A DNA stretch of 64,000 bases, taken from positions 744,001-808,000 of the forward strand of contig NZ_CP095413.1 in the NCBI RefSeq assembly GCF_023016285.1, given 5' to 3'. Source of the stretch: Muricauda sp. SCSIO 64092 (GTDB taxonomy: Bacteria > Bacteroidota > Bacteroidia > Flavobacteriales > Flavobacteriaceae). Positions 1-64,000 of the stretch are shown piece by piece. Under the pieces are notes generated by a model. That model was not told where the DNA came from and searched no databases. It saw only the letters and a program-made list of their open reading frames with translations. The position numbers and the translations under genes were made by a program. How positions within the stretch are numbered: the stretch's first letter is position 1; each line of letters begins with the position of its first letter.

Positions 1-453
1 GACCAATTAGGTTTGGTAGTTGGTGCATTGGAAGCGATAAACGTAAGGGAAATAGGGAGTGATACAGAAACCACAATAAATGGCAGTCTTGAACTAACGG
101 AGCAGCTTTTAGATGAAACGGGTGTAGCTGGAAATGCTGGAGATGTTTTGACAGCTACGGCAACAGGTACCGAGTGGAGAGCACCTGCCGTAGTTGCCAT
201 GGGAAAAGCCAACGGGGCAAATTCCATTAGTGTCAATGGGGCAACGGTTGGTGGTGCAGGTGGAGGAATAAATACGGTTACCTTAACTACAGCACGACCA
301 GATGGCGATTACATTATACAATTATCGGTTGTGGGCAACAACAAAATCTTTGTAACTTCTCAAAATGCAGGGGACTTTACAGTTGAAATAAGAGATAGTA
401 CAACAGACGCACTCGTAATTGCCAATTGGTACTTCACAGTTCTGGATTTTTAA
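1..453 (+). CDS. C-terminal part of a surface/adhesin-like hypothetical protein (5' end outside window)
   Basis: The reading frame is open from the first base of the window and stops at 451-453, so only the last 150 codons are seen. The visible part is rich in Gly, Ala, Thr and Val. It ends in a domain of about 90 residues that starts near 'VVAMGKANG', contains 'YIIQLSVVG' and 'FTVEIRD', and closes with 'NWYFTVLDF'. No catalytic motif and no typical T9SS sorting signal is visible. The next gene starts 3 nt downstream and is a secreted T9SS-type protein, so the two probably share a transcript and an extracellular location. The same C-terminal domain pattern recurs in the protein encoded at 41405-41773. 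Function unknown. Confidence 0.7.
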   Translation, partial: DQLGLVVGALEAINVREIGSDTETTINGSLELTEQLLDETGVAGNAGDVLTATATGTEWRAPAVVAMGKANGANSISVNGATVGGAGGGINTVTLTTARPDGDYIIQLSVVGNNKIFVTSQNAGDFTVEIRDSTTDALVIANWYFTVLDF

Positions 454-456
454 GTT

Positions 457-1623
457 TTGAAAAAGCTCCTTCATATATCATTGTTTTTAATGGGTCTGCT
501 GGCCACAGCCCAAACCGCCTTCTACAATGCTGGAAATCTTCAGCTCCATGGCAATGTCCAGATTGGTTTCCATACCAATTTGATCAACAATGCCCCTTTG
601 GAGACCACCAATGGACTGGTGGGGTTTTATGGGGACCGGATTATCCAAATCCTGGGTGATCAAGCCCCCACATTTTTTGATATGGAAGTATTTCTGCCCA
701 ATGGGCGGCTCTTCCTCTTCAATTCCATCAATGTGACCAACAATCTTAATTTTATTGAAGGTAACCTTCTTAGCGCGCTCAACAACCAACTGGTCTACCT
801 GAATTTTAGGGAGGATGCCTTTTTTACCGGAGAAAATGACCTGAGTAAGGTTACCGGTTTTGCGGCCATCACCAACAAGCAAACCTTTTCCTTTCCGGTA
901 GGGGATCAAAATCAGCTTCGGCCATTGTTACTCAATTCGGATTCCAATAATGCATTGGCCATCTGTGCGTACCTTTTTGAGGATCCGTCAAATCCATCAT
1001 CGATTTTGGAAAGCTACGACACCGACGAAAAAGTACGTAATATCGGGGAGATCACAAGCAATGAATTCTGGATTTTGCAAACCAATGTGCCCTCTTCCGT
1101 TACCTTGGGTTGGAACCCGAGAAGTGGTTTGGGAAACCTTGCCAATTCCATTGAAGATATTATAATGGTCGGGTGGTCAAAAAGCAGCAATCAATGGGTA
1201 GTTATTGGCAATACAGCCATTAGCGGGGATTTGGAACAGGGATTTCTCATATCCGAGAAGTTCGTACCCAATGACTTTTCCGCCATTACGTTTGGTACAA
1301 CTCCACTACCAACCGATACTTTTGCCGTTAATACTCCAACCCTGGGCAATTACTTTGTCTCTCCAAATGGGGACGGCGTCAACGATTTCCTGGTATTTGA
1401 TAATTTGGAGGATACGGGACCCAATTTTGTATCCATATATAACAGATTTGGCCAAAAGGTATTTGAACTCTCCAATTACAGCAATGAGTTCAACGGAATT
1501 TCCAATATCAACAACCTCGTCATCAATAAGCAAATAGGGGTTCCTGAAGGAGTGTACTATTATATTGTTGATTTGCCGGAGCAGGATCTACAATATCAAG
1601 GCTTCTTTTTTCTGGATAGATAA
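457..1623 (+). CDS. Secreted protein with gliding-motility-type C-terminal domain (T9SS type B sorting domain)
   Basis: The protein has 388 residues and starts at a TTG, just after the previous stop. The start is chosen because it opens a clean signal peptide: a Lys-Lys pair, a hydrophobic stretch, then cleavage after 'ATAQ'. The central 250 residues have no recognised domain but are rich in Asn, Leu and Phe, as in flavobacterial surface proteins. The last 90 residues contain 'YFVSPNGDGVNDFLVF', 'VSIYNRFGQKVFEL' and a final 'GVYYYIVDL...GFFFLDR'. These match the gliding motility-associated (CHU_C) domain, which directs substrates through the type IX secretion system. It should therefore be exported to the cell surface or released. 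Confidence 0.85.
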   Translation: MKKLLHISLFLMGLLATAQTAFYNAGNLQLHGNVQIGFHTNLINNAPLETTNGLVGFYGDRIIQILGDQAPTFFDMEVFLPNGRLFLFNSINVTNNLNFIEGNLLSALNNQLVYLNFREDAFFTGENDLSKVTGFAAITNKQTFSFPVGDQNQLRPLLLNSDSNNALAICAYLFEDPSNPSSILESYDTDEKVRNIGEITSNEFWILQTNVPSSVTLGWNPRSGLGNLANSIEDIIMVGWSKSSNQWVVIGNTAISGDLEQGFLISEKFVPNDFSAITFGTTPLPTDTFAVNTPTLGNYFVSPNGDGVNDFLVFDNLEDTGPNFVSIYNRFGQKVFELSNYSNEFNGISNINNLVINKQIGVPEGVYYYIVDLPEQDLQYQGFFFLDR

Positions 1624-1640
1624 ACACCATTTTTTATTCC

Positions 1641-1648
1641 TAATTTTG
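1641..1648 (+). promoter_or_regulatory. Candidate -7 box TAATTTTG
   Basis: TAATTTTG fits the Bacteroidota primary-sigma -7 consensus TAnnTTTG and lies 42 nt before the M15 peptidase start at 1691. No clear TTG lies at the right -33 spacing. A short inverted repeat (CATGGG, 4-nt gap, CCCATG) follows at about 1655-1670. Confidence 0.4.
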
Positions 1649-1690
1649 ATAGGGCATGGGTATGCCCATGTTCACCTATAAAATAGCTAC

Positions 1691-2425
1691 ATGCAAAGAA
1701 GAACGTTTGTCAAGAAAGCCTCTTTGGGTTCCTTAGCGATGTCTACGCTCCCTGCACTTTCCCTAGCCAACGATCCCGAATATTCCATTCTTGAATTAAT
1801 GGGAAAAGCGGATATAGAATTATTTGGAAAGGGTATTAACCTAAGGAAAGATGCCCACGATGCTTTTGTTGACATGAAAAAAGCGGCTTACACAGCGGGT
1901 TTTGATATTAAAATCGTTTCCAGCTATAGGGACTTCTACCGGCAACAGGCCATATGGGAACGCAAATACATCAAATATACCGAAGTGGATGGCATGGAAC
2001 CCATTCCTGCCATGGAAAAGATAATTGAATACTCAACCATACCAGGTACGAGCAGACACCATTGGGGAACGGACATCGATATCATTGACGGGTATCCAAA
2101 AGTGGATGGGGATGTGCTGGTTCCGGAAAAATTTGGCGAGGGAGGTCCTTTTGAAGGTTTAAAAAAGTGGCTCGATGAAAATTCCGAAAGCTTTGGCTTC
2201 CATTTAGTATATACGGATAGTTATTTTAGGCGTGGCTTTAAATATGAGCCATGGCATTATAGCTACGCTCCCACGTCCATCCCCATGTTGGCACAGTTTA
2301 GGAAAAAGAACATTTTTAGGCTCATTAAGGAAGAAGAGTTCGAAGGGGTTTCGCATTTTACGACCAATTTCCTGAAAAAGTATATCCATGACAACATATT
2401 GGATATCAACCCCGATTTGTTGTAA
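1691..2425 (+). CDS. M15 family (VanY-like) D-alanyl-D-alanine carboxypeptidase
   Basis: The 244-residue protein should trim the terminal D-Ala from peptidoglycan stem peptides in the periplasm. Its N-terminus 'MQRRTFVKKAS' followed by a hydrophobic run and 'LSLA' resembles a twin-arginine (Tat) signal peptide. The M15B zinc site is visible. 'SRHHWGTDIDI' (near residue 121) supplies the first His and the Asp of the SxHxxGxAxD motif, with Thr in place of Ala. 'EPWHYSY' (near residue 195) supplies the catalytic Glu and the third ligand His. The length fits secreted VanY-type enzymes. A Tat signal on an M15 peptidase is slightly unusual but occurs in this phylum. The neighbouring M48 protease gene is 41 nt downstream in the same direction. 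Confidence 0.88.
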   Translation: MQRRTFVKKASLGSLAMSTLPALSLANDPEYSILELMGKADIELFGKGINLRKDAHDAFVDMKKAAYTAGFDIKIVSSYRDFYRQQAIWERKYIKYTEVDGMEPIPAMEKIIEYSTIPGTSRHHWGTDIDIIDGYPKVDGDVLVPEKFGEGGPFEGLKKWLDENSESFGFHLVYTDSYFRRGFKYEPWHYSYAPTSIPMLAQFRKKNIFRLIKEEEFEGVSHFTTNFLKKYIHDNILDINPDLL

Positions 2426-2466
2426 GCTTTTTTTGTAACTTACTTATCGCTAGAACACTACCATTT

Positions 2467-3234
2467 ATGAGAAGTAGGGGAAGTTGGAAAATCCGCATTC
2501 TTATTGGTCTTGCCATTGTGGTATTTGCCTTTGTACAACGCTGCAACAATACGAAAGAGAACCCATATACGGGCAGGATACAGAACATTAATATGTCTGC
2601 TGAGCAGGAAATTGCCATTGGCCTGCAAAGTGCCCCGGAAATGGCCCAACAACATGGGGGACTTTATCCTGACGAGCGTATGCAAGCTTTTGTGGATGCC
2701 GTAGGGCAAAAACTGGTCCGCAACAGTATTGCCCGGGAAACGCCATATAAATACGACTTTCATCTTTTGGCGGATGATCGAACCATCAATGCATTTGCAT
2801 TACCTGGGGGTCAATGCTTTATTACCTATGCACTTTTCAGCAAATTAAATGAATCCCAACTGGCCGGGGTTCTCGGTCATGAAATAGGCCATGTAATCGG
2901 CAGGCATTCTGCGGAACGAATTGCCGAAAGCAATTTTTGGCAGACCCTGACCATGGGTGCCTCCGTAGGTGGGGATATGGGAGGATTGGTCCAAGGGATC
3001 GGACAAAATACCCTACTGAAAAATGGCCGTGGGGATGAGTTGGAGAGTGATGATTTAGGGGTGTTGTTAATGATCCAATCGGGTTATGACCCATATGAGA
3101 TGATCAAGGTTATGGAAATATTAAAAGCCGCGGCCGGTCCCAATAGGGTTCCCGAGTTTCAAAGCACGCATCCGAATCCCGAAAACAGGATAGAGCGGAT
3201 AAAAGAAGCTATTATACGGTACCAAGGTCGATAA
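2467..3234 (+). CDS. M48 family metalloprotease, membrane-anchored periplasmic
   Basis: The 255-residue zinc peptidase has one N-terminal hydrophobic segment (residues 11-24) followed by 'QRCNN'. The residue before Cys is Arg, so it is more likely an uncleaved anchor or ordinary signal than a lipobox. The catalytic motif 'HEIGHVIGRHS' (HExxH, about residue 138) is intact, and the third zinc ligand comes from 'GDELESDDLG'. A 'STHPNPENRIERI' C-terminal segment is typical of the BepA/YfgC-like Peptidase_M48 group, which turns over misfolded envelope proteins. It lacks the TPR domain of BepA and is short, as in the stand-alone Bacteroidota versions. It probably acts in periplasmic quality control. 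Confidence 0.9.
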   Translation: MRSRGSWKIRILIGLAIVVFAFVQRCNNTKENPYTGRIQNINMSAEQEIAIGLQSAPEMAQQHGGLYPDERMQAFVDAVGQKLVRNSIARETPYKYDFHLLADDRTINAFALPGGQCFITYALFSKLNESQLAGVLGHEIGHVIGRHSAERIAESNFWQTLTMGASVGGDMGGLVQGIGQNTLLKNGRGDELESDDLGVLLMIQSGYDPYEMIKVMEILKAAAGPNRVPEFQSTHPNPENRIERIKEAIIRYQGR

Positions 3235-3349
3235 TAATTGTCCATTGACCGACATATTCTTGTAATCTATCGGTTTTTCCTATCTTTATCATCCCAAACT
3301 TATCTTACATACTTGACCCAACGTAGCTAGTAACACGAGAAACTGCGAT

Positions 3350-3517
3350 ATGGGGACAATTCTGAATTTTAAAAGTCTTTATCTGGCTGCATTTGATGAT
3401 TGTAAGCCTAGATTTTTGGTGATGGTGTTGAAAATCTACTCCGTTTTTAGCGCAATTATGATTTTAATGGCCGTATATGCTTTTTTTTACAGGGCATTTA
3501 CAGGATTTGAATTTTAA
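3350..3517 (+). CDS. Small single-pass membrane protein, flavobacterial type (possibly DUF6747)
   Basis: A 55-residue frame starts at the ATG at 3350, reads MGTILNFKSLYLAAFDD, and ends in 'YRAFTGFEF' before the TAA at 3515-3517. Residues 22-48 form one hydrophobic helix. The pattern of a short N-terminal helix ending in LAAF, one membrane helix, and a 'YRAxTGFxF' tail resembles a family of tiny membrane proteins seen across flavobacteria. I believe this is DUF6747, but that name is from memory. A strong terminator follows 43 nt downstream, which supports an independent transcription unit. Function unknown. Confidence 0.6.
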   Translation: MGTILNFKSLYLAAFDDCKPRFLVMVLKIYSVFSAIMILMAVYAFFYRAFTGFEF

Positions 3518-3558
3518 TGTATTTTCCTTTTTTCGAGAACACTATATGGAAAATAGAA

Positions 3559-3587
3559 AACCCTGGCATTACTGCCAGGGTTTTTTT
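3559..3587 (+). terminator. Rho-independent terminator
   Basis: Stem CCCTGGCA/TGCCAGGG with a 4-nt loop, followed by seven T and preceded by an A-run. It ends the small membrane protein transcript and could also serve the convergent ankyrin gene. Confidence 0.9.
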
Positions 3588-3630
3588 GATTGACTCTTGG
3601 GTATGCCCAAAGCAAATGAATAAACTCCCT

Positions 3631-4026
3631 TTACTTCTTCATAGCGGCATTAATAACTTCCAGCGCTTCCATGGCCTTTGACAATTCTGCGTATTTTTTG
3701 ACCGTATACCCCTTGTCACATCGTTGCTTAAGATTGGCTCCATGGTCAATCAACAATTGTAGGATTTCCGGTTTGTTGTAACGTGCGGCATAATGTGCCG
3801 GCGTCTTACCTAAAGATTTTTGGTTCACATCTTCCCCTAGGGCAATCATCTTTTGTACCATTTCCAAGTCCCCTTTCATAATTGCTTTGCAAAATGAACT
3901 AAGCTCAAAAGCTTCAACGGCCTCAAGAGCCTTTTCTGCCTCAAAGGCTTTTCCGTCCAAACGGACATTAGCGAACATGGTCATGGCTACCATAACCAAA
4001 CTTACGGTTAAAATTGTTTTTCTCAT
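3631..4026 (-). CDS. Secreted ankyrin-repeat protein
   Basis: The 131-residue protein begins with a signal peptide (MRKTILTVSLVMVAMTMFA). The mature part holds about two ankyrin repeats: 'CKAIMKGDLEMVQKMIALG' with 'DVNQKSLGKTPAHYAARY', then 'KPEILQLLIDHGANL' with 'QRCDKGYTVKKYAEL'. The TPLHxA-type turn motif appears as TPAHYA. Such short periplasmic ankyrin proteins probably mediate protein-protein contacts; no partner is suggested by the context. It is transcribed divergently from gpmI across a 200-nt spacer. Confidence 0.85.
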   Translation of the reverse strand: MRKTILTVSLVMVAMTMFANVRLDGKAFEAEKALEAVEAFELSSFCKAIMKGDLEMVQKMIALGEDVNQKSLGKTPAHYAARYNKPEILQLLIDHGANLKQRCDKGYTVKKYAELSKAMEALEVINAAMKK

Positions 4027-4206
4027 GATGAATGAATTTTTGATTTGTAATTAATCTGATATTCAAAGAGACTCCACCAGTATCTAATTGTTACAGGATT
4101 TAACAGACCTCTAACTCTTTTTTAACAACTGCCGATTTAGCTATACTGTTTTTAACAAACGGGTGGAAATTCTGCCTGGAAATGACATTCAGTGAACATT
4201 TCATTT

Positions 4207-4214
4207 TATTTTTG
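4207..4214 (+). promoter_or_regulatory. -7 box TATTTTTG of gpmI
   Basis: A perfect TAnnTTTG lies 16 nt before the chosen gpmI start at 4231, so the 5' leader would be about 10 nt or shorter. No TTG is seen at -33 spacing. Confidence 0.5.
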
Positions 4215-4230
4215 GGACAAATTGCAATTC

Positions 4231-5733
4231 ATGAACAAAAAAGTAATCTTGATGATCTTGGACGGTTGGGGAAAATCACCCAATCCTAAAGTTTCGGCCA
4301 TCGATCAGGCCAACACCCCTTTTATTGATTCCCTGTATTCCAAATACGCCAATGCAAATCTGCTTACCGATGGCATGAACGTGGGATTGCCCGAAGGTCA
4401 AATGGGAAATAGTGAGGTAGGACATATGAATCTAGGGGCAGGGCGCATTGTCTATCAAGATTTGGCCAAAATAAATAAGGCCGTCATGGAGGATACCCTT
4501 AAAGACGAAAGTGTATTGCAAGATGCTTTTAACTATGCAAAATCCAATACCAAAAAAGTCCATTTTTTAGGACTGGTAAGTGATGGGGGCGTACATAGCC
4601 ATATGGACCATTTAAAGGCATTGATCAGCGCCTCCCAATCCATGGGAGTGGAACGATCTTACGTTCATGCCTTTACTGACGGACGGGATGTTGATCCGAA
4701 AAGTGGAAAGGGCTTTCTAACCGATATAGCGGAGTTTTGTTCCAATAAAAACACCTCCCTGGGAACGGTTATTGGCCGTTACTATGCCATGGACAGGGAT
4801 AAACGTTGGGAGCGTGTAAAAAAAGCCTACGATGTTGTGGTCCATGGTAAAGGCGTGCAGTTTACCGATGTGTCCACGGCAATGCAAAACAGTTATGATA
4901 ACGGTGTAACGGATGAATTTGTAGAACCTATTGTCTTGGACGGGGATGCTAAAATTGAACAGGACGACGTAGTGATTTTCTTCAACTTTAGGACGGATCG
5001 TGGTCGGGAATTGACCATGGCACTGAACCAACAGGATTTTCCGGAACAGGACATGAAGAAATTGGATCTGTACTATGTTACCATGACCAATTATGACGAC
5101 ACGTTTAAGGGAATAAAAGTGGTGTACGATAAGGAGAATATCAAAGAGACCCTTGGGGAGGTACTGGCCCGTTCAGGTAAAAAACAGATTCGCATTGCGG
5201 AAACCGAAAAATACCCCCACGTTACCTTTTTCTTTAATGGAGGAAGGGAAGAACCTTTTGATGGGGAGAAGCGTATTCTATGTCCGTCGCCCAAAGTGGC
5301 CACGTACGATTTGAAACCTGAGATGAGCGCTTATGAAATAAGGGATGCCATAATTCCGGAATTAAATGAGGGTGCGGCGGATTTTGTCTGTTTGAATTTT
5401 GCGAATCCCGATATGGTTGGACATACTGGGGTAATGGAAGCTGCGATCAAGGCCTGCGAAACGGTAGATGAATGTGCAAAAGATGTGATCATGGCCGGAT
5501 TGGAAAATGGATACAGTACCTTGGTCATCGCCGACCATGGCAATTGTGATACCATGATAAATCCTGATGGAAGCCCCAATACGGCGCATACCACCAATCC
5601 CGTTCCACTGATTTTGGTAGATGATGGACTTAGCGAAATCACGGACGGTGTATTGGGCAATATTGCTCCGACCATACTTAAAATGATGGGCATACCACAA
5701 CCTGGGGCCATGACCCAAAAATCCTTGGTATAA
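4231..5733 (+). CDS. gpmI: 2,3-bisphosphoglycerate-independent phosphoglycerate mutase
   Basis: The enzyme interconverts 3- and 2-phosphoglycerate in glycolysis/gluconeogenesis using two Mn ions and a phosphoserine intermediate. The start at 4231 gives 500 residues beginning 'MNKKVILMILDGWG', the usual N-terminus. The in-frame ATG at 4192 lies upstream of the -7 box and is rejected. Visible motifs are the metal-binding Asp of 'LDGWG', the catalytic serine in 'MGNSEVGHMNLGAG' (Ser61), 'TDGRDVDPKSG' for substrate binding, and 'ADHGNCD' and 'TAHTTNPVPL' for the second metal site. Length and motif order match the alkaline-phosphatase-superfamily enzyme. It is followed by map 43 nt downstream. Confidence 0.97.
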   Translation: MNKKVILMILDGWGKSPNPKVSAIDQANTPFIDSLYSKYANANLLTDGMNVGLPEGQMGNSEVGHMNLGAGRIVYQDLAKINKAVMEDTLKDESVLQDAFNYAKSNTKKVHFLGLVSDGGVHSHMDHLKALISASQSMGVERSYVHAFTDGRDVDPKSGKGFLTDIAEFCSNKNTSLGTVIGRYYAMDRDKRWERVKKAYDVVVHGKGVQFTDVSTAMQNSYDNGVTDEFVEPIVLDGDAKIEQDDVVIFFNFRTDRGRELTMALNQQDFPEQDMKKLDLYYVTMTNYDDTFKGIKVVYDKENIKETLGEVLARSGKKQIRIAETEKYPHVTFFFNGGREEPFDGEKRILCPSPKVATYDLKPEMSAYEIRDAIIPELNEGAADFVCLNFANPDMVGHTGVMEAAIKACETVDECAKDVIMAGLENGYSTLVIADHGNCDTMINPDGSPNTAHTTNPVPLILVDDGLSEITDGVLGNIAPTILKMMGIPQPGAMTQKSLV

Positions 5734-5763
5734 AGATCCGCAATCTTTTACAAGGATTCCGAT

Positions 5764-5771
5764 TATCTTTG
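5764..5771 (+). promoter_or_regulatory. -7 box TATCTTTG of map
   Basis: A perfect TAnnTTTG ends 5 nt before the ATG at 5777. If used, the transcript would start at or just inside the start codon, so the message would be essentially leaderless. The nearest TTG is too far upstream for -33 spacing. Confidence 0.45.
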
Positions 5772-5776
5772 CCGCT

Positions 5777-6592
5777 ATGATTCATGTTAAGACAACTGAA
5801 GAGATTGAGTTGATGCGCGATAGCGCATTGGTAGTGTCCAGAACCCTGGGTATGTTGGCTTCCGAGATCAAACCTGGAGCCAATCCCCTAAAATTGGATA
5901 AAATGGCGGAGGAGTTTATTCGGGAGCAAGGTGCGGTACCCGGTTTTTTGGGCATGTACGATTTTCCCAATACGTTAAACTGGAGTCCCAATGCACAAGT
6001 GGTCCATGGTATTCCCAACAACGAACCCTTAAGGGAAGGCGATGTGATCTCCGTTGATTGCGGTGCATTGAAGAACGGTTTTTATGGAGATCACGCCTAT
6101 ACCTTTACGGTTGGTGAAGTGGATGAACCGGTCAAGAAACTGCTCAAGGTCACCAAAGAATCCCTATATGTGGGAATTCGGGAATTTAAATTGGGGAATC
6201 GAGTTGGTGATGTGGCCTATGCCATTCAAAATTATTGCGAGGGCCATGGGTATGGCGTTGTACGGGAATTGGTGGGACATGGTCTCGGAAAAGACCTACA
6301 TGAAGACCCACAAATGCCCAATTATGGAAAACGGGGCAGGGGTAAAAAGTTTGTCAATGGTATGGTTGTGGCCATTGAACCCATGATCAATATGGGTACG
6401 AGACGGATTAAGCAGTTAAAGGACGGTTGGACCATTTTAACCGCCGATGGCAAACCCAGTGCACACTTTGAACATGATGTTGCCCTAATTGATGGTAAAC
6501 CCGAATTGCTTTCTACCTTTCAATATATCTATGATGCCCTGGGAGTAACTTCAAATGAAGAGGAGGAGTTCAGAGCTAAGAAAACAGCCTAG
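5777..6592 (+). CDS. map: Type I methionine aminopeptidase
   Basis: It removes the initiator methionine from nascent proteins in the cytoplasm. The 271 residues are slightly longer than the usual 250-265 because of a charged C-terminal tail ('SNEEEEFRAKKTA'). Metal ligands of the pita-bread fold are all present: Asp in 'ISVDCG', Asp in 'FYGDHAYTF', His in 'GHGLGKDLHEDP', Glu in 'VVAIEPMI' and Glu in 'AHFEHDVAL'. The second His of 'DLHEDPQMPNYG' is the substrate-binding one. The methyltransferase gene starts 2 nt after the stop, so the two are probably co-transcribed. Confidence 0.97.
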   Translation: MIHVKTTEEIELMRDSALVVSRTLGMLASEIKPGANPLKLDKMAEEFIREQGAVPGFLGMYDFPNTLNWSPNAQVVHGIPNNEPLREGDVISVDCGALKNGFYGDHAYTFTVGEVDEPVKKLLKVTKESLYVGIREFKLGNRVGDVAYAIQNYCEGHGYGVVRELVGHGLGKDLHEDPQMPNYGKRGRGKKFVNGMVVAIEPMINMGTRRIKQLKDGWTILTADGKPSAHFEHDVALIDGKPELLSTFQYIYDALGVTSNEEEEFRAKKTA

Positions 6593-6594
6593 AA

Positions 6595-7362
6595 GTGTCC
6601 AGGATTTTTAAATTCGTTTTAAACTTGGTGCCAAGACCATGGCTCATTGGCCTCAGCTATTATATTCGTCCAGTCCTTACGGTCTTCTTGAGGGGAAACC
6701 GATACACCGATCCCATTGATGGCAAAAGGTTTAGGAAGTTTTTGCCCTATGGGTATGAGAACCCAAGGGAAAATGTGCTCTCCCCCTCCACCCTCTCCTT
6801 GGAAAGACATCGGTTGTTATGGCTTTTCTTAAAGCAGGAAACCAACTTTTTCGCAACTGATCTCAGGCTTCTTCATTTTGCCCCGGAACAGGCCTTTTAC
6901 AAACGGTTCCGAAAGCAGAAAAACCTGGACTATATCACTACCGATCTAAACTCCCCCCTGGCGGACATTAAAGCGGATATCTGCAACCTTCCCTTTGAAG
7001 ACGAAAGCTTTGATGTTATTCTTTGTAACCATGTTCTGGAACATATTCCAGATGACAAAAAAGCCATGGAAGAACTCTATCGTATACTGAAAAAAGGAGG
7101 GTGGGGCGTGTTCCAAATTCCCCAGGACCTGAACCGAAAAACAACATTTGAGGACAATTCCATAACCGATAAGAAAGAAAGGACCAAAATCTTTGGACAG
7201 TACGACCATATTCGAATCTACGGCCGGGATTATTTTGATAAACTAAGAACGGTTGGTTTTAAAGTGGATGAAGTGAACCTTTCCGAAAAACTTTCCGCTG
7301 AGGAAATTGAAAAATACAGATTGGCCAAAGGGGAAATCATTCCCTTGGTGCACAAGCCTTAA
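6595..7362 (+). CDS. Class I SAM-dependent methyltransferase, unknown substrate
   Basis: The 255-residue protein starts at a GTG two bases after map stops. The Methyltransf_11-type core is visible: 'LLHFAPEQAFYKRF' (motif I region, residues 86-100), 'DYITTDLNSPLADIKADICNLPF' with the acidic residues of motif II, 'FDVILCNHVLEHIPDD' (motif IV) and 'MEELYRILKKGGWGVFQIP' (motif V). The N-terminal 65 residues are basic and Pro/Arg-rich, with 'RGNRYTDPIDGKRFRKFLPYG', as in flavobacterial homologues near cell-envelope genes. The 3' end overlaps the convergent apbE by 4 nt. The substrate cannot be read from the sequence. Confidence 0.85.
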   Translation: MSRIFKFVLNLVPRPWLIGLSYYIRPVLTVFLRGNRYTDPIDGKRFRKFLPYGYENPRENVLSPSTLSLERHRLLWLFLKQETNFFATDLRLLHFAPEQAFYKRFRKQKNLDYITTDLNSPLADIKADICNLPFEDESFDVILCNHVLEHIPDDKKAMEELYRILKKGGWGVFQIPQDLNRKTTFEDNSITDKKERTKIFGQYDHIRIYGRDYFDKLRTVGFKVDEVNLSEKLSAEEIEKYRLAKGEIIPLVHKP

Positions 7363-8360
7363 CGACTTACCAGAGCTTCAAAACCTGGGGTCATGAATTC
7401 AGCGGTTGCCCCATTATCATCCAGATAAATGATATAGGCTTCCAATTCTTTGTGTTTTTTTAGTAAAAGCTTGGAATCCTCCAAATCCATGGCCATAAAA
7501 GCCGTTGCATAAGCATCTGCGGTAGCACAGTTTCCGGCAACCACACTTGTTGCCAACACTTTTGCATTTTTGGTAAATCCCGTTTTTGGATCAATGGTAT
7601 GTACAAACTTTTCACCGGTTTCCGGATCGACCCTGAACTTTCTATAGTTTCCTGAAGATGCCATCGCCCTATCCTTTAGGGATATGATTTTTTTTAGTGC
7701 CCTCCCCTCTTCGATCTGCGGGTCATCAATGCCAACAGTCCATTCCTTTTTAGTTATCCTGTTCTCCCCTTTTGTCAATACTTCCCCCCCTACTTCGACC
7801 AAATAATGAGCAATGCCCCTTGCATTGAGCATAGCACCCAACCTATCTATTGCATATCCCTTGGCAATGGCGTTAAAATCAAAAAAGATTGCCGGATGTT
7901 CTTTGGAAATTGTCCCAATGGAATCCAGTTTCACCTTATCAAAGCCTACATATTGGAGTAGACTGTCCACCTTGGTACTGTCCATTTCAATTGCTGCGCC
8001 CGGGCCAAATCCCCAGGCGTTGACCAGAGTGCCGACCGTGGGATCAAAATATCCTTCCGATTCGTGATATATCGTTTGTGATAGGGTAAAAACTTCCTTG
8101 AACATGGTATCCACGACCAAAGTACTATCCCCACGATTGATTTTTGAAATATCCGAATCCGGGATATAGGTAGACATGGATGTATTGATGACCCTAAATA
8201 CGGAATCCACCTCCTTTTGGAGCTGCAGCTCCTTATCCGTTAGATAAATAATGGAGTAGGTGGTTCCAAGGGCATTACCAACACTATGGTTTCTAACATA
8301 GGTACTGTTGTCCTTGCAACCAAATGCCAGAATGCTAAGAAGGGCTATTGTTTTTTTCAT
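7359..8360 (-). CDS. apbE: FAD:protein FMN transferase (lipoprotein)
   Basis: ApbE covalently attaches FMN to a Thr of the NqrB and NqrC subunits, so its place at the end of the nqr cluster is functional. The 333-residue protein begins with a lipoprotein signal ('LLSILAFGC'), giving a membrane-anchored periplasmic enzyme. ApbE motifs are visible: 'GTTYSIIY', 'FDFNAIAKGYAIDRL', 'YLVEVGGEVLTKG', 'ASSGNYRKF', 'HTIDPKTGFT', and 'VAGNCATADAYATAFMAM' with the metal-binding Asp. The upstream small gene ends 14 nt away. The convergent methyltransferase overlaps by 4 nt at the stop. Confidence 0.95.
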   Translation of the reverse strand: MKKTIALLSILAFGCKDNSTYVRNHSVGNALGTTYSIIYLTDKELQLQKEVDSVFRVINTSMSTYIPDSDISKINRGDSTLVVDTMFKEVFTLSQTIYHESEGYFDPTVGTLVNAWGFGPGAAIEMDSTKVDSLLQYVGFDKVKLDSIGTISKEHPAIFFDFNAIAKGYAIDRLGAMLNARGIAHYLVEVGGEVLTKGENRITKKEWTVGIDDPQIEEGRALKKIISLKDRAMASSGNYRKFRVDPETGEKFVHTIDPKTGFTKNAKVLATSVVAGNCATADAYATAFMAMDLEDSKLLLKKHKELEAYIIYLDDNGATAEFMTPGFEALVSR

Positions 8361-8374
8361 CTTGGAAAGGTGCT

Positions 8375-8734
8375 TTAAAATGAAATCAGTCCATCATAAT
8401 CAACCAAATAGGGCTTGTTCAGTAAAACGGGAAGACTTCTATCCGATGCATTTGACAGCCCCACCCCAGCATAATAGGTCCTTGCTTCAAACTTGTTGGC
8501 ATGGTCCTTAACCTTATCCATTAATTTTTGATCGTATGCCTTTGGATCGTTGGGAAAAGGGACATACCGTACCACCACAAAATGTAAAAAAGTATCCTTA
8601 AGACATACAAATTGGGGGTCCTTTTTGAACTTGCTGTTTACGGCCATGAATTCGAAGCCATCCTTTTCCAGTTCCTTGCCCACCAGATTCATGGCTAGAT
8701 TGTGCAACTCCTGTTCAGTTAATTCCCTGCTCAT
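8375..8734 (-). CDS. Small conserved protein of the nqr-apbE cluster, function unknown
   Basis: The chosen ATG at 8734 gives 119 residues beginning MSRELTEQELHNLAMNLVG. A frame extension to 8761 would start inside the terminator hairpin and is rejected. The protein is soluble, with no signal peptide or membrane helix. It has mixed alpha/beta character ('FEFMAVNSKFKKDPQFVCL', 'FLHFVVVRYVPFPNDPKAYD', 'FEARTYYAGVGLSNASD'). From memory, similar flavobacterial proteins are sometimes labelled 'NqrF' only because of their position; this one has no 2Fe-2S or flavin motif and is not NqrF. Lying between nqrF and apbE, it may assist maturation or regulation of the Nqr complex, but that is inference. Confidence 0.75.
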   Translation of the reverse strand: MSRELTEQELHNLAMNLVGKELEKDGFEFMAVNSKFKKDPQFVCLKDTFLHFVVVRYVPFPNDPKAYDQKLMDKVKDHANKFEARTYYAGVGLSNASDRSLPVLLNKPYLVDYDGLISF

Positions 8735-8740
8735 AATTAT

Positions 8741-8769
8741 AAAAAAACCGATACCATTCAAGTATCGGT
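8741..8769 (-). terminator. Hairpin terminator after nqrF, abutting the next start codon
   Basis: On the minus strand the stem ACCGATAC/GTATCGGT (8 bp, 7-nt loop) is followed by seven T. It then ends only 6 nt before the ATG of the small gene at 8734. It should end most nqrA-F transcripts while allowing some read-through into the small gene and apbE. Confidence 0.75.
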
Positions 8770-8839
8770 TAGCAAAGTTTTAGATTTTTTTATTTCCGCT
8801 TTGCACAACAAAGCCGTCATAATGACCACAATTTTGTTG

Positions 8840-10150
8840 CTATCCCCCAAAGTCGTCAAAACGGATATTCTCGTCTGGAATACCAAAATCCTCACCCATT
8901 TTTTGTACCGCCTTATTCATTAAAGGTGGCCCACAAAAATACAGTTCGATGTCTTCCGGGGTTTCGTGATGGTTTAAGTAGTTATCAATCACACAATTGT
9001 GAATAAACCCGACGAAACCATCCCCTTCCTCATCATTGATATCCTTTTTTACCTGCCAATTGTCTTCCTCCAAGGGCTCTGAAAGTGCCATATAAAATTT
9101 GAAATTTGGGAAGTCCTTTTCCAATTGCTTAAAATGGTCTATGTAGAAAAGCTCCCTCTTGGAGCGTCCTCCGTACCAATAGGTAACTTTTCTATTGGTT
9201 TTCAAGGTTTTGAACAGATGGTACAAGTGTGAACGCATGGGTGCCATTCCGGCACCACCACCTACATAAAGCATTTCGGCTTCTGATTCATTGATAAAGA
9301 ATTCCCCAAATGGACCGGATATCGTTACCTCATCCCCCTCTTTTAATCCGAAAATGTATGAAGATGCCACTCCAGGATTTACATCCATCCATCCGTTTTT
9401 GGATCGATCCCATGGCGGTGTTGCTATACGTACGTTCAACATGATTTCCCGTCCTTCCGCCGGGTAGGAAGCCATTGAATATGCCCTTTCCACGGTTTCC
9501 GAGTTCTTCATGACCAAGGGCCAAAGGTTGAACTTATCCCACTCCGCCTTAAACTTATCCGGGGTTTCATGCTCTTCCGGGTGTGCCGTGATATCCATAT
9601 CGGAATACTTCACCTCACAAGGAGGGATTTCTATCTGGATATATCCCCCCGCTTTATAGTTCATCATCTCCGGAATTTCAACCACAAACTCTTTGATGAA
9701 GGAAGCTACATTAAAATTTCGAACAACCTTGGCATGCCATTTCTTAATCCCGAACACCTCTTCCGGAATGGTAATTTCCATGTCCTGCTTTACCTTGACC
9801 TGACAGGCCAAACGCGCACCATGTTGTAGCTCCTTTCTGGAGAAATGTGGCGTTTCGGTAGGTAAGGCCTCACCACCTCCGGAAAGTACGTGGCATTCAC
9901 ATTGAATGCAGGTACCACCACCCCCACAAGCAGATGGCAGGAAAACCTTCTGATTACCCAGGGTAGCCAATAAGGTACCCCCTGAAGCGACCTCAATCTT
10001 CTTTTCTCCATTAATGGTCAATGTCACAGGCCCCGAAGGGGAAAGTTTTTCCTTGGTAAACAGTAATAGGGCGACCAATAACAATGTGAGTATCAAAAAA
10101 GCCACAATGGTTATTAGAATGGTACCCCCTGTTGATGTAGCTAATATCAT
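8840..10150 (-). CDS. nqrF: Na+-translocating NADH:quinone reductase subunit F
   Basis: NqrF is the NADH-oxidising entry subunit. The 436 residues show, in order, one N-terminal membrane helix (residues 8-30), a ferredoxin domain with cluster cysteines in 'SACGGGGTCIQCECHV' and 'LACQVKV', an FAD-binding domain with 'RAYSMASYP', and an NADH domain with 'YVGGGAGMAPMRSHL' and a terminal 'DENIRFDDFGG'. All are intact. It is the last of the six nqr genes, 3 nt after nqrE, and is followed by a terminator. Confidence 0.98.
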   Translation of the reverse strand: MILATSTGGTILITIVAFLILTLLLVALLLFTKEKLSPSGPVTLTINGEKKIEVASGGTLLATLGNQKVFLPSACGGGGTCIQCECHVLSGGGEALPTETPHFSRKELQHGARLACQVKVKQDMEITIPEEVFGIKKWHAKVVRNFNVASFIKEFVVEIPEMMNYKAGGYIQIEIPPCEVKYSDMDITAHPEEHETPDKFKAEWDKFNLWPLVMKNSETVERAYSMASYPAEGREIMLNVRIATPPWDRSKNGWMDVNPGVASSYIFGLKEGDEVTISGPFGEFFINESEAEMLYVGGGAGMAPMRSHLYHLFKTLKTNRKVTYWYGGRSKRELFYIDHFKQLEKDFPNFKFYMALSEPLEEDNWQVKKDINDEEGDGFVGFIHNCVIDNYLNHHETPEDIELYFCGPPLMNKAVQKMGEDFGIPDENIRFDDFGG

Positions 10151-10153
10151 TTT

Positions 10154-10894
10154 CTATTCGTTTATGGCATCGTTATAAGAGATTGCTTTTTCGTCCTTTT
10201 CAATCTCTTCTTTAATTTCTTTTTTGTCCGTTGTCTCTGCAGTTGTTGCCGCAGGGGTTTCAGGTGGTTCATTGTCACCCGTTAGCATCCCCCCAAAACT
10301 CTGGAAACCAATTCCCATTAAACCTGTAATGATGAAGGTTATCCCCAGTCCCCTTAAGGGAGCGGGAACATTGGAATACCTGATTTTTTCCCTAATGGCG
10401 GCGATGGCCAAAATAGCCAGGAACCATCCGATACCGGAGCTGATCCCATAATTCAAGGCCAGTCCAAGGGAAGGGATTTCCCTAGCCTGCATAAAAAGGG
10501 AACCTCCTAAAATAGCACAGTTTACCGCAATCAACGGAAGGAAAATACCCAGGGAATTGTAGAGGGCCGGTGAAAACTTTTCAACCACAATCTCCACCAA
10601 TTGTACCATGGTGGCAATAGTGGCAATAAAAAGGATAAATGACAAAAATCCCAAATTATAATCTGCATACTCGGGTCCCAACCAGGCCAAGGCTCCATCA
10701 CGTAATAAGTATTGGTCCAAAAGCCAGTTCAACGGCACGGTAACCCCCAAAACAAAAATAACTGCGGCACCTAGGCCCACTGCGGTACTTACTTTTTTGG
10801 AAACCGCCAAATAAGAACACATTCCCAAAAACACGGCAAATACCATGTTGTCAATGAAAATGGATTTGAAAAATAATTCTACATGTTCCAACAT
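10154..10894 (-). CDS. nqrE: Na+-translocating NADH:quinone reductase subunit E, with acidic C-terminal tail
   Basis: This is an integral membrane subunit with six helices and the typical start 'MLEHVELFFKSIFIDNMVFAVFLGMCSYLAVSKK'-like region, whose conserved Cys takes part in the membrane-embedded Fe site shared with NqrD. The core ends near residue 205 at 'GIGFQSFGGML'. A further 40 residues follow that are rich in Thr, Glu and Lys ('PAATTAETTDKKEIKEEIEKDE') and are not present in the usual 198-202 residue NqrE. The tail is predicted to be disordered or helical and cytosolic. It is spaced 11 nt from nqrD. Confidence 0.96.
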   Translation of the reverse strand: MLEHVELFFKSIFIDNMVFAVFLGMCSYLAVSKKVSTAVGLGAAVIFVLGVTVPLNWLLDQYLLRDGALAWLGPEYADYNLGFLSFILFIATIATMVQLVEIVVEKFSPALYNSLGIFLPLIAVNCAILGGSLFMQAREIPSLGLALNYGISSGIGWFLAILAIAAIREKIRYSNVPAPLRGLGITFIITGLMGIGFQSFGGMLTGDNEPPETPAATTAETTDKKEIKEEIEKDEKAISYNDAINE

Positions 10895-10905
10895 AATACC
10901 AATAT

Positions 10906-11553
10906 TTAAGCTTCCTCAATAAGTGCCCTATTTCTAGAACGTTGAACCCAAATGATAACCCCAACAACGATTAAGGCTGCAGGAGGAATGATCATAAAAC
11001 CATTGTTTTCGTAACCTATGGAATACAGACCTGTTTTAGCTATGGGATCTCCAAGAACCGGAATTCCAAATAGGGTTCCAGAACCCAAAAGCTCTCTAAA
11101 AAAGCCTACTATTATCAGGATGACACCGTATCCAAGGGCATTTCCTATGCCGTCCAGGAAAGACCTCCAAACACCATTTCCCAGGGCAAAGGCCTCAAAG
11201 CGTCCCATAATGATACAGTTGGTAATAATCAATCCCACAAAAACGGATAAAGTTTTACTCAGGTCGTAGGCATAGGCCTTAAGCACTTGGTCAACCACAA
11301 TTACCAATGTGGCAACCACAATCAATTGTACTATGATTCGAATCTTTGAGGGAATCACGTTCCGTAACAAGGATATGACCACATTTCCAATGCCCATCAC
11401 AAAAATCACGGATATCGACATCACAATTGAGGCTTTCAATTCTGCTGTTATCGCAAGTGCGGAACAGATTCCCAAAACCTGTATGGTAATGGGATTGTTG
11501 TCCGCCAGCGGATCAAGGATAAGGTTTGCGTCTTTTTTTGAAAGTAATGCCAT
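10906..11553 (-). CDS. nqrD: Na+-translocating NADH:quinone reductase subunit D
   Basis: The 215-residue protein has six predicted membrane helices and is paralogous to NqrE. The conserved 'LGICSALAIT' region holds the Cys that contributes to the intramembrane iron centre, and 'LIITNCIIMGRFEAFALG' is the second half-site Cys motif. It ends in a short basic tail ('WVQRSRNRALIEEA'). It follows nqrC by 1 nt and precedes nqrE, the standard order. Confidence 0.97.
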   Translation of the reverse strand: MALLSKKDANLILDPLADNNPITIQVLGICSALAITAELKASIVMSISVIFVMGIGNVVISLLRNVIPSKIRIIVQLIVVATLVIVVDQVLKAYAYDLSKTLSVFVGLIITNCIIMGRFEAFALGNGVWRSFLDGIGNALGYGVILIIVGFFRELLGSGTLFGIPVLGDPIAKTGLYSIGYENNGFMIIPPAALIVVGVIIWVQRSRNRALIEEA

Positions 11554-11554
11554 T

Positions 11555-12304
11555 TTAATTCGTTCTAATATTATCCAAATATGGCCTGTAGACCTTTAAC
11601 GTTTCTTTAATCATAGCAGAAACCCCATTTCCCGTTATCGTAGCTCCGGCAATTGCGTCCACTGTGTTGTCTTCTTTATCCTGGTTTAGGGGATCGTTAT
11701 TTGTTTTCGATACCACTACGCCTTCGTAGCTACCTCCGTTCAATAAGGATTCCCCTTGAAAGTCATCCATAAAAAAGCGCATTTTGATATTTGCCCCAAG
11801 TCCGGCAGTTTCGGCCTTATGATCAAAATAGACCCCTTGGATTACCATATGCTCATCTACGGCCATAAAACCCCAAATCGCGTCCCAAAGGCCTTTTCCA
11901 TGCATCGGCAGGATATATGACTTTTTCCCTTCCTTTTCCCCAATAAATATGGGCAATCTAGCTTCCCCACCATCTTTAAGGTTGCTCAATTGTTTTTTCA
12001 TATCTACTAGAAAAGCCTGGTCATCTGCAACCATTTCGCCATTGACCAAAACATATTGTTCCTTAATATATTTGCCAAACTCCCCTTCCACAACGTCCGT
12101 TGGAATAAAATTCACCCCACTATCCGGTGTATTTTCATTGATTCCCATGGCATAAAGGATGTTCTGTTGCTTTTCGAAGCGTTCGTTCTCATCAATTCTT
12201 GGTCTTAAAGCCGAAGCCAAAAAAGCCAGTACGGAACCAACGACCATCACCATAACAATGGAAAAAATGACAGTATACGAATTTTTCTCAGTGTTCATTG
12301 CCAT
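11555..12304 (-). CDS. nqrC: Na+-translocating NADH:quinone reductase subunit C
   Basis: NqrC carries a covalently bound FMN on the periplasmic side. The 249-residue protein has one N-terminal membrane helix and the flavinylation motif 'DAIAGATITGNGV' near residue 215, in which the second Thr of GATIT is the expected attachment residue for ApbE. 'KGLWDAIWGFMAVDEH' and 'HKAETAGLGANI' are standard NqrC segments. The start at 12304 gives 'MAMNTEK'; a Met two codons later is an equally possible start. It begins 3 nt after nqrB. Confidence 0.97.
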   Translation of the reverse strand: MAMNTEKNSYTVIFSIVMVMVVGSVLAFLASALRPRIDENERFEKQQNILYAMGINENTPDSGVNFIPTDVVEGEFGKYIKEQYVLVNGEMVADDQAFLVDMKKQLSNLKDGGEARLPIFIGEKEGKKSYILPMHGKGLWDAIWGFMAVDEHMVIQGVYFDHKAETAGLGANIKMRFFMDDFQGESLLNGGSYEGVVVSKTNNDPLNQDKEDNTVDAIAGATITGNGVSAMIKETLKVYRPYLDNIRTN

Positions 12305-12307
12305 AAT

Positions 12308-13573
12308 TTAAACAGTTTCAGCTTTAAGTTCCGCAGCGGCCCCATCTACCGTGTCCGGTAGGATAGTAGCATTTTTAAGCCGCTTCAATCGTTTATTGAC
12401 ATTGCCCCTAACCACATAATGGTCTATTGTTGGGGCAAATACGTTCATCAACAGTATAGCAAGGAAAACCCCTTCTGGATATCCTGGGTTGAACACCCGG
12501 ATCATGACCGACAAAAATCCAATCAAGAATCCATATATCCATTTTCCCTTATTGGTTTGGGAGCCTGTGACCGGATCTGTGGCCATGTAGACAATACCAA
12601 AGGCAAGTCCACCAACAATAAGGTGTTTCCAAAATTCAAAGCTCATTAGACCGTAGAATTTGCTGTATTCAGGAATCCATCCGAAGTCCACGATCAAATT
12701 GAATATCCACCCCATGGCCAATGAACCCACAACGGCACTTACCATTATTCGCCAACTGGCAATTTTGGTAAAGATGAGGAACAGTCCCCCCAGCAAAATC
12801 AAAAAGGCCGAAGTCTCCCCAACAGATCCTGGTATAAACCCAAAAAACATTTCGGACAAATCGTATTTGGCATACATCTCTTGGGTATTGCCCTGGGCCA
12901 AATACCCCAAAATGGTTTCCCCGGAAATGGCATCGGCCGTACCTGCCCTTTCTACCGCACCATGTACCCACACCTTATCGCCACTCATCCAGGTAGGATA
13001 GGCAAAAAACAAAAAAGCCCTGATGGTGAGTGCCGGATTCAAAATGTTCATCCCGGTACCACCAAAAACTTCCTTTCCTATCACCACGCCAAATGCTACG
13101 GCTACCGCCAACATCCAAAGTGGGGTATCCACAGGAACAATCAACGGAACCAACATTCCGGTAACCAAATAGCCTTCCTCTACCTCATGGCCTTTAATAA
13201 CGGCAAAAATAAATTCGATCAACAAACCAACGCCATAGGAAACGATGACCAAAGGCAATACCGTTATTGCCCCTAGGACGAAGTTGTCCCAAGTAATAAA
13301 ATGTTCCCATATGGAAAAGTTTTCAGGAAAGCCATTGATGGCCGAATAATGTTGGTACCCTGTGTTAAAGATTCCAAATAACAAACAAGGGACCAAAGCC
13401 AAAATAACGGTGTTCATGGTCCGTTTCAAGTCATCTACAGCCCTAACATGACCACCGGAATGGGTAGTTTCGTTTGGGGTGTACAAAAACGTATGTATGG
13501 CATTGAAGGCCGGAGCCATTTTTTTGCCTTGATACTTCAGCTTGATTTCATGCATTTTTTCTTTCAATCCCAT
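12308..13573 (-). CDS. nqrB: Na+-translocating NADH:quinone reductase subunit B
   Basis: NqrB is the large membrane subunit that forms the sodium pathway and binds riboflavin and a covalent FMN. The 421 residues hold about ten membrane helices. The segment expected to carry the FMN threonine reads 'TADAISGETILGYLAQG', so the usual S-G-A-T is S-G-E-T here, with the Thr kept. 'NILNPALTIRAFLFFAYPTWMSGD' is a conserved family block. It is spaced 3 nt from both nqrA and nqrC, in the canonical order. Confidence 0.97.
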   Translation of the reverse strand: MGLKEKMHEIKLKYQGKKMAPAFNAIHTFLYTPNETTHSGGHVRAVDDLKRTMNTVILALVPCLLFGIFNTGYQHYSAINGFPENFSIWEHFITWDNFVLGAITVLPLVIVSYGVGLLIEFIFAVIKGHEVEEGYLVTGMLVPLIVPVDTPLWMLAVAVAFGVVIGKEVFGGTGMNILNPALTIRAFLFFAYPTWMSGDKVWVHGAVERAGTADAISGETILGYLAQGNTQEMYAKYDLSEMFFGFIPGSVGETSAFLILLGGLFLIFTKIASWRIMVSAVVGSLAMGWIFNLIVDFGWIPEYSKFYGLMSFEFWKHLIVGGLAFGIVYMATDPVTGSQTNKGKWIYGFLIGFLSVMIRVFNPGYPEGVFLAILLMNVFAPTIDHYVVRGNVNKRLKRLKNATILPDTVDGAAAELKAETV

Positions 13574-13576
13574 AGC

Positions 13577-14929
13577 TTATCCTATTTCTTGATACAATAA
13601 ATCCAAACTATCCCGTATAATCTGCTGGTGTGGTTGTTTTGAAACACAAATGAATTCGGTTAACGAGAAGTCCTCGGGAGCAACTTCATAAAGCCCCAAT
13701 TGTTCCATTTCATCCAAGTCTTTGACCATGCAGGCCTTGAGCAACTGCAGTGGGTAAATGTCCAATGGAAAAACCTCTTCATAGCCTCCGGTAACCACAA
13801 AAGCACGGTGCTCACCATTGGTATTGGTATCCAAATTGTATTTTTTCTTAGGGTTCAACCATGAGAAAGTCAACGCCCTACTTGATGATATTTTGTTGAA
13901 TACGGGCTTGGTCCAGCCAAAGAGCTCATAGTCATCCCCTTCTGGAATAGCGGTTACCGTATTATTGTAAAACCCTAGGTGACCATCCGGTTTAGTTTTG
14001 TAACCTGTAAGTACATCACCATTGATCAGCCGGAATTTTTCTTCCTTCACACCGCTCGCATAAAGAAATGTGGAGACTTCCGCTCCTATTTTGGTGGTGT
14101 AGTATTTGGGCGACTTAATGGAGGAACCGGCCAACGCCACTGTTCTTTCCGCATTAAATCTTCCCGTCAATAAATACTCGCCGATGATTACCAAATCCTG
14201 TGGGGAGACCGTCCAAACAATTTCCCCTTTATTGATTGGGTCTATCTTATTGATCTGGGTTCCCACCAACCCTGCTGGGTGGGGCCCGGAAACCTTGTGC
14301 AAAGTAATTCCGCTGATTTGGCTAAAAGGTGATGTAGTCGTATCCCCCACACCCACATGGACCTTACCAGGGGTGAGTTTACTCAGGCCCGTTATTGCTG
14401 CCTGTATTTCCTTTTCCTTTCCTTTGATCACATAATCCACATCTGCAGCCAGCGGTGCCGTGTTATGACCGGAAACAAAGATGGCCTTAGGGGTTTTGAC
14501 GGGATTTGCAATGATGTCGTATGGGCGTTGTTTAATAAATGCCCAACAGCCGGACATCAAAAGGGTTTCCCGAAGTTCGGCCGCATCCGTTTTATCCAAA
14601 TCCACAGGTTTGGATTCGTGATAGACCTGTTCTTTATCTGCCAGGATTTTCAGGCTAAGGATCCTTCTTCGAGCCCCTCTGACAATCTCAACAAGTTCCC
14701 CACTTACTGGAGAAACAAAGCGCATGGACTCTTCGTTCTTGTTATGGAATATGGGTTCGCCAGCTTTTAGCTCTGCGCCTTCCTTGAGCAACATTTTTGG
14801 TGTTACTCCGTGAAAATCATCCAGGTTGAGTGCATAAACGTTACTGGAAACGGCTTGTATGGTGGTTTGTTCTGCTGCCCCGACAAGGTTAATATTTAAA
14901 CCTTTTTTTATTCTAATGTCTTTGGACAT
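13577..14929 (-). CDS. nqrA: Na+-translocating NADH:quinone reductase subunit A
   Basis: NqrA is the peripheral, ubiquinone/menaquinone-associated subunit of the complex. The ATG at 14929 is chosen because it gives 450 residues beginning 'MSKDIRIKKGLNINLVG', the standard N-terminus and length. The frame is open to 15082, but that extension crosses the promoter. Family blocks 'DDFHGVTPKMLL', 'SGHNTAPLAADVDYVI', 'GPHPAGLVGTQINKIDP' and 'YPLQLLKACMVKDLDEMEQLGLYEVAPEDFSL' are present. First gene of the operon. Confidence 0.97.
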   Translation of the reverse strand: MSKDIRIKKGLNINLVGAAEQTTIQAVSSNVYALNLDDFHGVTPKMLLKEGAELKAGEPIFHNKNEESMRFVSPVSGELVEIVRGARRRILSLKILADKEQVYHESKPVDLDKTDAAELRETLLMSGCWAFIKQRPYDIIANPVKTPKAIFVSGHNTAPLAADVDYVIKGKEKEIQAAITGLSKLTPGKVHVGVGDTTTSPFSQISGITLHKVSGPHPAGLVGTQINKIDPINKGEIVWTVSPQDLVIIGEYLLTGRFNAERTVALAGSSIKSPKYYTTKIGAEVSTFLYASGVKEEKFRLINGDVLTGYKTKPDGHLGFYNNTVTAIPEGDDYELFGWTKPVFNKISSSRALTFSWLNPKKKYNLDTNTNGEHRAFVVTGGYEEVFPLDIYPLQLLKACMVKDLDEMEQLGLYEVAPEDFSLTEFICVSKQPHQQIIRDSLDLLYQEIG

Positions 14930-14958
14930 ATATTTGAGAGCTTTAGTTAAAATCGCTG

Positions 14959-14966
14959 CAAATTTA
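14959..14966 (-). promoter_or_regulatory. -7 box TAAATTTG of the nqr operon
   Basis: Read on the minus strand, TAAATTTG fits TAnnTTTG and sits about 30 nt before the nqrA ATG. The flanking DNA is AT-rich. No TTG is visible at -33 spacing. Confidence 0.55.
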
Positions 14967-15049
14967 CTATTTAAGGAAGAATATTTGTAATTATTAACTA
15001 GAATTTTGGGATTACGACGGGCCTTCAATTCGACGGTATGCTTTTTGTT

Positions 15050-15057
15050 TACCTTTG
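15050..15057 (+). promoter_or_regulatory. -7 box TACCTTTG of the plug protein gene
   Basis: A perfect TAnnTTTG ends 19 nt before the ATG at 15077. It falls inside a spurious N-terminal extension of the frame, which supports the later start. Confidence 0.55.
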
Positions 15058-15076
15058 CCCGAAAAAATTGCCCAAA

Positions 15077-16321
15077 ATGCACTCAATCCTTAAACATATT
15101 CCTTTCCTATTGTTTCCAGGTCTAATCCTATCGCAGGTCATGGAAGAAATAAATCCCCCTCCCCAAATCAAGACCATAATCTTTAAAGGTCCAACGGAGG
15201 ACCAGTTTCCGATAATAACACTGGGGGAGGAAATCTTTTTGACCTTTGACGACCTTAGCGCCAATGAACAGGATTATTATTACAAAATTGTGCACTGTGA
15301 TTATGACTGGACCCCATCCCAACTTTTAAAGTCCCAATATTTAGAAGGCGTGGACAACCAACGCATTATAGATTACGGGAACAGCTTAACGACGTTACAG
15401 CCCTACTCCAACTATAGGTTGACCATTCCCAATAACGAAGTTTCCTTAAAAGTAACCGGGAATTATATGTTGGAGATTTACAATATGAACAACGAGCTTC
15501 AATTTTCCAGACGTTTTGTGGTCTATAAAAATCTTATCAGCGTTGGAGGGTATGTTAGGCGGTCCAGGGATTTTGAGTTTTTAAACGAAAAACAAAGTGT
15601 GCAATTCACCATCAATACCGCTGGTTTCCCAGTAGTCAATCCAAAACAGGAAATCAAGGTGGCCATTGTACAGAACTATTTCTGGCCAACTGCGATTTAC
15701 GACATTAAACCTCAATTTACCATCGGCAACGAACTGATCTACAAATACGATCAGGAAACCAGTTTTTATGGGGGAAATGAATTCTTGAACTTTGATACCA
15801 AAGACCTCAGATCTCCCACATTTGCCATTTCAAGAATTGAATTCAAGGAATTGTACCATCACTACCTCTTTACAAATGACTATAGGAAAGACCAAAAATA
15901 CACCTACTTCCCCGACGTTAATGGGGATTTTGTGGTCAGGACTTTACAGGGAACGGACGTGGCCAGGGAGGCAGAATACACCAAAGTTCATTTTAGTTTG
16001 CCCTATGACCCCATTTTAGGTTTGGACAATGTCTATGTTTTTGGAAAATATAACAACTACGACCTTTCCGATGAAAACCGAATGACGTACAATGAAGAAA
16101 CCGGCAACCTGGAATTGGAACATTTTTTTAAGCAAGGCTTTTACAATTACAAGTATGTGGTGGAAAGCGCGGATGGAACGGTAGATTTAAACACGGTCTG
16201 CGGAAACTTTCACTTTACGGAAAACAATTACCTTATTTTGGTGTATTATCGGGATTTCGGCGAAATGCACGATGACATTATTGGCATTGGAACGGCCAAT
16301 TCCCGAAATATCAGCAATTAA
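15077..16321 (+). CDS. Type IX secretion system plug protein (former DUF5103)
   Basis: The 414-residue secreted protein starts 'MHSILKHIPFLLFPGLILSQ', a signal peptide; the upstream frame extension is rejected because it covers the promoter. It contains the beta-sandwich domains of the DUF5103 family: 'IKTIIFKGPTEDQFPII', 'LTFDDLSANEQDYYYKIVHCDYDW', 'YSNYRLTIPNNEV', 'VTGNYMLEIY' and 'GFYNYKYVVESADG'. As I recall, in Flavobacterium a member of this family closes the periplasmic side of the SprA translocon, hence the name plug. The presence of a T9SS substrate at 457-1623 and PorT at 29959-30657 fits a working T9SS. Confidence 0.88.
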   Translation: MHSILKHIPFLLFPGLILSQVMEEINPPPQIKTIIFKGPTEDQFPIITLGEEIFLTFDDLSANEQDYYYKIVHCDYDWTPSQLLKSQYLEGVDNQRIIDYGNSLTTLQPYSNYRLTIPNNEVSLKVTGNYMLEIYNMNNELQFSRRFVVYKNLISVGGYVRRSRDFEFLNEKQSVQFTINTAGFPVVNPKQEIKVAIVQNYFWPTAIYDIKPQFTIGNELIYKYDQETSFYGGNEFLNFDTKDLRSPTFAISRIEFKELYHHYLFTNDYRKDQKYTYFPDVNGDFVVRTLQGTDVAREAEYTKVHFSLPYDPILGLDNVYVFGKYNNYDLSDENRMTYNEETGNLELEHFFKQGFYNYKYVVESADGTVDLNTVCGNFHFTENNYLILVYYRDFGEMHDDIIGIGTANSRNISN

Positions 16322-16351
16322 TCTATCTTTAATCCCAAACCAACCGGGGAA

Positions 16352-17546
16352 ATGGGAAAAGGAAAGGGACTGATCACCAAAGGTCGTTACGAACTTAAGT
16401 TTAGAGGTACGGAATGTCGGAATTGTGGTCATATCCTGGATATCAGTGATAAGTATTGCCCAAATTGTTCGCAGGCCAATAGCACCAAAAAGTTGATCCT
16501 TAAAGACTTTGTGGACGAGTTCCTTTCCAGTGTCATCAACTACGATTCCAAACTTCTCCAAACATTATACACCATGTTGGTAAAGCCAGGAACCATTACC
16601 AAGGATTACATAAGGGGGAAACGGGTCTCCTATACCAATCCTTTTTCGGTTTCTGCTAAGCCTGGCCTTTCTCTATTTATTAATGGTAAGCTACGACAGC
16701 AACTTTTCTTCGTTGGATGATTTGGGCCTGGAAGAAAGATTTCAAAGAACGGGACCAATGTCCTTTAGTTTTAATAATGGGGAGAACAATACGGATAGTA
16801 CCGAAGTTGCCAGACAAACCAGGGAAGCACTTCAGCAACTTGATTCCCTGGAAAATCTAAAGGCAGTTCCCATTCCAGGAATCGAAAGCCTGGACACTTT
16901 GCAGACCATTATAAACCAGGGGATAGCAAATGAAGTCAGAAAGGACTCCTTTATGCGGGCCAACCCCAGAGGGTACTTTCAAGAGCTTCAAAACAAAGAT
17001 TCGGGCAGTCTTACGAAAAGAATGGAGTTTTTCTTTACGTTTCTGCAAAAGGACTCCATAAAAACATTTGAGGATGCCAGGGAAAAATATGGGGTGAACG
17101 ATACATGGAAAAACAAAATGGCCTTTAACGGCTCCAAAAGTTCCCTAAAGGCAATCGCCCGACCAGGAACCTATTTGAACAACACCATGGCCAAATTGCC
17201 TTTGGTCGTTTTCTTCTTTCTTCCCTTTTTCACCATTTTTATTTTGTTGGCCTACATCCGAAAAAAATATACCTATACCGATCATTTAATCTTCAGTTTC
17301 CACAACCAGTCTTTATTATTTATATTGCTCATCCTTAGCTGGATAATAGATAGTATTTTTAACACGGCAACGGCATGGATAGCATTCATGGCTTTTTCGA
17401 TATATCTGTTCCAAGCCATGAGAAAATTTTACGGCCAGGGTATATTTAAAACAATAATTAAATATTTGTTCCTGAACTCAGTGTTCCTCTTTTTAGCCCT
17501 AATTTGTGTGGTTCTACTGTTTACGGGAAGTATTTTTACCTACTGA
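16352..17546 (+). pseudogene. DUF3667 zinc-ribbon membrane protein, broken by a 1-nt frameshift
   Basis: Two overlapping frames encode one protein. The first (16352 on) has a zinc ribbon 'CRNCGHILDISDKYCPNCSQ' and the DUF3667 block 'FVDEFLSSVINYDSKLLQTL', 'KPGTITKDYIRGKRVSYTNPF'. It then runs into unrelated residues and stops at 16720. Shifting frame at the T-run 16642-16646 restores the expected 'RFLLSLAFLYLLMVSYDSNF' and continues to 17546. That part includes a 150-residue linker and three to four further membrane helices. One extra T (five instead of four) explains everything. It could be a true mutation, a sequencing error, or less likely a programmed slip. If intact, it would be a membrane protein of about 397 residues of unknown function. 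Confidence 0.85.
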
Positions 17547-17549
17547 ATT

Positions 17550-17936
17550 ATGATTACACAGGTTACCAAAGGAATTAAAGTTTCCATACGAACAACTTTT
17601 GAAGGTACTTTCTTCAAAAACTACAAAATGCACTATGCCTTTGGTTATACCATTACCATTGAGAACCAAGGTAAGGAAACCGTACAACTGGTCTCCAGGC
17701 ATTGGGATGTGCTGGATTCCTTAAAAGAAATTGAAACTATTGATGGCGAAGGGGTTATTGGCAAGAAGCCGGTTATTAAGCCGGGCAAATCCCATACCTA
17801 TAGTTCCGGTTGTCTTCTAACGTCTCCCGTTGGGGCCATGAAAGGCTACTACATTATGGTCAATCTTTCGTCTTCGGAAAGTATTGAGGTAGAGGTACCC
17901 ACTTTTAAATTGGCCGCTCCATTTGCGTTGAACTAA
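17550..17936 (+). CDS. apaG: ApaG domain protein
   Basis: The 128-residue protein is a single ApaG/DUF525 fibronectin-type beta-sandwich: 'ITQVTKGIKVSIRTTF', 'YTITIENQGKETVQLVSRHW', 'GEGVIGKKPVIKPGKSHTYSSGC', 'PVGAMKGYYIMVN'. ApaG has been linked to Co/Mg tolerance in enteric bacteria, but its molecular role is unclear. It begins 3 nt after the DUF3667 frame ends, and in flavobacteria it often stands next to pruA, as here. Confidence 0.93.
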   Translation: MITQVTKGIKVSIRTTFEGTFFKNYKMHYAFGYTITIENQGKETVQLVSRHWDVLDSLKEIETIDGEGVIGKKPVIKPGKSHTYSSGCLLTSPVGAMKGYYIMVNLSSSESIEVEVPTFKLAAPFALN

Positions 17937-17971
17937 ACCCCATTTCCTTTTTCTTTCGAAATCGCTTTCGC

Positions 17972-17979
17972 TACCTTTG
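17972..17979 (+). promoter_or_regulatory. -7 box TACCTTTG of pruA
   Basis: A perfect TAnnTTTG, 31 nt before the pruA ATG at 18011. It lies between apaG and pruA, so pruA is probably transcribed on its own. No TTG at -33 spacing. Confidence 0.55.
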
Positions 17980-18010
17980 TCGGCATTAACAACAATTAAA
18001 TTTTTCCGAT

Positions 18011-19639
18011 ATGGGTAAAGGTTTTTTTCAAGTGCCAACGGCAATCAACGAGCCTGTTAAAGGTTACGCTCCCGGCTCTCCTGAACGAGAGACGGTCCTC
18101 AAGCAGTACAAGGCCTATTATGAAGGTCAGGTAGAAGTACCGCTCTACATTGGCCCTGAAGAAATAAAGACTGGAACCACCAAGCCAATGTCGCCCCCAC
18201 ACGATCACAAACATGTGGTTGGCCATTATTATACCGCAGAAAAAAGCCATGTTGAAAAAGCCATTGCCAATTGCCTGGAATCACGTGATGCATGGGCAAA
18301 TCTTACTTGGGAACAACGAGCTGCAATTTTTTTAAAGGCCGCAGAATTGATTGCAGGACCCTATAGGGCCAAAATCAATGCGGCTACCATGATTGGTCAA
18401 TCCAAGACCATTCACCAAGCGGAAATCGATTCGGCCTGTGAATTGATTGATTTTCTCCGATTCAATGTGGAGTTCATGAGTCAAATCTATGAGGAACAAC
18501 CCGATTCTGCGGAAGGCATTTGGAACCGTGTGGAATACCGTCCACTGGAAGGTTTCGTTTATGCCATTACCCCATTCAATTTTACGGCAATTGCAGGCAA
18601 TTTACCGGCAAGTGCGGCAATGATGGGAAATGTGGTCATCTGGAAACCCAGTGATAGCCAGGTCTATTCGGCCAAGGTCATTATGGACATATTCAAGGAA
18701 GCGGGATTACCCGATGGCGTAATCAATATGGTCATGGGAGACCCCGTTATGATTACCGAAACCGTTTTGGCAAGCCCGGAATTTTCAGGAATCCATTTTA
18801 CAGGTTCAACCCATGTTTTCAAAGAGTTATGGAAGCAAATTGGCAATAACATCCACACCTACAAAACCTATCCCAGAATTGTTGGGGAAACCGGTGGCAA
18901 GGATTTTATCATTGCACATCCAAGTGCCAAGCCGCAACAAGTGGCGACGGCCATAACCAGGGGAGCATTTGAATTTCAGGGGCAAAAATGTAGCGCTGCC
19001 TCACGTGTGTATTTGCCAAAATCCACAGCTTCGGAAATCTTGAATTTGGTCAAGAAAGATGTGGAAAGCTTCAATAAGCCAGGCTCCCCGGAAGATATGG
19101 ACAACTTCATCACCGCTGTGATCCATGAAGGCTCTTTTGACAAATTGGCCAAGTACATAGACCGGGCAAAAGCAGATTCCGATGCTGAAATCTTTGTTGG
19201 CGGTGGATATGACAAATCCGTAGGGTACTTTGTTGAACCTACGGTCATTGTTACCACCGATCCCCACTACACCACTATGGAAACGGAATTGTTCGGCCCT
19301 GTGGTCACCGTGTTTGTTTATGAGGACAAGGATTGGTCCAAAACTTTGGAATTGGTGGACGGCACTTCTGAATATGCCCTCACTGGGGCCGTACTTTCAA
19401 GTGATAGGTATGCCATTGACGAGGCGACAAGGGCATTGCAAAACTGCGCAGGTAACTTTTACATCAATGACAAACCAACCGGTGCCGTAGTTGGACAACA
19501 ACCTTTTGGTGGTGCCAGGGCATCGGGAACCAATGACAAAGCAGGCTCGGCCCAAAATTTATTGCGTTGGGTATCCCCGCGATTGATCAAAGAAACCTTT
19601 GTCACCCCAGAAGACTACAGATATCCATTTTTAGGATAG
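18011..19639 (+). CDS. pruA: L-glutamate gamma-semialdehyde (1-pyrroline-5-carboxylate) dehydrogenase
   Basis: This is the second enzyme of proline catabolism, oxidising glutamate semialdehyde to glutamate with NAD. The 542-residue length matches the stand-alone type. Catalytic residues are visible: the general-base Glu in 'RIVGETGGKDF' and the nucleophile Cys in 'FQGQKCSAASRVY'. 'ITPFNFTAIAGNLPASAAMMGNVVIWKPSDS' forms the NAD site and 'TGAVVGQQPFGGARASGTNDKAGS' the C-terminal aldehyde-binding block. The proline dehydrogenase partner is not in this window. A terminator follows. Confidence 0.97.
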   Translation: MGKGFFQVPTAINEPVKGYAPGSPERETVLKQYKAYYEGQVEVPLYIGPEEIKTGTTKPMSPPHDHKHVVGHYYTAEKSHVEKAIANCLESRDAWANLTWEQRAAIFLKAAELIAGPYRAKINAATMIGQSKTIHQAEIDSACELIDFLRFNVEFMSQIYEEQPDSAEGIWNRVEYRPLEGFVYAITPFNFTAIAGNLPASAAMMGNVVIWKPSDSQVYSAKVIMDIFKEAGLPDGVINMVMGDPVMITETVLASPEFSGIHFTGSTHVFKELWKQIGNNIHTYKTYPRIVGETGGKDFIIAHPSAKPQQVATAITRGAFEFQGQKCSAASRVYLPKSTASEILNLVKKDVESFNKPGSPEDMDNFITAVIHEGSFDKLAKYIDRAKADSDAEIFVGGGYDKSVGYFVEPTVIVTTDPHYTTMETELFGPVVTVFVYEDKDWSKTLELVDGTSEYALTGAVLSSDRYAIDEATRALQNCAGNFYINDKPTGAVVGQQPFGGARASGTNDKAGSAQNLLRWVSPRLIKETFVTPEDYRYPFLG

Positions 19640-19662
19640 GTATTTTTTTTGTGATAAATAAT

Positions 19663-19695
19663 AAAAGCCCATGCAGTAATGTATGGGCTTTTTAC
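19663..19695 (+). terminator. Terminator of pruA
   Basis: Stem AAAAGCCCAT/ATGGGCTTTT with a 10-nt loop and five T at the end. Confidence 0.88.
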
Positions 19696-19757
19696 GCAAC
19701 CAATGATGTCCCAAACATCTATAGGTAGAGCCGTTCAAGTAAACAATTCAATCTGCC

Positions 19758-20411
19758 ATGAAAAATATATCTTTTTTCCTATATCCAATGATGGTCATTT
19801 TGAGTTCTTGTTCCAATACCGATGACAATCCACAAGTGATTAAGGGCGTACCGGAAGGAACCAATTTTCGCGTAAATTACTTTGACACTACCTGTCAAGG
19901 ACTTGTTGAACAACAATGCTTATTGGTGCAGGAAGGCGGCCAATTGGGTACGGGGGATTGGAGTTACTTTTATGCAACCATTCAAGGTTTTGAATTTGAA
20001 TCGGGTTTTATCCATAACCTTGACGTTGAAAAAACAAAGGTTGAAAACCCAGCTGCCGATGCGCCTTCCTACAGCTATAAATTAATCCGGACCCTATCCA
20101 AAATACCTGCGGAATGTACTTTTGAAAGCCCTAATAATGATTTGGATTGGTTACGATTTGAAATAGAGAAAAGGGAAACCAATATCACGGATGCCTCCAA
20201 ATACTGTTACATTTCCCAAGGCGAATTCCAAGACAAGCCGGTTTTTCTCTATAGGGACTGTAACCCTGCCGCAAACACGGCGGTTCCTGTCTTTGATTGT
20301 TTAGGCACTGTTTTGGGATATGTAGGGGATGGTACCGTGGATTTTGATGACATCCAAAATCAATACATTATCTGGCAGCCCCAGGAATTTGTTTGCCAGC
20401 CCAACTTTTAA
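19758..20411 (+). CDS. Hypothetical lipoprotein
   Basis: The 217-residue protein begins with a lipoprotein signal, 'MMVILSSC', and the Asp-rich start of the mature chain ('SNTDDNPQ') fits surface or outer-membrane lipoproteins in this group. At least six Cys are spread over the mature part ('DTTCQGLVEQQCLL', 'PAECTFES', 'SKYCYIS', 'YRDCNPA', 'VFDCLGTVLG', 'EFVCQPNF'), which would allow disulfide bonds. I do not recognise a family. It stands alone between two terminators. Confidence 0.75.
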   Translation: MKNISFFLYPMMVILSSCSNTDDNPQVIKGVPEGTNFRVNYFDTTCQGLVEQQCLLVQEGGQLGTGDWSYFYATIQGFEFESGFIHNLDVEKTKVENPAADAPSYSYKLIRTLSKIPAECTFESPNNDLDWLRFEIEKRETNITDASKYCYISQGEFQDKPVFLYRDCNPAANTAVPVFDCLGTVLGYVGDGTVDFDDIQNQYIIWQPQEFVCQPNF

Positions 20412-20459
20412 GGTTCCATCCAACACCATAAGTTGGAAATATAGCACTGCCCAACAAAA

Positions 20460-20493
20460 TTTGCTTTCCCAACTATCAAAATCCATATCTTTG
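20460..20493 (+). promoter_or_regulatory. Promoter of the DinB-family gene (TTTG-N22-TATCTTTG)
   Basis: TTTG at 20460-20463 and TATCTTTG at 20486-20493 are separated by 22 nt, inside the 17-23 range for Bacteroidota primary promoters. The expected start is near 20500, immediately before a hairpin. Confidence 0.7.
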
Positions 20494-20500
20494 GAGATAT

Positions 20501-20520
20501 CCCTGAAAATCAGGGGTTTT
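20501..20520 (+). terminator. Hairpin CCCTGA/TCAGGG followed by GTTTT
   Basis: A six-bp stem with a 3-nt AAA loop. It may end the lipoprotein transcript. It also sits exactly where the message from the promoter at 20460-20493 would begin, so it could be a 5' stabilising hairpin of the dinB-type mRNA. Confidence 0.5.
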
Positions 20521-20539
20521 CAACCCTAACACTATCACT

Positions 20540-21064
20540 ATGAAAAAATTAATGCTGTCCCTTCTGTGTGTTACCACTTTCAATGCCTTTGCACAAGAGG
20601 ACATGACCGTACAAAATTCCATTCAAGGAATGGTGGGCTTTGTCCAAGGTCAGGTTGTTCAATTGGCCGAGGCTTTTGATGAGTCCCAATATGACTGGAG
20701 ACCTGCGGAAGGCGTCCGCTCCGTGAGGGAATCCCTTCTTCACATCGCATCCGCCAATTATTTTTTGGCATCCAAAATGGGCTATGCCCCACCGGAAGAT
20801 GTGGATTTTATGACCATGGAAGCAAAGATTACCGGTAAGGACAATGTTATTGCGGCATTGAAAAAATCCAATGCGTTTATTTTGGACAAAATTACCCAGG
20901 AGGAGACTACTAAATTGGGTGAGGAAGTGGATTTTGGTTTTATGAAAATGAACAGGCTTAGTGGACTTTTGGTGGTATTGGACCACAATGGGGAACATAA
21001 GGGGCAATTGATCGCCTATGCACGTTCCAATGGGGTAACACCACCGTGGAGCGCGGCCCAGTAA
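20540..21064 (+). CDS. Secreted DinB-family protein
   Basis: The 174-residue protein has a signal peptide ending 'FNAFAQ' and then a four-helix DinB/YfiT-type bundle. The three metal-binding histidines typical of the fold can be placed in 'VRESLLHIASANYF' and 'LDHNGEHKGQLIAYAR'. It ends 'NGVTPPWS', a frequent DinB ending. DinB-fold proteins include thiol-dependent transferases and detoxification enzymes; the periplasmic location here argues against the cytosolic bacillithiol-transferase role. It is a monocistronic unit between its own promoter and terminator. Confidence 0.88.
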   Translation: MKKLMLSLLCVTTFNAFAQEDMTVQNSIQGMVGFVQGQVVQLAEAFDESQYDWRPAEGVRSVRESLLHIASANYFLASKMGYAPPEDVDFMTMEAKITGKDNVIAALKKSNAFILDKITQEETTKLGEEVDFGFMKMNRLSGLLVVLDHNGEHKGQLIAYARSNGVTPPWSAAQ

Positions 21065-21066
21065 TA

Positions 21067-21094
21067 AAAAAAGCCCCGAAAATGGGGCTTTTTT
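21067..21094 (+). terminator. Terminator after the DinB-family gene
   Basis: Stem AAAGCCCC/GGGGCTTT with a short AT loop, flanked by A-run and T-run, so it can work in both directions. Confidence 0.88.
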
Positions 21095-21105
21095 AAACCT
21101 TAATT

Positions 21106-22074
21106 TTGAAGTCCCAAAGGAAAACAACCATTTATTTTTTGATTCCTCCAGAAGTCCAACTCCTGGATATTACCGGTCCTGCCCATATATTTTATGAAGC
21201 CAAGGAATACGGGGCCGAAATCAACACCTTATATCTGGGTATGACGACCGCAGGTGAGGAGATTTCCAGCGCTGGCCTTTCTTTGGGCAAACTTAGACCG
21301 TACAAGGAATACGTTCTTGGGGAAAACGATTTACTTTTCATCCCTGGAATGGAATCCCATTTGTTCCTAAATGCCGACTTCACCACAACATATGGCGCTT
21401 TCCTGAAATGGCTAAGCGACCAATATAAAAATGGGGCAAAAATCTGCTCTGTCTGTACAGGAGCCTATATACTGGCATTTGCCGGATTGTTGGATAGGAA
21501 AAGTTGTACGACCCATTGGAAGTATTTTGATGATTTTTCCCTACGGTTTCCAAACGTACAAATACTGAAAGACCGCCTTTTGGTCAAAGATAACACCCTG
21601 TATTCCAGTGCAGGAGTGTCATCGGGTATCGATTTGGCATTGTTCCTTTTGGAAGAACTGTTTGGCCCGGTTTTTACCTCCAAAATTGCCAAAGAGGTTG
21701 TCATCTACTTAAGAAGGACCGAAAGTGATCCCCAATTGAGCGCCTTCCTACAGTACCGGAACCATGTGGACACCCGCATACATCAGGTCCAGGATTTGAT
21801 TTCCCAAAATCTGGACAAAAAAATTAAGATTGAGGAATTTGCGGAAAGGGTGTATATGAGTTCCAGGAACCTGACCCGATTGTTCAAAAAAACGGTTGGA
21901 CTCACCCTTGGGGACTATCAAGATCAATTGCGTTTGGAATTGGCCCAAAAACTGATTCTGGAAGGTGAAAAAATAAGCTTTGTTACTTCGGCATGTGGAT
22001 TAAAAAGTACCAATCAACTTCGAAATCTTTTCAAAAAATACCTCAAAAAGCTTCCCTCGGAAGTAGTGCGCTAA
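21106..22074 (+). CDS. GlxA-type transcriptional regulator (DJ-1/PfpI domain plus AraC-type DNA-binding domain)
   Basis: The 322-residue protein begins at a TTG, because the first strand of the DJ-1 domain ('KTTIYFLIPPEVQLLDITGP') lies directly behind it and no ATG is available. Residues 6-190 are a class I glutamine-amidotransferase-like DJ-1/PfpI domain with the nucleophile-elbow 'ICSVCTGAYILA'. Residues 220-320 form an AraC/XylS two-HTH domain ('KIKIEEFAERVYMSSRNLTRLFKKTVG', 'SFVTSACGLKSTNQLRNLFKKYL'). It probably senses a small molecule and activates neighbours; the obvious target is the secreted DJ-1 protein gene that starts 80 nt downstream. A TAATTTTG sequence overlaps the start codon and may be chance. 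Confidence 0.9.
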   Translation: MKSQRKTTIYFLIPPEVQLLDITGPAHIFYEAKEYGAEINTLYLGMTTAGEEISSAGLSLGKLRPYKEYVLGENDLLFIPGMESHLFLNADFTTTYGAFLKWLSDQYKNGAKICSVCTGAYILAFAGLLDRKSCTTHWKYFDDFSLRFPNVQILKDRLLVKDNTLYSSAGVSSGIDLALFLLEELFGPVFTSKIAKEVVIYLRRTESDPQLSAFLQYRNHVDTRIHQVQDLISQNLDKKIKIEEFAERVYMSSRNLTRLFKKTVGLTLGDYQDQLRLELAQKLILEGEKISFVTSACGLKSTNQLRNLFKKYLKKLPSEVVR

Positions 22075-22102
22075 TTGGCCCAATGTTGCGTACTAATGTC
22101 CT

Positions 22103-22132
22103 TTTGGATAGCTGGAAGCCCCTATAACTTTG
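22103..22132 (+). promoter_or_regulatory. Promoter TTTG-N18-TAACTTTG
   Basis: A near-ideal Bacteroidota promoter with TTTG at 22103-22106 and TAACTTTG at 22125-22132, 22 nt before the ATG at 22155. It shows that the secreted DJ-1 gene can be transcribed apart from the regulator gene. Confidence 0.75.
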
Positions 22133-22154
22133 TCGGTAATTCAAAAATCAAAAA

Positions 22155-23189
22155 ATGGACAGATTACTTATACATTCCTTTGTTTTGTTCGTTACTTTGC
22201 TACTCAATGCCCAACCCAATGGTGATTCCATCTATGTTTGTCCTCCGTGCGGCAACACCTGCGATGATATGGAATACCAGGAGCCAGGGATATGTGACCA
22301 TTGCAATATGCTACTAGTTCGAAAAGATTTGTCAAAAACCATCGCCTTTTACCTGCAAGACGGTGTTGAGGTGTTGGATTTTGCGGGCCCCATGGAGGTT
22401 TTTTCCTATGCTGGTTACAACGTTTTTACCGTTTCGGCAACTACAGCGCCCATAAAATCCCAGGGCATTCTGACCATTGTACCCGATTACGGCATTGACA
22501 ATGCACCAAAGGCGGATATTTTGGCCTTTTTTGGAGGCAATTCATCAGTCGCCTCCCAGAATAAAAAGGTTATCGATTGGGTCAAAAAACAAGAAAACGT
22601 CCAACACTATTTTTCCGTTTGCACCGGTGCCTTCATACTGGCCGAGGCAGGCCTATTGGATGGTAAAACGGCAACCACCTTTCACGATGCGCTGGAAGGC
22701 CTGGAAAATGGATATTCCAAAATAGATGTCCGAAGAAATGTCCGTTTTGTGGACAATGGGAAGGAAATTACAACCGCTGGAATTTCAGCGGGTATAGATG
22801 GGGCATTGCATTTGGTGGCCAAGTTGCAGGGAGTGAACGCGGCCAAGCGCACTGCATATTATATGGAATACGACAATTGGAACATAGGTGATGGTTTGAT
22901 TCTAACGGATACCGATCCCTATGCGGAAACTATTTCCAGCGAGGCGCTAAAAACCTTTGTTGGAACTTACGAATACAAAAATGGAGGTACAATTGAAGTA
23001 GCCCATGACCTTAAGAACGGGAACCTTATTGCAATTATGGGCAGCAACCGTTATCCCATTTACCACGAAGAAGGAAATTTGTTTTCCAATGTGAACAACG
23101 AACCTATCTTTTTTGAAAAGGATGGGCAAAATCAGGTTACGGGATATTTTTTGGATAAAGGAGGGAAAGTGTTCAAAAAGTTGGACTAA
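22155..23189 (+). CDS. Secreted DJ-1/PfpI protein with N-terminal metal-binding Cys motif
   Basis: The 344-residue protein has a signal peptide ending 'LLNAQ'. Next comes a short Cys-rich segment, 'YVCPPCGNTCDDMEYQEPGICDHCNMLLV', like the heavy-metal-binding domain found at the start of Cu/Zn efflux proteins. Residues 60-245 form a DJ-1/PfpI domain with nucleophile-elbow 'FSVCTGAFILAEAGLLDGK' and 'TTAGISAGIDGALHLV'. The last 80 residues ('TFVGTYEYKNGGTIEV' to 'GGKVFKKLD') resemble the DUF3471-type beta domain common in Bacteroidota secreted proteins. The combination of the three parts and periplasmic location is unusual. Its DJ-1 domain is related to that of the upstream regulator. Function unknown. 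Confidence 0.82.
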   Translation: MDRLLIHSFVLFVTLLLNAQPNGDSIYVCPPCGNTCDDMEYQEPGICDHCNMLLVRKDLSKTIAFYLQDGVEVLDFAGPMEVFSYAGYNVFTVSATTAPIKSQGILTIVPDYGIDNAPKADILAFFGGNSSVASQNKKVIDWVKKQENVQHYFSVCTGAFILAEAGLLDGKTATTFHDALEGLENGYSKIDVRRNVRFVDNGKEITTAGISAGIDGALHLVAKLQGVNAAKRTAYYMEYDNWNIGDGLILTDTDPYAETISSEALKTFVGTYEYKNGGTIEVAHDLKNGNLIAIMGSNRYPIYHEEGNLFSNVNNEPIFFEKDGQNQVTGYFLDKGGKVFKKLD

Positions 23190-23200
23190 GGAATTCGCCT

Positions 23201-23830
23201 TTATTTTTTTTGGGGCAAATACACCACTTTCTTGGTTTCAAAAAAGTCTTCCTCAAAAAAATCCTTTAACTCAAAGAGTTGGGCCGTTCTATATGGGGCC
23301 AATTCCTCGGTGAGGTCACCACCTTTTAAGTAAAGAATTCCATTCCTGCGCTCATGGGCAGCGTCTTTTTTGATCTTTCCCTTGGTCCAGTGCACAAAAG
23401 TGGGCATGGCGGCAACGGCACGGCTTACTATAAAATCGAACTCCCCAGGCAAATCCTCCACTCTGGAATGGTGTGCGATCACATTATCCAAGCCCAAGCC
23501 TTCAATGACCTCATGTACCACCTTTATCTTTTTTCCAATGGCATCAACCAGGACAAACTGGGTTCTTGGAAAAAGGATGGCCAATGGAATTCCGGGAAAA
23601 CCCCCACCGGTCCCCACATCCAAAATTTCGGAACCCTCATTGAACCTTTGAACTTTGGCTATCCCTAAAGAATGTAATACATGTCGGAGATAGAGCTCAT
23701 CAATATCCTTTCTTGAAACCACATTGATTTTTTGGTTCCAATCCTGATAGAGGTGTTCAAGTGCTTCAAATTGAAGAAACTGCCCCTTGGAAAGTGAGGG
23801 AAAGTACTTGAGAATCGTTTCGACACCCAT
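23201..23830 (-). CDS. rsmG: 16S rRNA (guanine(527)-N7)-methyltransferase
   Basis: RsmG methylates G527 of 16S rRNA; its loss gives low-level streptomycin resistance in many bacteria. The 209-residue length is typical. Motifs include 'NVVSRKDIDELYLRHVLHSLG', the SAM-binding 'ILDVGTGGGFPGIPLAILFP', 'LVDAIGKKIKVV' and 'DFIVSRAVAAMPTF'. The gene is convergent with the DJ-1 gene, 11 nt apart, and divergent from the desaturase. Confidence 0.96.
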   Translation of the reverse strand: MGVETILKYFPSLSKGQFLQFEALEHLYQDWNQKINVVSRKDIDELYLRHVLHSLGIAKVQRFNEGSEILDVGTGGGFPGIPLAILFPRTQFVLVDAIGKKIKVVHEVIEGLGLDNVIAHHSRVEDLPGEFDFIVSRAVAAMPTFVHWTKGKIKKDAAHERRNGILYLKGGDLTEELAPYRTAQLFELKDFFEEDFFETKKVVYLPQKK

Positions 23831-23881
23831 GAAAACCTGTTAATTTGTCAAAAATAATACTTTTACCTAGTGAGATTCCGT

Positions 23882-23889
23882 TATTTTTG
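23882..23889 (+). promoter_or_regulatory. -7 box TATTTTTG of the desaturase gene
   Basis: A perfect TAnnTTTG, 39 nt before the ATG at 23929. No TTG at the right -33 spacing. Confidence 0.45.
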
Positions 23890-23928
23890 GAACCAATCTA
23901 TCGACTAAAGATTGCGCAAATCAATTTT

Positions 23929-25032
23929 ATGAATAAAGATACCATACGCTTTTCGCGAAAAGACTCCGCACAATTTTTTAGAACACTGAACAAAAGGGTC
24001 AACCATTATTTTAAGGAAAAGGAAATTAAAAAGACCGGGAACTGGAAGCTTCACCTAAAGACCATTGTGATGTTTTCAATATTCCTTTCCCCTTATTTTT
24101 TGATGCTCACGCTTAACCTTCCCACCTGGGTACAATTTCTATTGACCGTTGTTATGGGGGTTGGCATGGCCGGTGTTGGAATGAACGTAATGCATGATGC
24201 CAACCACGGTTCCTATTCCAGTAAAAAATGGTTGAACAAGGTCCTTGGCAGCAGCATGTACCTTTTGGCAGGAAACGTTTACAACTGGCAGGTTCAACAC
24301 AATGTGCTGCACCATACCTATACCAATATCCATGAGCATGATGAGGATATGGAAGCAGGAAGGATACTGAGATTCTCCAAACACACCGAGTGGAAAAAAC
24401 ACCACAAGTTCCAACATTGGTATTCCCTTTTTCTATATGGACTGCTTACTTTTAACTGGGCCATTACCACTGATTTTAAGCAGATGTACAACTACACCAA
24501 AAGAAAGTTGGCCTATGGTAAATTTCCGAATCCCGTTCTAAATTGGAGTACATTGGCCATAACCAAGGCACTTTATTTCACCATTTGGATTGTGCTCCCC
24601 ATCCTATTCTTTGACATTCCCTGGTGGCATGTGTTCATAGGCTTTTTTGTAATGCACTATGTTGCCGGACTTATCCTAAGTGTGGTATTCCAATTGGCCC
24701 ATATTGTGGAGGATGCAGAAACCCCACTACCAGATGAAACAGGGACCATGAAAAATACCTGGGCCATCCATCAATTGTTCACCACCGTGAATTTTGGAAC
24801 AAAAAATAAGGTCATCAATTGGTTTACCGGTGGCTTGAACCATCAGGTGGAACATCATATTTTTCCTCATATCAGCCATATCCATTACACAAAAATTGCC
24901 AAAATTGTTAAGGAAACCGCCAAGGAATTTAATTTACCCTATCACGAATATAAAACTACCAGAAAAGCTATAATTTCGCACTTCAAACATTTGAAGGAGT
25001 TGGGACAACCTCCACTCAACTATCAATACTAG
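23929..25032 (+). CDS. Membrane fatty acid desaturase (acyl-lipid/acyl-CoA type)
   Basis: The 367-residue di-iron enzyme introduces a double bond into fatty acyl chains, presumably for membrane fluidity. The ATG at 23929 is chosen; a TTG at 23845 would place the -7 box TATTTTTG (23882-23889) inside the gene. Three histidine boxes are complete: 'HDANHGS' (residues 87-93), 'HNVLHHTYTN' and the front-end-like 'NHQVEHHIFPH'. Four membrane helices surround them. There is no fused cytochrome b5 domain, so electrons must come from a separate ferredoxin or cytochrome. The Gln in the third box (QxxHH) resembles front-end desaturases, but regioselectivity cannot be inferred. Confidence 0.92.
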   Translation: MNKDTIRFSRKDSAQFFRTLNKRVNHYFKEKEIKKTGNWKLHLKTIVMFSIFLSPYFLMLTLNLPTWVQFLLTVVMGVGMAGVGMNVMHDANHGSYSSKKWLNKVLGSSMYLLAGNVYNWQVQHNVLHHTYTNIHEHDEDMEAGRILRFSKHTEWKKHHKFQHWYSLFLYGLLTFNWAITTDFKQMYNYTKRKLAYGKFPNPVLNWSTLAITKALYFTIWIVLPILFFDIPWWHVFIGFFVMHYVAGLILSVVFQLAHIVEDAETPLPDETGTMKNTWAIHQLFTTVNFGTKNKVINWFTGGLNHQVEHHIFPHISHIHYTKIAKIVKETAKEFNLPYHEYKTTRKAIISHFKHLKELGQPPLNYQY

Positions 25033-25038
25033 CGAAAA

Positions 25039-26226
25039 ATGAGCAACCAACTTTCAGACAGAATCAACCGCCTTGTTCCATCGGCAACCTTGGAAATGGC
25101 GGCAAAAGCCCGTGAACTTAGGGCAGCGGGAAAAGATGTTATTGGATTAAGCCTTGGGGAACCAGACTTTAACACCCCGGAGTACATTAAGGAAGCCGCC
25201 AAACAGGCCATAGAAGATAACTACAATTCCTACACTCCCGTAGACGGTTATATTGAACTGAAAGATGCCATTATAACGAAATATAAAAGAGACAATGGGC
25301 TGACGTACGATCGCTCCCAAATTGTAGTCTCCACCGGTGCAAAACAGTCGCTGTACAACGTGGCACAGGTGTGTCTGAACCAAGGTGATGAAGTTATCCT
25401 TCTCTGCCCATATTGGGTAAGTTACAGCGATATTGTAAAACTCTCCGGAGGGGTACCGGTTGAAGTTCCAACATCCCTGGAAACGGACTTTAAAATGACC
25501 CCGGACCAGTTGGAAGCAGCCATTACACCCAAAACCAAAATGCTATGGTACAGTTCCCCATGTAATCCAAGCGGCTCCATTTACAGCACGAAGGAGCTTA
25601 GGGCCATAGCCGACGTTCTACAAAAACATCCACAAATTTTGGTGGTCAGCGATGAAATTTATGAACATATCAATTATGGGGTCACGGAACACGCGTCCAT
25701 GGCCGCTTTTGAAGATATGTACGACCGCACGATTACGGTGAACGGTGTGGCAAAAGCATTTGCCATGACCGGTTGGCGAATTGGCTACATAGGTGCACCT
25801 TCCTATATTGCCCGCGCTTGCAATAAACTTCAGGGCCAGGTTACCAGTGGTGCCAATTGTATTGCCCAAAGGGCTGTTATTACTGCATTGTTGGAATCCC
25901 CCAATAGGATCCATCATATGGTGGATGAATTCAAAAACCGAAGGAAACTCATTCTGGGGCTTTTGAATGAAATAGATGGATTTGAATGCAATGAGCCTGA
26001 AGGGGCCTTTTACGTATTCCCCGACATTTCCTCCTTTTTTGGAAAGGAGCTGAATGGGGTCAAAATCAATAATGCTTCTGATTTTGCCATGTATTTGTTG
26101 GAAAATGCCAATGTAGCCACGGTTACGGGTGATGCCTTTGGAAATCCCAACGGAATCCGGATTTCCTATGCAGCTTCCGAGGAACAGATCAAAGAGGCCT
26201 TATCAAGAATAAAACAGGCCGTCTAA
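25039..26226 (+). CDS. PLP-dependent class I/II aminotransferase (aspartate aminotransferase-like)
   Basis: The 395-residue fold-type I aminotransferase probably acts on aspartate and related amino acids. Visible features are 'GLSLGEPDFNTPEYI', 'YNSYTPVDGYIELKDAI', 'VSTGAKQSLYNV', 'WYSSPCNPSGSIYS' with the conserved Asn-Pro, 'VVSDEIYEHI' with the PLP-binding Asp and Tyr, the Schiff-base lysine in 'NGVAKAFAMTGWRIGY', and the substrate-carboxylate Arg in 'GIRISYAAS'. It resembles the class I-gamma (thermophile/rhizobial) AspAT group. The start lies 6 nt after the desaturase stop, so the two may share a transcript. Its 3' end overlaps trkH by 4 nt. Confidence 0.94.
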   Translation: MSNQLSDRINRLVPSATLEMAAKARELRAAGKDVIGLSLGEPDFNTPEYIKEAAKQAIEDNYNSYTPVDGYIELKDAIITKYKRDNGLTYDRSQIVVSTGAKQSLYNVAQVCLNQGDEVILLCPYWVSYSDIVKLSGGVPVEVPTSLETDFKMTPDQLEAAITPKTKMLWYSSPCNPSGSIYSTKELRAIADVLQKHPQILVVSDEIYEHINYGVTEHASMAAFEDMYDRTITVNGVAKAFAMTGWRIGYIGAPSYIARACNKLQGQVTSGANCIAQRAVITALLESPNRIHHMVDEFKNRRKLILGLLNEIDGFECNEPEGAFYVFPDISSFFGKELNGVKINNASDFAMYLLENANVATVTGDAFGNPNGIRISYAASEEQIKEALSRIKQAV

Positions 26227-27713
26227 ATTCGCTTCCAGAAATAAGGCACGACCAAAATCAATACCGTAAAAAGTTCCAGTCTTCCCAGAAGCATTAGGAA
26301 CCCGCACCACCATTTCCCAAAAGCAGGTAAGGCGCTAAAGTTGACCACGGGATTTAGGTCCCCCAAAGCCGGACCAACATTCCCTAGGGAGGAAGCCGCC
26401 CCACCTATGGCCGATTCAAAATCAAGACCCAAAAAACCCAAAACCAATGCGCCAATAATGAACAGCAACATATAAAGCACAAAAAAGCCTATGATATTAT
26501 AGACAATATGTTCACTCACCACTTTTTTGTTGAAGCGAACAGGAATGATTGCGTTGGCGTGCAGTGTCCGTTTAAACTCCAATAGGCCATTCTTGATGAT
26601 CAGTAGATGGCGCATCACTTTAATCCCGCCCGAGGTGGACCCCGCACAGCCTCCAAGAAACATCAACCCAAAGAAGAAAACCGTCAAAAACGGTGTCCAG
26701 TTGGTGAAATCCGCGGTCACAAAACCAGTTGTGGTTATGATGGCCAATACTTGAAAAAGGGCGTGCCTAAATGCGCTCTCCCCTTGACCCAAAACCTGCG
26801 GGTGATAGTCGGAAACAGGGACATTGGCCTGATAGTATACAATGAGCCCCGCCACAATGGTAAACACCATAATAAAAATAGCGTACACCCTAAATTCCTC
26901 ATCTTTCAAAATACGCTGTACCTTTCCGGTAAAGGCGAAATAACTCATTACAAAGTTGGTCCCTGCCAAAAACATAAAGACCATGATAATATACTGTATC
27001 AACGGACTGTTGTTCCAATGGGCAATACTGGCGTTTTTCGTCGAAAAACCACCTGTGGAAAGGGTGGAAAGCGCATGATTGGCGGCATCAAAAATGGACA
27101 TTCCGGCCAATTTCAACAAGACGGTTTCTGCCAAAGTGTATCCCACATAAATCAACCATAACCGTTTTGCCGTATCCGTAATTCTTGGATGTAGCTTATC
27201 CCCTCCCGGTCCCGGGGCCTCAGCGGCAAAAAGCTGCATGCCACCAATACCCAAAAGGGGCAATATGGCAATTGCCAAAACTATAATTCCCATTCCCCCG
27301 ATCCAGTGGGTCAAACTTCGCCAAAACAAAATCCCCTTGGGCAGGGATTCAATATCATTTAAGATGGAGGCTCCCGTAGTGGTATATCCCGAAATGGTCT
27401 CAAAAAAAGCATTGGTAACATCTGGGATCGCACCCGAAAAAATATAGGGTAAAACTCCCGATAGGGACATCACCAACCATCCAAAAGTCACAATAATATA
27501 ACCTTCCTTGCGCTTTACCTCCTTTCTATGGCCCCGGGTATAGAACATGGCCATAACCCCTATAAGCATGATCACTATGGCGGCCAAAAGAATATCCAGT
27601 GTTGCACCATCCTTGTAAAAACCACTCACACCACCGGCCAGTAACATAAATGAGCCATTGCACAATAACAGCAATCCCATGATATGAAGGATGATCCTAA
27701 AATTGAGCCACAT
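26223..27713 (-). CDS. trkH: Trk-type potassium uptake membrane subunit
   Basis: The 496-residue integral membrane protein has about ten helices arranged as four M1-P-M2 repeats. Selectivity-filter Gly residues appear in 'GYTTTGASIL' and 'LSTGGFSTKN', and in 'TTTGFVTADF' and 'GGCAGSTSGGIKVMR'. It pairs with TrkA, whose gene ends exactly where trkH begins (shared base 27713), so translation is coupled. Length and topology fit TrkH/KtrB. Confidence 0.95.
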   Translation of the reverse strand: MWLNFRIILHIMGLLLLCNGSFMLLAGGVSGFYKDGATLDILLAAIVIMLIGVMAMFYTRGHRKEVKRKEGYIIVTFGWLVMSLSGVLPYIFSGAIPDVTNAFFETISGYTTTGASILNDIESLPKGILFWRSLTHWIGGMGIIVLAIAILPLLGIGGMQLFAAEAPGPGGDKLHPRITDTAKRLWLIYVGYTLAETVLLKLAGMSIFDAANHALSTLSTGGFSTKNASIAHWNNSPLIQYIIMVFMFLAGTNFVMSYFAFTGKVQRILKDEEFRVYAIFIMVFTIVAGLIVYYQANVPVSDYHPQVLGQGESAFRHALFQVLAIITTTGFVTADFTNWTPFLTVFFFGLMFLGGCAGSTSGGIKVMRHLLIIKNGLLEFKRTLHANAIIPVRFNKKVVSEHIVYNIIGFFVLYMLLFIIGALVLGFLGLDFESAIGGAASSLGNVGPALGDLNPVVNFSALPAFGKWWCGFLMLLGRLELFTVLILVVPYFWKRI

Positions 27714-29062
27714 TAGAGAAAGAGCTTTTCTATTCTAGGAATGGCTTTTGGCAGGGCACAGACAACCACCTTATCACCCTCGGTAATTTTAAAATCCCCC
27801 AAGGCAATGATCCCTTCACCATCCCTGATTACTCCTCCGATGATAGCTTCTCGGGGAAAATTCAGTTCCTTGATAATCTCCCCATTGACCACTGAAGTGC
27901 TTTTTACCTCAAACTCCAAAATTTCGGCATTGAGGTTGTTCAAACGTGTAACCGCCAAAACTTCCCCCCTACGGATGTATCGAAAAATAGTGTTTGCGGC
28001 CAATAGCTTTTTATTGATCAGGGTATCTATTCCTATGGACTGTGACAACTGAAAATAATCCATATTTTCCACTAAGGCGATGGTCTTTTTTATCTTTCGG
28101 GACTTCGCTACCAAGCAAGACATGATATTGGTCTCAGAGTTTCCCGTAACGGCAATAAAGGCATCCATGGATTCCAAACTTTCTTCTTCCAAAAGTTCCA
28201 CATTACGCCCATCTCCATTGATGACCAGGGCATTGGGAATGTCGTCTGCAATATCAAAGGCTTTTTCCTTGTTTTTTTCAATAAGTTTTACGTTGAACTT
28301 ATTGGAACACAAATCCCTGGCCGTTTTATAGCCTACCTTACTACCGCCCAAGATCATCACGTTCTTGATTTCACGCCTTTGCATTCCCGTGAGCTTGTAC
28401 AAATCGTCCACCCCTCCTTTATTGGTGATAAAATAGACCTGATCGCCTTCCTTAAAAACGGTGTCACCCCGCGGAATTAAGGTATATTGTGTTCCCATAC
28501 GTTGCAGGGCAATGGGCATAAAGTGCAATTCGGGAAAAATCTTTGCCGCCTCTTTTACCATTTTGCCCACAAAGGCTGCCGTTTTTGGCAAAAATACACC
28601 CACCATGGTCAAAAGCCCCTCCTCAAACTCATAGGTGTCATTAAATGCTGATTGGTTCAACAAAAGTTGAATTTCGGATGCCGCCAATTCCTCCGGGGAA
28701 ATCAGTTCATCGATTCCCAATTCATCGAACTTGATCAGTTCTTTGTTGTCCACAAATTCGGTATTGGATATCCTGGCAATGGTTTTTTTGCTGCCCAATT
28801 GCTTTGCAAGCAGGCAAAAAGTCAGGTTTGTTGTTTCCGAGGCCGTAACCCCTATGACCAAATCCGAGGAATCCACCTTGGCATCACGAAGCACCGCTAC
28901 AGAAGTAGCGTCCCCTCTTAAGACCCGTATGTCCAAATGGCTGTCGGCATACGCCAAACTCTCTTTATCCGTATCTATTAACGTAATCTCCTGTGCTTCA
29001 TAAGAAAGTAGTTTGGCCAAATGGAAACCTACCTCTCCCGCACCTGCAATGATAATTTTCAT
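27713..29062 (-). CDS. trkA: Trk system potassium transporter regulatory subunit
   Basis: TrkA is the cytosolic ring that gates TrkH in response to NAD(H) or ATP. The 449-residue protein is a double RCK unit: Rossmann fold 1 starts 'MKIIIAGAGEVGFHLAKLL' with acidic 'LIDTD', and Rossmann fold 2 starts 'VMILGGSKVGYKTARDL'. Each is followed by a TrkA-C domain. The second Gly of the classical GxGxxG is Ser-Lys in the second fold, as often seen. First gene of the trkA-trkH operon. Confidence 0.96.
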   Translation of the reverse strand: MKIIIAGAGEVGFHLAKLLSYEAQEITLIDTDKESLAYADSHLDIRVLRGDATSVAVLRDAKVDSSDLVIGVTASETTNLTFCLLAKQLGSKKTIARISNTEFVDNKELIKFDELGIDELISPEELAASEIQLLLNQSAFNDTYEFEEGLLTMVGVFLPKTAAFVGKMVKEAAKIFPELHFMPIALQRMGTQYTLIPRGDTVFKEGDQVYFITNKGGVDDLYKLTGMQRREIKNVMILGGSKVGYKTARDLCSNKFNVKLIEKNKEKAFDIADDIPNALVINGDGRNVELLEEESLESMDAFIAVTGNSETNIMSCLVAKSRKIKKTIALVENMDYFQLSQSIGIDTLINKKLLAANTIFRYIRRGEVLAVTRLNNLNAEILEFEVKSTSVVNGEIIKELNFPREAIIGGVIRDGEGIIALGDFKITEGDKVVVCALPKAIPRIEKLFL

Positions 29063-29156
29063 TTCCTTCTAAAACTGGTCACCATATCCAAAACGGAAAG
29101 ACTGCAACGGCTGGACCCTGTCCTATTCCGTACCATGGTCATAAAATTAAGTAGGA

Positions 29157-29185
29157 CAAAAGTAAACATTTTATTTAGCAGCCAA
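29157..29185 (-). promoter_or_regulatory. Promoter of trkA (TTG-N18-TACTTTTG)
   Basis: On the minus strand TTG (29185-29183) and TACTTTTG (29164-29157) are 18 nt apart. The start of transcription would lie about 90 nt before trkA. The divergent ubiE -7 box is only 18 bp away. Confidence 0.65.
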
Positions 29186-29202
29186 GGCGTTTACGGTTGT
29201 GT

Positions 29203-29210
29203 TATCTTTG
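29203..29210 (+). promoter_or_regulatory. -7 box TATCTTTG of ubiE-porT
   Basis: A perfect TAnnTTTG, 15 nt before the chosen ubiE ATG at 29226. Confidence 0.6.
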
Positions 29211-29225
29211 CCCACAAAATTGCAC

Positions 29226-29954
29226 ATGGCCAAAAACGTAAATCCTTATAAGGAATCCCAACTGGGCAAAAAAGCCCAGGTCACGCAGATGTTCGATACC
29301 ATTTCCAAGAACTATGATGGGTTGAACAGGGTTATTTCCCTTGGCATAGATGTAAAGTGGCGTAGACGGGTGGTGGATATCGTATCCAAATCCAAACCTG
29401 AAAACATATTGGACATTGCTACGGGTACTGGTGATTTGGCGATCAATCTCCAAAAAAGCGGGGCCAAAAGCATTACTGGATTGGACATCTCCCCTGGGAT
29501 GTTGGAAATTGGAAGGAAGAAGGTAGGGGATAAAAATCTGGACAACATCATTGAAATGGTCATTGGCGATAGTGAAAACCTATCTTTTAGCGATAATACG
29601 TTTGATGCTGTTACCGTTGCCTTTGGCGTCCGGAATTTTGAGAATCTGGAAAGGGGACTTTCAGAAATCCATAGGGTTTTGAAACCTAAAGGCAAATTTG
29701 TGGTCCTGGAAACCTCCGTTCCCACTAAATTTCCATCCAAACAGGGCTATCATATCTATAGCAAATACATTCTTCCCACTATCGGCAGGCTTTTTTCAAA
29801 AGATAAGATAGCGTACAACTATCTTTCCGAATCTGCGGCGGCTTTTCCTTTTGGGGAAGACTTCAACAATATTTTGCGAAAAACGGGGTTTATAGATGTG
29901 GAGAACAGACCCCAAACGCTTGGGGTTGCAACCATATATGTAGCCTCAAAGTAA
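29226..29954 (+). CDS. ubiE: Demethylmenaquinone methyltransferase
   Basis: It performs the last step of menaquinone synthesis, the quinone that Nqr reduces in this phylum. The start at 29226 ('[19 protein letters not shown]') gives 242 residues; the in-frame codon at 29199 lies upstream of the -7 box. UbiE motifs are '[21 protein letters not shown]', '[15 protein letters not shown]' (SAM motif I), '[28 protein letters not shown]' and '[10 protein letters not shown]'. Also named menG. The porT gene follows after 4 nt, a conserved flavobacterial arrangement. Confidence 0.96.
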
Positions 29955-29958
29955 TTCG

Positions 29959-30657
29959 ATGAAAAAACTCTTTTTCACATGCCTTTTTTTGGTGTCCTTG
30001 CACCATGCAAATTCCCAGTTGTTTGGAAAAGATCCCATTATCAATCTGCAGAACGAGGACAAGGATTTTTTGAACTGGGGGTATTACCTTGGGTTTAATA
30101 GGTACGATTTCCAATTTGAATATGAAAACGACATAGGACAGGATATTCTAGTGGAACAGACCTATGGCTTTAACGTTGGCCTGATCGGTGAATTGCGTCT
30201 CAACAAATTTTTGGATATCCGTTTTGAACCGGGTTTGTTGTATACCCAAAGGAATTTAGGATTCCCTGGGTTTACCAGTCAACAAGATGCCATTAGGGAA
30301 GTAAGGTCCACCTATATTCGCTTCCCCTTATTACTAAAAGTAAGTACCAAAAGGTTCAATAACATGAAGCCCTTTTTGATCGGAGGGGTTTATACGTCCA
30401 TAAATCTTGGAGCCAAAGAAGATAGTTTGGAGGATAATGAAAGTGGTGTATTTAGAATGGTACAGAACGTATACGGATATGAGCTGGGATTTGGAATAGA
30501 TATCTATACCGAATATTTTAAGTTTACCCCTTCCATAAGGGGTGTTTTTGCCTTAAACAATGAGCTTGTACCCGATGAAGATCCCAACAGTCCATGGACG
30601 GGAAATATAAATGCCATGCGAACCAGGGGAATATTCATCAATTTCACCTTTGAGTAG
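29959..30657 (+). CDS. porT: Outer-membrane beta-barrel protein PorT of the type IX secretion system
   Basis: The 232-residue protein has a signal peptide ending 'HHANSQ' and an eight-strand type outer-membrane barrel with alternating hydrophobic segments, ending in 'GIFINFTFE' with a near-terminal Phe. The motif 'LNWGYYLGFNRYDFQFEY' and position directly after ubiE match PorT/SprT. In Porphyromonas and Flavobacterium this protein is needed for gingipain/adhesin secretion and gliding. It should interact with other T9SS components such as the plug (15077-16321) and SprA (not in window). Confidence 0.85.
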   Translation: MKKLFFTCLFLVSLHHANSQLFGKDPIINLQNEDKDFLNWGYYLGFNRYDFQFEYENDIGQDILVEQTYGFNVGLIGELRLNKFLDIRFEPGLLYTQRNLGFPGFTSQQDAIREVRSTYIRFPLLLKVSTKRFNNMKPFLIGGVYTSINLGAKEDSLEDNESGVFRMVQNVYGYELGFGIDIYTEYFKFTPSIRGVFALNNELVPDEDPNSPWTGNINAMRTRGIFINFTFE

Positions 30658-30685
30658 GTGTTGAACGGAACCCCAAGAAATTCAA

Positions 30686-31411
30686 TTATCCTTTTCTCCT
30701 TACCTCACTTAAAAGAATTCCGGTTGCCATGGCCACATTGAGGCTTTCCGCAGTTTCATTGGTATATTGGGGTATGGCGATTTTTTTGGCAATTGATCTT
30801 TCCACATCCGGGGAAATGCCATTGGCCTCATTACCCATAACCAAAACCCCCGATTTTGGGATATTTTCCCCGTAAACATTTGACCCATCCATAAAAGCCC
30901 CGAATACCGGCAAAGAAGTGCTTTCCAGGAAATGTGGAAGATCATCATAAACAACGTTGACCCTGGCAATGGAACCCATGGTGGCCTGCAGTACTTTTGG
31001 GTTGTAACAATCCACTGTATTCATTGAACAGACCAGGCTGTTGATACCAAACCAATCACACAAACGGATGATGGTTCCCAAATTACCCGGATCCCTAACA
31101 TCATCCAAGGCCAAAATCCAATCCAATTCATTTATTTCCGGTCCTTCGGGCATCTTAAATACCCCTAATACCCCATTTGGGTTTTTTAAGGCACTTATGG
31201 CCTTAAGCTCCCTTGGGGTGATTTCCTCCGATGGAAATCCATCAAAATGGTGCACGAATCCAGCGTAGGAAAGAATTTTTATGGGCGGCCTTCCTGATTC
31301 CAAAAGCGCATCGACGGACTTTTTCCCCTCAACAAAAAAAAGCCGATGTTCATTTCGGTACTTTTTTTGATGTAAGCTCTTTATGAGTTTTAACCACTTT
31401 TTGCCAGCCAT
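30686..31411 (-). CDS. TrmH/SpoU-family RNA methyltransferase
   Basis: The 241-residue SPOUT enzyme probably 2'-O-methylates rRNA or tRNA. An N-terminal substrate-binding domain ('KLIKSLHQKKYRNEHRLFFVEGKKSV') precedes the knotted catalytic domain with motif 1 'LDDVRDPGNLGTIIRLCDWFG', motif 2 'VLVMGNEANGIS' and motif 3 'IPQYTNETAESLNVAMATGILLSE'. The exact nucleotide target is not deducible. The first bases of the gene overlap the promoter of the divergent tamL, which limits independent regulation. Confidence 0.93.
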   Translation of the reverse strand: MAGKKWLKLIKSLHQKKYRNEHRLFFVEGKKSVDALLESGRPPIKILSYAGFVHHFDGFPSEEITPRELKAISALKNPNGVLGVFKMPEGPEINELDWILALDDVRDPGNLGTIIRLCDWFGINSLVCSMNTVDCYNPKVLQATMGSIARVNVVYDDLPHFLESTSLPVFGAFMDGSNVYGENIPKSGVLVMGNEANGISPDVERSIAKKIAIPQYTNETAESLNVAMATGILLSEVRRKG

Positions 31412-31430
31412 GGGAATTCGTGTAATTTTG
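31400..31430 (+). promoter_or_regulatory. Promoter of tamL (TTTG-N19-TAATTTTG)
   Basis: TTTG at 31400-31403 and TAATTTTG at 31423-31430 form an ideal promoter. The predicted start coincides with the ATG at 31437, so the message may be leaderless. Confidence 0.65.
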
Positions 31431-31436
31431 AGCTTT

Positions 31437-34052
31437 ATGATGGATTATTCCTTACGCGGGAACTTTAGGGCAAAAATAGTGGTTATATATGTAGGAGTTC
31501 TACTGGCTTCCTGCAACGCCGTTAAAAAAGTTCCTGAAAATGAGTTTTTACTCATGGAGAACACCATTTTTGCGGATAGCGCCAAGGTGGGGGATTCGGA
31601 TGTCAGAAATCTATTGACACAACGTCCCAATAGTACCATCCTAGGATACCCATTTCGCCTTAACCTTTATAATCTCGCTAAAGAGAATCCAGATTCACTT
31701 TATCAAGATTGGTTGAAGAGAAAACCCAAGAGACAACAACGATTGAATTCTTTATTGTCCCAAAAACAAGTCAATAGATTGGGACAGTCCTTTGTGGTAA
31801 GGGGAATAAGCAATCTTTTAAAAAGAGTTGGTGAACCACCCGCAATTATAGATACCGTTAGGACAAATAAGTCGGTGGAACGATTGAACTACTACTATGG
31901 AAGCAAGGGATACTTTAACAATACGGTTTCCTATGATATAAGACCTATTGGGCGCAAACGCAGGGCCAAAATGGATTTTCATGTGGACTTGGGCAAACCC
32001 TACATGGTTGACTCCCTGGCACACAACATAGTTTCAAAGGAAGTGGATTCCATTTATCGCATCAATCAAGACGCGTCTTGGGTAAAAGAAGACGAGCAAT
32101 TTGATTTGGGCAATTTCAACAAGGAAAGGGAACGATTAACTTCCATATTCAGGAACTCCGGCATCTACAATTTTCAGGAAAGTTCCATCACGTATGACAT
32201 TGTCAGGGATACTTCACAGGTCAATGACGATCAAAAAATGGACGTAATCCTCAATATCAAGGATTTAAGAAACGCAACGGACAGCAGCAACACCAAGGAA
32301 TATCGGGTAAATCGTTTTAAAAAAATCAACATTTATGCCGATTATCAATTGAACGAAAGCAACGATTCCCTGCAATCCATGGATTTTCGGAACTATACCA
32401 TTTACTATAAAAATGAGTTGGCCTACCAACCGGAAGCCCTTACCGATGCCATTTTCTTTAAACAGGACAGTATTTACAGGGAATTGGACGAAATACGGAG
32501 CAAACGTCAAATTGTTAATCTGAACACCTTTAAGTATCCCAGTTTTGAGCTACTGCCCGATTCCACAGGAACTTTTTTGACCTCCAATATATACTTGGTC
32601 CCCAGACCCAAATTTTCGTTGGATACCTCCCTGGAATTGACCCGATCCAACATTCAACAAGTAGGGATAGGGTTCGGTGGCTCGGTCATTATCAGAAACG
32701 TTTTTAAAGGTGCGGAAACCTTGAGTCTCTCTGGCAGGGGTTCCATTGGTATCCTTGCCGATGAGAATCTGGATGAAAACTTTACATCAGAGATTGGTGG
32801 TGACATCAACCTTACCTTTCCCAGAATATGGTTTCCCATTAAAACCGAGAAACTTGTCCCCTATTATATGGCCCCCCAGACAAGACTAACCGTAGGTGCC
32901 AATTTTCAGCGCAATATTGGATTGGACAGGGTGTCCTTGAACTCCATTCTATCCTATAATTGGTCCCCAGATAACTTCAGGAGAAATACGATTGAATTAT
33001 TGAACATTGAATTTGTCAGAAATACGAATCCTGACAATTTCTTCAATGTTTACAATAACTCCTACAACAGCCTGGATCTTATTGCCGATGGATTTGACGG
33101 GATCATGGAAAATCCCACCGATCCCGTAGAGGACTTCCCGGAACTGGCAGCCTTTTTTGAAACGGTACAAAATGCCACCGATTCCCTAAGACTGTCCGTG
33201 CCAGAGGGTACCCGGGGTTTTATTGATGCCGTTACGGCACCTGGCTTTCCCATAGCTTCCGAAGATTTGAGGGAAGTCCGGATCATAGAGGAAAGAAAAG
33301 ATCGTTTGACCAGTGACAACCTCATTTTCACTTCAAATTATACGTTTCAGAAGAACAACAGGGAAAGCATCAATGACAATGATTTTTTTCAATACCGTAT
33401 TCGGTTCGAAAGTGCTGGAAATGTTCTTTCCCTAGTTGAGAATATTATCCCGTTTAACCAAGATGACAATGGCCGGGGATTGGTTTTCAGTGTACCCTAT
33501 TCCCAATACGTAAAAACGGAATTCGACTATATAAAACATTGGGGACTTTCCCCATCAAAGGTTTTGGCCTTTAGGGGATTTTTTGGAATGGCCATTCCCT
33601 ATGGGAACTCCAATAGCATTCCCTTTGTTCGCAGTTACTTTGGAGGTGGATCCAACGACAACAGGGCCTGGAGGGTATATGCCCTGGGTCCGGGACGTAC
33701 GGACAACGAAAATGAGTTCAACGAGGCCAATCTTAAACTGGCATTGAATTTGGAATACAGGTTCCCCATTGTGGGGGATATAAAGGGTGCATTTTTTGCG
33801 GATGCCGGGAATATTTGGAACGTTTTTGATAATGTGGAGGACCCTGATGCCACTTTTAACGGATTCAGTTCTTTAAGCGATTTGGCTCTCGGGACCGGCT
33901 TTGGCCTTCGGTACGACTTTACCTATTTTGTAATACGTTTGGACACAGGCTTTAAGACCTACAATCCTGCTTTGGAGGGTTCGGATCGATGGTTCACGGA
34001 TTTCAATTTTCGAGAAGCTGTTTTCAACATTGGTATCAACTATCCTTTTTAA
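31437..34052 (+). CDS. BamA/TamA-family outer-membrane protein, lipoprotein type (TamL)
   Basis: This is an Omp85-type assembly factor. From the ATG at 31437 it has 871 residues; the frame extends to 31383 but that would cover the promoter. It starts with a lipoprotein signal ('VGVLLASC') and 'NAVKKVPENEFLL', the usual TamL beginning. The N-terminal half holds POTRA-like domains ('RLNYYYGSKGYFNNTVSYDIRPIG', 'RERLTSIFRNSGIYNFQ'), the C-terminal half a 16-strand barrel. The barrel has 'PFVRSYFGGGSNDNRAWRVYALGPG' (the Omp85 loop-6 region) and a last strand ending in 'INYPF'. In Bacteroidota TamL works with TamB in place of TamA, probably inserting outer-membrane proteins. Confidence 0.88.
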   Translation: MMDYSLRGNFRAKIVVIYVGVLLASCNAVKKVPENEFLLMENTIFADSAKVGDSDVRNLLTQRPNSTILGYPFRLNLYNLAKENPDSLYQDWLKRKPKRQQRLNSLLSQKQVNRLGQSFVVRGISNLLKRVGEPPAIIDTVRTNKSVERLNYYYGSKGYFNNTVSYDIRPIGRKRRAKMDFHVDLGKPYMVDSLAHNIVSKEVDSIYRINQDASWVKEDEQFDLGNFNKERERLTSIFRNSGIYNFQESSITYDIVRDTSQVNDDQKMDVILNIKDLRNATDSSNTKEYRVNRFKKINIYADYQLNESNDSLQSMDFRNYTIYYKNELAYQPEALTDAIFFKQDSIYRELDEIRSKRQIVNLNTFKYPSFELLPDSTGTFLTSNIYLVPRPKFSLDTSLELTRSNIQQVGIGFGGSVIIRNVFKGAETLSLSGRGSIGILADENLDENFTSEIGGDINLTFPRIWFPIKTEKLVPYYMAPQTRLTVGANFQRNIGLDRVSLNSILSYNWSPDNFRRNTIELLNIEFVRNTNPDNFFNVYNNSYNSLDLIADGFDGIMENPTDPVEDFPELAAFFETVQNATDSLRLSVPEGTRGFIDAVTAPGFPIASEDLREVRIIEERKDRLTSDNLIFTSNYTFQKNNRESINDNDFFQYRIRFESAGNVLSLVENIIPFNQDDNGRGLVFSVPYSQYVKTEFDYIKHWGLSPSKVLAFRGFFGMAIPYGNSNSIPFVRSYFGGGSNDNRAWRVYALGPGRTDNENEFNEANLKLALNLEYRFPIVGDIKGAFFADAGNIWNVFDNVEDPDATFNGFSSLSDLALGTGFGLRYDFTYFVIRLDTGFKTYNPALEGSDRWFTDFNFREAVFNIGINYPF

Positions 34053-34065
34053 GATCAATTATTGT

Positions 34066-34073
34066 TATTTTTG
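34066..34073 (+). promoter_or_regulatory. -7 box TATTTTTG of fbaA
   Basis: A perfect TAnnTTTG, 32 nt before the fbaA ATG at 34106. Confidence 0.55.
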
Positions 34074-34105
34074 TGGACTATTCAAACAAGTAACCAACTT
34101 AAGAT

Positions 34106-35173
34106 ATGGCGCACAACATAAAGCCTGGCGTAGCAACAGGCCATCAAGTACAGGAAATTTTCAATTATGCTAAGGAAAAGGGATTCGCCCTTCCCGCAGT
34201 AAACGTAATAGGCTCAAACACGGTCAATGCCGTAATGGAAACCGCGGCATCCTTGAACGCTCCGGTCATCATTCAATTCTCCAACGGAGGCGCACAGTTC
34301 AATGCGGGCAAAGGGTTGTCCAATGAAAATCAAAGATCGGCCATTTTAGGCGGAATCGCAGGGGCAAAGCATGTACACCAAATGGCAGAAGCCTATGGGG
34401 CCAGTGTAATCCTGCACACCGATCACTGCGCAAAGAAATTATTGCCTTGGATCGATGGGTTGCTTGATGCCAGCGAGGCACATTACAAGTCAACCGGAAG
34501 ATCACTCTATAGCTCGCATATGATCGATTTATCCGAAGAGCCCATTGAAGAAAATATTGAAATCTGTAAACGATATTTGGAGCGCATGTCCAAAATGGAC
34601 ATGACCTTGGAGATAGAACTCGGGGTTACCGGCGGGGAGGAAGACGGTGTGGACAATACGGATGTTGATAGTTCCAAACTGTACACCCAACCGGAAGAAG
34701 TAGCGTATGCTTATGAAGAATTGTCCAAGGTAAGTCCAAGATTTACCATTGCCGCTGCCTTCGGCAACGTGCATGGGGTCTATAAACCTGGAAACGTAAA
34801 ATTGACCCCTAAAATTCTAAAGAATTCCCAGGAGTATATTTCAGGGAAATACGGCGTTGGCCATAACCATATCGATTTTGTTTTCCATGGTGGTTCGGGC
34901 TCAACGCTGGAGGAGATTAGGGAAGCCATTGGTTACGGGGTCATCAAAATGAATATCGACACTGACCTGCAATACGCATTTATGGCCGGTGTAAGGGATT
35001 ATGTCCAGGGCAAGAGTGCCTATTTGCAGGGACAAATCGGTAATCCGGAGGGTGGTGATGTGCCCAACAAAAAATTCTATGACCCCAGGGTTTGGTTAAG
35101 GGAAGGTGAGAAATCATTTTCAGAACGATTAAAAAATGCCTTTGAGGATTTGAACAATATCAATACACTTTAG
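34106..35173 (+). CDS. fbaA: Class II fructose-1,6-bisphosphate aldolase
   Basis: The zinc aldolase cleaves fructose-1,6-bisphosphate in glycolysis and runs the reverse in gluconeogenesis. The 355-residue length and '[15 protein letters not shown]' mark the E. coli-type class IIA. Zinc and active-site residues are visible in '[17 protein letters not shown]', '[17 protein letters not shown]', '[16 protein letters not shown]' and '[14 protein letters not shown]', and '[15 protein letters not shown]' binds phosphate. accD follows after 20 nt. Confidence 0.97.
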
Positions 35174-35193
35174 TTAGTCAAAAGCTCCCTCAT

Positions 35194-36072
35194 ATGTCAT
35201 CTTGGTTCAAAAGAAAGGAAAAAGGTATACAGACGTCTACCGAAGAGAAAAAGGACACCCCCAAAGGCCTTTGGTACAAATCCCCCACGGGAAAAATTGT
35301 GGAGTCCGAGGATTTGGCGAAGAATTTTTATGTAAGCCCAGAGGATGATTACCACGTTCGAATAGGCAGCAAAGAATATTTTGAAATTCTTTTTGACGAT
35401 AACAAATTCAAGGAATTGGACGAAAAACTCAGTTCAAAAGATCCCTTAAAATTTGTGGATACCAAAAAATACTCGGACCGATTGAAAGCGGCAAAGGCCA
35501 AAACGGGCCTAAACGACGCCGTAAAGACCGCAGTAGGCAAATCCATGGGCAAGGACCTCGTTGTTGCCTGTATGGACTTTGGTTTTATTGGAGGATCTAT
35601 GGGAAGCGTAGTTGGGGAAAAAATTGCACGTGCGGTGGATTATGCGAAAAAAAGGAAGTTGCCCTTTTTAATGATTTCCAAATCTGGTGGGGCAAGAATG
35701 ATGGAGGCAGCGCTTTCCTTGATGCAATTGGCAAAAACTTCGGCGAAATTGGCCCAATTGGCCGAAGCCAAAATCCCGTACATTTCACTCTGTACCGATC
35801 CCACCACGGGTGGTACGACGGCTTCTTATGCCATGTTGGGGGATATCAATATCTCAGAGCCCGGTGCCTTGATCGGTTTTGCAGGACCTAGGGTAGTAAA
35901 GGATACTACGGGCAAGGATTTACCGGATGGCTTCCAAACCGCTGAATTTGTCAAGGAACATGGATTCCTGGATTTCATTGTCCATCGTAGGGACCTAAAA
36001 AGGAAGATCAACCAGTACATCGATTTGATTACAAACCAACCTTTACGAAAAGAAAAAGAACCCGTTGCTTAA
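35194..36072 (+). CDS. accD: Acetyl-CoA carboxylase carboxyltransferase subunit beta, lacking zinc-ribbon cysteines
   Basis: AccD and AccA together transfer the carboxyl group from biotin to acetyl-CoA, the first step of fatty acid synthesis. The 292 residues include the carboxyltransferase core '[23 protein letters not shown]', '[26 protein letters not shown]', '[18 protein letters not shown]' and 'GFAGPRVV'. In E. coli the N-terminus binds zinc through two CxxC pairs; the aligned positions here are Ser30/Gly33 ('WYKSPTGKI') and Ser48/Asp51 ('[11 protein letters not shown]'). The fold around them is conserved, so the metal has been lost. It is likely co-transcribed with fbaA. Confidence 0.95.
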
Positions 36073-36085
36073 CGGGTTCCCTTTT
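36055..36085 (+). terminator. Terminator of fbaA-accD
   Basis: Stem GAACCCGTT/AACGGGTTC with loop GCTT, then CCTTTT. The hairpin contains the accD stop codon. Confidence 0.85.
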
Positions 36086-36113
36086 ATTCACCTTCATCAA
36101 ACAAAAACAACGG

Positions 36114-36986
36114 CTAGTTTTTAAAAAACCTTCGTAAAAACACTTCTTCCGAGGTTCCATCGGGTTTGGTCAAAATCCCTTTCGCATCACAACTGCCATC
36201 CCCAAAATCCAGACTTGCCGTAGCGCCGTTTCTGGAAATATCCAAAACACCCTGTACAATAAACCTACAGCTCATTTCCCGTCTTAATGGCGTGGTAATT
36301 TCTTTGGAAAAAACATTTCCTGCCCTGTTGGTAAATGTACCATTGCCCGTAATCAGGAAAACGTTGTCCCCCCAAAAACCTGTTCCGAAACCTTCTATCC
36401 ATTCCCTGGTCCTGGTTCCTGAAAAAGAAGCGGTTTCGCCATCCGGCCATGTTGCGTTGTAGTTTCGTGTAATGGTCGACTGTGGATTGCCATTTTCATT
36501 GGACCGTACCCTGAGAATACTGGCGCCCCCTTCTACGGATACCCCATTGAAGACAAAATTTTCCAACATTAGGGTGATGGTTTTGGAAGCGGCTTCCATA
36601 TCATTGACATAACTTAACTTGACAATTCCGGCCAGTACGTTCCCATTTCTTAGTTCGCATCCCTCCCCAAAGTCGATCGTCTTTTCCTTGGTAGTGTCCG
36701 TTTCAGTTGTAGTGACGGTCACACAATCAGGTAAATAATCCGATAGGTACATGCCTTTTGAGGTTACCGACATTTCATCGGAAACATACGCATCTTCCGC
36801 AATTTCGGCAATATCATCCGCCATTTGTTCAGCTTCATCACTGTATTGTAATTCCGCAACGGTAATGACCTCGGCATCGGTAAAAATCCCTTCTGTTGCA
36901 GTTTCTTCTTCACTACAAGCAGTAAACGTCAAAACGGACAGTAGTAAAAGTCCGACTAGGTTCATTGGTTTAAGGCTCTTTTTCAT
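36114..36986 (-). CDS. Hypothetical lipoprotein
   Basis: With the ATG at 36986 the protein has 290 residues and starts 'MKKSLKPMNLVGLLLLSV' then 'LTFTAC', a lipobox. The mature part begins with an acidic low-complexity linker ('SEEETATEGIFTDAEV'). It then has repeated beta strands such as 'VTVTTTETDTTKEKTIDFGEGC', 'ASFSGTRTREWIEG' and 'RFIVQGVLDISRNGATASLDFGDGSCDAKG', suggesting a beta-sandwich or barrel exposed at the surface. No family recognised. It is convergent with accD across the terminator. Confidence 0.75.
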   Translation of the reverse strand: MKKSLKPMNLVGLLLLSVLTFTACSEEETATEGIFTDAEVITVAELQYSDEAEQMADDIAEIAEDAYVSDEMSVTSKGMYLSDYLPDCVTVTTTETDTTKEKTIDFGEGCELRNGNVLAGIVKLSYVNDMEAASKTITLMLENFVFNGVSVEGGASILRVRSNENGNPQSTITRNYNATWPDGETASFSGTRTREWIEGFGTGFWGDNVFLITGNGTFTNRAGNVFSKEITTPLRREMSCRFIVQGVLDISRNGATASLDFGDGSCDAKGILTKPDGTSEEVFLRRFFKN

Positions 36987-37075
36987 AACAATCAAATTTT
37001 AAAGTTTGTCCTTATGACTTGACCAGGGAAAAAAGGTTTAATCCCAAATAAAATTTTTTAGAACAAAAAAAGAAG

Positions 37076-37083
37076 TATCTTTG
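37076..37083 (+). promoter_or_regulatory. -7 box TATCTTTG of rpsO
   Basis: A perfect TAnnTTTG, leaving a 5' leader of about 70 nt before the rpsO ATG at 37160. A leader of this size could hold an S15 autoregulatory site, as known in several phyla. Confidence 0.55.
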
Positions 37084-37159
37084 CGCCTTGATTGCCGGAG
37101 TCCATGCTAAACAATGGAAAACCAATCAAATACATAAAAATCATTTTAACAATATTGGC

Positions 37160-37429
37160 ATGTATTTAAGTAAAGAAAAAAAAGCAGAGATTTTTAAAAA
37201 ACACGGTGGTTCCGAGGGAAACACTGGCTCAACCGAAGGACAAATTGCATTGTTCACGTATCGTATCAACCACCTTACAAAGCATTTGAAAGAAAACCAT
37301 AAGGATTTCAACACAGAACGTTCCTTGGTGAAATTGGTAGGTAAAAGACGTAGTTTGTTGGATTACCTCAAGAAAAAAGACATTGAAAAATACCGTGCGC
37401 TTATAAAAGAGTTAGGTATTAGAAAATAA
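37160..37429 (+). CDS. rpsO: 30S ribosomal protein S15
   Basis: The 89-residue length is exact for S15. The start 'MYLSKEKKAEIFKKHGGSEGNTGSTEGQIALFT' region and 'RINHLTKHLKENHKDFNTERSL', 'LVGKRRSLLDYLKKKDIEKY' are diagnostic. S15 binds the central domain of 16S rRNA early in 30S assembly. The frame extends upstream to 37088, but those codons belong to the leader. It stands before pnp, as in many bacteria, but is separated from it by a terminator. Confidence 0.98.
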   Translation: MYLSKEKKAEIFKKHGGSEGNTGSTEGQIALFTYRINHLTKHLKENHKDFNTERSLVKLVGKRRSLLDYLKKKDIEKYRALIKELGIRK

Positions 37430-37432
37430 AAT

Positions 37433-37463
37433 AATGGGGCTATCAACGCCCCATTTCTTTTTT
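37433..37463 (+). terminator. Terminator between rpsO and pnp
   Basis: Stem TGGGGC/GCCCCA with a 7-nt loop, then TTTCTTTTTT. It lies 4 nt after the rpsO stop. Confidence 0.85.
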
Positions 37464-37578
37464 GTCGAAGTAGTTACGTTCGATGAAACCACATAAGAAA
37501 GACCCTGAACGTGGTTCGGGGCATACAAAAAGCTGTTCGAGCTTTCATTGGTCTATACAACGCAACAACACAACCCGA

Positions 37579-37594
37579 CCGCCCGGATAGGCGG
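37579..37594 (+). repeat. GC-rich inverted repeat in the pnp leader
   Basis: CCGCC, a 6-nt CGGATA loop, then GGCGG. It stands in the 181-nt untranslated region between the rpsO terminator and the pnp start. It may be a control hairpin of pnp or the relic of a dispersed GC-rich repeat common in flavobacterial genomes. Confidence 0.5.
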
Positions 37595-37644
37595 TAGACC
37601 AAATGTTTAACAAGACCTTCAACAAAGAAGGCAACACAATTTTT

Positions 37645-39864
37645 ATGATTCCAAAAACTTTTAAAGAGGTCATTGACCTAGGTGATGGTAGGGAAATCTC
37701 TATCGAAACCGGAAAACTGGCCAAGCAAGCACATGGTTCGGTAGTGGTACAATCCGGTAAGTGCATGCTATTGGCAACAGTAGTATCCAATTACCACGCT
37801 GCCGATGTGGACTTTTTACCCCTTACCGTTGATTATCGTGAAAAATTCGCAGCGGCAGGACGTTATCCAGGTGGATTTTTTAAACGTGAGGCGCGTCCCA
37901 GCGACGGAGAGGTGCTGACCATGCGATTGGTGGACCGTGTATTGCGCCCACTGTTTCCAAAGGATTACCACGCCGAAACACAGGTGATGATCCAGTTAAT
38001 GTCGCACGATGAAGATGTTATGCCGGATGCAATGGCCGGTTTGGCGGCGTCCACGGCAATTCAGTTATCGGATATTCCCTTTGAATGTCCAATTTCGGAA
38101 GTAAGGGTGGGGCGTATCAATGGTGAATTGATCATCAACCCAACCCTAAAACAATTGAAGGAATCCGATATTGATATGGTCATTGGAGCTTCCGAGGATT
38201 CCGTAATGATGGTGGAGGGTGAGCTAAAGGAAATCTCTGAAGAGGAAATGGTCAAGGCCATTGAATTTGCCCATGATGCCATTAAGGCACAATGCGAGGC
38301 CCAACGAAAATTGGCCGAAGCCTTTGGCAAAAAAGAGGTTCGTGAATATGACCCGGAACCCGAAGATGAAGAACTTGAGAAAAAGGTGTATGAAATGGTT
38401 TATGACAAGTCATATGCCATTGCCAAAGCAGGAAGTTCCAAACAAGAACGGGGCCAGGCATTCAGTGATTTAAAGGAAGAAGTCTTTGAATCCTACACGG
38501 AAGAAGAGCAAGAAGAATTGGGAGCATTGATCCATAAGTACTTTGCTAAAGCCCATAAAGAGGCTGTTCGTAACCTAACTTTGAATGAAGGGTTGCGATT
38601 GGATGGAAGAAAAACCACTGATATCAGGCCTATTTGGTGCGAGGTGGATTATTTGCCTTCCGTACACGGTTCATCCATCTTTACCAGGGGAGAGACACAA
38701 GCACTGGCAACGGTGACCCTTGGGACATCCAGGGATTCCAATATTATAGATATGCCTTCATACGAAGGTGAAGAATCATTTTACCTCCATTACAATTTCC
38801 CGCCGTTTTCAACAGGTGAAGCAAGGCCCATTCGCGGTACTTCGCGTAGGGAAGTGGGACATGGAAATTTGGCGCAACGCGCTTTAAAGGGTATGATCCC
38901 AGAGGATTGTCCCTATACTGTTCGTGTGGTATCCGAGGTATTGGAATCCAATGGTTCCTCTTCCATGGCCACCGTTTGCTCGGGAACCATGGCCATCATG
39001 GATGCCGGGGTGCAACTAAAAAAGCCGGTATCCGGAATTGCCATGGGATTGATAACGGATACGGAAACCGGTAAATACGCCGTACTCTCCGATATCCTTG
39101 GTGATGAAGATCATCTCGGGGACATGGACTTTAAAGTAACCGGTACTGAAGAGGGCATTACGGCCTGCCAAATGGACATTAAGGTTAAGGGACTTTCCTA
39201 TGAAATATTGGTAAAAGCCCTAATGCAGGCAAAAGAGGGAAGGTTGCACATATTAAAGCACCTTACCGATACCATTGAAGCACCGAGACCTGAAGTGAAA
39301 TCCTATGCTCCTAAAATCGTAACCAAGATCATTCCAGGAGAATATATAGGTGCTGTTATTGGTTCTGGAGGAAAAGTTATCCAAGAACTTCAAAAAGAGA
39401 CCAATACCACTATTGTTATCAATGAGGATCCAGAAACGGAAGAGGGAATCGTGGAAATCTTAGGTACGGACCAAGCCGGTATCGATGCTGTGATTGCCAA
39501 GATTGAAGCCGTTATGTTCAAACCGGAAGTGGGTAGTGCATATGAGGTACAGGTCATCAAATTACTTGATTTTGGAGCGGTCGTGGAATATGTTGAAGCT
39601 CCTGGTAATGAGGTATTGCTCCATGTTTCTGAATTGGCATGGGAACGAACCGATAAGGTAACCGATGTGGTCAACCTTGGTGATGTCATCGATGTGAAAT
39701 ATTTTGGACTTGACCCAAGGACCAAAAAGGAAAAAGTGTCCCGAAAAGCGCTTTTGCCAAAGCCCGAGGGCTTTGTTGAGCGCCCTTCCAGAAATGATAG
39801 GGGAGATCGAAGAGGGGGCGACCGCCGTGGAGGAAACCGTGATAGAAAACCAAGAAGGGACTAA
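37645..39864 (+). CDS. pnp: Polyribonucleotide nucleotidyltransferase (PNPase)
   Basis: PNPase degrades RNA phosphorolytically from the 3' end. The ATG at 37645 gives 739 residues with the usual start '[18 protein letters not shown]'; an ATG 42 nt upstream is possible but adds an atypical extension. Domains in order: RNase PH 1 ('[33 protein letters not shown]'), helical linker, RNase PH 2 with active site '[23 protein letters not shown]', KH domain ('[22 protein letters not shown]') and S1 domain ('[25 protein letters not shown]'). The tail is Arg/Asp/Gly-rich, typical in this phylum. Confidence 0.98.
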
Positions 39865-39884
39865 ACCCCTTTTTGTCCGTAATT

Positions 39885-39916
39885 TTAAACCTCGGCCCAT
39901 GGCCGAGGTTTTCTTT
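39885..39916 (+). terminator. Terminator of pnp
   Basis: Stem AACCTCGGCC/GGCCGAGGTT (10 bp, CAT loop) followed by TTCTTT. Confidence 0.9.
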
Positions 39917-40021
39917 ACAAATTATTTTTCAAATAAATTTTATCAAATTGTAACTTTTTCAACTTTCTTACGTATAAGTAAAAGGAGAGTGTTCCAAAAA
40001 ATAATAGAAAGGGAAAATTAA

Positions 40022-40885
40022 ATGAGACAGTTAAAGATTACAAAGCAGGTTACCAATAGGGAAACCGCATCTTTGGACAAATACTTACAGGAAATTGGTA
40101 AGGTCGATTTGATCACTGCAGATGAAGAGGTGGAATTGGCACAGCGTATCAAGGCCGGAGATCAGATTGCACTGGAGAAATTGACCAAGGCCAACCTTAG
40201 GTTTGTGGTATCCGTGGCAAAACAGTACCAAAACCAAGGGCTTACCTTACCTGATCTTATTAATGAAGGGAATTTAGGATTGATCAAGGCCGCCCAACGA
40301 TTTGATGAAACAAGGGGATTTAAGTTTATTTCCTATGCTGTATGGTGGATTCGTCAATCCATATTGCAAGCATTGGCCGAGCAGTCCAGAATCGTTCGTT
40401 TACCATTGAACAAGATTGGTTCAATCAATAAAATCAATAAAACCTTTGCCTTTTTGGAGCAAGCGCACGAACGTGTTCCTTCCGCAGAGGAAATTGCCAA
40501 GGAATTGGATATGACCGTAGAGGACGTAAAGCAGTCCTTGAAAAACTCTGGTCGCCATGTATCTATGGACGCACCTCTTATTGATGGCGAGGATTCCAAT
40601 TTGTACGATGTATTAAAAAGTGGGGAATCCCCCAATCCAGATAAGGAATTGTTGCACGAATCATTGCGTACCGAGATTGAACGTGCCCTGGAAACATTGA
40701 CCCCAAGGGAAGCGGATGTAATTCGTCTGTACTTTGGTTTGGCAGGCCAACACTCCATGACCCTGGAGGAAATTGGTGAAACCTTCGATTTGACCAGGGA
40801 GCGTGTACGTCAAATCAAGGAGAAGGCCATTCGGCGATTAAAACATACTTCCAGAAGCAAAATTTTAAAAACATACTTGGGTTAG
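40022..40885 (+). CDS. rpoD: Primary RNA polymerase sigma factor (RpoD/SigA type)
   Basis: The 287-residue sigma-70 has no region 1.1, as usual for Bacteroidota. Region 1.2 ('[28 protein letters not shown]'), region 2 ('[60 protein letters not shown]'), region 3 and region 4 ('[29 protein letters not shown]') are complete. It reads the TTG/TAnnTTTG promoters seen throughout this window. The gene is 157 nt after pnp behind a terminator, and has its own terminator. Confidence 0.97.
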
Positions 40886-40996
40886 ACCCCATAAATTACA
40901 GTTAAACTTACCTTAAATTGTTTTTTTGGCAAGAAAATTGTAATTTAGTACACTACAGCAGTTTATCATGACTGTTCGTTTTTTGATTGATGAATA

Positions 40997-41024
40997 AACT
41001 CCGGCTGATTACCGGAGTTTTTTC
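40997..41024 (+). terminator. Terminator after rpoD
   Basis: Stem AACTCCGG/CCGGAGTT with loop CTGATTA, then six T. Its right half is repeated at 42089-42111. Confidence 0.88.
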
Positions 41025-41026
41025 AT
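41004..41026 (+). repeat. Left copy of a 23-bp direct repeat
   Basis: The sequence GCTGATTACC, G, GAGTTTTTTCAT is the right half of the rpoD terminator. The same 23 bases with one change (G to A at position 11) recur at 42089-42111, bracketing about 1.06 kb of accessory DNA. Confidence 0.8.
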
Positions 41027-41352
41027 GGTGAAAATTCTCAAAAACCCTTTAAATACATGGGCTACTGAAGAGAACGGTGATTTTTCACCACACTCTTTAC
41101 CGCACTCTTTTACAAAGAAAAAATACTCCATAGGACTGTATTGCGGCTTTGACAGTAGGAAATCCAAGTGGTCGGAGCTAAGTCCAATGGAAAATTGTAA
41201 CGACTGTCGTGATTGGTGTAGAAGTCAAGGTAATCCGGGCACTTATCCATGTTTTTAAAGGGCCGCGAAACGTTTCTTGTTTTAAGGTAAAACAAACCCC
41301 AAAAACGAAAATTGGTCCAAATCAGGGTTTCCCTTTTTCCTTAAATGCCTTG

Positions 41353-41379
41353 CGCAAGTGGTATCAATGAACACTTGCG
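41353..41379. repeat. Inverted repeat CGCAAGTG/CACTTGCG
   Basis: Perfect 8-bp arms with an 11-nt loop, 26 nt after the stop of the minus-strand gene 41405-41773. There is no T-run, so it is a poor intrinsic terminator; it may be an RNA end-protecting hairpin or a protein/recombination site. Confidence 0.6.
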
Positions 41380-41404
41380 GGACAGTTTAGTATCATCCCT
41401 ACAA

Positions 41405-41773
41405 CTAACAGATCTCGTACAGCACGAAAAACCATCTGGCCTGTACCGGGACCATGGTTGGTGGGTCGGGATCGATAAGTTGACGTCTGTCCCCCCAGAC
41501 AACGACGCTGAAACCGGTCTCATCAATCGGTCCGAGGGCCGCAATCGAACATTCCCCATGATCGGGACCATCCTCACCATAATTCTCTGGTGTGAGTTGA
41601 ATGATGTAATTGGAGTCTTTGACCAGTCTTTCCGGTAGATGGACCCTATAGCCTACTTGTATGGCGCCCATAATATCCCCAACTGGATCTTCTACTGTTA
41701 CACGGATGCCGGGCGTTGCCGTTAGTATACTCCCGTCCCTGTTGACTTTTCCCATTGCTATTGCTGAGTACAT
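41405..41773 (-). CDS. Hypothetical protein with the same C-terminal domain as the gene at 1-453
   Basis: The 122-residue protein starts 'MYSAIAMGKVNRDGSIL' and ends 'QARWFFVLYEIC', with 'NYIIQLTPENYG' in the middle. There is no signal peptide. The order 'AMGKxN', 'YIIQL', 'F-V-V', 'W-F-F-V-L' matches the last 90 residues of the protein at 1-453, so the two share a domain of unknown function. That domain stands alone here. It is the only convincing gene of the accessory patch between the 23-bp repeats. A near-consensus TACCTTTA -7 box lies about 40 nt upstream on the minus strand. Confidence 0.6.
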   Translation of the reverse strand: MYSAIAMGKVNRDGSILTATPGIRVTVEDPVGDIMGAIQVGYRVHLPERLVKDSNYIIQLTPENYGEDGPDHGECSIAALGPIDETGFSVVVWGDRRQLIDPDPPTMVPVQARWFFVLYEIC

Positions 41774-42088
41774 AGAGATATATCTTACAATGTTAGAATT
41801 ATATTACCTACTAAAGGTAAAAAAGAAAAGCCTGGTCCGTAATACCAACAATACAGGATTCGATGCCGAATATGAAAAATCCATGCAGCCCTGGTAAGAA
41901 GTATTTGAAATGTTTTCCCAAGATTCCAGGTGAAGGTTATTTTCGTTTCAAGGTGGGGGGCCACCGCCGGAAAATGATAATCGAGTACCAGGAAAAAAGG
42001 AGTGGATGAGCTACGCTTTTTAAATAATAAATGTTCAAAAATGTCCCGGGAACCCCAGAAAACACGTTGCAAAAAAGGTGCAAATCGC

Positions 42089-42111
42089 GCTGATTACCAG
42101 AGTTTTTTCAT
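42089..42111 (+). repeat. Right copy of the 23-bp direct repeat
   Basis: GCTGATTACC, A, GAGTTTTTTCAT; 22 of 23 bases identical to 41004-41026. The left half of the terminator stem (ACTCCGG) is missing here, so this copy cannot form the hairpin. Confidence 0.8.
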
Positions 42112-42123
42112 TTATGGAATTGC

Positions 42124-42152
42124 ATAAAAAAAGGGGCTTTACTGCCCCTTTG
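42124..42152 (-). terminator. Terminator of the Lys-rich protein gene
   Basis: On the minus strand AAAGGGGC/GCCCCTTT with a 6-nt loop, followed by eight T. It lies 27 nt after the stop at 42179. Confidence 0.85.
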
Positions 42153-42178
42153 TTCAAAAAACACTAAACATCCATTAA

Positions 42179-42412
42179 TCAAGCTGCCTTTTTCAATGCT
42201 TTTTTTGCAATCAATGCTTTTTTGTTGGCCTTTTTCACGGCCAACTTATAGACCTTGGCTTCTTTACGGGCTTTTTTCAATACTTTTTTCTTGCCTTTCT
42301 TTTGTTTTAACTTTTTAAGTTCCTTCAAAGCCTTTGCAAATGCTTTCTTTTTAACGGAAACATTTTTTTTGGCTTTTTTGAACGCTTTTTTCAATTCGCT
42401 TTTCTTTGACAT
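42179..42412 (-). CDS. Small lysine/alanine-rich histone H1-like protein
   Basis: The 77-residue protein is about 43% Lys with many Ala ('KKSELKKAFKKAKKNV', 'LKKLKQKKGKKKVLKKARKEAK', 'ALIAKKALKKAA') and has almost no acidic or aromatic residues. This composition resembles histone H1 tails and bacterial Hc1-type nucleoid proteins, and suggests non-specific DNA or RNA binding. No folded domain is evident. It has its own promoter and terminator, which supports a real gene rather than a low-complexity artefact. Function inferred from composition only. Confidence 0.75.
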   Translation of the reverse strand: MSKKSELKKAFKKAKKNVSVKKKAFAKALKELKKLKQKKGKKKVLKKARKEAKVYKLAVKKANKKALIAKKALKKAA

Positions 42413-42434
42413 TGGTGAGATTTTAATGTTGATG

Positions 42435-42442
42435 CAAAGTTA
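42435..42442 (-). promoter_or_regulatory. -7 box TAACTTTG of the Lys-rich protein gene
   Basis: Read on the minus strand TAACTTTG fits TAnnTTTG, 22 nt before the ATG at 42412. Confidence 0.6.
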
Positions 42443-42534
42443 ATTAAATATTAATTTAATGTTAAGTGTTTTTATGTTTTTTAACTCGATTCCGTTACGG
42501 GAGCGAATGAATTTACCCATAGCTTCTTTATAAG

Positions 42535-42542
42535 TAACTTTG
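42535..42542 (+). promoter_or_regulatory. -7 box TAACTTTG of the rpe operon
   Basis: A perfect TAnnTTTG, 18 nt before the rpe ATG at 42561. Confidence 0.6.
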
Positions 42543-42560
42543 CGGTTCAATTCTTGACGC

Positions 42561-43220
42561 ATGAACCAAAAACTCATAGCCCCTTCCCTATTGGCAGCGG
42601 ATTTTGCCAATCTTCAATATGATATCGAAATGGTGAACAAAAGTGAAGCCGATTGGTTCCACCTAGATATCATGGATGGTGTATTTGTCCCCAATATCTC
42701 CTTTGGAATGCCGGTGGTGAAAGCCATTGCCAAACATGCCAAAAAAACATTGGACGTCCATTTAATGATTATTGACCCAGATAGGTACATTACAACGTTT
42801 GCGGATTTGGGTGCTAATATCTTAACAGTCCATTACGAAGCTTGTACACATCTTCACAGGACCATACAGGCCATAAAAGCCACTGGGATGAAAGCAGGGG
42901 TGGCGCTCAACCCCCATACTTCGGTCAAGTTATTGGAAGATAGTATCAAAGAAATCGATTTGGTCTGTTTAATGAGCGTAAATCCCGGGTTTGGTGGGCA
43001 ATCGTTCATTGAAAACACGTACCAAAAGACCAGTGACCTTAAAAAACTGATTGAAAGGAAAGATTCCAATGCCCTAATTGAAATTGATGGGGGAGTCAAT
43101 GCGACCAATGCAAAAAAATTGATTGGGACAGGAGCGGATGTATTGGTTGCTGGAAGCTTTGTTTTTAAAAGTGACAATCCCTCCGAAACAATCAAAAACT
43201 TAAAGAAAGTGATTGCCTGA
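42561..43220 (+). CDS. rpe: Ribulose-phosphate 3-epimerase
   Basis: It interconverts ribulose-5-phosphate and xylulose-5-phosphate in the pentose phosphate pathway. The 219-residue TIM barrel shows 'APSLLAADFANL', 'WFHLDIMDGVFVPNISFG' (metal His and Asp), 'LDVHLMIIDPDRYI', 'LMSVNPGFGGQSF' and 'IEIDGGVNATNAKKL'. The stop overlaps the next start by one base (TGATG), so rpe and ypdA are translationally coupled. Confidence 0.97.
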   Translation: MNQKLIAPSLLAADFANLQYDIEMVNKSEADWFHLDIMDGVFVPNISFGMPVVKAIAKHAKKTLDVHLMIIDPDRYITTFADLGANILTVHYEACTHLHRTIQAIKATGMKAGVALNPHTSVKLLEDSIKEIDLVCLMSVNPGFGGQSFIENTYQKTSDLKKLIERKDSNALIEIDGGVNATNAKKLIGTGADVLVAGSFVFKSDNPSETIKNLKKVIA

Positions 43221-44203
43221 TGCAGGAATTTGATGTCATTATAGTTGGTGGTGGCCCCATTGGCATTGCGTGTGGCCTGGAAGCCAAGAAAAAAGGACTC
43301 TCGTATGTGATTATTGAAAAAGGACCCATAGTCAATTCCTTATTCAATTACCCCATTAATATGCAATTCTTCTCCTCTTCCGAGAAGTTGGAAATTGATG
43401 AAATCCCTTTTATCAGTAAAGAAGCCAAACCCAAGCGAAACGAAGCCCTGGAGTATTATCGAAGGATTGTCACCTCCAACAAGCTCCATATCAATTTATT
43501 TGAAAAGGTGGATTCGGTCGAAAAAAGTAATGGCAGTTTTCTTGTCAAGACGTCAAAAAGGGAATACAAAGCTTCCCAGATCATCCTGGCTACGGGTTTT
43601 TACGATATTCCCAATACGCTCAATATTCCCGGTGAGGATTTACCCAAGGTATCACATTATTACAAGGACCCCCATTTTTATGCCAGTCAAAAACTAGCCG
43701 TTATCGGGGCAAGTAATTCGGCAATAGACGCCGCTTTGGAATGCTGGCGAAAGGGTTCCGAAGTAACCTTGATCATTAGGGGACCTGAGGTGGGACAACG
43801 GGTAAAATACTGGGTTCGTCCAGATATTATCAATCGTATCAATGAGGGAAGTATCAAAGCCTATTACAATGCCAATGTTACGGAGATCAAAAACACGGAA
43901 CTGGTTGTAAATACTCCGGAAGGCGAAATAGTGCTCGAAAATGATTTTGTCCTTGCCCTTACGGGCTATAAGCCCAATTTTACTTTTTTGGAAGGATTGG
44001 GCATCGCACTTTCCAATGATGACAAGCGAAAGCCTTATTACAATTCTGAAACCATGGAAACCAATGTAGAAGGATTGTATTTGGCAGGTGTTATCTGTGG
44101 CGGTATGGAAACCCATAAATGGTTTATCGAAAACTCCCGGATACATGCACCAATGATCATCAATTCCATTGTGGAAAAGAAAAAAGAGCGGACCAATGCT
44201 TGA
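43220..44203 (+). CDS. ypdA: YpdA-family NADPH-dependent (bacilli)thiol disulfide reductase
   Basis: The 327-residue flavoprotein has an N-terminal FAD site 'DVIIVGGGPIGIACGLEA', 'INMQFFSSSEKLEI' (YpdA-typical), an NADPH site 'LAVIGASNSAIDAALECWRKG', and a C-terminal 'GLYLAGVICGGMETHKWFIENSRIHA' FAD block. It lacks the CxxC redox motif of thioredoxin reductases, as expected for YpdA. In Bacillales YpdA reduces oxidised bacillithiol. Flavobacteria are reported to make bacillithiol, so the same role is likely here. Confidence 0.93.
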   Translation: MQEFDVIIVGGGPIGIACGLEAKKKGLSYVIIEKGPIVNSLFNYPINMQFFSSSEKLEIDEIPFISKEAKPKRNEALEYYRRIVTSNKLHINLFEKVDSVEKSNGSFLVKTSKREYKASQIILATGFYDIPNTLNIPGEDLPKVSHYYKDPHFYASQKLAVIGASNSAIDAALECWRKGSEVTLIIRGPEVGQRVKYWVRPDIINRINEGSIKAYYNANVTEIKNTELVVNTPEGEIVLENDFVLALTGYKPNFTFLEGLGIALSNDDKRKPYYNSETMETNVEGLYLAGVICGGMETHKWFIENSRIHAPMIINSIVEKKKERTNA

Positions 44204-44942
44204 GGTAATCCACTTGGCGACACAGTATTTGGCCATGGCAGGCAAGAGCTTTTTGGTGCCAAAAGATGATGACAGTCATACTAATATTGGATTTGATGCC
44301 CACAGCAAGAGGTTTGAAACTTGGGAGTTGGACAACAATGGGTTAAAATTGACCTTGGACCTCAACGATTTTAGCTTGAAATGGAACGTCGATTCCGAGA
44401 AAAGGATAGCATTGATCGGGAATACCCATACTGCCATTGTTGCGTTGCTTTCCGAGTCTGCAAAAAGGATGGGATTCCACAGGCCCTACCATTTTAATTT
44501 GCACTATGACCTACCTTTTTCGTGGAATGGGGATTATCTATTTCAACGACCCGATGAAAAAGTACTGTTGGAAACCATACACTTACGAACATTGGCAAAT
44601 ACATCCTTGCGTTCGTTCTTGGAAAAAGAGCACTTATCATCGGACATCCGTATTTGGCCCCATCATTTTGATACTGGCGCTTTTACAATACTCCATGGGG
44701 GCTCCAATAGGTCCATGGGAATAGGTATGGCCATTCCAGATTCCCTTGTGGACGATCATTACTTCTATATCTCCGGATATGAAGGCCATGTTGGTTTGGA
44801 CACCGCTGTTTTTGGACAATTAAGTAACGGGCTCTGGCATAATAATGGTTTTAAAGGAGCCATACTTCCTGCATCCAATACCACCGAGGAAAAGGTCGTT
44901 CAGTTTTTTGGGGAAGCTTTTGAACAATACTCCAAACCATGA
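44196..44942 (+). CDS. Hypothetical protein, conserved-looking, coupled to ypdA
   Basis: The ATG at 44196 overlaps the ypdA stop by 8 nt and gives 248 residues starting MLEVIHLATQYLAMAGKSF. There is no signal peptide or membrane helix. Segments such as 'HRPYHFNLHYDLPFSWNGDY', 'DIRIWPHHFDTGAFTIL', 'GIGMAIPDSLVDDHYFYISGY' and 'GLWHNNGFKGAIL' recall DUF5996-like folds with conserved Trp/His, but I am not certain of the family. A role linked to thiol metabolism is suggested only by its position. Confidence 0.72.
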   Translation: MLEVIHLATQYLAMAGKSFLVPKDDDSHTNIGFDAHSKRFETWELDNNGLKLTLDLNDFSLKWNVDSEKRIALIGNTHTAIVALLSESAKRMGFHRPYHFNLHYDLPFSWNGDYLFQRPDEKVLLETIHLRTLANTSLRSFLEKEHLSSDIRIWPHHFDTGAFTILHGGSNRSMGIGMAIPDSLVDDHYFYISGYEGHVGLDTAVFGQLSNGLWHNNGFKGAILPASNTTEEKVVQFFGEAFEQYSKP

Positions 44943-45328
44943 TGGAAAACTGGTATGTACCTATCACCATTGTACCAGGAATCGGATTGCTATTGATGTC
45001 GACTTCCAACTTATTGGGACAACTCAGCCTGGAAATCAAAAACCTTATCTCGGAACATACGGGATACAACAACTTACTGGAACGAAAGTTGGTGCAATTA
45101 AAACTGATCAACCTAGCCATGGTCTTTCTTTATGCATCGGTCGCCTTTTTTGTGATTTCCGGCTTGATTGCGGGATTATATCAAAGTTCCCATGCCATGG
45201 TTGACAATATTCCAATTTACTTTTCCGTAGGTGGCATCGTATGTTGCCTGATAGCTTTGGCCTTATTGATCGTTTTTTCCTTTAGGGCGGTACGGATAAA
45301 GCAAGACCAATTTAAATTGAAGGATTAA
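44939..45328 (+). CDS. DUF2721-type membrane protein
   Basis: The 129-residue protein has three hydrophobic helices: residues 6-26, 56-80 and 92-116. Between them is 'LSLEIKNLISEHTGYNNLLERKLVQLKLINLAMVFLY', the conserved cytosolic part of DUF2721. Two adjacent ATG codons overlap the preceding stop, so it is coupled to the gene before it. Function unknown. The 3' end overlaps the convergent gene by 4 nt. Confidence 0.8.
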   Translation: MMENWYVPITIVPGIGLLLMSTSNLLGQLSLEIKNLISEHTGYNNLLERKLVQLKLINLAMVFLYASVAFFVISGLIAGLYQSSHAMVDNIPIYFSVGGIVCCLIALALLIVFSFRAVRIKQDQFKLKD

Positions 45329-45906
45329 ATGGATATCAGGTACTGTACACTTACACTACCTATAAATCCCTGGGCAACTTCTTCCCCATCGGTTATCACA
45401 TTGATTTCCCTTCCAAAACCGAGCGTTGCCCCAAAGGAAGATTTTGTATTCTTGATGGGCAGAAAATATCCCCCTTCCAACCAGGGTTGTACCACTAAAA
45501 TATTGGTATTGCCAGAAATTGGGGCAATTGGACCACTCGGGCTTTCCTGAACCTCATCGGTCCAGTCTATTTCCATACTCCAAATATCGGTGTTAAGTCC
45601 TACTACAATCCTTCCTTTTCCAACCGGGAAATGCTTTCGATATCCAAAGGACCCTCCAAAACCTTCCCCTTCTTCGGTCAAATTAACGTCGCTAAAATCC
45701 TGTCGGTCCGTGAAATTAAACCCTAATCGGAAGACTACGGAACCCTTCCCATTGAAAAAATGCTCATAATTTACCGTAGGGATAAAACCAGCCGGATAAA
45801 CCTGTGCCGACAATCCAACTTGATTGGATGGCGTTGCGTTTTGTTGGGACGTGGTGGTTACACAAACCCAAAAAAGGCCCAAAAACAAAAATTGCTTCGG
45901 TAACAT
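45325..45906 (-). CDS. Outer-membrane beta-barrel-like hypothetical protein
   Basis: The 193-residue protein has a signal peptide ('FLFLGLFWVCVTTTSQQ') and alternating strands typical of small eight-stranded barrels ('VGLSAQVYPAGFIPTVNYEHFF', 'VVFRLGFNFTDRQDF', 'GFGGSFGYRKHFPV', 'SFGATLGFGREINVI'), ending 'SVSVQYLISI'. It is the last gene of the long minus-strand run; its ATG directly follows the previous stop. Function unknown. Confidence 0.72.
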   Translation of the reverse strand: MLPKQFLFLGLFWVCVTTTSQQNATPSNQVGLSAQVYPAGFIPTVNYEHFFNGKGSVVFRLGFNFTDRQDFSDVNLTEEGEGFGGSFGYRKHFPVGKGRIVVGLNTDIWSMEIDWTDEVQESPSGPIAPISGNTNILVVQPWLEGGYFLPIKNTKSSFGATLGFGREINVITDGEEVAQGFIGSVSVQYLISI

Positions 45907-46941
45907 CTAAATCATTTTTAACTGGGACTCCAATGCTTCATTTTCCTTGAGCATCGCCCTGCCTGCTTTAAAACTCATGTAGGGATGTCCTTTCCTATGA
46001 TTTATGATACTGATTTTACACATATGGTTCCAATGCCCAATAATTTCCTTCCACCCAAATAGCAATGAGTGTTTTGGATCATAGATATGGGTAGGCTCAC
46101 TACCTGCTCCATTAACCTCAATGATACTGAAATCCTTACCCTTGGAAAGGGTCTCAAAAGAATCATAGAGCACATCCATACGACCATAGTAAAATCCTTT
46201 GATTTGAGCGCAAATGTTATGGAATGTCTCTTCCAGATCAGGATTATTCTTATGTGTAAAGTCAATAAACTTGGCACCCCGGGTATGGCTTCCGTAGGGG
46301 ACCAGGACACGTCGCTCACCATCCCTTAAAACCGTATCCAAATCAGCGCCCAATCTCTGGCGCAGGACCTTTAGCTGTAAATGGCTTCTGGCATCCTTTT
46401 TGATCAATTCCAATAGGGTGCTTTTTCCATCCCCTGTTACCGCCAAGAATTCCTTGGACACAATTCCCGTAATCCTACCTTTCGCTTCTCCGGGATAGCG
46501 TACATAAAAGATCCCCACTTCTTCTTGATAAGGAACGAACTCCTGAATTAAAAAATCGGCCGGCGTTTTTTTCAAATACTCCATTAAATCCGATATCGTA
46601 TCCAATTTTTGCACTGCAAAGGCTTTCATACCAATATCCGGTTTTGCTATGCAGGGAAATTGTATGCCATGTGACGAAATGTCTTCCAAAACGGTTTCAA
46701 CCGAAGCGCCCTTCCCAACAAATACCGTAATAGGAATAAATTCATCGGGGATATTTCTATAAATATCCATTTTTGATTCCATGGCCATTCCCCCGTTTTT
46801 CATGGACGGATTTACCGCATTAAAAAAGAAAAAGGAACGTGCTTTGGCCGAAAAAAACAACCAAACCGGAAACAGCGGGTAGTAAATGAGATTAAAAGGC
46901 CAAAACTCCCAATGCATTATTTTGTGCCATAGCAATTTCAT
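45907..46941 (-). CDS. ATP-grasp-fold (D-Ala-D-Ala ligase-like) protein
   Basis: The 344-residue protein begins with a hydrophobic segment ('PLFPVWLFFSAKARSFFFF') and then shows ATP-grasp features: 'FPCIAKPDIGMKAFAVQKL' (first nucleotide-binding Lys), 'ADFLIQEFVPYQEEVGIFYVR' (hinge and second Lys/Glu region), 'TGDGKSTLLELI' and 'GRMDVLY...FSIIEVNGAGSEPTHIYDP' (Mg-binding Glu and Asn). It should ligate a carboxylate to an amine or thiol, but the substrate is unknown. It overlaps the upstream NRDE gene by 4 nt. Confidence 0.78.
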   Translation of the reverse strand: MKLLWHKIMHWEFWPFNLIYYPLFPVWLFFSAKARSFFFFNAVNPSMKNGGMAMESKMDIYRNIPDEFIPITVFVGKGASVETVLEDISSHGIQFPCIAKPDIGMKAFAVQKLDTISDLMEYLKKTPADFLIQEFVPYQEEVGIFYVRYPGEAKGRITGIVSKEFLAVTGDGKSTLLELIKKDARSHLQLKVLRQRLGADLDTVLRDGERRVLVPYGSHTRGAKFIDFTHKNNPDLEETFHNICAQIKGFYYGRMDVLYDSFETLSKGKDFSIIEVNGAGSEPTHIYDPKHSLLFGWKEIIGHWNHMCKISIINHRKGHPYMSFKAGRAMLKENEALESQLKMI

Positions 46942-47666
46942 GATGTAGCACGTATTGGTGAATTAATGGGAAGTGCTTGCGAAGCCATTTCATCCGAGGT
47001 TAGATCATGGTGGTTTAAACGAATTTCCTTCGTCCCAATAATGGCTTGACTGATACTTAAGGTCTTTAGCCCATTTGAGCGGTCAATAACGAAACCGTTT
47101 TCAGCATCGCCGTGATTGGTCCGATGAAAATCCAAAATTGAAGCCTTTTCAAATTCAATAGTACCATTGACAAAATCCTGAAAATGGCCATTTCGCCCTA
47201 GCTGTGCCGCTTGGTTATATAGCGTCCATGAGGACCAAATGTACGGTAAGGCCGCATCCAATTGTTTTAGCCGTTTTTGGACAGCATCCCAACGAAATTC
47301 AAATAAAACGGAATCCTTGTACACAATAAGGGTAAACGGCTCTATACCTTTTAAATCAATTTCCTTTAAATACGCAACAGGCTCGAATTTTGAAACAATA
47401 TCCAAAACAATGAGTCCCCTGCTTTTTCGGTAAGGTGGTTGTCTTTCATGATTTTGGACGGCACCGTTCAATAAAACGGTCACTGTCCCATTTTCATTAA
47501 GGGCAAACCAGGTCCCTCCTGCCGTTTTATCCTTGGGATAAACCACTTTTAGGCCATTCAGCAATTCCTTCTTAGGGGTTAAAAGGGCTTTACGTGAAAC
47601 ATGTTCATCACGATTGGAAGTGACAAAAGCCTTGTTTCCTGTCGGTATATAGGTTACTGTGCACAT
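46938..47666 (-). CDS. NRDE (TANGO2-like) family protein
   Basis: The 242-residue protein starts 'MCTVTYIPTGNKAFVTSNRDEHVSRKA', with the family-defining N-R-D-E and the conserved Cys2. That Cys would be an N-terminal nucleophile if Met is removed. 'GGTWFALNENGTVTVLLNG' is the second conserved block. The family (human TANGO2) is implicated in heme or lipid handling, but its biochemistry is unsettled. It overlaps the upstream gene by 13 nt and the downstream gene by 4 nt. Confidence 0.9.
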   Translation of the reverse strand: MCTVTYIPTGNKAFVTSNRDEHVSRKALLTPKKELLNGLKVVYPKDKTAGGTWFALNENGTVTVLLNGAVQNHERQPPYRKSRGLIVLDIVSKFEPVAYLKEIDLKGIEPFTLIVYKDSVLFEFRWDAVQKRLKQLDAALPYIWSSWTLYNQAAQLGRNGHFQDFVNGTIEFEKASILDFHRTNHGDAENGFVIDRSNGLKTLSISQAIIGTKEIRLNHHDLTSDEMASQALPINSPIRATS

Positions 47667-48145
47667 GCCTTTCGATAATGCATTGTTGATGGGGCAACCC
47701 CAAAAGATTCCGGGAGTTCCATTTCAGTAAAGTGCTTGATGCCTATTTTGATCAAGGCATGATGGTGGATGGCATGTTCCAGGTTGTACATCACCTCGCG
47801 ATAGTAGTTGGATGACATACTATTCCCTACACCATTTAATTCGTATTCCATTTTGACCTTCCTGTCCGGTTTCTCCAAATGGTCCTGAATGTAGTCCAAC
47901 TGTTCAATGGCAATAGAAACCTCATTTTCAATTCGTTTGTTGCGTTGTCTTTTATCATAAGATACCTGCCCATTATCATAACCTTTTATCAAGCACAGGT
48001 ACAGTTCTATCACATGGCGCGTATGCTGGCCAATAGTGGCCTGGGAAAGTACGTCACATGGTGCGGCATAGGAATCTTTGGGCAACTTGCCTAAAATTGA
48101 TTTAAATTGTTCAAGTGTGTCCACTGAAGATTTAAATAAGGTCAT
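47654..48145 (-). CDS. DinB-like protein
   Basis: The 163-residue helical protein carries 'QATIGQHTRHVIELYLCLIKG', with the first metal-type His, and 'MYNLEHAIHHHALIKIGIKHF', with two more. That is the spacing of the DinB/YfiT four-helix bundle. No signal peptide. It is coupled to LysE upstream (4-nt overlap). It may be a metal-dependent thiol transferase, but no substrate is evident. Confidence 0.82.
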   Translation of the reverse strand: MTLFKSSVDTLEQFKSILGKLPKDSYAAPCDVLSQATIGQHTRHVIELYLCLIKGYDNGQVSYDKRQRNKRIENEVSIAIEQLDYIQDHLEKPDRKVKMEYELNGVGNSMSSNYYREVMYNLEHAIHHHALIKIGIKHFTEMELPESFGVAPSTMHYRKACAQ

Positions 48146-48810
48146 TGAAATATTGGTTTAAGACTTCTTTGATAGAATAAAAACAAAAGATATAATGAAA
48201 ACCCAAGGTAAATGATACCCAGGGCCCTATTTGTATATAAAGTGTAGACCTGATAATCTGCCATCACAATGCCCCCCAACCAAATAAAAAGCAACAGGGC
48301 AAGCAGTGTTCCCAAACCAATACCCAGCATATAAAAGGAATGTGATAGACCGGTGTCCCCCAAGATGTTTTTTGATGACAATACCTTATTCCAAGTGAGC
48401 CAAAAAGGCACCTGCATTGGGTTTAAGGCACTTAAAAGCAGCCCTAAAAGAATAGGGGAATGTAATGAAGACACCCAATGGTTTTCCGGGATGGCTTCAC
48501 CGGATGTGACGGACGTAAAACTGGAAAAAGATAGATATAGCAACAACAATGCTCCAAAGGGTAACAGCACAGAAAGCCATTGTTCGTCAAAATGCAGCTT
48601 TCCATTGCCCCAAAGGGTAAGCCTTACGTAACATAACTCAATAAGGATAGCCGAGAGGGCAAACCATATGGCATTTTGAAATCCTTGGGAAGCTGCAATA
48701 TCAAAAGCAGTGATATTTAGTGTGCCCAAAGGCAAGGCCCCCAGCCAACTGATCAAAAGACCTACGCCCAAAATTTTTAAATGGTTCATCATAGACATTC
48801 CCTGCTGCAA
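48142..48810 (-). CDS. LysE-family exporter
   Basis: The 222-residue protein has six hydrophobic helices and the LysE/RhtB signature region near the N-terminus ('LISWLGALPLGTLNITAFDIAASQG'), which differs from the usual PGP motif. Such proteins export amino acids or related small molecules across the inner membrane. The start at 48810 lies 12 nt after the YHS gene; Met codons 6 or 7 residues later are alternatives. Substrate unknown. Confidence 0.8.
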   Translation of the reverse strand: MQQGMSMMNHLKILGVGLLISWLGALPLGTLNITAFDIAASQGFQNAIWFALSAILIELCYVRLTLWGNGKLHFDEQWLSVLLPFGALLLLYLSFSSFTSVTSGEAIPENHWVSSLHSPILLGLLLSALNPMQVPFWLTWNKVLSSKNILGDTGLSHSFYMLGIGLGTLLALLLFIWLGGIVMADYQVYTLYTNRALGIIYLGFSLYLLFLFYQRSLKPIFQ

Positions 48811-48822
48811 AATACCCAGTAT

Positions 48823-49269
48823 CTATTTCTTTTTAATGGTTTCCCAATTTTTGTCAGCCTTGACTTTAAGTTTTTCCGGGGATTCGGCCAACCAACTTTC
48901 CAGTGTATTGTTTTTACCAGAGTTGTAGAACAGATACAGTTCACCATCCCTAACCTCATAGGTTTCTGGATTTATGGATACTTTCTTGCCCGCTACAGCA
49001 ACTGCATAGGCGCAATAGCCTCCATATTTGGGCAGGTACATATCAGGATTGGCAATGAACTTTTTTAAATTTTCATTGGAAGCAAACTTAAACTTCGCCC
49101 CTTTGTATTCGGTCACAAAAGTTGTATTCCCCTCCAATGCAGCACCATCAAAATAGGAAACCACATCGTATCCATTGGCTACATATCCTTTTTTGGTATT
49201 GTAGTCCACGGACTGGGCGACCATAGTTATCCCCAGGAACAAAAATATCCCGAATACTGTATTTTTCAT
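48823..49269 (-). CDS. Secreted YHS-domain protein
   Basis: The 148-residue protein has a signal peptide ending 'TMVAQ' and a YHS domain: 'GYVANGYDVVSYFDGAALEG', 'YKGAKFKFASNENLKKFIANPDMYLPKYGGYCAYAVAVA'. YHS domains are thought to bind metals or to sit beside metal-handling proteins; the conserved Tyr/Cys of 'YGGYCAYA' is present. Its place in an operon with two Rieske proteins and a heme membrane protein suggests a periplasmic metal or redox role. Confidence 0.88.
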   Translation of the reverse strand: MKNTVFGIFLFLGITMVAQSVDYNTKKGYVANGYDVVSYFDGAALEGNTTFVTEYKGAKFKFASNENLKKFIANPDMYLPKYGGYCAYAVAVAGKKVSINPETYEVRDGELYLFYNSGKNNTLESWLAESPEKLKVKADKNWETIKKK

Positions 49270-49270
49270 T

Positions 49271-50053
49271 TTAATAGATTTCAGATTTTTTATCCATTCT
49301 TTTTATTTGGGTAACATCGATACGCATCGTATGCCAATCCCCTGTTTTTTGGACCGCTCCTTGCACGAGGGAAGGTTGGCCTATATATGGTATTATGTCT
49401 TTATGAATGGGATTTCCTTTCAAATCGGTCAATAAAAAATAATTTGCCATCCCATCTTTATCGGATGCGACCAATACGGGAGGGATACCGCCCAAAATGC
49501 AAAGGGCCGCACAACTTCTATGAATTTTACCATGTCCCGGTTTCATGACACCAAAATAACACTTTGGGTCTACGATTTCCCCTTCCACTTCAACAACACC
49601 AAGTTGTTCCGTAACAATTTCCGCTTGTGGCAAGTTGCCCAAGGATACTTTTTGACCATCATCAATCTCCAACAGGGTTTTTCCGTTGTAATAAATCAGT
49701 TGGCCTTCAATGGTGAGGGCCTTGTTCCCAATATCCCCTTCCTTTTCCCTAATTTCCTTTAAGTAGGGGTTTGGACCAAATTTACCAACGCCCAACAGTA
49801 CAATATCCTTGTACTCCCCTGCCGCCAAACGCACCCTGAGCATGGGATAAGGGGATTCGTGATAGATGCCCGAAACTTTGGTCGGGTTGCCAAAATCAAA
49901 AGAACTGTTTACCGCAGGCTTTTGAAAAAAAGCGAATAGCAAGGCGGTAACAATCACAACCGAAAGGACCAAAAAAACAAACTGTTTCAACGACTTTTTG
50001 GTGCGGGTGCCCACCTTATCCACATAACCGATAAAAAACTCATCCTTTTCCAT
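49271..50053 (-). CDS. Membrane-anchored protein with conserved Cys/His motif, unknown function
   Basis: The 260-residue protein has one membrane helix (residues 24-44), with the bulk outside. Two beta-rich halves follow. The second contains 'VEGEIVDPKCYFGVMKPG', then 'GKIHRSCAALCILGGIPPVLV', with three Cys and a His in a compact arrangement that could bind a metal or cofactor. The beta pattern recalls OB folds. It lies 2 nt from the heme/Rieske gene and 1 nt from the YHS gene, so it is probably part of the same membrane complex. Confidence 0.75.
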   Translation of the reverse strand: MEKDEFFIGYVDKVGTRTKKSLKQFVFLVLSVVIVTALLFAFFQKPAVNSSFDFGNPTKVSGIYHESPYPMLRVRLAAGEYKDIVLLGVGKFGPNPYLKEIREKEGDIGNKALTIEGQLIYYNGKTLLEIDDGQKVSLGNLPQAEIVTEQLGVVEVEGEIVDPKCYFGVMKPGHGKIHRSCAALCILGGIPPVLVASDKDGMANYFLLTDLKGNPIHKDIIPYIGQPSLVQGAVQKTGDWHTMRIDVTQIKRMDKKSEIY

Positions 50054-50055
50054 AA

Positions 50056-51084
50056 CTAACGAGAAATTGGGGTAATTTCCGTGCCTTCTTCAAAAGCATT
50101 TGGATTAATATATATTGTGCCATCCACATTCTTTAAGGCGTAGGTCTTCACTTTTTCGGTAAAAGGTGGTGGCGATTGCCCGTTATGGGGCAAATATTGG
50201 TATCCATGCCAAGGACAGGTGATACAACCATCCACAATCTTACCTTCACCCAAGGGCCCTCCTTGATGCTTGCAAACATTATGGATTGCCGATAGTTTCC
50301 CTTGGTATTTAAAAATCGCCACGCGTTCATTTTCCACGGTAAAAATCTTGGCCCTGTTTTCTGCAATTTCATCCAAGTGACCTACTTTCATCCATCCATC
50401 TTCCTTGACTGCCTTATGTCCGTCCACTTTGGATTCCTTAAAAGCGGCCCTGAGGTGAAGCGAGGTCACCGTTACAAATCCAAAAATCAGTAATCCCATA
50501 GTGAATGGGGAAGTCTCTTGCTGAAATGCTCCCAAGAACACATGCATGACCACCAGAGCATAGGCAAGGTAAACCATCATATGCAAACGCTTCCAAATTT
50601 TGGCGGAAAGGTTATGCAAAAAGAAGTCGTGGCTAGTGGAAGCCATTACGAACAAGATCAAAAGTGCCAAAAAACCCAATACCTGAAAGGGAAAACTGGT
50701 CAGGGAACCATACTCCATATTGGATGTAAAAATGGAATAAATTGGGGTTACACTGCCCAATGCATGAAATTGTATGGTTGAAAATACCCCATGTATTAAA
50801 GCGGCCAAAAACATACTTACACCCAAATGTCTGCGATTATATAGCAATGGCAGGTATCTTGGGTTCAGCCGTGTCAAAGGCCCAATAATCAGAATAATAT
50901 GCAGCATTAAAATGGCCAGGGAACCAAAGGCCCTGATGATAATGGTTTCAGCAATGATTTCCGGATTGGTCAAAACACTGATGACAAAGAACAGAACCAG
51001 ATAGAGCACCATCCCGACAACGATAATCTTGTCATAGGTCTTTTTATGCTTGTTCCAAAGCACCAACTTATAATCGAGTCCCAT
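50056..51084 (-). CDS. Ferric reductase-like heme membrane protein fused to a C-terminal Rieske domain
   Basis: The 342-residue protein has about six membrane helices of the ferric-reductase-like (YedZ/MsrQ-type) family in residues 20-215. Histidines placed to bind heme are in 'LMLHIILIIGPLTRL', 'RRHLGVSMFLAALIHGVF' and 'WKRLHMMVYLAYALVVMHVF'. A cytosolic or periplasmic Rieske domain follows (residues 228-325), with cluster ligands Cys271, His273 ('CKHQGGPLGEG') and Cys290, His293 ('CPWHGYQY'). It should move electrons between a 2Fe-2S centre and membrane heme. The partner is probably the Rieske-ThDP enzyme upstream. Confidence 0.88.
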   Translation of the reverse strand: MGLDYKLVLWNKHKKTYDKIIVVGMVLYLVLFFVISVLTNPEIIAETIIIRAFGSLAILMLHIILIIGPLTRLNPRYLPLLYNRRHLGVSMFLAALIHGVFSTIQFHALGSVTPIYSIFTSNMEYGSLTSFPFQVLGFLALLILFVMASTSHDFFLHNLSAKIWKRLHMMVYLAYALVVMHVFLGAFQQETSPFTMGLLIFGFVTVTSLHLRAAFKESKVDGHKAVKEDGWMKVGHLDEIAENRAKIFTVENERVAIFKYQGKLSAIHNVCKHQGGPLGEGKIVDGCITCPWHGYQYLPHNGQSPPPFTEKVKTYALKNVDGTIYINPNAFEEGTEITPISR

Positions 51085-51446
51085 TAAAATTCGATTTTAT
51101 AGTGTTCTTCTTTCTTAATTTCGTCAAAAATCAGTATCCCTTTACTCTTGGGAGTTGTTGAAAATGTATAGGTACCCACTCCTTGCAATTGGCCCAATAC
51201 CGCTCTTCGTTTTCCTTCGGAATCCAATTCGTAGACCACTACCGATGGGCTCTTTAGTGGTCGATGTAAATGCACCTTGACCAGGGGCCTATCCAAGGAA
51301 ACGCTGAGTTCTTCCTGTGGTAATTGATTTTTGGCGAAGGGGGAAGAAAACTCCAAATCCCTAATCGCAAAAAATAACAATATGGGAATGATGACAACTA
51401 TGCCCAACCAAATGAATTTGTGCGCTTTTCGCTGACTTGAAATCAT
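51084..51446 (-). CDS. Small membrane-anchored hypothetical protein of the redox operon
   Basis: The ATG at 51446 gives 120 residues and a 4-nt overlap with the upstream stop. One membrane helix (residues 11-31) is followed by a 90-residue beta-rich domain ('LSVSLDRPLVKVHLHRPLKSPSVVVYEL', 'VGTYTFSTTPKSKGILIFDEI'). I do not recognise the family. It shares its last base with the start of the heme/Rieske gene, so production is coupled. Confidence 0.72.
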   Translation of the reverse strand: MISSQRKAHKFIWLGIVVIIPILLFFAIRDLEFSSPFAKNQLPQEELSVSLDRPLVKVHLHRPLKSPSVVVYELDSEGKRRAVLGQLQGVGTYTFSTTPKSKGILIFDEIKKEEHYKIEF

Positions 51447-51655
51447 TGTGGTCTTGATTTGAACAATTTCCCCAACAAAAAAGGCCAAGTGGCTACCAGC
51501 CCGGGGAAAATCAGCACTCTAACCTTTTTCTTACTTTGGGCCAATAACGGATCTATTTTTGACGCTGCAACAAATACCACATAGAGCGCAAAAAGGATTC
51601 CTGCCATAAAATAGCTGGCCATGACCACCAAAAAAATTGAAACTACGATTTCCAT
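51443..51655 (-). CDS. Small membrane protein of the redox operon
   Basis: The 70-residue protein has two hydrophobic helices (residues 4-30 and 47-62) and a basic tail ('GKLFKSRPQ'). Its ATG comes directly after the stop of the Rieske-ThDP gene, with no spacer. It may help dock the soluble enzyme to the membrane or be a small subunit of the heme protein; neither is proved. Confidence 0.75.
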   Translation of the reverse strand: MEIVVSIFLVVMASYFMAGILFALYVVFVAASKIDPLLAQSKKKVRVLIFPGLVATWPFLLGKLFKSRPQ

Positions 51656-53611
51656 CTAAATCAAATCAACATCCGTCATCACTTCCAAAACAGCCGGTCC
51701 CTCTTGTGCAAAAAGTGTGGCCATTTCCTCTTTTAGCTTTTCCTGTTTGTCCACCCTTTTTCCCCAAGCCCCGCAGGATTGTGCGAAGTCCGCAAAATTT
51801 GGATTGGACAATGAGGTCTTCCACACCTCCAACTCCCCGGCCCGTTGCTCTTTGGAAATCTTTCCGAGTTCATGATTGTTCAAAACAATCAGTTTTACGG
51901 CCATTCCATATTTGACCAAGGTTGTAATTTCAGCCAGGTACTGGCATAAACCTCCATCACCTGCAACGGCAACCACCGGTCGCGAATCCTTGACCGCGGA
52001 CCAAGCACCGATAGCGGCGGGCAGGGCAAAGCCAATGGAACCCAAATATCCCGACATGATAAAATCATGTGCCTTGGATTCAAAATACCTACCGAAGGAA
52101 TAGGCATTGTTCCCTACATCCACACACATTACGGCATTCTCCGGAGCCAGTTGGTTCATGGCATCAAAAACCGCAATGGAGCTAATACCTTTGTTCGAGG
52201 TCTCCTTTAGTCGCCTCTTCTTTTCTTCATGCCAGATTTTCCAACGTTCCGCTATTTCATCCGTTTGGTTCCTAGTGTTGATTTTTCCTTTCAATTCGGC
52301 TTCAAAAATTTCCAAAGTCCTGGATATTTCACCCCAAACGGCCACATCAACTTTATGAAACTTGCTCAATGCCAAGGGGTCAAAATCAACCTGAATCGTT
52401 GGTTTTTTGGGGGTAATTCCCGTGTGGTTCGAAAAAGATGCCCCAAAAACGATAAGTAAATCCGATTCGTTCATGAACCAGGAAGCAATGGGGGTACCAC
52501 TTCTGCCCAAAACGCCACCCCCCAGGGGATGGTCGTCAGGTATGAGTCCTTTCCCCTTAAAGGTAGTCACTACAGGAGCCTTAAGTTTTTCCGCAAAACC
52601 TACGATCTCCTCTTTTTGAAACCGAGATCCATGCCCCATAATAATAACCGGTCTTTTGGAGTTTTTAATCAGCTCTACAGCATTGGCCACCGCTTGTTTT
52701 GGGGGAGCGATTTCCATGGATGTTATCCGTTGTTCGGGGGTTTGCGGTTTACTGGTTTCCGGCACTTTACGTTCCTGTACCTCATCCGGAAAGGTCAAAT
52801 GGGACACATCCCGCTTTAAAATGGCGTGTTTTATGGCCAGGGACATCAATTCTGCATGTTTACTGTCTTGCTGTACCCTTTGGTTGAATTCTGCTACGGT
52901 ATTGAATCCCCTCACCAAATCCACTTCCTGGAAATTTCCGGTTCCCACGACCTGTGTGGCCACTTGACCGGTAAGGGCCAAAAGCGGGGCCCTATCCACT
53001 TTGGCATCCCACATTCCGGTATACATATTGGTAGCCCCAGGACCGGCAATGGAGAAGCAGGCCGCCGGTCTTCCCGTGAGTTTTCCATAGGCGGACGCCG
53101 CGAAGGCCCCTGCTCCCTCATGGCGAATACCATAAAAGTTGAGCTTGCCTTTTTCTTCCTGCCGTCGCATTGCATCGGCAAAACCCAAATTGGAATGGCC
53201 GACCATTCCAAAAACGGTATCCACTCCCCAATTTACCATGGTTTCGACCATAACATCGGAGACGGTGGTTTCATGGGCATCCTCCGGCTCCATTCCAACA
53301 AATATGGCGCCATCCTCTTCTTTTACCTGGTATGTTGGAACACCATCATCATAACCTCCCGGGGGTTTTCCCGTACAGGGATGAAAATCCCAACCATGCC
53401 AAGGGCAGCGCAACATCCCATTTTCAATGGAACCTTCGCCCAAAGGCCCGCCTTGATGCGGACAATTATTGTCCAAAGCCGAAAACTTTCCTTCAAAATG
53501 CGTCAAACAAATACCCTTATGTGCCGCAGTAACCGTTTTTACGCGCCCTTCCGGCAAGTCATTTTTGTTGTCCAGGACCTTATGCCAAACAATTCCTTTT
53601 TTTTGCTCCAT
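51656..53611 (-). CDS. Rieske domain fused to a pyruvate oxidase-like thiamine-diphosphate enzyme
   Basis: The 651-residue protein has an N-terminal Rieske 2Fe-2S domain (residues 5-107; ligands Cys50, His52, Cys69, His72 in 'CPHQGGPLGEG' and 'CPWHGWDF'). A full ThDP enzyme of the pyruvate oxidase/acetolactate synthase group follows: an N-terminal Pyr domain with catalytic Glu165 ('IRHEGAGAFAASAYGKL'), a central domain ('KRPVIIMGHGSRFQKEEIV'), and a C-terminal PP domain with the GDG-NN motif (about residues 551-579). The closest functional analogue is PoxB (pyruvate:quinone oxidoreductase), but the membrane-binding tail of PoxB is absent. The fusion suggests direct electron transfer from the substrate to the 2Fe-2S centre. 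No exact precedent is known to me. Confidence 0.9.
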   Translation of the reverse strand: MEQKKGIVWHKVLDNKNDLPEGRVKTVTAAHKGICLTHFEGKFSALDNNCPHQGGPLGEGSIENGMLRCPWHGWDFHPCTGKPPGGYDDGVPTYQVKEEDGAIFVGMEPEDAHETTVSDVMVETMVNWGVDTVFGMVGHSNLGFADAMRRQEEKGKLNFYGIRHEGAGAFAASAYGKLTGRPAACFSIAGPGATNMYTGMWDAKVDRAPLLALTGQVATQVVGTGNFQEVDLVRGFNTVAEFNQRVQQDSKHAELMSLAIKHAILKRDVSHLTFPDEVQERKVPETSKPQTPEQRITSMEIAPPKQAVANAVELIKNSKRPVIIMGHGSRFQKEEIVGFAEKLKAPVVTTFKGKGLIPDDHPLGGGVLGRSGTPIASWFMNESDLLIVFGASFSNHTGITPKKPTIQVDFDPLALSKFHKVDVAVWGEISRTLEIFEAELKGKINTRNQTDEIAERWKIWHEEKKRRLKETSNKGISSIAVFDAMNQLAPENAVMCVDVGNNAYSFGRYFESKAHDFIMSGYLGSIGFALPAAIGAWSAVKDSRPVVAVAGDGGLCQYLAEITTLVKYGMAVKLIVLNNHELGKISKEQRAGELEVWKTSLSNPNFADFAQSCGAWGKRVDKQEKLKEEMATLFAQEGPAVLEVMTDVDLI

Positions 53612-53651
53612 TCCGGCAATCGATTAGAAGTTAATACCCAATCCGTTCCTA

Positions 53652-54410
53652 TTATCGCTTATGCTCCGGACTATCAAAACCAGCCTGGCAACCTGCTTTC
53701 CACTCATCCGGTTGGTTTCCATAGGCAGGTATTCCCCCCTGGTCCTTTAACATCCTCGCCAAATGGAGGCAATTCCAAACTAAAAAGGTGGTATTTCTGT
53801 TGGTAAAATCATTTTCGGGACCACCGGAGCCCTCGTCCCTGTATGAGGGACCCGGTCCTGCTTCACCCATCCAACCCGCATCTGCCTGCGGGGGTACGGT
53901 GTATCCTATATGGGATAAGGAAAACAAAATATTCATGGCACAATGCTTTACCCCATCTTCATTTCCTGTAATCAAAGTAGCACCTACCTTTCCATAATCC
54001 CGATATTGTCCTTTGCCATTGAATTGATGGGTATATCCATACATCCTTTCCAGGGTCCGGTTGCATACCGATGATTTTTCGCCCAGCCAGACCGAAGTAC
54101 AGAGGATCAAAATGTCGCAAGCATCAATTTCCTTTTGAATCACGGGCCAGTCATCCCTATCCCATTCCGGGGTTCTGGACATATCCAGCCCCAATCCCGC
54201 AGGAATTTCATAATCTACGGGACGGATGATCTTTGTGCTTACCCCATTTTTTTCAAAGATGTTCTGGGCTATCTTAATTAAGCCTTCCGTATGCGATAAA
54301 ACCGGTGTCCTGTTCAAGGTACAATTCAAAAAAAGGACTTTTAAATCCGTGTAGCTCGAAGGTGGGTTTTCACAGTGCTTTTCCGTGAGGTTTTTCAGTT
54401 GTTCCGTCAT
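53652..54410 (-). CDS. Flavodoxin-fold NAD(P)H-dependent oxidoreductase
   Basis: The 252-residue protein shows the FMN-reductase/flavodoxin fold: 'DLKVLFLNCTLNRTPVLSHTEGLI' with the phosphate-binding loop, 'DACDILILCTSVWLGEKSSVCNRTLERMYGY' and 'KVGATLITGNEDGVKHCAMNILFSLSHIGYTVPP'. The C-terminal 70 residues are Gly/Pro/Asp-rich. It begins the minus-strand operon, 40 nt before the Rieske-ThDP gene, and may supply or accept electrons for it through FMN. Confidence 0.88.
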   Translation of the reverse strand: MTEQLKNLTEKHCENPPSSYTDLKVLFLNCTLNRTPVLSHTEGLIKIAQNIFEKNGVSTKIIRPVDYEIPAGLGLDMSRTPEWDRDDWPVIQKEIDACDILILCTSVWLGEKSSVCNRTLERMYGYTHQFNGKGQYRDYGKVGATLITGNEDGVKHCAMNILFSLSHIGYTVPPQADAGWMGEAGPGPSYRDEGSGGPENDFTNRNTTFLVWNCLHLARMLKDQGGIPAYGNQPDEWKAGCQAGFDSPEHKR

Positions 54411-54598
54411 GTTGTTCTCGTATTAGATTAGTTATTGACTATTAGGTCGAAGCATCAATTTTAACATTACGTCTTAAGTTAGATAAATTTTGGTATTGTT
54501 GGGATTCCATAGGGATTTCCCATCAATACACGCAGAAAAGGGGAATCATTGTTGTCATTTTTAGAATTGTGCGACAATAGGTCTCAAATCATAATTTT

Positions 54599-54626
54599 GT
54601 TTAAAGTATTTAATAAAACGTTAAAC
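54599..54626. promoter_or_regulatory. Inverted repeat GTTTAA-N16-TTAAAC in the divergent spacer
   Basis: The 257-nt spacer between the redox operon and the photolyase operon holds GTTTAA (54599-54604) and TTAAAC (54621-54626), followed at 54632 by TATTTTTA, one base off the -7 consensus. It could be an operator for the photolyase genes. No regulator gene lies nearby. Evidence is weak. Confidence 0.3.
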
Positions 54627-54667
54627 ATTTTGTATTTTTAGGCCTCGAAAAGTAATTGGAAAAAGAA

Positions 54668-54832
54668 ATGTTTGGACTGTTCAAAAAGAAAACGGAAAAA
54701 GAAAAATTACAGGATTTATACGCCAAGTTGATGGGGGAGGCACATAAGCTCTCCACGACCAACCGAAAGCTTAGCGACGAAAAAGTAGCACAGGCCGATG
54801 CGGTGATGAAGAAAATTGAACTTCTTGATTAA
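54668..54832 (+). CDS. Lacal_2735-family small protein
   Basis: A 54-residue, highly charged frame starts MFGLFKKKTEKEKLQ and ends 'MKKIELLD'. The pattern F-G-L-F-K-K-K, a helical 'LYAKLMGEAHKLSTTNRKLSD', and a final 'IE-LD' matches the flavobacterial Lacal_2735 family. Function unknown. It is the first gene of the plus-strand photolyase operon; the next start is 7 nt downstream. Confidence 0.82.
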   Translation: MFGLFKKKTEKEKLQDLYAKLMGEAHKLSTTNRKLSDEKVAQADAVMKKIELLD

Positions 54833-54839
54833 TATTAAG

Positions 54840-55121
54840 ATGCAGGGTCCCTTAGATGCGCAACAACTGGATCGGATCATTGAAATGGCCTGGGAGGACA
54901 GAACACCGTTTGAAGCCATAGATTACCAATTTGGCCTAAAAGAGAAGGATGTTATCAAACTAATGCGGTCACATCTTAAACGAAGTAGTTTTAACCTTTG
55001 GCGAAAGCGCGTAAATAGCGGTGTTAGTCAAAAACACTTAAAGAAACGCAGTACGGAAATCAATCGCTTTAAATGTTCCAGACAGCGCGCCATCTCTGGA
55101 AATAAAATCAGCAAACGATAA
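54840..55121 (+). CDS. TIGR03643-family protein
   Basis: From the ATG at 54840 the protein has 93 residues. 'LDRIIEMAWEDRTPFEAIDYQFGLKEKDVIKLMR' and 'SSFNLWRKRVNSG' are the conserved core, an HTH-like helical unit, followed by a basic 'KHLKKRSTEINRFKCSRQ' tail. The family is typically found beside photolyase/cryptochrome genes, as here, and may bind DNA. An ATG at 54816 overlaps the preceding gene and is less likely. Confidence 0.85.
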   Translation: MQGPLDAQQLDRIIEMAWEDRTPFEAIDYQFGLKEKDVIKLMRSHLKRSSFNLWRKRVNSGVSQKHLKKRSTEINRFKCSRQRAISGNKISKR

Positions 55122-56237
55122 TTGAAAGGACCATATTCCAAAGAGATTTCATTTAGCACGTCACTGGACCATATTCAAGAACGAATTGCGAAAATAGACC
55201 CGGTGGCTTACGGTAAGACTCGAAACTTTATTGATGGAGCCGTCAGTTATCTGTCGCCCTATATCTCCCGGGGCGTTATTTCAACCAAACACGTTTTGAG
55301 GGCCGTATTGGAAAAAGGATATGCTCCTAAGAACATTGAAAAGTTTATACAGGAACTGGCTTGGAGGGATTACTGGCAACAGGTCTGGATTGTAAAGGGC
55401 AATCACATCAATTCCGATATTAAAAGACTCCAGCCCCATGTTGAAAACTCCGGAATACCGGAGGCAATCGTTGTGGGAAAAACGGGGATAGAAGCTATAG
55501 ACACTGCCCTTGATAATTTCTACAAAACGGGTTATTTGCACAATCATGTACGTATGTACATTGCGTCGTTGTGCTGTACTATGGGCAGATATCATTGGCA
55601 CACCCCTGCCAAATGGATGTACTATCATCTTTTGGACGGGGATTGGGCAAGCAATGCCTTAAGTTGGCAATGGGTGGCCGGGGCAAATAGCAACAAGCAA
55701 TATTATGCGAATCAAGAAAACATCAATAGGTTTTGTTATACCACCCAAAAAGACACTTATCTGGATGCTCCCTATGAAGCGTTACCTAACATGGGCATTC
55801 CCAGTGAACTGTCCCAGGCCATCCAACTTAATTTGGAGACCCCACTGCCAGAACCAAAACCAGTTTCCATAAATCCCGACCTGCCTACCCTACTCTATAA
55901 CTTTTATAATTTGGACCCCTATTGGAAAAAAGACCTAAAGGCCAATAGAATCCTTCTGTTGGAACCTTCCCTTTTTGAGATGCATCCCATTTCGGAAAAA
56001 TCGGTTGCTTTTATGCTCGAACTAAGTACCAATATTGAAGGAATCCAAATATTCGTAGGGGAATTTGATGCGTTCCTGGAACATCACCAAGTACATCGCC
56101 CCTATTTTAAGGAACATCCCCTGAACAAACATTATAAAGGCATACAGGAAAGTCGCGATTGGATGTTTTCGGTGGAAGGATATTACCCTTCGTTCTTTGC
56201 CTTCTGGAAACGGTGTAAAAAGGAATTAACGTATTGA
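55122..56237 (+). CDS. Photolyase/cryptochrome-like FAD-binding protein with atypical domain order
   Basis: The 371-residue protein starts at a TTG directly after the previous stop. Residues 10-215 are the photolyase FAD-binding domain: 'FIQELAWRDYWQQVWIVKG', 'TGYLHNHVRMYIASLCC', 'WHTPAKWMYYHLLDGDWASNALSWQWVAGANSNKQYYANQENINRFC'-type helices. The usual N-terminal alpha/beta antenna domain is missing. A separate C-terminal part (residues 265-371), with 'RILLLEPSLFEMHPISEKSVAFMLELS' and 'EGIQIFVGEFDAF', looks like an alpha/beta unit placed after the FAD domain. It is probably a light-dependent DNA repair or sensor flavoprotein. Confidence 0.83.
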   Translation: MKGPYSKEISFSTSLDHIQERIAKIDPVAYGKTRNFIDGAVSYLSPYISRGVISTKHVLRAVLEKGYAPKNIEKFIQELAWRDYWQQVWIVKGNHINSDIKRLQPHVENSGIPEAIVVGKTGIEAIDTALDNFYKTGYLHNHVRMYIASLCCTMGRYHWHTPAKWMYYHLLDGDWASNALSWQWVAGANSNKQYYANQENINRFCYTTQKDTYLDAPYEALPNMGIPSELSQAIQLNLETPLPEPKPVSINPDLPTLLYNFYNLDPYWKKDLKANRILLLEPSLFEMHPISEKSVAFMLELSTNIEGIQIFVGEFDAFLEHHQVHRPYFKEHPLNKHYKGIQESRDWMFSVEGYYPSFFAFWKRCKKELTY

Positions 56238-56238
56238 C

Positions 56239-56877
56239 ATGGAGTTCTTAAAAGATGATTTGGCAGCTATGGACCGTATTATGCGTTTAAAATTCATAAA
56301 TGCGGTTTCAGGCATTAAACCTGCAAACCTTATTGGCACAATTTCCAAGGATGGACAGATCAACCTTGCCCTAATCAGTTCTGTGGTACATCTAGGTAGC
56401 AATCCGCCCTTAATGGCTTATATATCCAGACCGACAACAGTACCCAGGCATACTTTAGAAAATATTTTAAGCACTGGGCAATACACCATTAACCATATCA
56501 ACAAGGATATCATCGAAAGGGCCCACTACACCTCTGCAAAGTTTGATAGGGACAGTTCCGAATTTGAAGGATGTCAACTAACAGAAGAGTACCTATCGGA
56601 TATTAAGGCCCCTTTTGTTTTGGAAAGCAGTATTCAAATGGGAATGCAATTGGTAGATACCATTCCTATACAACAAAACGGGACCATAATGGTCCTTGGA
56701 GAAATCGTTTATCTAAAACTGCCTTCTGAAATTGTAGGGGAAGACCATGAGATCAATCTGTCAAAAGCCAATGGCATCGGTATCTCTGGGCTTAATTCGT
56801 ATTATGAACTGAAGAAAATAGCGAAATATCCCTATGCAAGGGTCAATGAAGTCCCTGACTTCAATAAAGAAAAATGA
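56239..56877 (+). CDS. Flavin reductase-like FMN-binding protein
   Basis: The 212-residue split-barrel protein shows '[47 protein letters not shown]', '[16 protein letters not shown]' and '[27 protein letters not shown]', typical of the flavin reductase-like family. It begins 1 nt after the photolyase-like gene and may keep the FAD of the light enzymes reduced. The stop overlaps the DUF2256 start (ATGA). Confidence 0.9.
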
Positions 56878-57017
56878 AAAAATCACAGCTCCCCATAAAG
56901 TACTGTATCGTATGTGGTCTCCCTTTCAGTTGGAGGAAAAAATGGAAAAAGAACTGGGAAAATGTGAGCTATTGTAGTGCGCGATGTAGAAAAAATAAAA
57001 ATCATGGGCAACATTAA
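56874..57017 (+). CDS. DUF2256 zinc-ribbon protein
   Basis: A 47-residue frame starts [15 protein letters not shown] and ends '[15 protein letters not shown]'. The two Cys pairs (CxxC and CxxxC) with 'LPFSWRKKW' between them are the DUF2256 signature. The start overlaps the flavin reductase stop by 4 nt, and the end overlaps the next gene by 14 nt. The family is commonly linked to cryptochrome/photolyase genes; its role is unknown. Confidence 0.88.
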
Positions 57018-58482
57018 TCTTGTATTTCCCCATCAGTTATTTGAGCAGAGTCCTTTGTTCTCCAATGGACAGGAATTCTATTTGGTTGAAGAAAGGCTCT
57101 TCTTTACCCAATACAATTTTCATAAACAGAAAATTGCCTTCCATAGGGCAAGCATGAAGCAGTATGAAAAATACCTGACAGACTTGGGAAAGAAGGTACA
57201 CTACATAGCCAGTGATGAATCGGCCTCGGATATCCGGGAATTGATAGCACAATTCGCAAAAAGCCAAATCAAGGAAATAGGCTTTGTTGATCCAGTGGAT
57301 GATTGGCTCTCTACCCGAATCAAAAACGCTTGCGGGAAACATGGTATCACTACGAATGAATATGAATCCCCTTCCTTTTTGAACAGCCTTGACATATTAA
57401 GTACGTATTTTAAGAAAGAACGGAAAAAATACCATCAAACCCAATTCTATATTGAGCAACGAAAAACACGACACCTTTTATTGGATGGGTCCGGCAAGGC
57501 TTTAGGAGGCAAATGGACCTTTGATACCGACAACAGAAAAAAATATCCCTCAAAAAAGGTTCCACCCTCCATTCATTATCCGGCGTCCAATGCTTTCTTT
57601 GAAGAAGCCCAAACTTACGTGGACCAAAACTTCAATGACAATTTTGGGGAACTGGGGAACGCTTCGTTATATCCCACTAATTTTAATGATGCCAAGGAAT
57701 GGCTTCAGCAATTTTTGGAGTATCGATTTCATGATTTTGGAGCCTACGAAGATGCCATAGTCCAAGACCAATATATTCTAAACCATAGCGTCCTAACACC
57801 CATGCTCAATGTGGGATTGCTAACACCGGACTTTATTGTCGAGGAGTCCATTTCGTTTGGAAAACAGGAAGGAATTCCCTTGAACTCCATTGAGGGATTT
57901 ATACGCCAAATAGTCGGTTGGCGTGAGTTCATTCGTGGCATCTATACATTTCACGGCAGAGCCGAACGCATCCGGAATTTTTGGGGTTTCAAACGAAAAA
58001 TGCCTTCTTCTTTTTATGACGGTACCACGGGTATCCCCCCTATTGACCATACCATAAAAAAAGTATTGAAAACAGGATATTGCCATCATATTGAGCGGCT
58101 CATGGTATTGGGAAACTTTATGTTGTTGTGCGAAATTGATCCCGATGCTGTTTACCAATGGTTTATGGAGCTCTTTATAGATGCTTATGATTGGGTCATG
58201 GTTCCCAATATTTATGGTATGAGCCAATTTTCTGATGGTGGTCTTTTTGCCACTAAACCTTATATCAGTGGAAGTAATTATTTACTAAAGATGGGCAATT
58301 ATCAAAAGGGTGAATGGCAAGGTACCTGGGATGGCATTTTCTGGCGGTTTATGGATACCCATCGCAGTTTTTTCCTTAAAAATCCACGTTTGGGAATGCT
58401 GGTCAGAACCTTTGATAAGATGGAGTCCGAAAAAAAGGAAGCACATTTGAAAAATGCGGAGAACTATCTCTCTTCACTGTAG
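57004..58482 (+). CDS. Cryptochrome/photolyase-related protein (FeS-BCP/PhrB type)
   Basis: The ATG at 57004 gives 492 residues starting '[16 protein letters not shown]', the standard start. The N-terminal DUF523-unrelated alpha/beta domain ('LVFPHQLF', '[31 protein letters not shown]') precedes the FAD domain ('[19 protein letters not shown]', '[55 protein letters not shown]'). Cys residues in the C-terminal half are fewer than the four expected for the 4Fe-4S cluster of PhrB: 'TGYCHHIE' and 'MLLCEIDP' are seen, others are not obvious. It is probably a (6-4) photolyase or photoreceptor. Confidence 0.88.
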
Positions 58483-58732
58483 AGGGGCCGTTTGGTCGGC
58501 ATTGATAACTTCGTACGATAAGTAAGGAATTAGTAATTAAAACAGGGCTAATTACTTCATATTTACAATATGGAGAACAATAAAACCTTTTAAGAAGTCC
58601 TCCCAAAAACAATTCTGAAAAGATAGGAACCCATCTTCGTGCCCATGCCAGATCTTTTCAACACATTTCCATAAAATATAGGGTTGAATACTTTGATGGC
58701 GGGCTATCAAACCCTACCTTCGCCTTATTTAA

Positions 58733-58745
58733 ATTTAGTCTAAAT
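58733..58745. promoter_or_regulatory. Palindrome ATTTAG-T-CTAAAT, candidate metal-responsive operator
   Basis: A perfect 13-bp palindrome with 6-bp arms, flanked by TATTTA/TAAATA (58726-58746), 67 nt before the -7 box and 112 nt before the receptor ATG. The TTTAG..CTAAA core is like DtxR-family iron/manganese operators. The proteins that follow fit iron uptake. Inference. Confidence 0.4.
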
Positions 58746-58811
58746 AGTTTTTTGTTTTGAATCTTCTTTCAAAAAGACCAATTATATTTTCAATAGGGTT
58801 AAAAAAATTAT

Positions 58812-58819
58812 TAGCTTTG
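58812..58819 (+). promoter_or_regulatory. -7 box TAGCTTTG of the TonB-dependent receptor gene
   Basis: A perfect TAnnTTTG, 37 nt before the ATG at 58857. No TTG at -33 spacing, so it may need an activator or be weak. Confidence 0.5.
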
Positions 58820-58856
58820 TCTAAAAATTTATTGAGCTTATTTTAAACCCCAATTC

Positions 58857-61220
58857 ATGAGGTCAAAAAAATACCTTTTGTTGTGTTTACTTATCACTAC
58901 CACATCCATCTTTTCGCAGAACGATCAAGCAACGATTTCGGGTCAAGTTACTTCCAACAATGAACCCGTACCCTTTGCCACCGTGTTTGTGAAAAATGGT
59001 ACCAATGGTACCACCTCAAACGCCGATGGATATTATGAACTCAAGGTAAACCCTGGAGCGTTGTCGTTGCAGGTCAGTTCACAGGGCTACCGAAAAACAG
59101 GAACGACGATTACGGTTTCCGCCAACGAATCGGTTACCCTTAATTTTGAGATAATCGAAGATGTACTGGGCTTGGATGAAGTGGTCATCAGTGCCACACG
59201 AAACCGTGTGGAACGCAGGAGTGCCCCTGTTGTGGTATCGACTTTAAAACCAAGGTTGCTTACGGCAACACAATCCATTTCCTTGGCTGATGGCCTGAAT
59301 TTTGCTCCCGGGGTCCGTGTGGAGACCAATTGTCAGAACTGTGGTTTTACACAGGTACGCTTAAATGGTCTGGATGGGGCATATACCCAGATTCTGCTGA
59401 ATAGCAGACCCATATTTACTTCCTTATTGGGGGTGTATGGCCTGGAACAGATTCCAACAAATATCATTGAACGCGTTGAGGTGGTCCGTAGTGGTGGTTC
59501 CGCACTCTATGGTTCCAATGCCATAGCGGGAACCGTTAACGTGATTACCAAGGACCCTGTTCTAAATACCTGGGAAATTGGAAGCAATCTTGCCCTTATC
59601 GATGGCGAACAACCCGATCGCTTATTGACCTTTAACGCTTCCATTGTGGCCGATGACCTTAAAAGTGGGATAACCATGTTCGGCACCTATAGAAATCGGG
59701 AAGCATACGATGCCAATGACGATGGTTTTACGGAAATAGTGGAACTTAGGAACAATACCGTGGGGGCAAAAGCATTTTTACGCCCTACCGACCGCAGTCG
59801 GATCTCGGTCAATTTAAATGCCATACGCGAATATCGCCGGGGAGGGGATCGTTTGAATCTGGCCCCACAGTTTACCGATATTACGGAAGAATTGGATCAC
59901 GATACCTTTATTGGAGGAGCGGACTATGAACTCACCAGTAAGGACAATACCGGAAAATTCCAGGTATATACCTCCGCATCCTATACCAATAGGGATAGTT
60001 TTTATGGTGGCCTTGGAGGAGGACGTACCGAACAGGACAGTGTTTTGGCCAATAATGCCTTTGGTAGTACCAGGGATTTGGCCTGGGTAAATGGATTACA
60101 GTACACCAGGACCTTTCAAAACAAAGATGTCCTTACCGTGGGTACCGAATTCAACCACGCAAATACAGAGGATATCATTCCGGGCTATAATCGTTTGATC
60201 GATCAAAGCGTAAACTCCTTGGCGGCCTTTGCACAATACGAATGGAAACCCACTGAGAAATTCACCGCCCTTATCGGTACCCGTTTGGATAATGTACGTG
60301 TGGATGGAGATTATACCATTGGCGGAATTGACAGAGGAGTTGATATTAACCAAACGGCCTTTTCCCCCCGCTTAACGTTATCCTATCAATTTACCGAAGA
60401 ACTAAAGTTAAGGGGAGGCTATGCACGGGGATTCCGGGCACCACAGGCCTTTAATGAAGACCTTCATATTTCAAGTGTTGGGGGTGAGCCGCAGTTCGTT
60501 ATCCTTTCCAATGACCTGGACACGGAATATTCAAATGCCTATACCAGTTCGTTGAATTACTCGAAAAATGTAGGGTTGCTACAAATGGATTTTCTGATAG
60601 AGGGTTTTTACACCACCCTGGAAAATCCCTTTACTTTGGTAAGTACGGGAGCAGTATTGGAGAATGGCTCCATTTTGGAAGAAGTGCGTAACGGAGAGGG
60701 GGCACAGGTCTATGGTTCCAACTTTGAATTTGGGGTTTCCCCCAATCCAAAATGGCAGTTTCAATTGGGAGGCACCCTGCAAAAAGCTGAATTTGACGAA
60801 CCCCAAATTTTATTCGAATCCGATGGGACTCCGGGAGAATCGGATATTATTATTGAAGAATTTGTGCGCGTGCCCAACCTCTATGGATATCTAAATTCCA
60901 CATGGATTCCCAATGAAACCTTCAATATAGACCTCACTGGGACCTATACGGGAAGCATGACGGTGCCATTGGTCATCAGTGATACCGGTTTTTTACAGCT
61001 GAACGAGGTGGACACGTTTTTTGACCTCAATATCAAATTGGAATCCCATATCGATTTTAATGAAAACTTTATGACGACATTCTTTGCCGGGGTGCGAAAC
61101 ATTTTCAATAGTTTTCAGGACGACTTTGATGTAGGACCAATGCGGGATTCGGATTATATTTACGGACCCGCTGCACCAAGGACCTTTTTCTTTGGGGTTA
61201 AATTTGGAAAGTTACATTAG
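58857..61220 (+). CDS. TonB-dependent receptor with N-terminal carboxypeptidase-regulatory-like domain
   Basis: The 787-residue outer-membrane transporter has a signal peptide ending 'TSIFSQ', a CarboxypepD_reg-like domain (residues 26-105; 'ATISGQVTSNNEPVPFATVFVKNG'), a plug domain and a 22-strand barrel. The TonB-box region is likely 'GLDEVVISATRNR'. The plug shows 'VRLNGLDGAYTQILLNSRPIF' and 'RVEVVRSGGSALYGSNAIAGTVNVIT', and the barrel ends 'PRTFFFGVKFGKLH'. It is co-transcribed with a thioredoxin-like gene 11 nt downstream. Similar pairs often serve iron or copper-chelate uptake; the ligand is not known. There is no SusD partner, so it is not a glycan system. Confidence 0.92.
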   Translation: MRSKKYLLLCLLITTTSIFSQNDQATISGQVTSNNEPVPFATVFVKNGTNGTTSNADGYYELKVNPGALSLQVSSQGYRKTGTTITVSANESVTLNFEIIEDVLGLDEVVISATRNRVERRSAPVVVSTLKPRLLTATQSISLADGLNFAPGVRVETNCQNCGFTQVRLNGLDGAYTQILLNSRPIFTSLLGVYGLEQIPTNIIERVEVVRSGGSALYGSNAIAGTVNVITKDPVLNTWEIGSNLALIDGEQPDRLLTFNASIVADDLKSGITMFGTYRNREAYDANDDGFTEIVELRNNTVGAKAFLRPTDRSRISVNLNAIREYRRGGDRLNLAPQFTDITEELDHDTFIGGADYELTSKDNTGKFQVYTSASYTNRDSFYGGLGGGRTEQDSVLANNAFGSTRDLAWVNGLQYTRTFQNKDVLTVGTEFNHANTEDIIPGYNRLIDQSVNSLAAFAQYEWKPTEKFTALIGTRLDNVRVDGDYTIGGIDRGVDINQTAFSPRLTLSYQFTEELKLRGGYARGFRAPQAFNEDLHISSVGGEPQFVILSNDLDTEYSNAYTSSLNYSKNVGLLQMDFLIEGFYTTLENPFTLVSTGAVLENGSILEEVRNGEGAQVYGSNFEFGVSPNPKWQFQLGGTLQKAEFDEPQILFESDGTPGESDIIIEEFVRVPNLYGYLNSTWIPNETFNIDLTGTYTGSMTVPLVISDTGFLQLNEVDTFFDLNIKLESHIDFNENFMTTFFAGVRNIFNSFQDDFDVGPMRDSDYIYGPAAPRTFFFGVKFGKLH

Positions 61221-61231
61221 ATTGGGATGCT

Positions 61232-61708
61232 ATGAACTTGAGGATATCGTTATGGTTTGGCTGTTGCTTGTTCTTCACATGCGTATGCCATTCCCAACAG
61301 GCAACAATCAATTGGTTGGATTTTGAGCAGTTGGAAGACTCCCTTGCCATAAAGCCCAAAAAAGTATTCATAGATTTTTATGCAGATTGGTGTGCCTACT
61401 GCAAGAAAATGGACAGGGCCGCTTTTAGGGATGAAGGGGTCGTTGCCCAATTGAGCAGTAATTACTATGCGGTTAAAATGAATGTCGAATCCAAGGACAC
61501 CATCTATTTTGGAGGGGATACTTTTTATAACAGGGAATTGGGCAAAAAACGAAACCCAACCCACGAAATCCCTTTGCTCCTGGCTTCCAGGGAAGGAAGC
61601 CCCTTTTCATTGCCCGCTATTGTAATCCTGGACGAAAAGTTCCAGATGAGTGAACGCCATTTTGAATATATCCCACCAAAAGTGATGTTGGAAATACTTG
61701 CCGACTAA
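61232..61708 (+). CDS. Secreted thioredoxin-like protein
   Basis: The 158-residue protein has a signal peptide ('GCCLFFTCVCHSQ') and a thioredoxin fold with active site 'DFYADWCAYCKKMDRAAFRD' (WCxxC), like the periplasmic DsbD-gamma/thioredoxin_7 group. The cis-Pro is in 'FSLPAIVILDE'. It probably reduces or isomerises disulfides, or reduces metal ligands, near the outer membrane for the receptor upstream. Confidence 0.9.
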   Translation: MNLRISLWFGCCLFFTCVCHSQQATINWLDFEQLEDSLAIKPKKVFIDFYADWCAYCKKMDRAAFRDEGVVAQLSSNYYAVKMNVESKDTIYFGGDTFYNRELGKKRNPTHEIPLLLASREGSPFSLPAIVILDEKFQMSERHFEYIPPKVMLEILAD

Positions 61709-61713
61709 CGCTC

Positions 61714-62211
61714 CTAGGCCACCTTTTTTTCGCGTTCCATGGCAAGAAAGTGGGTAAGTCTGTTTTCCGAGTCGTACAAGGGCAAAACATCAATCTGGCA
61801 TTGGTATTCTTCGCCATTTTTGCGGTAATTGGTAATCGCGGCCTTAAAACGCTTCTCTTCCTTTAACAACTGCCGTATTTCATCCCTCGTAGCTTCAGAG
61901 GTATTCGTGCCGTGGAGAAAGGTAGGGCGTTTGCCTATGGCAAAGTCCTTGGCATATCCCGTCATTTCCTTAAATCCGTTATCGGCCCATACAATTTCCC
62001 TATTGGAATCGGTAACCACAAGTGCTTCATAATCCGTTGTTTCCAGAACTTCCTGGATGCTTGGGTCAATGCTTCTTTTTAATAGGCATCCCAATTGTTT
62101 CAAATCGTTTTCCACTTTCAATTTTTTCAATAGTTTGTGGTAATTCTCCAGATGGAAATCAAAACTTAGAATAGGTGAAATGTAGCTTTTCTTTTTGAGT
62201 ACCATAACCAA
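61714..62211 (-). CDS. PAS-domain protein without output domain
   Basis: The 165-residue protein has a helical N-terminus (about 55 residues) and one PAS/LOV-like domain: 'DYEALVVTDSNREIVWADNGFKEMTGYAKDFAIGKRPTFLHGTNTSEATRDEIRQLLKEEKRF' region and 'NYRKNGEEYQCQIDVLPLYDSENRLTHFLAMERE'. The place of the LOV flavin-binding Cys motif (GRNCRFLQ) reads GKRPTFLH, so it is not a flavin-Cys photoreceptor. It may be a stand-alone sensor acting through protein contacts. Met3 is an alternative start. Confidence 0.85.
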   Translation of the reverse strand: MVMVLKKKSYISPILSFDFHLENYHKLLKKLKVENDLKQLGCLLKRSIDPSIQEVLETTDYEALVVTDSNREIVWADNGFKEMTGYAKDFAIGKRPTFLHGTNTSEATRDEIRQLLKEEKRFKAAITNYRKNGEEYQCQIDVLPLYDSENRLTHFLAMEREKKVA

Positions 62212-62437
62212 TTTTTTTTACATGTCAATTGACAAAAACAATAATAGGAAAGGTACGAATTGGTATTGTGGGCAAAAATGACCGTTGTCAGTATTTAAGG
62301 GGAAAGAAGCACTTATCTTGGTTTTTACATAGAAGGATATATAAATTATGGTTGTATTCTCATGTTACATATAATTTTTCCAAATATCGTGGTGACAATT
62401 TAGATTATTACGACATTTAATAAGTAAACGATAAAAA

Positions 62438-63403
62438 ATGAAAAAAATATTTTTACTGTTAGGAGTTACCGGAATGATTCTTAACGTCAATTCCCAAGAA
62501 AACAAAATTGAATCAACCGGAAACGTAGGGATTGGAACAATAAATCCAAATTCAAAATTAGAAATCTTATCTTCTGCCCATGATACCCCTGTTTTGAATA
62601 TTATTTCGAAACCCTTTACAAGTGGGAGTTCCGATAATATATTCCAAATCAGACAAAATTCCGATGGAGATGGTTGGTTACAGGTTGGTGATCGATTTAC
62701 AAACTCTGGTGAACCAAACAAAGTTAGGATTCATAGTAAAGGGAATTCATGGCTAAACGGAGGTAATGTAGGGATTGGAACAATAAATCCAAGTTCAAAG
62801 TTAGAAATCTCATCTTCTGCCCATGATACCCCTGTTTTGAATATTATTTCGAAGTCCTTTACAGGTGGGAGTTCCGATAATATATTCCAAATCAGACAAA
62901 ATTCCGATGGAGATGGTTGGTTACAGGTTGGTGATCGATTTACAAACTCTGGTGAACCAAACAAAGTTAGGATTCATAGTAAAGGGAATTCATGGCTAAA
63001 TGGAGGTAATGTTGGAATTGGCACTACAAACCCAGATATGAAACTCACTGTAAAAGGAAATATTCATGCAGAAGAAGTAAAAATAGACCTAAATGTTCCT
63101 GCTCCAGATTACGTTTTTAAGGACAGCTATCAATTAAGAAGTCTTGAGGAACTGGAAAATTTCATCAAAGACAATAGTCACCTACCAGAAATTCCGTCTG
63201 CAAGGGATTTTGAGCAAAACGGTATTATGCAGGCAGAAATGGATATAAACCTCCTTAAGAAAATTGAGGAGTTGACTTTATATACAATTCAACAAGAAAA
63301 GAAAATCAAAGCGCAGGCTAAAAAAATTGAAAATCTAGAATCCTTGAACAATAAGTTCCTTGAATTGCAATCCAGACTGGAAAAACTGGAACTCAAAGAA
63401 TAA
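62438..63403 (+). CDS. Secreted tail-fibre-like protein with tandemly duplicated repeat
   Basis: The 321-residue protein has a signal peptide ending 'LNVNSQ'. Then come two nearly identical 81-residue repeats, each with 'NVGIGTINP', 'SSAHDTPVLNIISK', 'SSDNIFQIRQNSDGDGWLQVG' and 'PNKVRIHSKGNSWLNGG'. A third 'NVGIGTTNP' starts the last unit. The C-terminus has 'YVFKDSYQLRSLEELENFIKDNSHLPEIPSARDFEQNG' and a coiled coil ('IEELTLYTIQQEKKIKAQAKKIENLESL') as in bacterial proteins resembling phage tail fibres. It is probably a trimeric surface fibre. Confidence 0.85.
   Translation: MKKIFLLLGVTGMILNVNSQENKIESTGNVGIGTINPNSKLEILSSAHDTPVLNIISKPFTSGSSDNIFQIRQNSDGDGWLQVGDRFTNSGEPNKVRIHSKGNSWLNGGNVGIGTINPSSKLEISSSAHDTPVLNIISKSFTGGSSDNIFQIRQNSDGDGWLQVGDRFTNSGEPNKVRIHSKGNSWLNGGNVGIGTTNPDMKLTVKGNIHAEEVKIDLNVPAPDYVFKDSYQLRSLEELENFIKDNSHLPEIPSARDFEQNGIMQAEMDINLLKKIEELTLYTIQQEKKIKAQAKKIENLESLNNKFLELQSRLEKLELKE
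62525..63010 (+). repeat. In-frame 243-bp tandem duplication
   Basis: Copy 1 is 62525-62767 and copy 2 is 62768-63010; the period is 243 bp (81 codons). Only about a dozen bases differ, for example the segments around 62552-62569 and 62612-62622 and their counterparts. Confidence 0.9.
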
Positions 63404-63447
63404 TAATCCTATCCTCACAAAGCACTGCCTTGAAAATAGCCCAAACA

Positions 63448-63478
63448 AAAAAACGCCAGGCAAGCTTGGCGTTTTTTC
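63448..63478 (+). terminator. Terminator of the tail-fibre-like gene
   Basis: AAAAACGCCA, loop of about 8 nt, TTGGCGTTTTTT. It lies 45 nt after the stop and could act in both directions. Confidence 0.85.
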
Positions 63479-63670
63479 TTATCGAATCATGTATTCGTGA
63501 CCTTAAAGGGAGAAAGTTCAAACTTTTGGAAAGAAGATATTGAAATCATTATCAAAGAATCATTTCACATTAGTAATAATACTTTAGGGAAGGCTACAGT
63601 AAGATTAGTAAAAACAATATCGTTTTTTGATTTAAAATCTTATCTTATTGTAAGATTTTAATTATATTTT

Positions 63671-64000
63671 ATGGGTAATTCTAAAATAATATCATTTTTC
63701 ATTCTGTTTACATTATTGCTCATTCTTATTGGATGTAACTCTTCTATTCAGCATAGAAAATATAATTTAGATATAGAGGATGGAAAATCTGCGAATGGAT
63801 GGTTTAGTTGGTCAGGCGAACGGGTTTTAATTGATAACATTGGTCATTCTGGAAATTTTTCAATAAAACTAGCATCCACCAAAAGGGGGATGAGCAAAAA
63901 AGTTGGTTTTGGAATACCAGCAAACTATGAAGGTGATAGCATTCAACTTAAAGGTTATATTAAAACAAAAGGCATCAAAAATGGTGCTTCTGGTCTTTAT
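63671..64000 (+). CDS. Lipoprotein, 3' end cut by the window
   Basis: A frame starts at the ATG at 63671 and is open for 110 codons to the window end. It begins 'MGNSKIISFFILFTLLLILIGC', a lipoprotein signal, then 'YNLDIEDGKSANGWFSW', 'GNFSIKLASTKRGM' and 'SIQLKGYIKTKGIKNGASGLY'. This galactose-binding-like beta sandwich resembles the N-terminus of flavobacterial S41-family peptidases, but the catalytic part is outside the window. An inverted repeat AAAATCTTA/TAAGATTTT lies at about 63635-63660. Coding DNA here is markedly AT-richer than in most of the window. Confidence 0.7.
   Translation, partial: MGNSKIISFFILFTLLLILIGCNSSIQHRKYNLDIEDGKSANGWFSWSGERVLIDNIGHSGNFSIKLASTKRGMSKKVGFGIPANYEGDSIQLKGYIKTKGIKNGASGLY

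Follow-up and report, generated by a model that had tools for sequence, protein, structure and literature searches.

A conserved Rieske-ThDP fusion enzyme of Bacteroidota, often clustered with two other Rieske fusion proteins

Results

The fusion gene

The window analysed here, a stretch of 64,000 nucleotides from the genome of Muricauda sp. SCSIO 64092, carries on its minus strand (51656..53611) the gene for a 651-residue protein, P0001, which ORF translation, Pfam matches and family conservation identify as a Rieske-ThDP fusion enzyme. The frame is unbroken on this strand, and stops break the first plus-strand frame over the same interval. The Rieske [2Fe-2S] domain (PF00355; residues 13–82, 53366..53575) scores 55.9 bits against a Pfam cut-off of 20.3 and contains the four ligands C50, H52, C69 and H72. 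It is followed, on the same strand, by TPP_enzyme_N (residues 116–232, 52916..53266) with the catalytic Glu165 and an FQE motif, TPP_enzyme_M (residues 308–434, 52310..52690) and TPP_enzyme_C (residues 498–644, 51680..52120) with the GDG-NN motif, K584 and E588, each far over its Pfam cut-off. The original prediction, made from the DNA letters, of one intact frame joining both parts is confirmed by the translation and by these domain matches, and Cys50/His52, Cys69/His72, Glu165, G551-D552-G553 and N578-N579 were all found at the positions it had given; the strand, the gene cluster and the conservation of the family, described here, go beyond that prediction. The AlphaFold model of P0001 has a mean pLDDT of 87.4 and a pTM of 0.84.

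The Rieske motif of P0001, C-x-H ... C-x-x-H, is shared with the Rieske ferredoxins of aromatic dioxygenases and does not have the additional cysteines that mark the high-potential bc1-type Rieske proteins. The domain is predicted to be of the ferredoxin type, and a [2Fe-2S] cluster is predicted from the PF00355 match and the ligands. Unlike the dioxygenase ferredoxins, the Rieske domain of P0001 is covalently joined to a ThDP enzyme, and no oxygenase was found among the recurrent neighbours identified at fusion loci. In relatives, TPP_enzyme_M accommodates FAD or ADP, and the middle domain of P0001 is a putative FAD site.

Conservation of the fusion

Our results show that the Rieske-ThDP fusion is a conserved family and no artefact or lone oddity. 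A protein search that scored at least 8000 candidates gave 120 homologues among the matches listed (query included), from several sources and all of 644–693 aa, and the precomputed Pfam column records the Rieske domain in 119 of them. A scan of genome contigs with one Rieske and five ThDP-part patterns confirmed at least 565 relatives, and the best 80 loci were retained; these are mostly from Bacteroidota, with two from Shewanella and one MAG each from Pyrinomonadaceae and Chlorobiota. The family alignment holds 82 sequences: P0001 and the 81 frames found at the best 80 loci. One of them, L053, is truncated by the end of its contig, another, L074_586, is a PoxB-type paralogue without the fusion, and the other 80 are full-length. 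In all 80 the four Rieske ligands are intact and alignment columns 100–120 are free of gaps, which excludes the stop or frameshift at residues 107–115 that the original prediction had named as its possible undoing, as does the uniform length of the 120 listed homologues. Among the 81 family members, E165, Q228, D552, N578, N579, K584 and E588 are invariant and G553 is kept in 79.

The fusion was found in 11 of 395 Bacteroidota genomes, in a survey scoring at most three candidates per genome, with 57–100% identity and spanning at least residues 9–648; the copy in G088 has one in-frame TGA. The other listed matches in these genomes (E ≤ 1e-60) have at most 34% identity and start at residues 93–119. 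In the phylum of Shewanella, 5 of 299 genomes carry it (E ≤ 1e-85), at 58–69% identity and starting at residues 3–16. No close Rieske-less relative was found in the 395 and 299 genomes at the E-value limits used; judging by these surveys, the fusion is widespread and its Rieske part was never seen lost. The family is recurrent in Bacteroidota and Pseudomonadota, and outside Bacteroidota it also occurs in single Acidobacteriota and Chlorobiota MAGs. Members are named in databases as ThDP-binding or ThDP-dependent proteins, Rieske-domain proteins or pyruvate oxidases, and some as acetolactate synthase large subunit, also '-like'.

The genes around the fusion

Directly downstream of the fusion, on the same strand, lies the gene of a 70-aa small membrane protein with two hydrophobic segments (51443..51655), whose ATG abuts the fusion stop. 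Related frames occur in 41 of the 99 loci searched (29 of L001–L080 and 12 of L122–L140), and annotation could easily overlook this conserved ORF. It is followed by a 134-aa membrane-anchored protein (51084..51488, minus strand), the true start of which is probably internal, because the listed TTG start overlaps the previous frame; its cluster is found in 25 of the 80 best loci, always on the same strand.

The third downstream gene (50056..51084, minus strand) codes for P0121 (342 aa), which combines a ferric-reductase-like membrane domain (PF01794, 48.8 bits, cut-off 28) with a C-terminal Rieske domain (PF00355) and is the cytochrome-Rieske of this work. The PF01794 domain and the conserved His pairs are common to P0121 and the ferric reductase/NOX/MsrQ superfamily: H86, H98, H168 and H181 are kept in 45 of 45 sequences, and the pairs 86/98 and 168/181 are what we take to be the two-b-haem pattern of the ferric-reductase superfamily. 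A hydropathy scan shows four strong segments, and the protein probably has six membrane segments and a cytosolic Rieske domain. Ferric reductases and NOX bear an FAD/NAD(P)H domain at the C-terminus. In P0121 no FAD/NAD(P)H dehydrogenase domain was matched, beyond PF01794 only Rieske-type models were, and the C-terminal Rieske domain replaces it. The next gene (49271..50053, minus strand) codes for P0122, a 260-aa single-TM protein with no Pfam family, in which C165, H178, C181 and C185 are invariant; its invariant D-x-K-C, H and C-x3-C, with nearby Gly and Pro, look like a cofactor site.

Two other minus-strand genes are loosely linked to the fusion: an FMN_red protein upstream (PF03358; 53652..54410), whose cluster is found in 10 of the 80 best loci, and a YHS-domain protein downstream (PF04945; 48823..49269), found in 19 of them and lying within three ORFs of the fusion in five. 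The gene run of the proposed di-haem cytochrome also includes a TANGO2-family protein (46938-47666, minus strand); TANGO2/HRG-9 proteins are linked to haem trafficking. On the plus strand (54816-58482), genes for a DUF2805 protein, a photolyase FAD-domain protein with no match to the N-terminal photolyase domain, a flavin reductase and a DPRP-type photolyase-related protein adjoin, and each of them adjoins the fusion in only one of the 80 best loci. At another locus (L036:11219-11890) a protein matches PycTM, the Pycsar effector transmembrane family, and the protein cluster to which it belongs recurs in 11 of the 80 best loci.

Linkage to two other Rieske fusions

Two other Rieske fusions, the cytochrome-Rieske and a protein that we call Rieske-GltB2, are frequent neighbours of the Rieske-ThDP fusion, an association that is new here. 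Rieske-GltB2, as in L008:5108-6721, joins a Rieske domain to the PF01645 barrel that it has in common with the glutamate synthase large subunit; it differs from the latter in that no amidotransferase domain was matched and in having its own Rieske domain. Its cysteine and other motifs are presumably the FMN and [3Fe-4S] motifs of glutamate synthase. Counting matches that start at residue 13 or before, it occurs in 47 of the 395 Bacteroidota genomes (two with an in-frame stop), and is thus commoner there than the Rieske-ThDP fusion. A genome search did not find it in the source genome, and we found no description of it in the literature. A Shewanella genome (G396, L155:1406-2956) codes for a GltB2 protein with two N-terminal CDGSH matches and no Rieske domain, and a partial match in G397 is similar to it.

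Among the 80 best loci, the cytochrome-Rieske and the P0122 family are each present in 29, all on the same strand and 28 within three ORFs of the fusion. Rieske-GltB2 is present in 52, again all on the same strand, with 41 within three ORFs; 46 of the loci have a Na+/H+ exchanger. At least one of the two Rieske partners is found in 60 loci, and neither in 20 within the flank, which is short on some contigs. Because related loci are not independent, the cross-phylum cases matter most: Rieske-GltB2, cytochrome-Rieske, the 260-aa protein and Rieske-ThDP lie together in G460, G596 and G512 (Shewanella phylum) and in G077 (Bacteroidota), in some of them with small genes interspersed. In G139, G191, G046 and G127 the other three are still together without the Rieske-ThDP gene, and in G219, G325 and G356 the cytochrome-Rieske has neither partner in view. 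G410 (L062) has two long frames with a fusion-type Rieske match, one of them a few kb from a cytochrome-Rieske gene, so some genomes may carry two fusion copies.

The same association appears at the level of whole genomes. The cytochrome-Rieske occurs in 13 of the 395 Bacteroidota genomes; the overlap of the fusion with it is 6 genomes against 0.36 expected, that of the fusion with Rieske-GltB2 is 9 against 1.31, and that of the two partners with each other is 11 against 1.55 (hypergeometric P ~1e-7 to 1e-9, uncorrected for kinship). The cytochrome-Rieske is missing from five of the 11 genomes that have the fusion, and one of the 11, G128, has neither partner; two Shewanella genomes with fusion loci also lack the cytochrome-Rieske, and it was found anywhere in the genome in 6 of 19 locus genomes, chosen mostly because their locus had no cytochrome. 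Since neither partner is obligatory, another acceptor must serve the fusion in some species.

Enzyme class of the ThDP part

We built a tree of 33 rows without the Rieske part and rooted it on E. coli Oxc. All 15 fusions in it fall into a single clade (100/100), which is sister to the PoxB group (95/80), and the IlvI-type group, which includes the second ThDP match of the source genome, lies outside the fusion and PoxB side; the branch of the fusion clade is long (2.26), and our claim concerns the side of the split only. The tree thus agrees with the original prediction that the ThDP part is nearer to pyruvate oxidase than to acetolactate synthase. Among solved structures, E. coli PoxB matches P0001 best in sequence. 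VIA-align places it first for the model, tied with HKA synthase, and in Foldseek the top hit is the C. glutamicum pyruvate:quinone oxidoreductase, followed by an AHAS. P0001 has in common with these two oxidases (PDB 3eya and 9ev6) the ThDP fold over residues 114–651 and the catalytic Glu, FQE and GDG-NN motifs, and theirs is the nearest named group in the tree; it differs from them by its N-terminal Rieske domain, the absence of the C-terminal 40 residues and an identity of only 25–28%. All three TPP_enzyme domains and the catalytic Glu of pyruvate oxidases are present in P0001.

Several features make the enzyme PoxB-like rather than a PoxB. In addition to the long branch, P0001 is under the cut-offs of the NCBIfam pyruvate oxidase equivalogs (best PRK08611, 423 bits against 742; the ubiquinone-dependent PRK09124, 309 against 792; TIGR02720, 296.9 against 637.85). 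The C-terminal membrane-binding tail is absent, with 0 residues past the last aligned position against 40 in PoxB, and a segment of the middle domain reads SFSNH, against RFDDR in IlvI and QFPYR in PoxB. Finally, Lys584 replaces E. coli PoxB Phe465 in 81 of 81 family members, whereas the unfused paralogue L074_586 has Phe there. The substrate may therefore not be pyruvate, and the positive charge that Lys584 would place next to the ThDP site could be suited to a dicarboxylic 2-oxo acid.

The ThDP part might instead be a carboligase or lyase of the acetolactate-synthase, HKA-synthase or HACL kind, in which the Rieske domain serves for redox sensing or as a structural addition and turnover involves no electron transfer. 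The ThDP fold of P0001 matches AHAS, HKA synthase and HACL at nearly equal Z (37–41), one source names a member acetolactate synthase, and the FAD of AHAS has no net redox use. Acetolactate synthase has the fold and the ThDP motifs in common with P0001, but IlvI has Trp at the position of Glu588, and we rejected an assignment as its large subunit, as P0001 scores 313.9 bits in TIGR00118 (acolac_lg) against a cut-off of 538.35 and falls outside the IlvI group. The place of the clade on the PoxB side and the linkage of the gene to two other Rieske proteins also argue against a carboligase or lyase, which we consider rather unlikely.

Discussion

We propose that P0001 is a soluble 2-oxo-acid oxidase from the PoxB side of the family that passes its electrons via the Rieske centre to a Rieske-tagged membrane cytochrome, a reading to which we give a probability of roughly one half (about 0.52). 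ThDP would decarboxylate a 2-oxo acid, and the two electrons, probably via an FAD in the middle domain, would exit singly by way of the Rieske centre, of the ferredoxin type, that is fused to the enzyme. In E. coli PoxB the contact with quinone is made by a C-terminal membrane-binding tail, and in the fusion the Rieske centre would take over from this tail. Where the membrane module exists, as it does here, the acceptor would be the Rieske domain of P0121, probably cytosolic, and the two putative b haems of P0121 would carry the electrons into the membrane, either to menaquinone or, on the other side, to P0122 with its Cys/His set. Rieske oxygenase systems offer a precedent for Rieske-Rieske transfer from protein to protein. 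Of the oxidase handing electrons to a protein that the original prediction had suggested, the protein side has gained plausible partner genes near the fusion, above all that of P0121 with its own Rieske domain. The domains, their conservation, the clade and the linkage of the genes are shown by the data; the substrate, the FAD, the haems and the path and direction of the electrons we infer.

The direction of the flow may be reflected in the Rieske domains themselves. A Tyr or Phe at the Rieske Tyr position affects the potential of the centre. In the fusion this position is Phe in 66 of 80 members and Tyr in 14, and all 45 cytochrome-Rieske sequences and 60 of 61 Rieske-GltB2 sequences have Tyr there. 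This pattern weakly suggests, given that 14 fusion members share the Tyr, a slightly higher Rieske potential in the cytochrome-Rieske than in the fusion, and a flow from enzyme to membrane.

Electrons of the fusion could also be destined for Rieske-GltB2, or for a small soluble carrier that serves both enzymes, and not for the membrane cytochrome. Rieske-GltB2 is linked to the fusion oftener than the cytochrome is (52 against 29 of the 80 best loci) and is present in 9 of the 11 fusion genomes, against 6 of 11 for the cytochrome. The source genome, however, is without Rieske-GltB2 and yet has the cytochrome-Rieske three genes downstream, and four fusion-less genomes (L122–L125) keep the cytochrome-Rieske beside Rieske-GltB2. 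Because the two adjoin even without the fusion, the cytochrome looks like a shared partner, and either of these other destinations strikes us as improbable.

A flow in the inward direction, in which a reductase or the membrane cytochrome reduces the Rieske centre and the ThDP enzyme catalyses a reduction, would agree with the habit of Rieske ferredoxins, which normally supply enzymes with electrons, and with the apparent FMN and [3Fe-4S] glutamate synthase motifs of the linked Rieske-GltB2, which in parallel would carry out a reductive amination. Reductive carboxylation, however, needs about -0.5 V, far under the potential of a ferredoxin-type Rieske centre, and in the tree the closest named group is that of the PoxB oxidases, which makes an inward flow very unlikely. 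The fold and the catalytic Glu could also speak for a common pyruvate oxidase that reduces O2 and has acquired its Rieske domain by accident. This is barely credible against Rieske ligands intact in all 80 full-length members and surveys of 395 and 299 genomes in which, at the E-value limits used, no close Rieske-less relative was met.

Returning to the oxidase that delivers electrons to the membrane, we tentatively extend the proposal, with clearly less confidence than in the proposal itself: Rieske domains may act as interchangeable electron plugs by which unrelated cytosolic enzymes dock on a shared di-haem membrane hub. The 2-oxo-acid oxidase and the glutamate-synthase-like FMN enzyme would each carry one Rieske domain, and the matching Rieske domain of the hub would stand where a flavin reductase domain is usual. 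The swap of CDGSH for Rieske in the Shewanella GltB2 fits a plug in which chemistry, and not sequence, mattered. If this is true, the hub would let electrons enter the respiratory chain by an undescribed route, or would relay them across the membrane.

As had been suspected for the architecture, no characterised enzyme of this kind was found: the open-access full-text literature in PMC, the scope of our search, with subscription papers outside it, holds no description that we could find of the Rieske-ThDP fusion or of its gene cluster. The broader result is a set of redox proteins, each tagged with a Rieske domain, that recurs across genomes. The system is small, and one end of it is soluble. 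If the proposal is true, it would assign a partner and a class of substrates to three widely distributed protein families for which no description was found. Neither NAD+ nor a membrane-bound flavoenzyme would be needed to oxidise 2-oxo acids, and possibly glutamate; soluble enzymes would be wired to a membrane cytochrome through fused one-electron centres, and many Bacteroidota would have an additional route into their respiratory chain.
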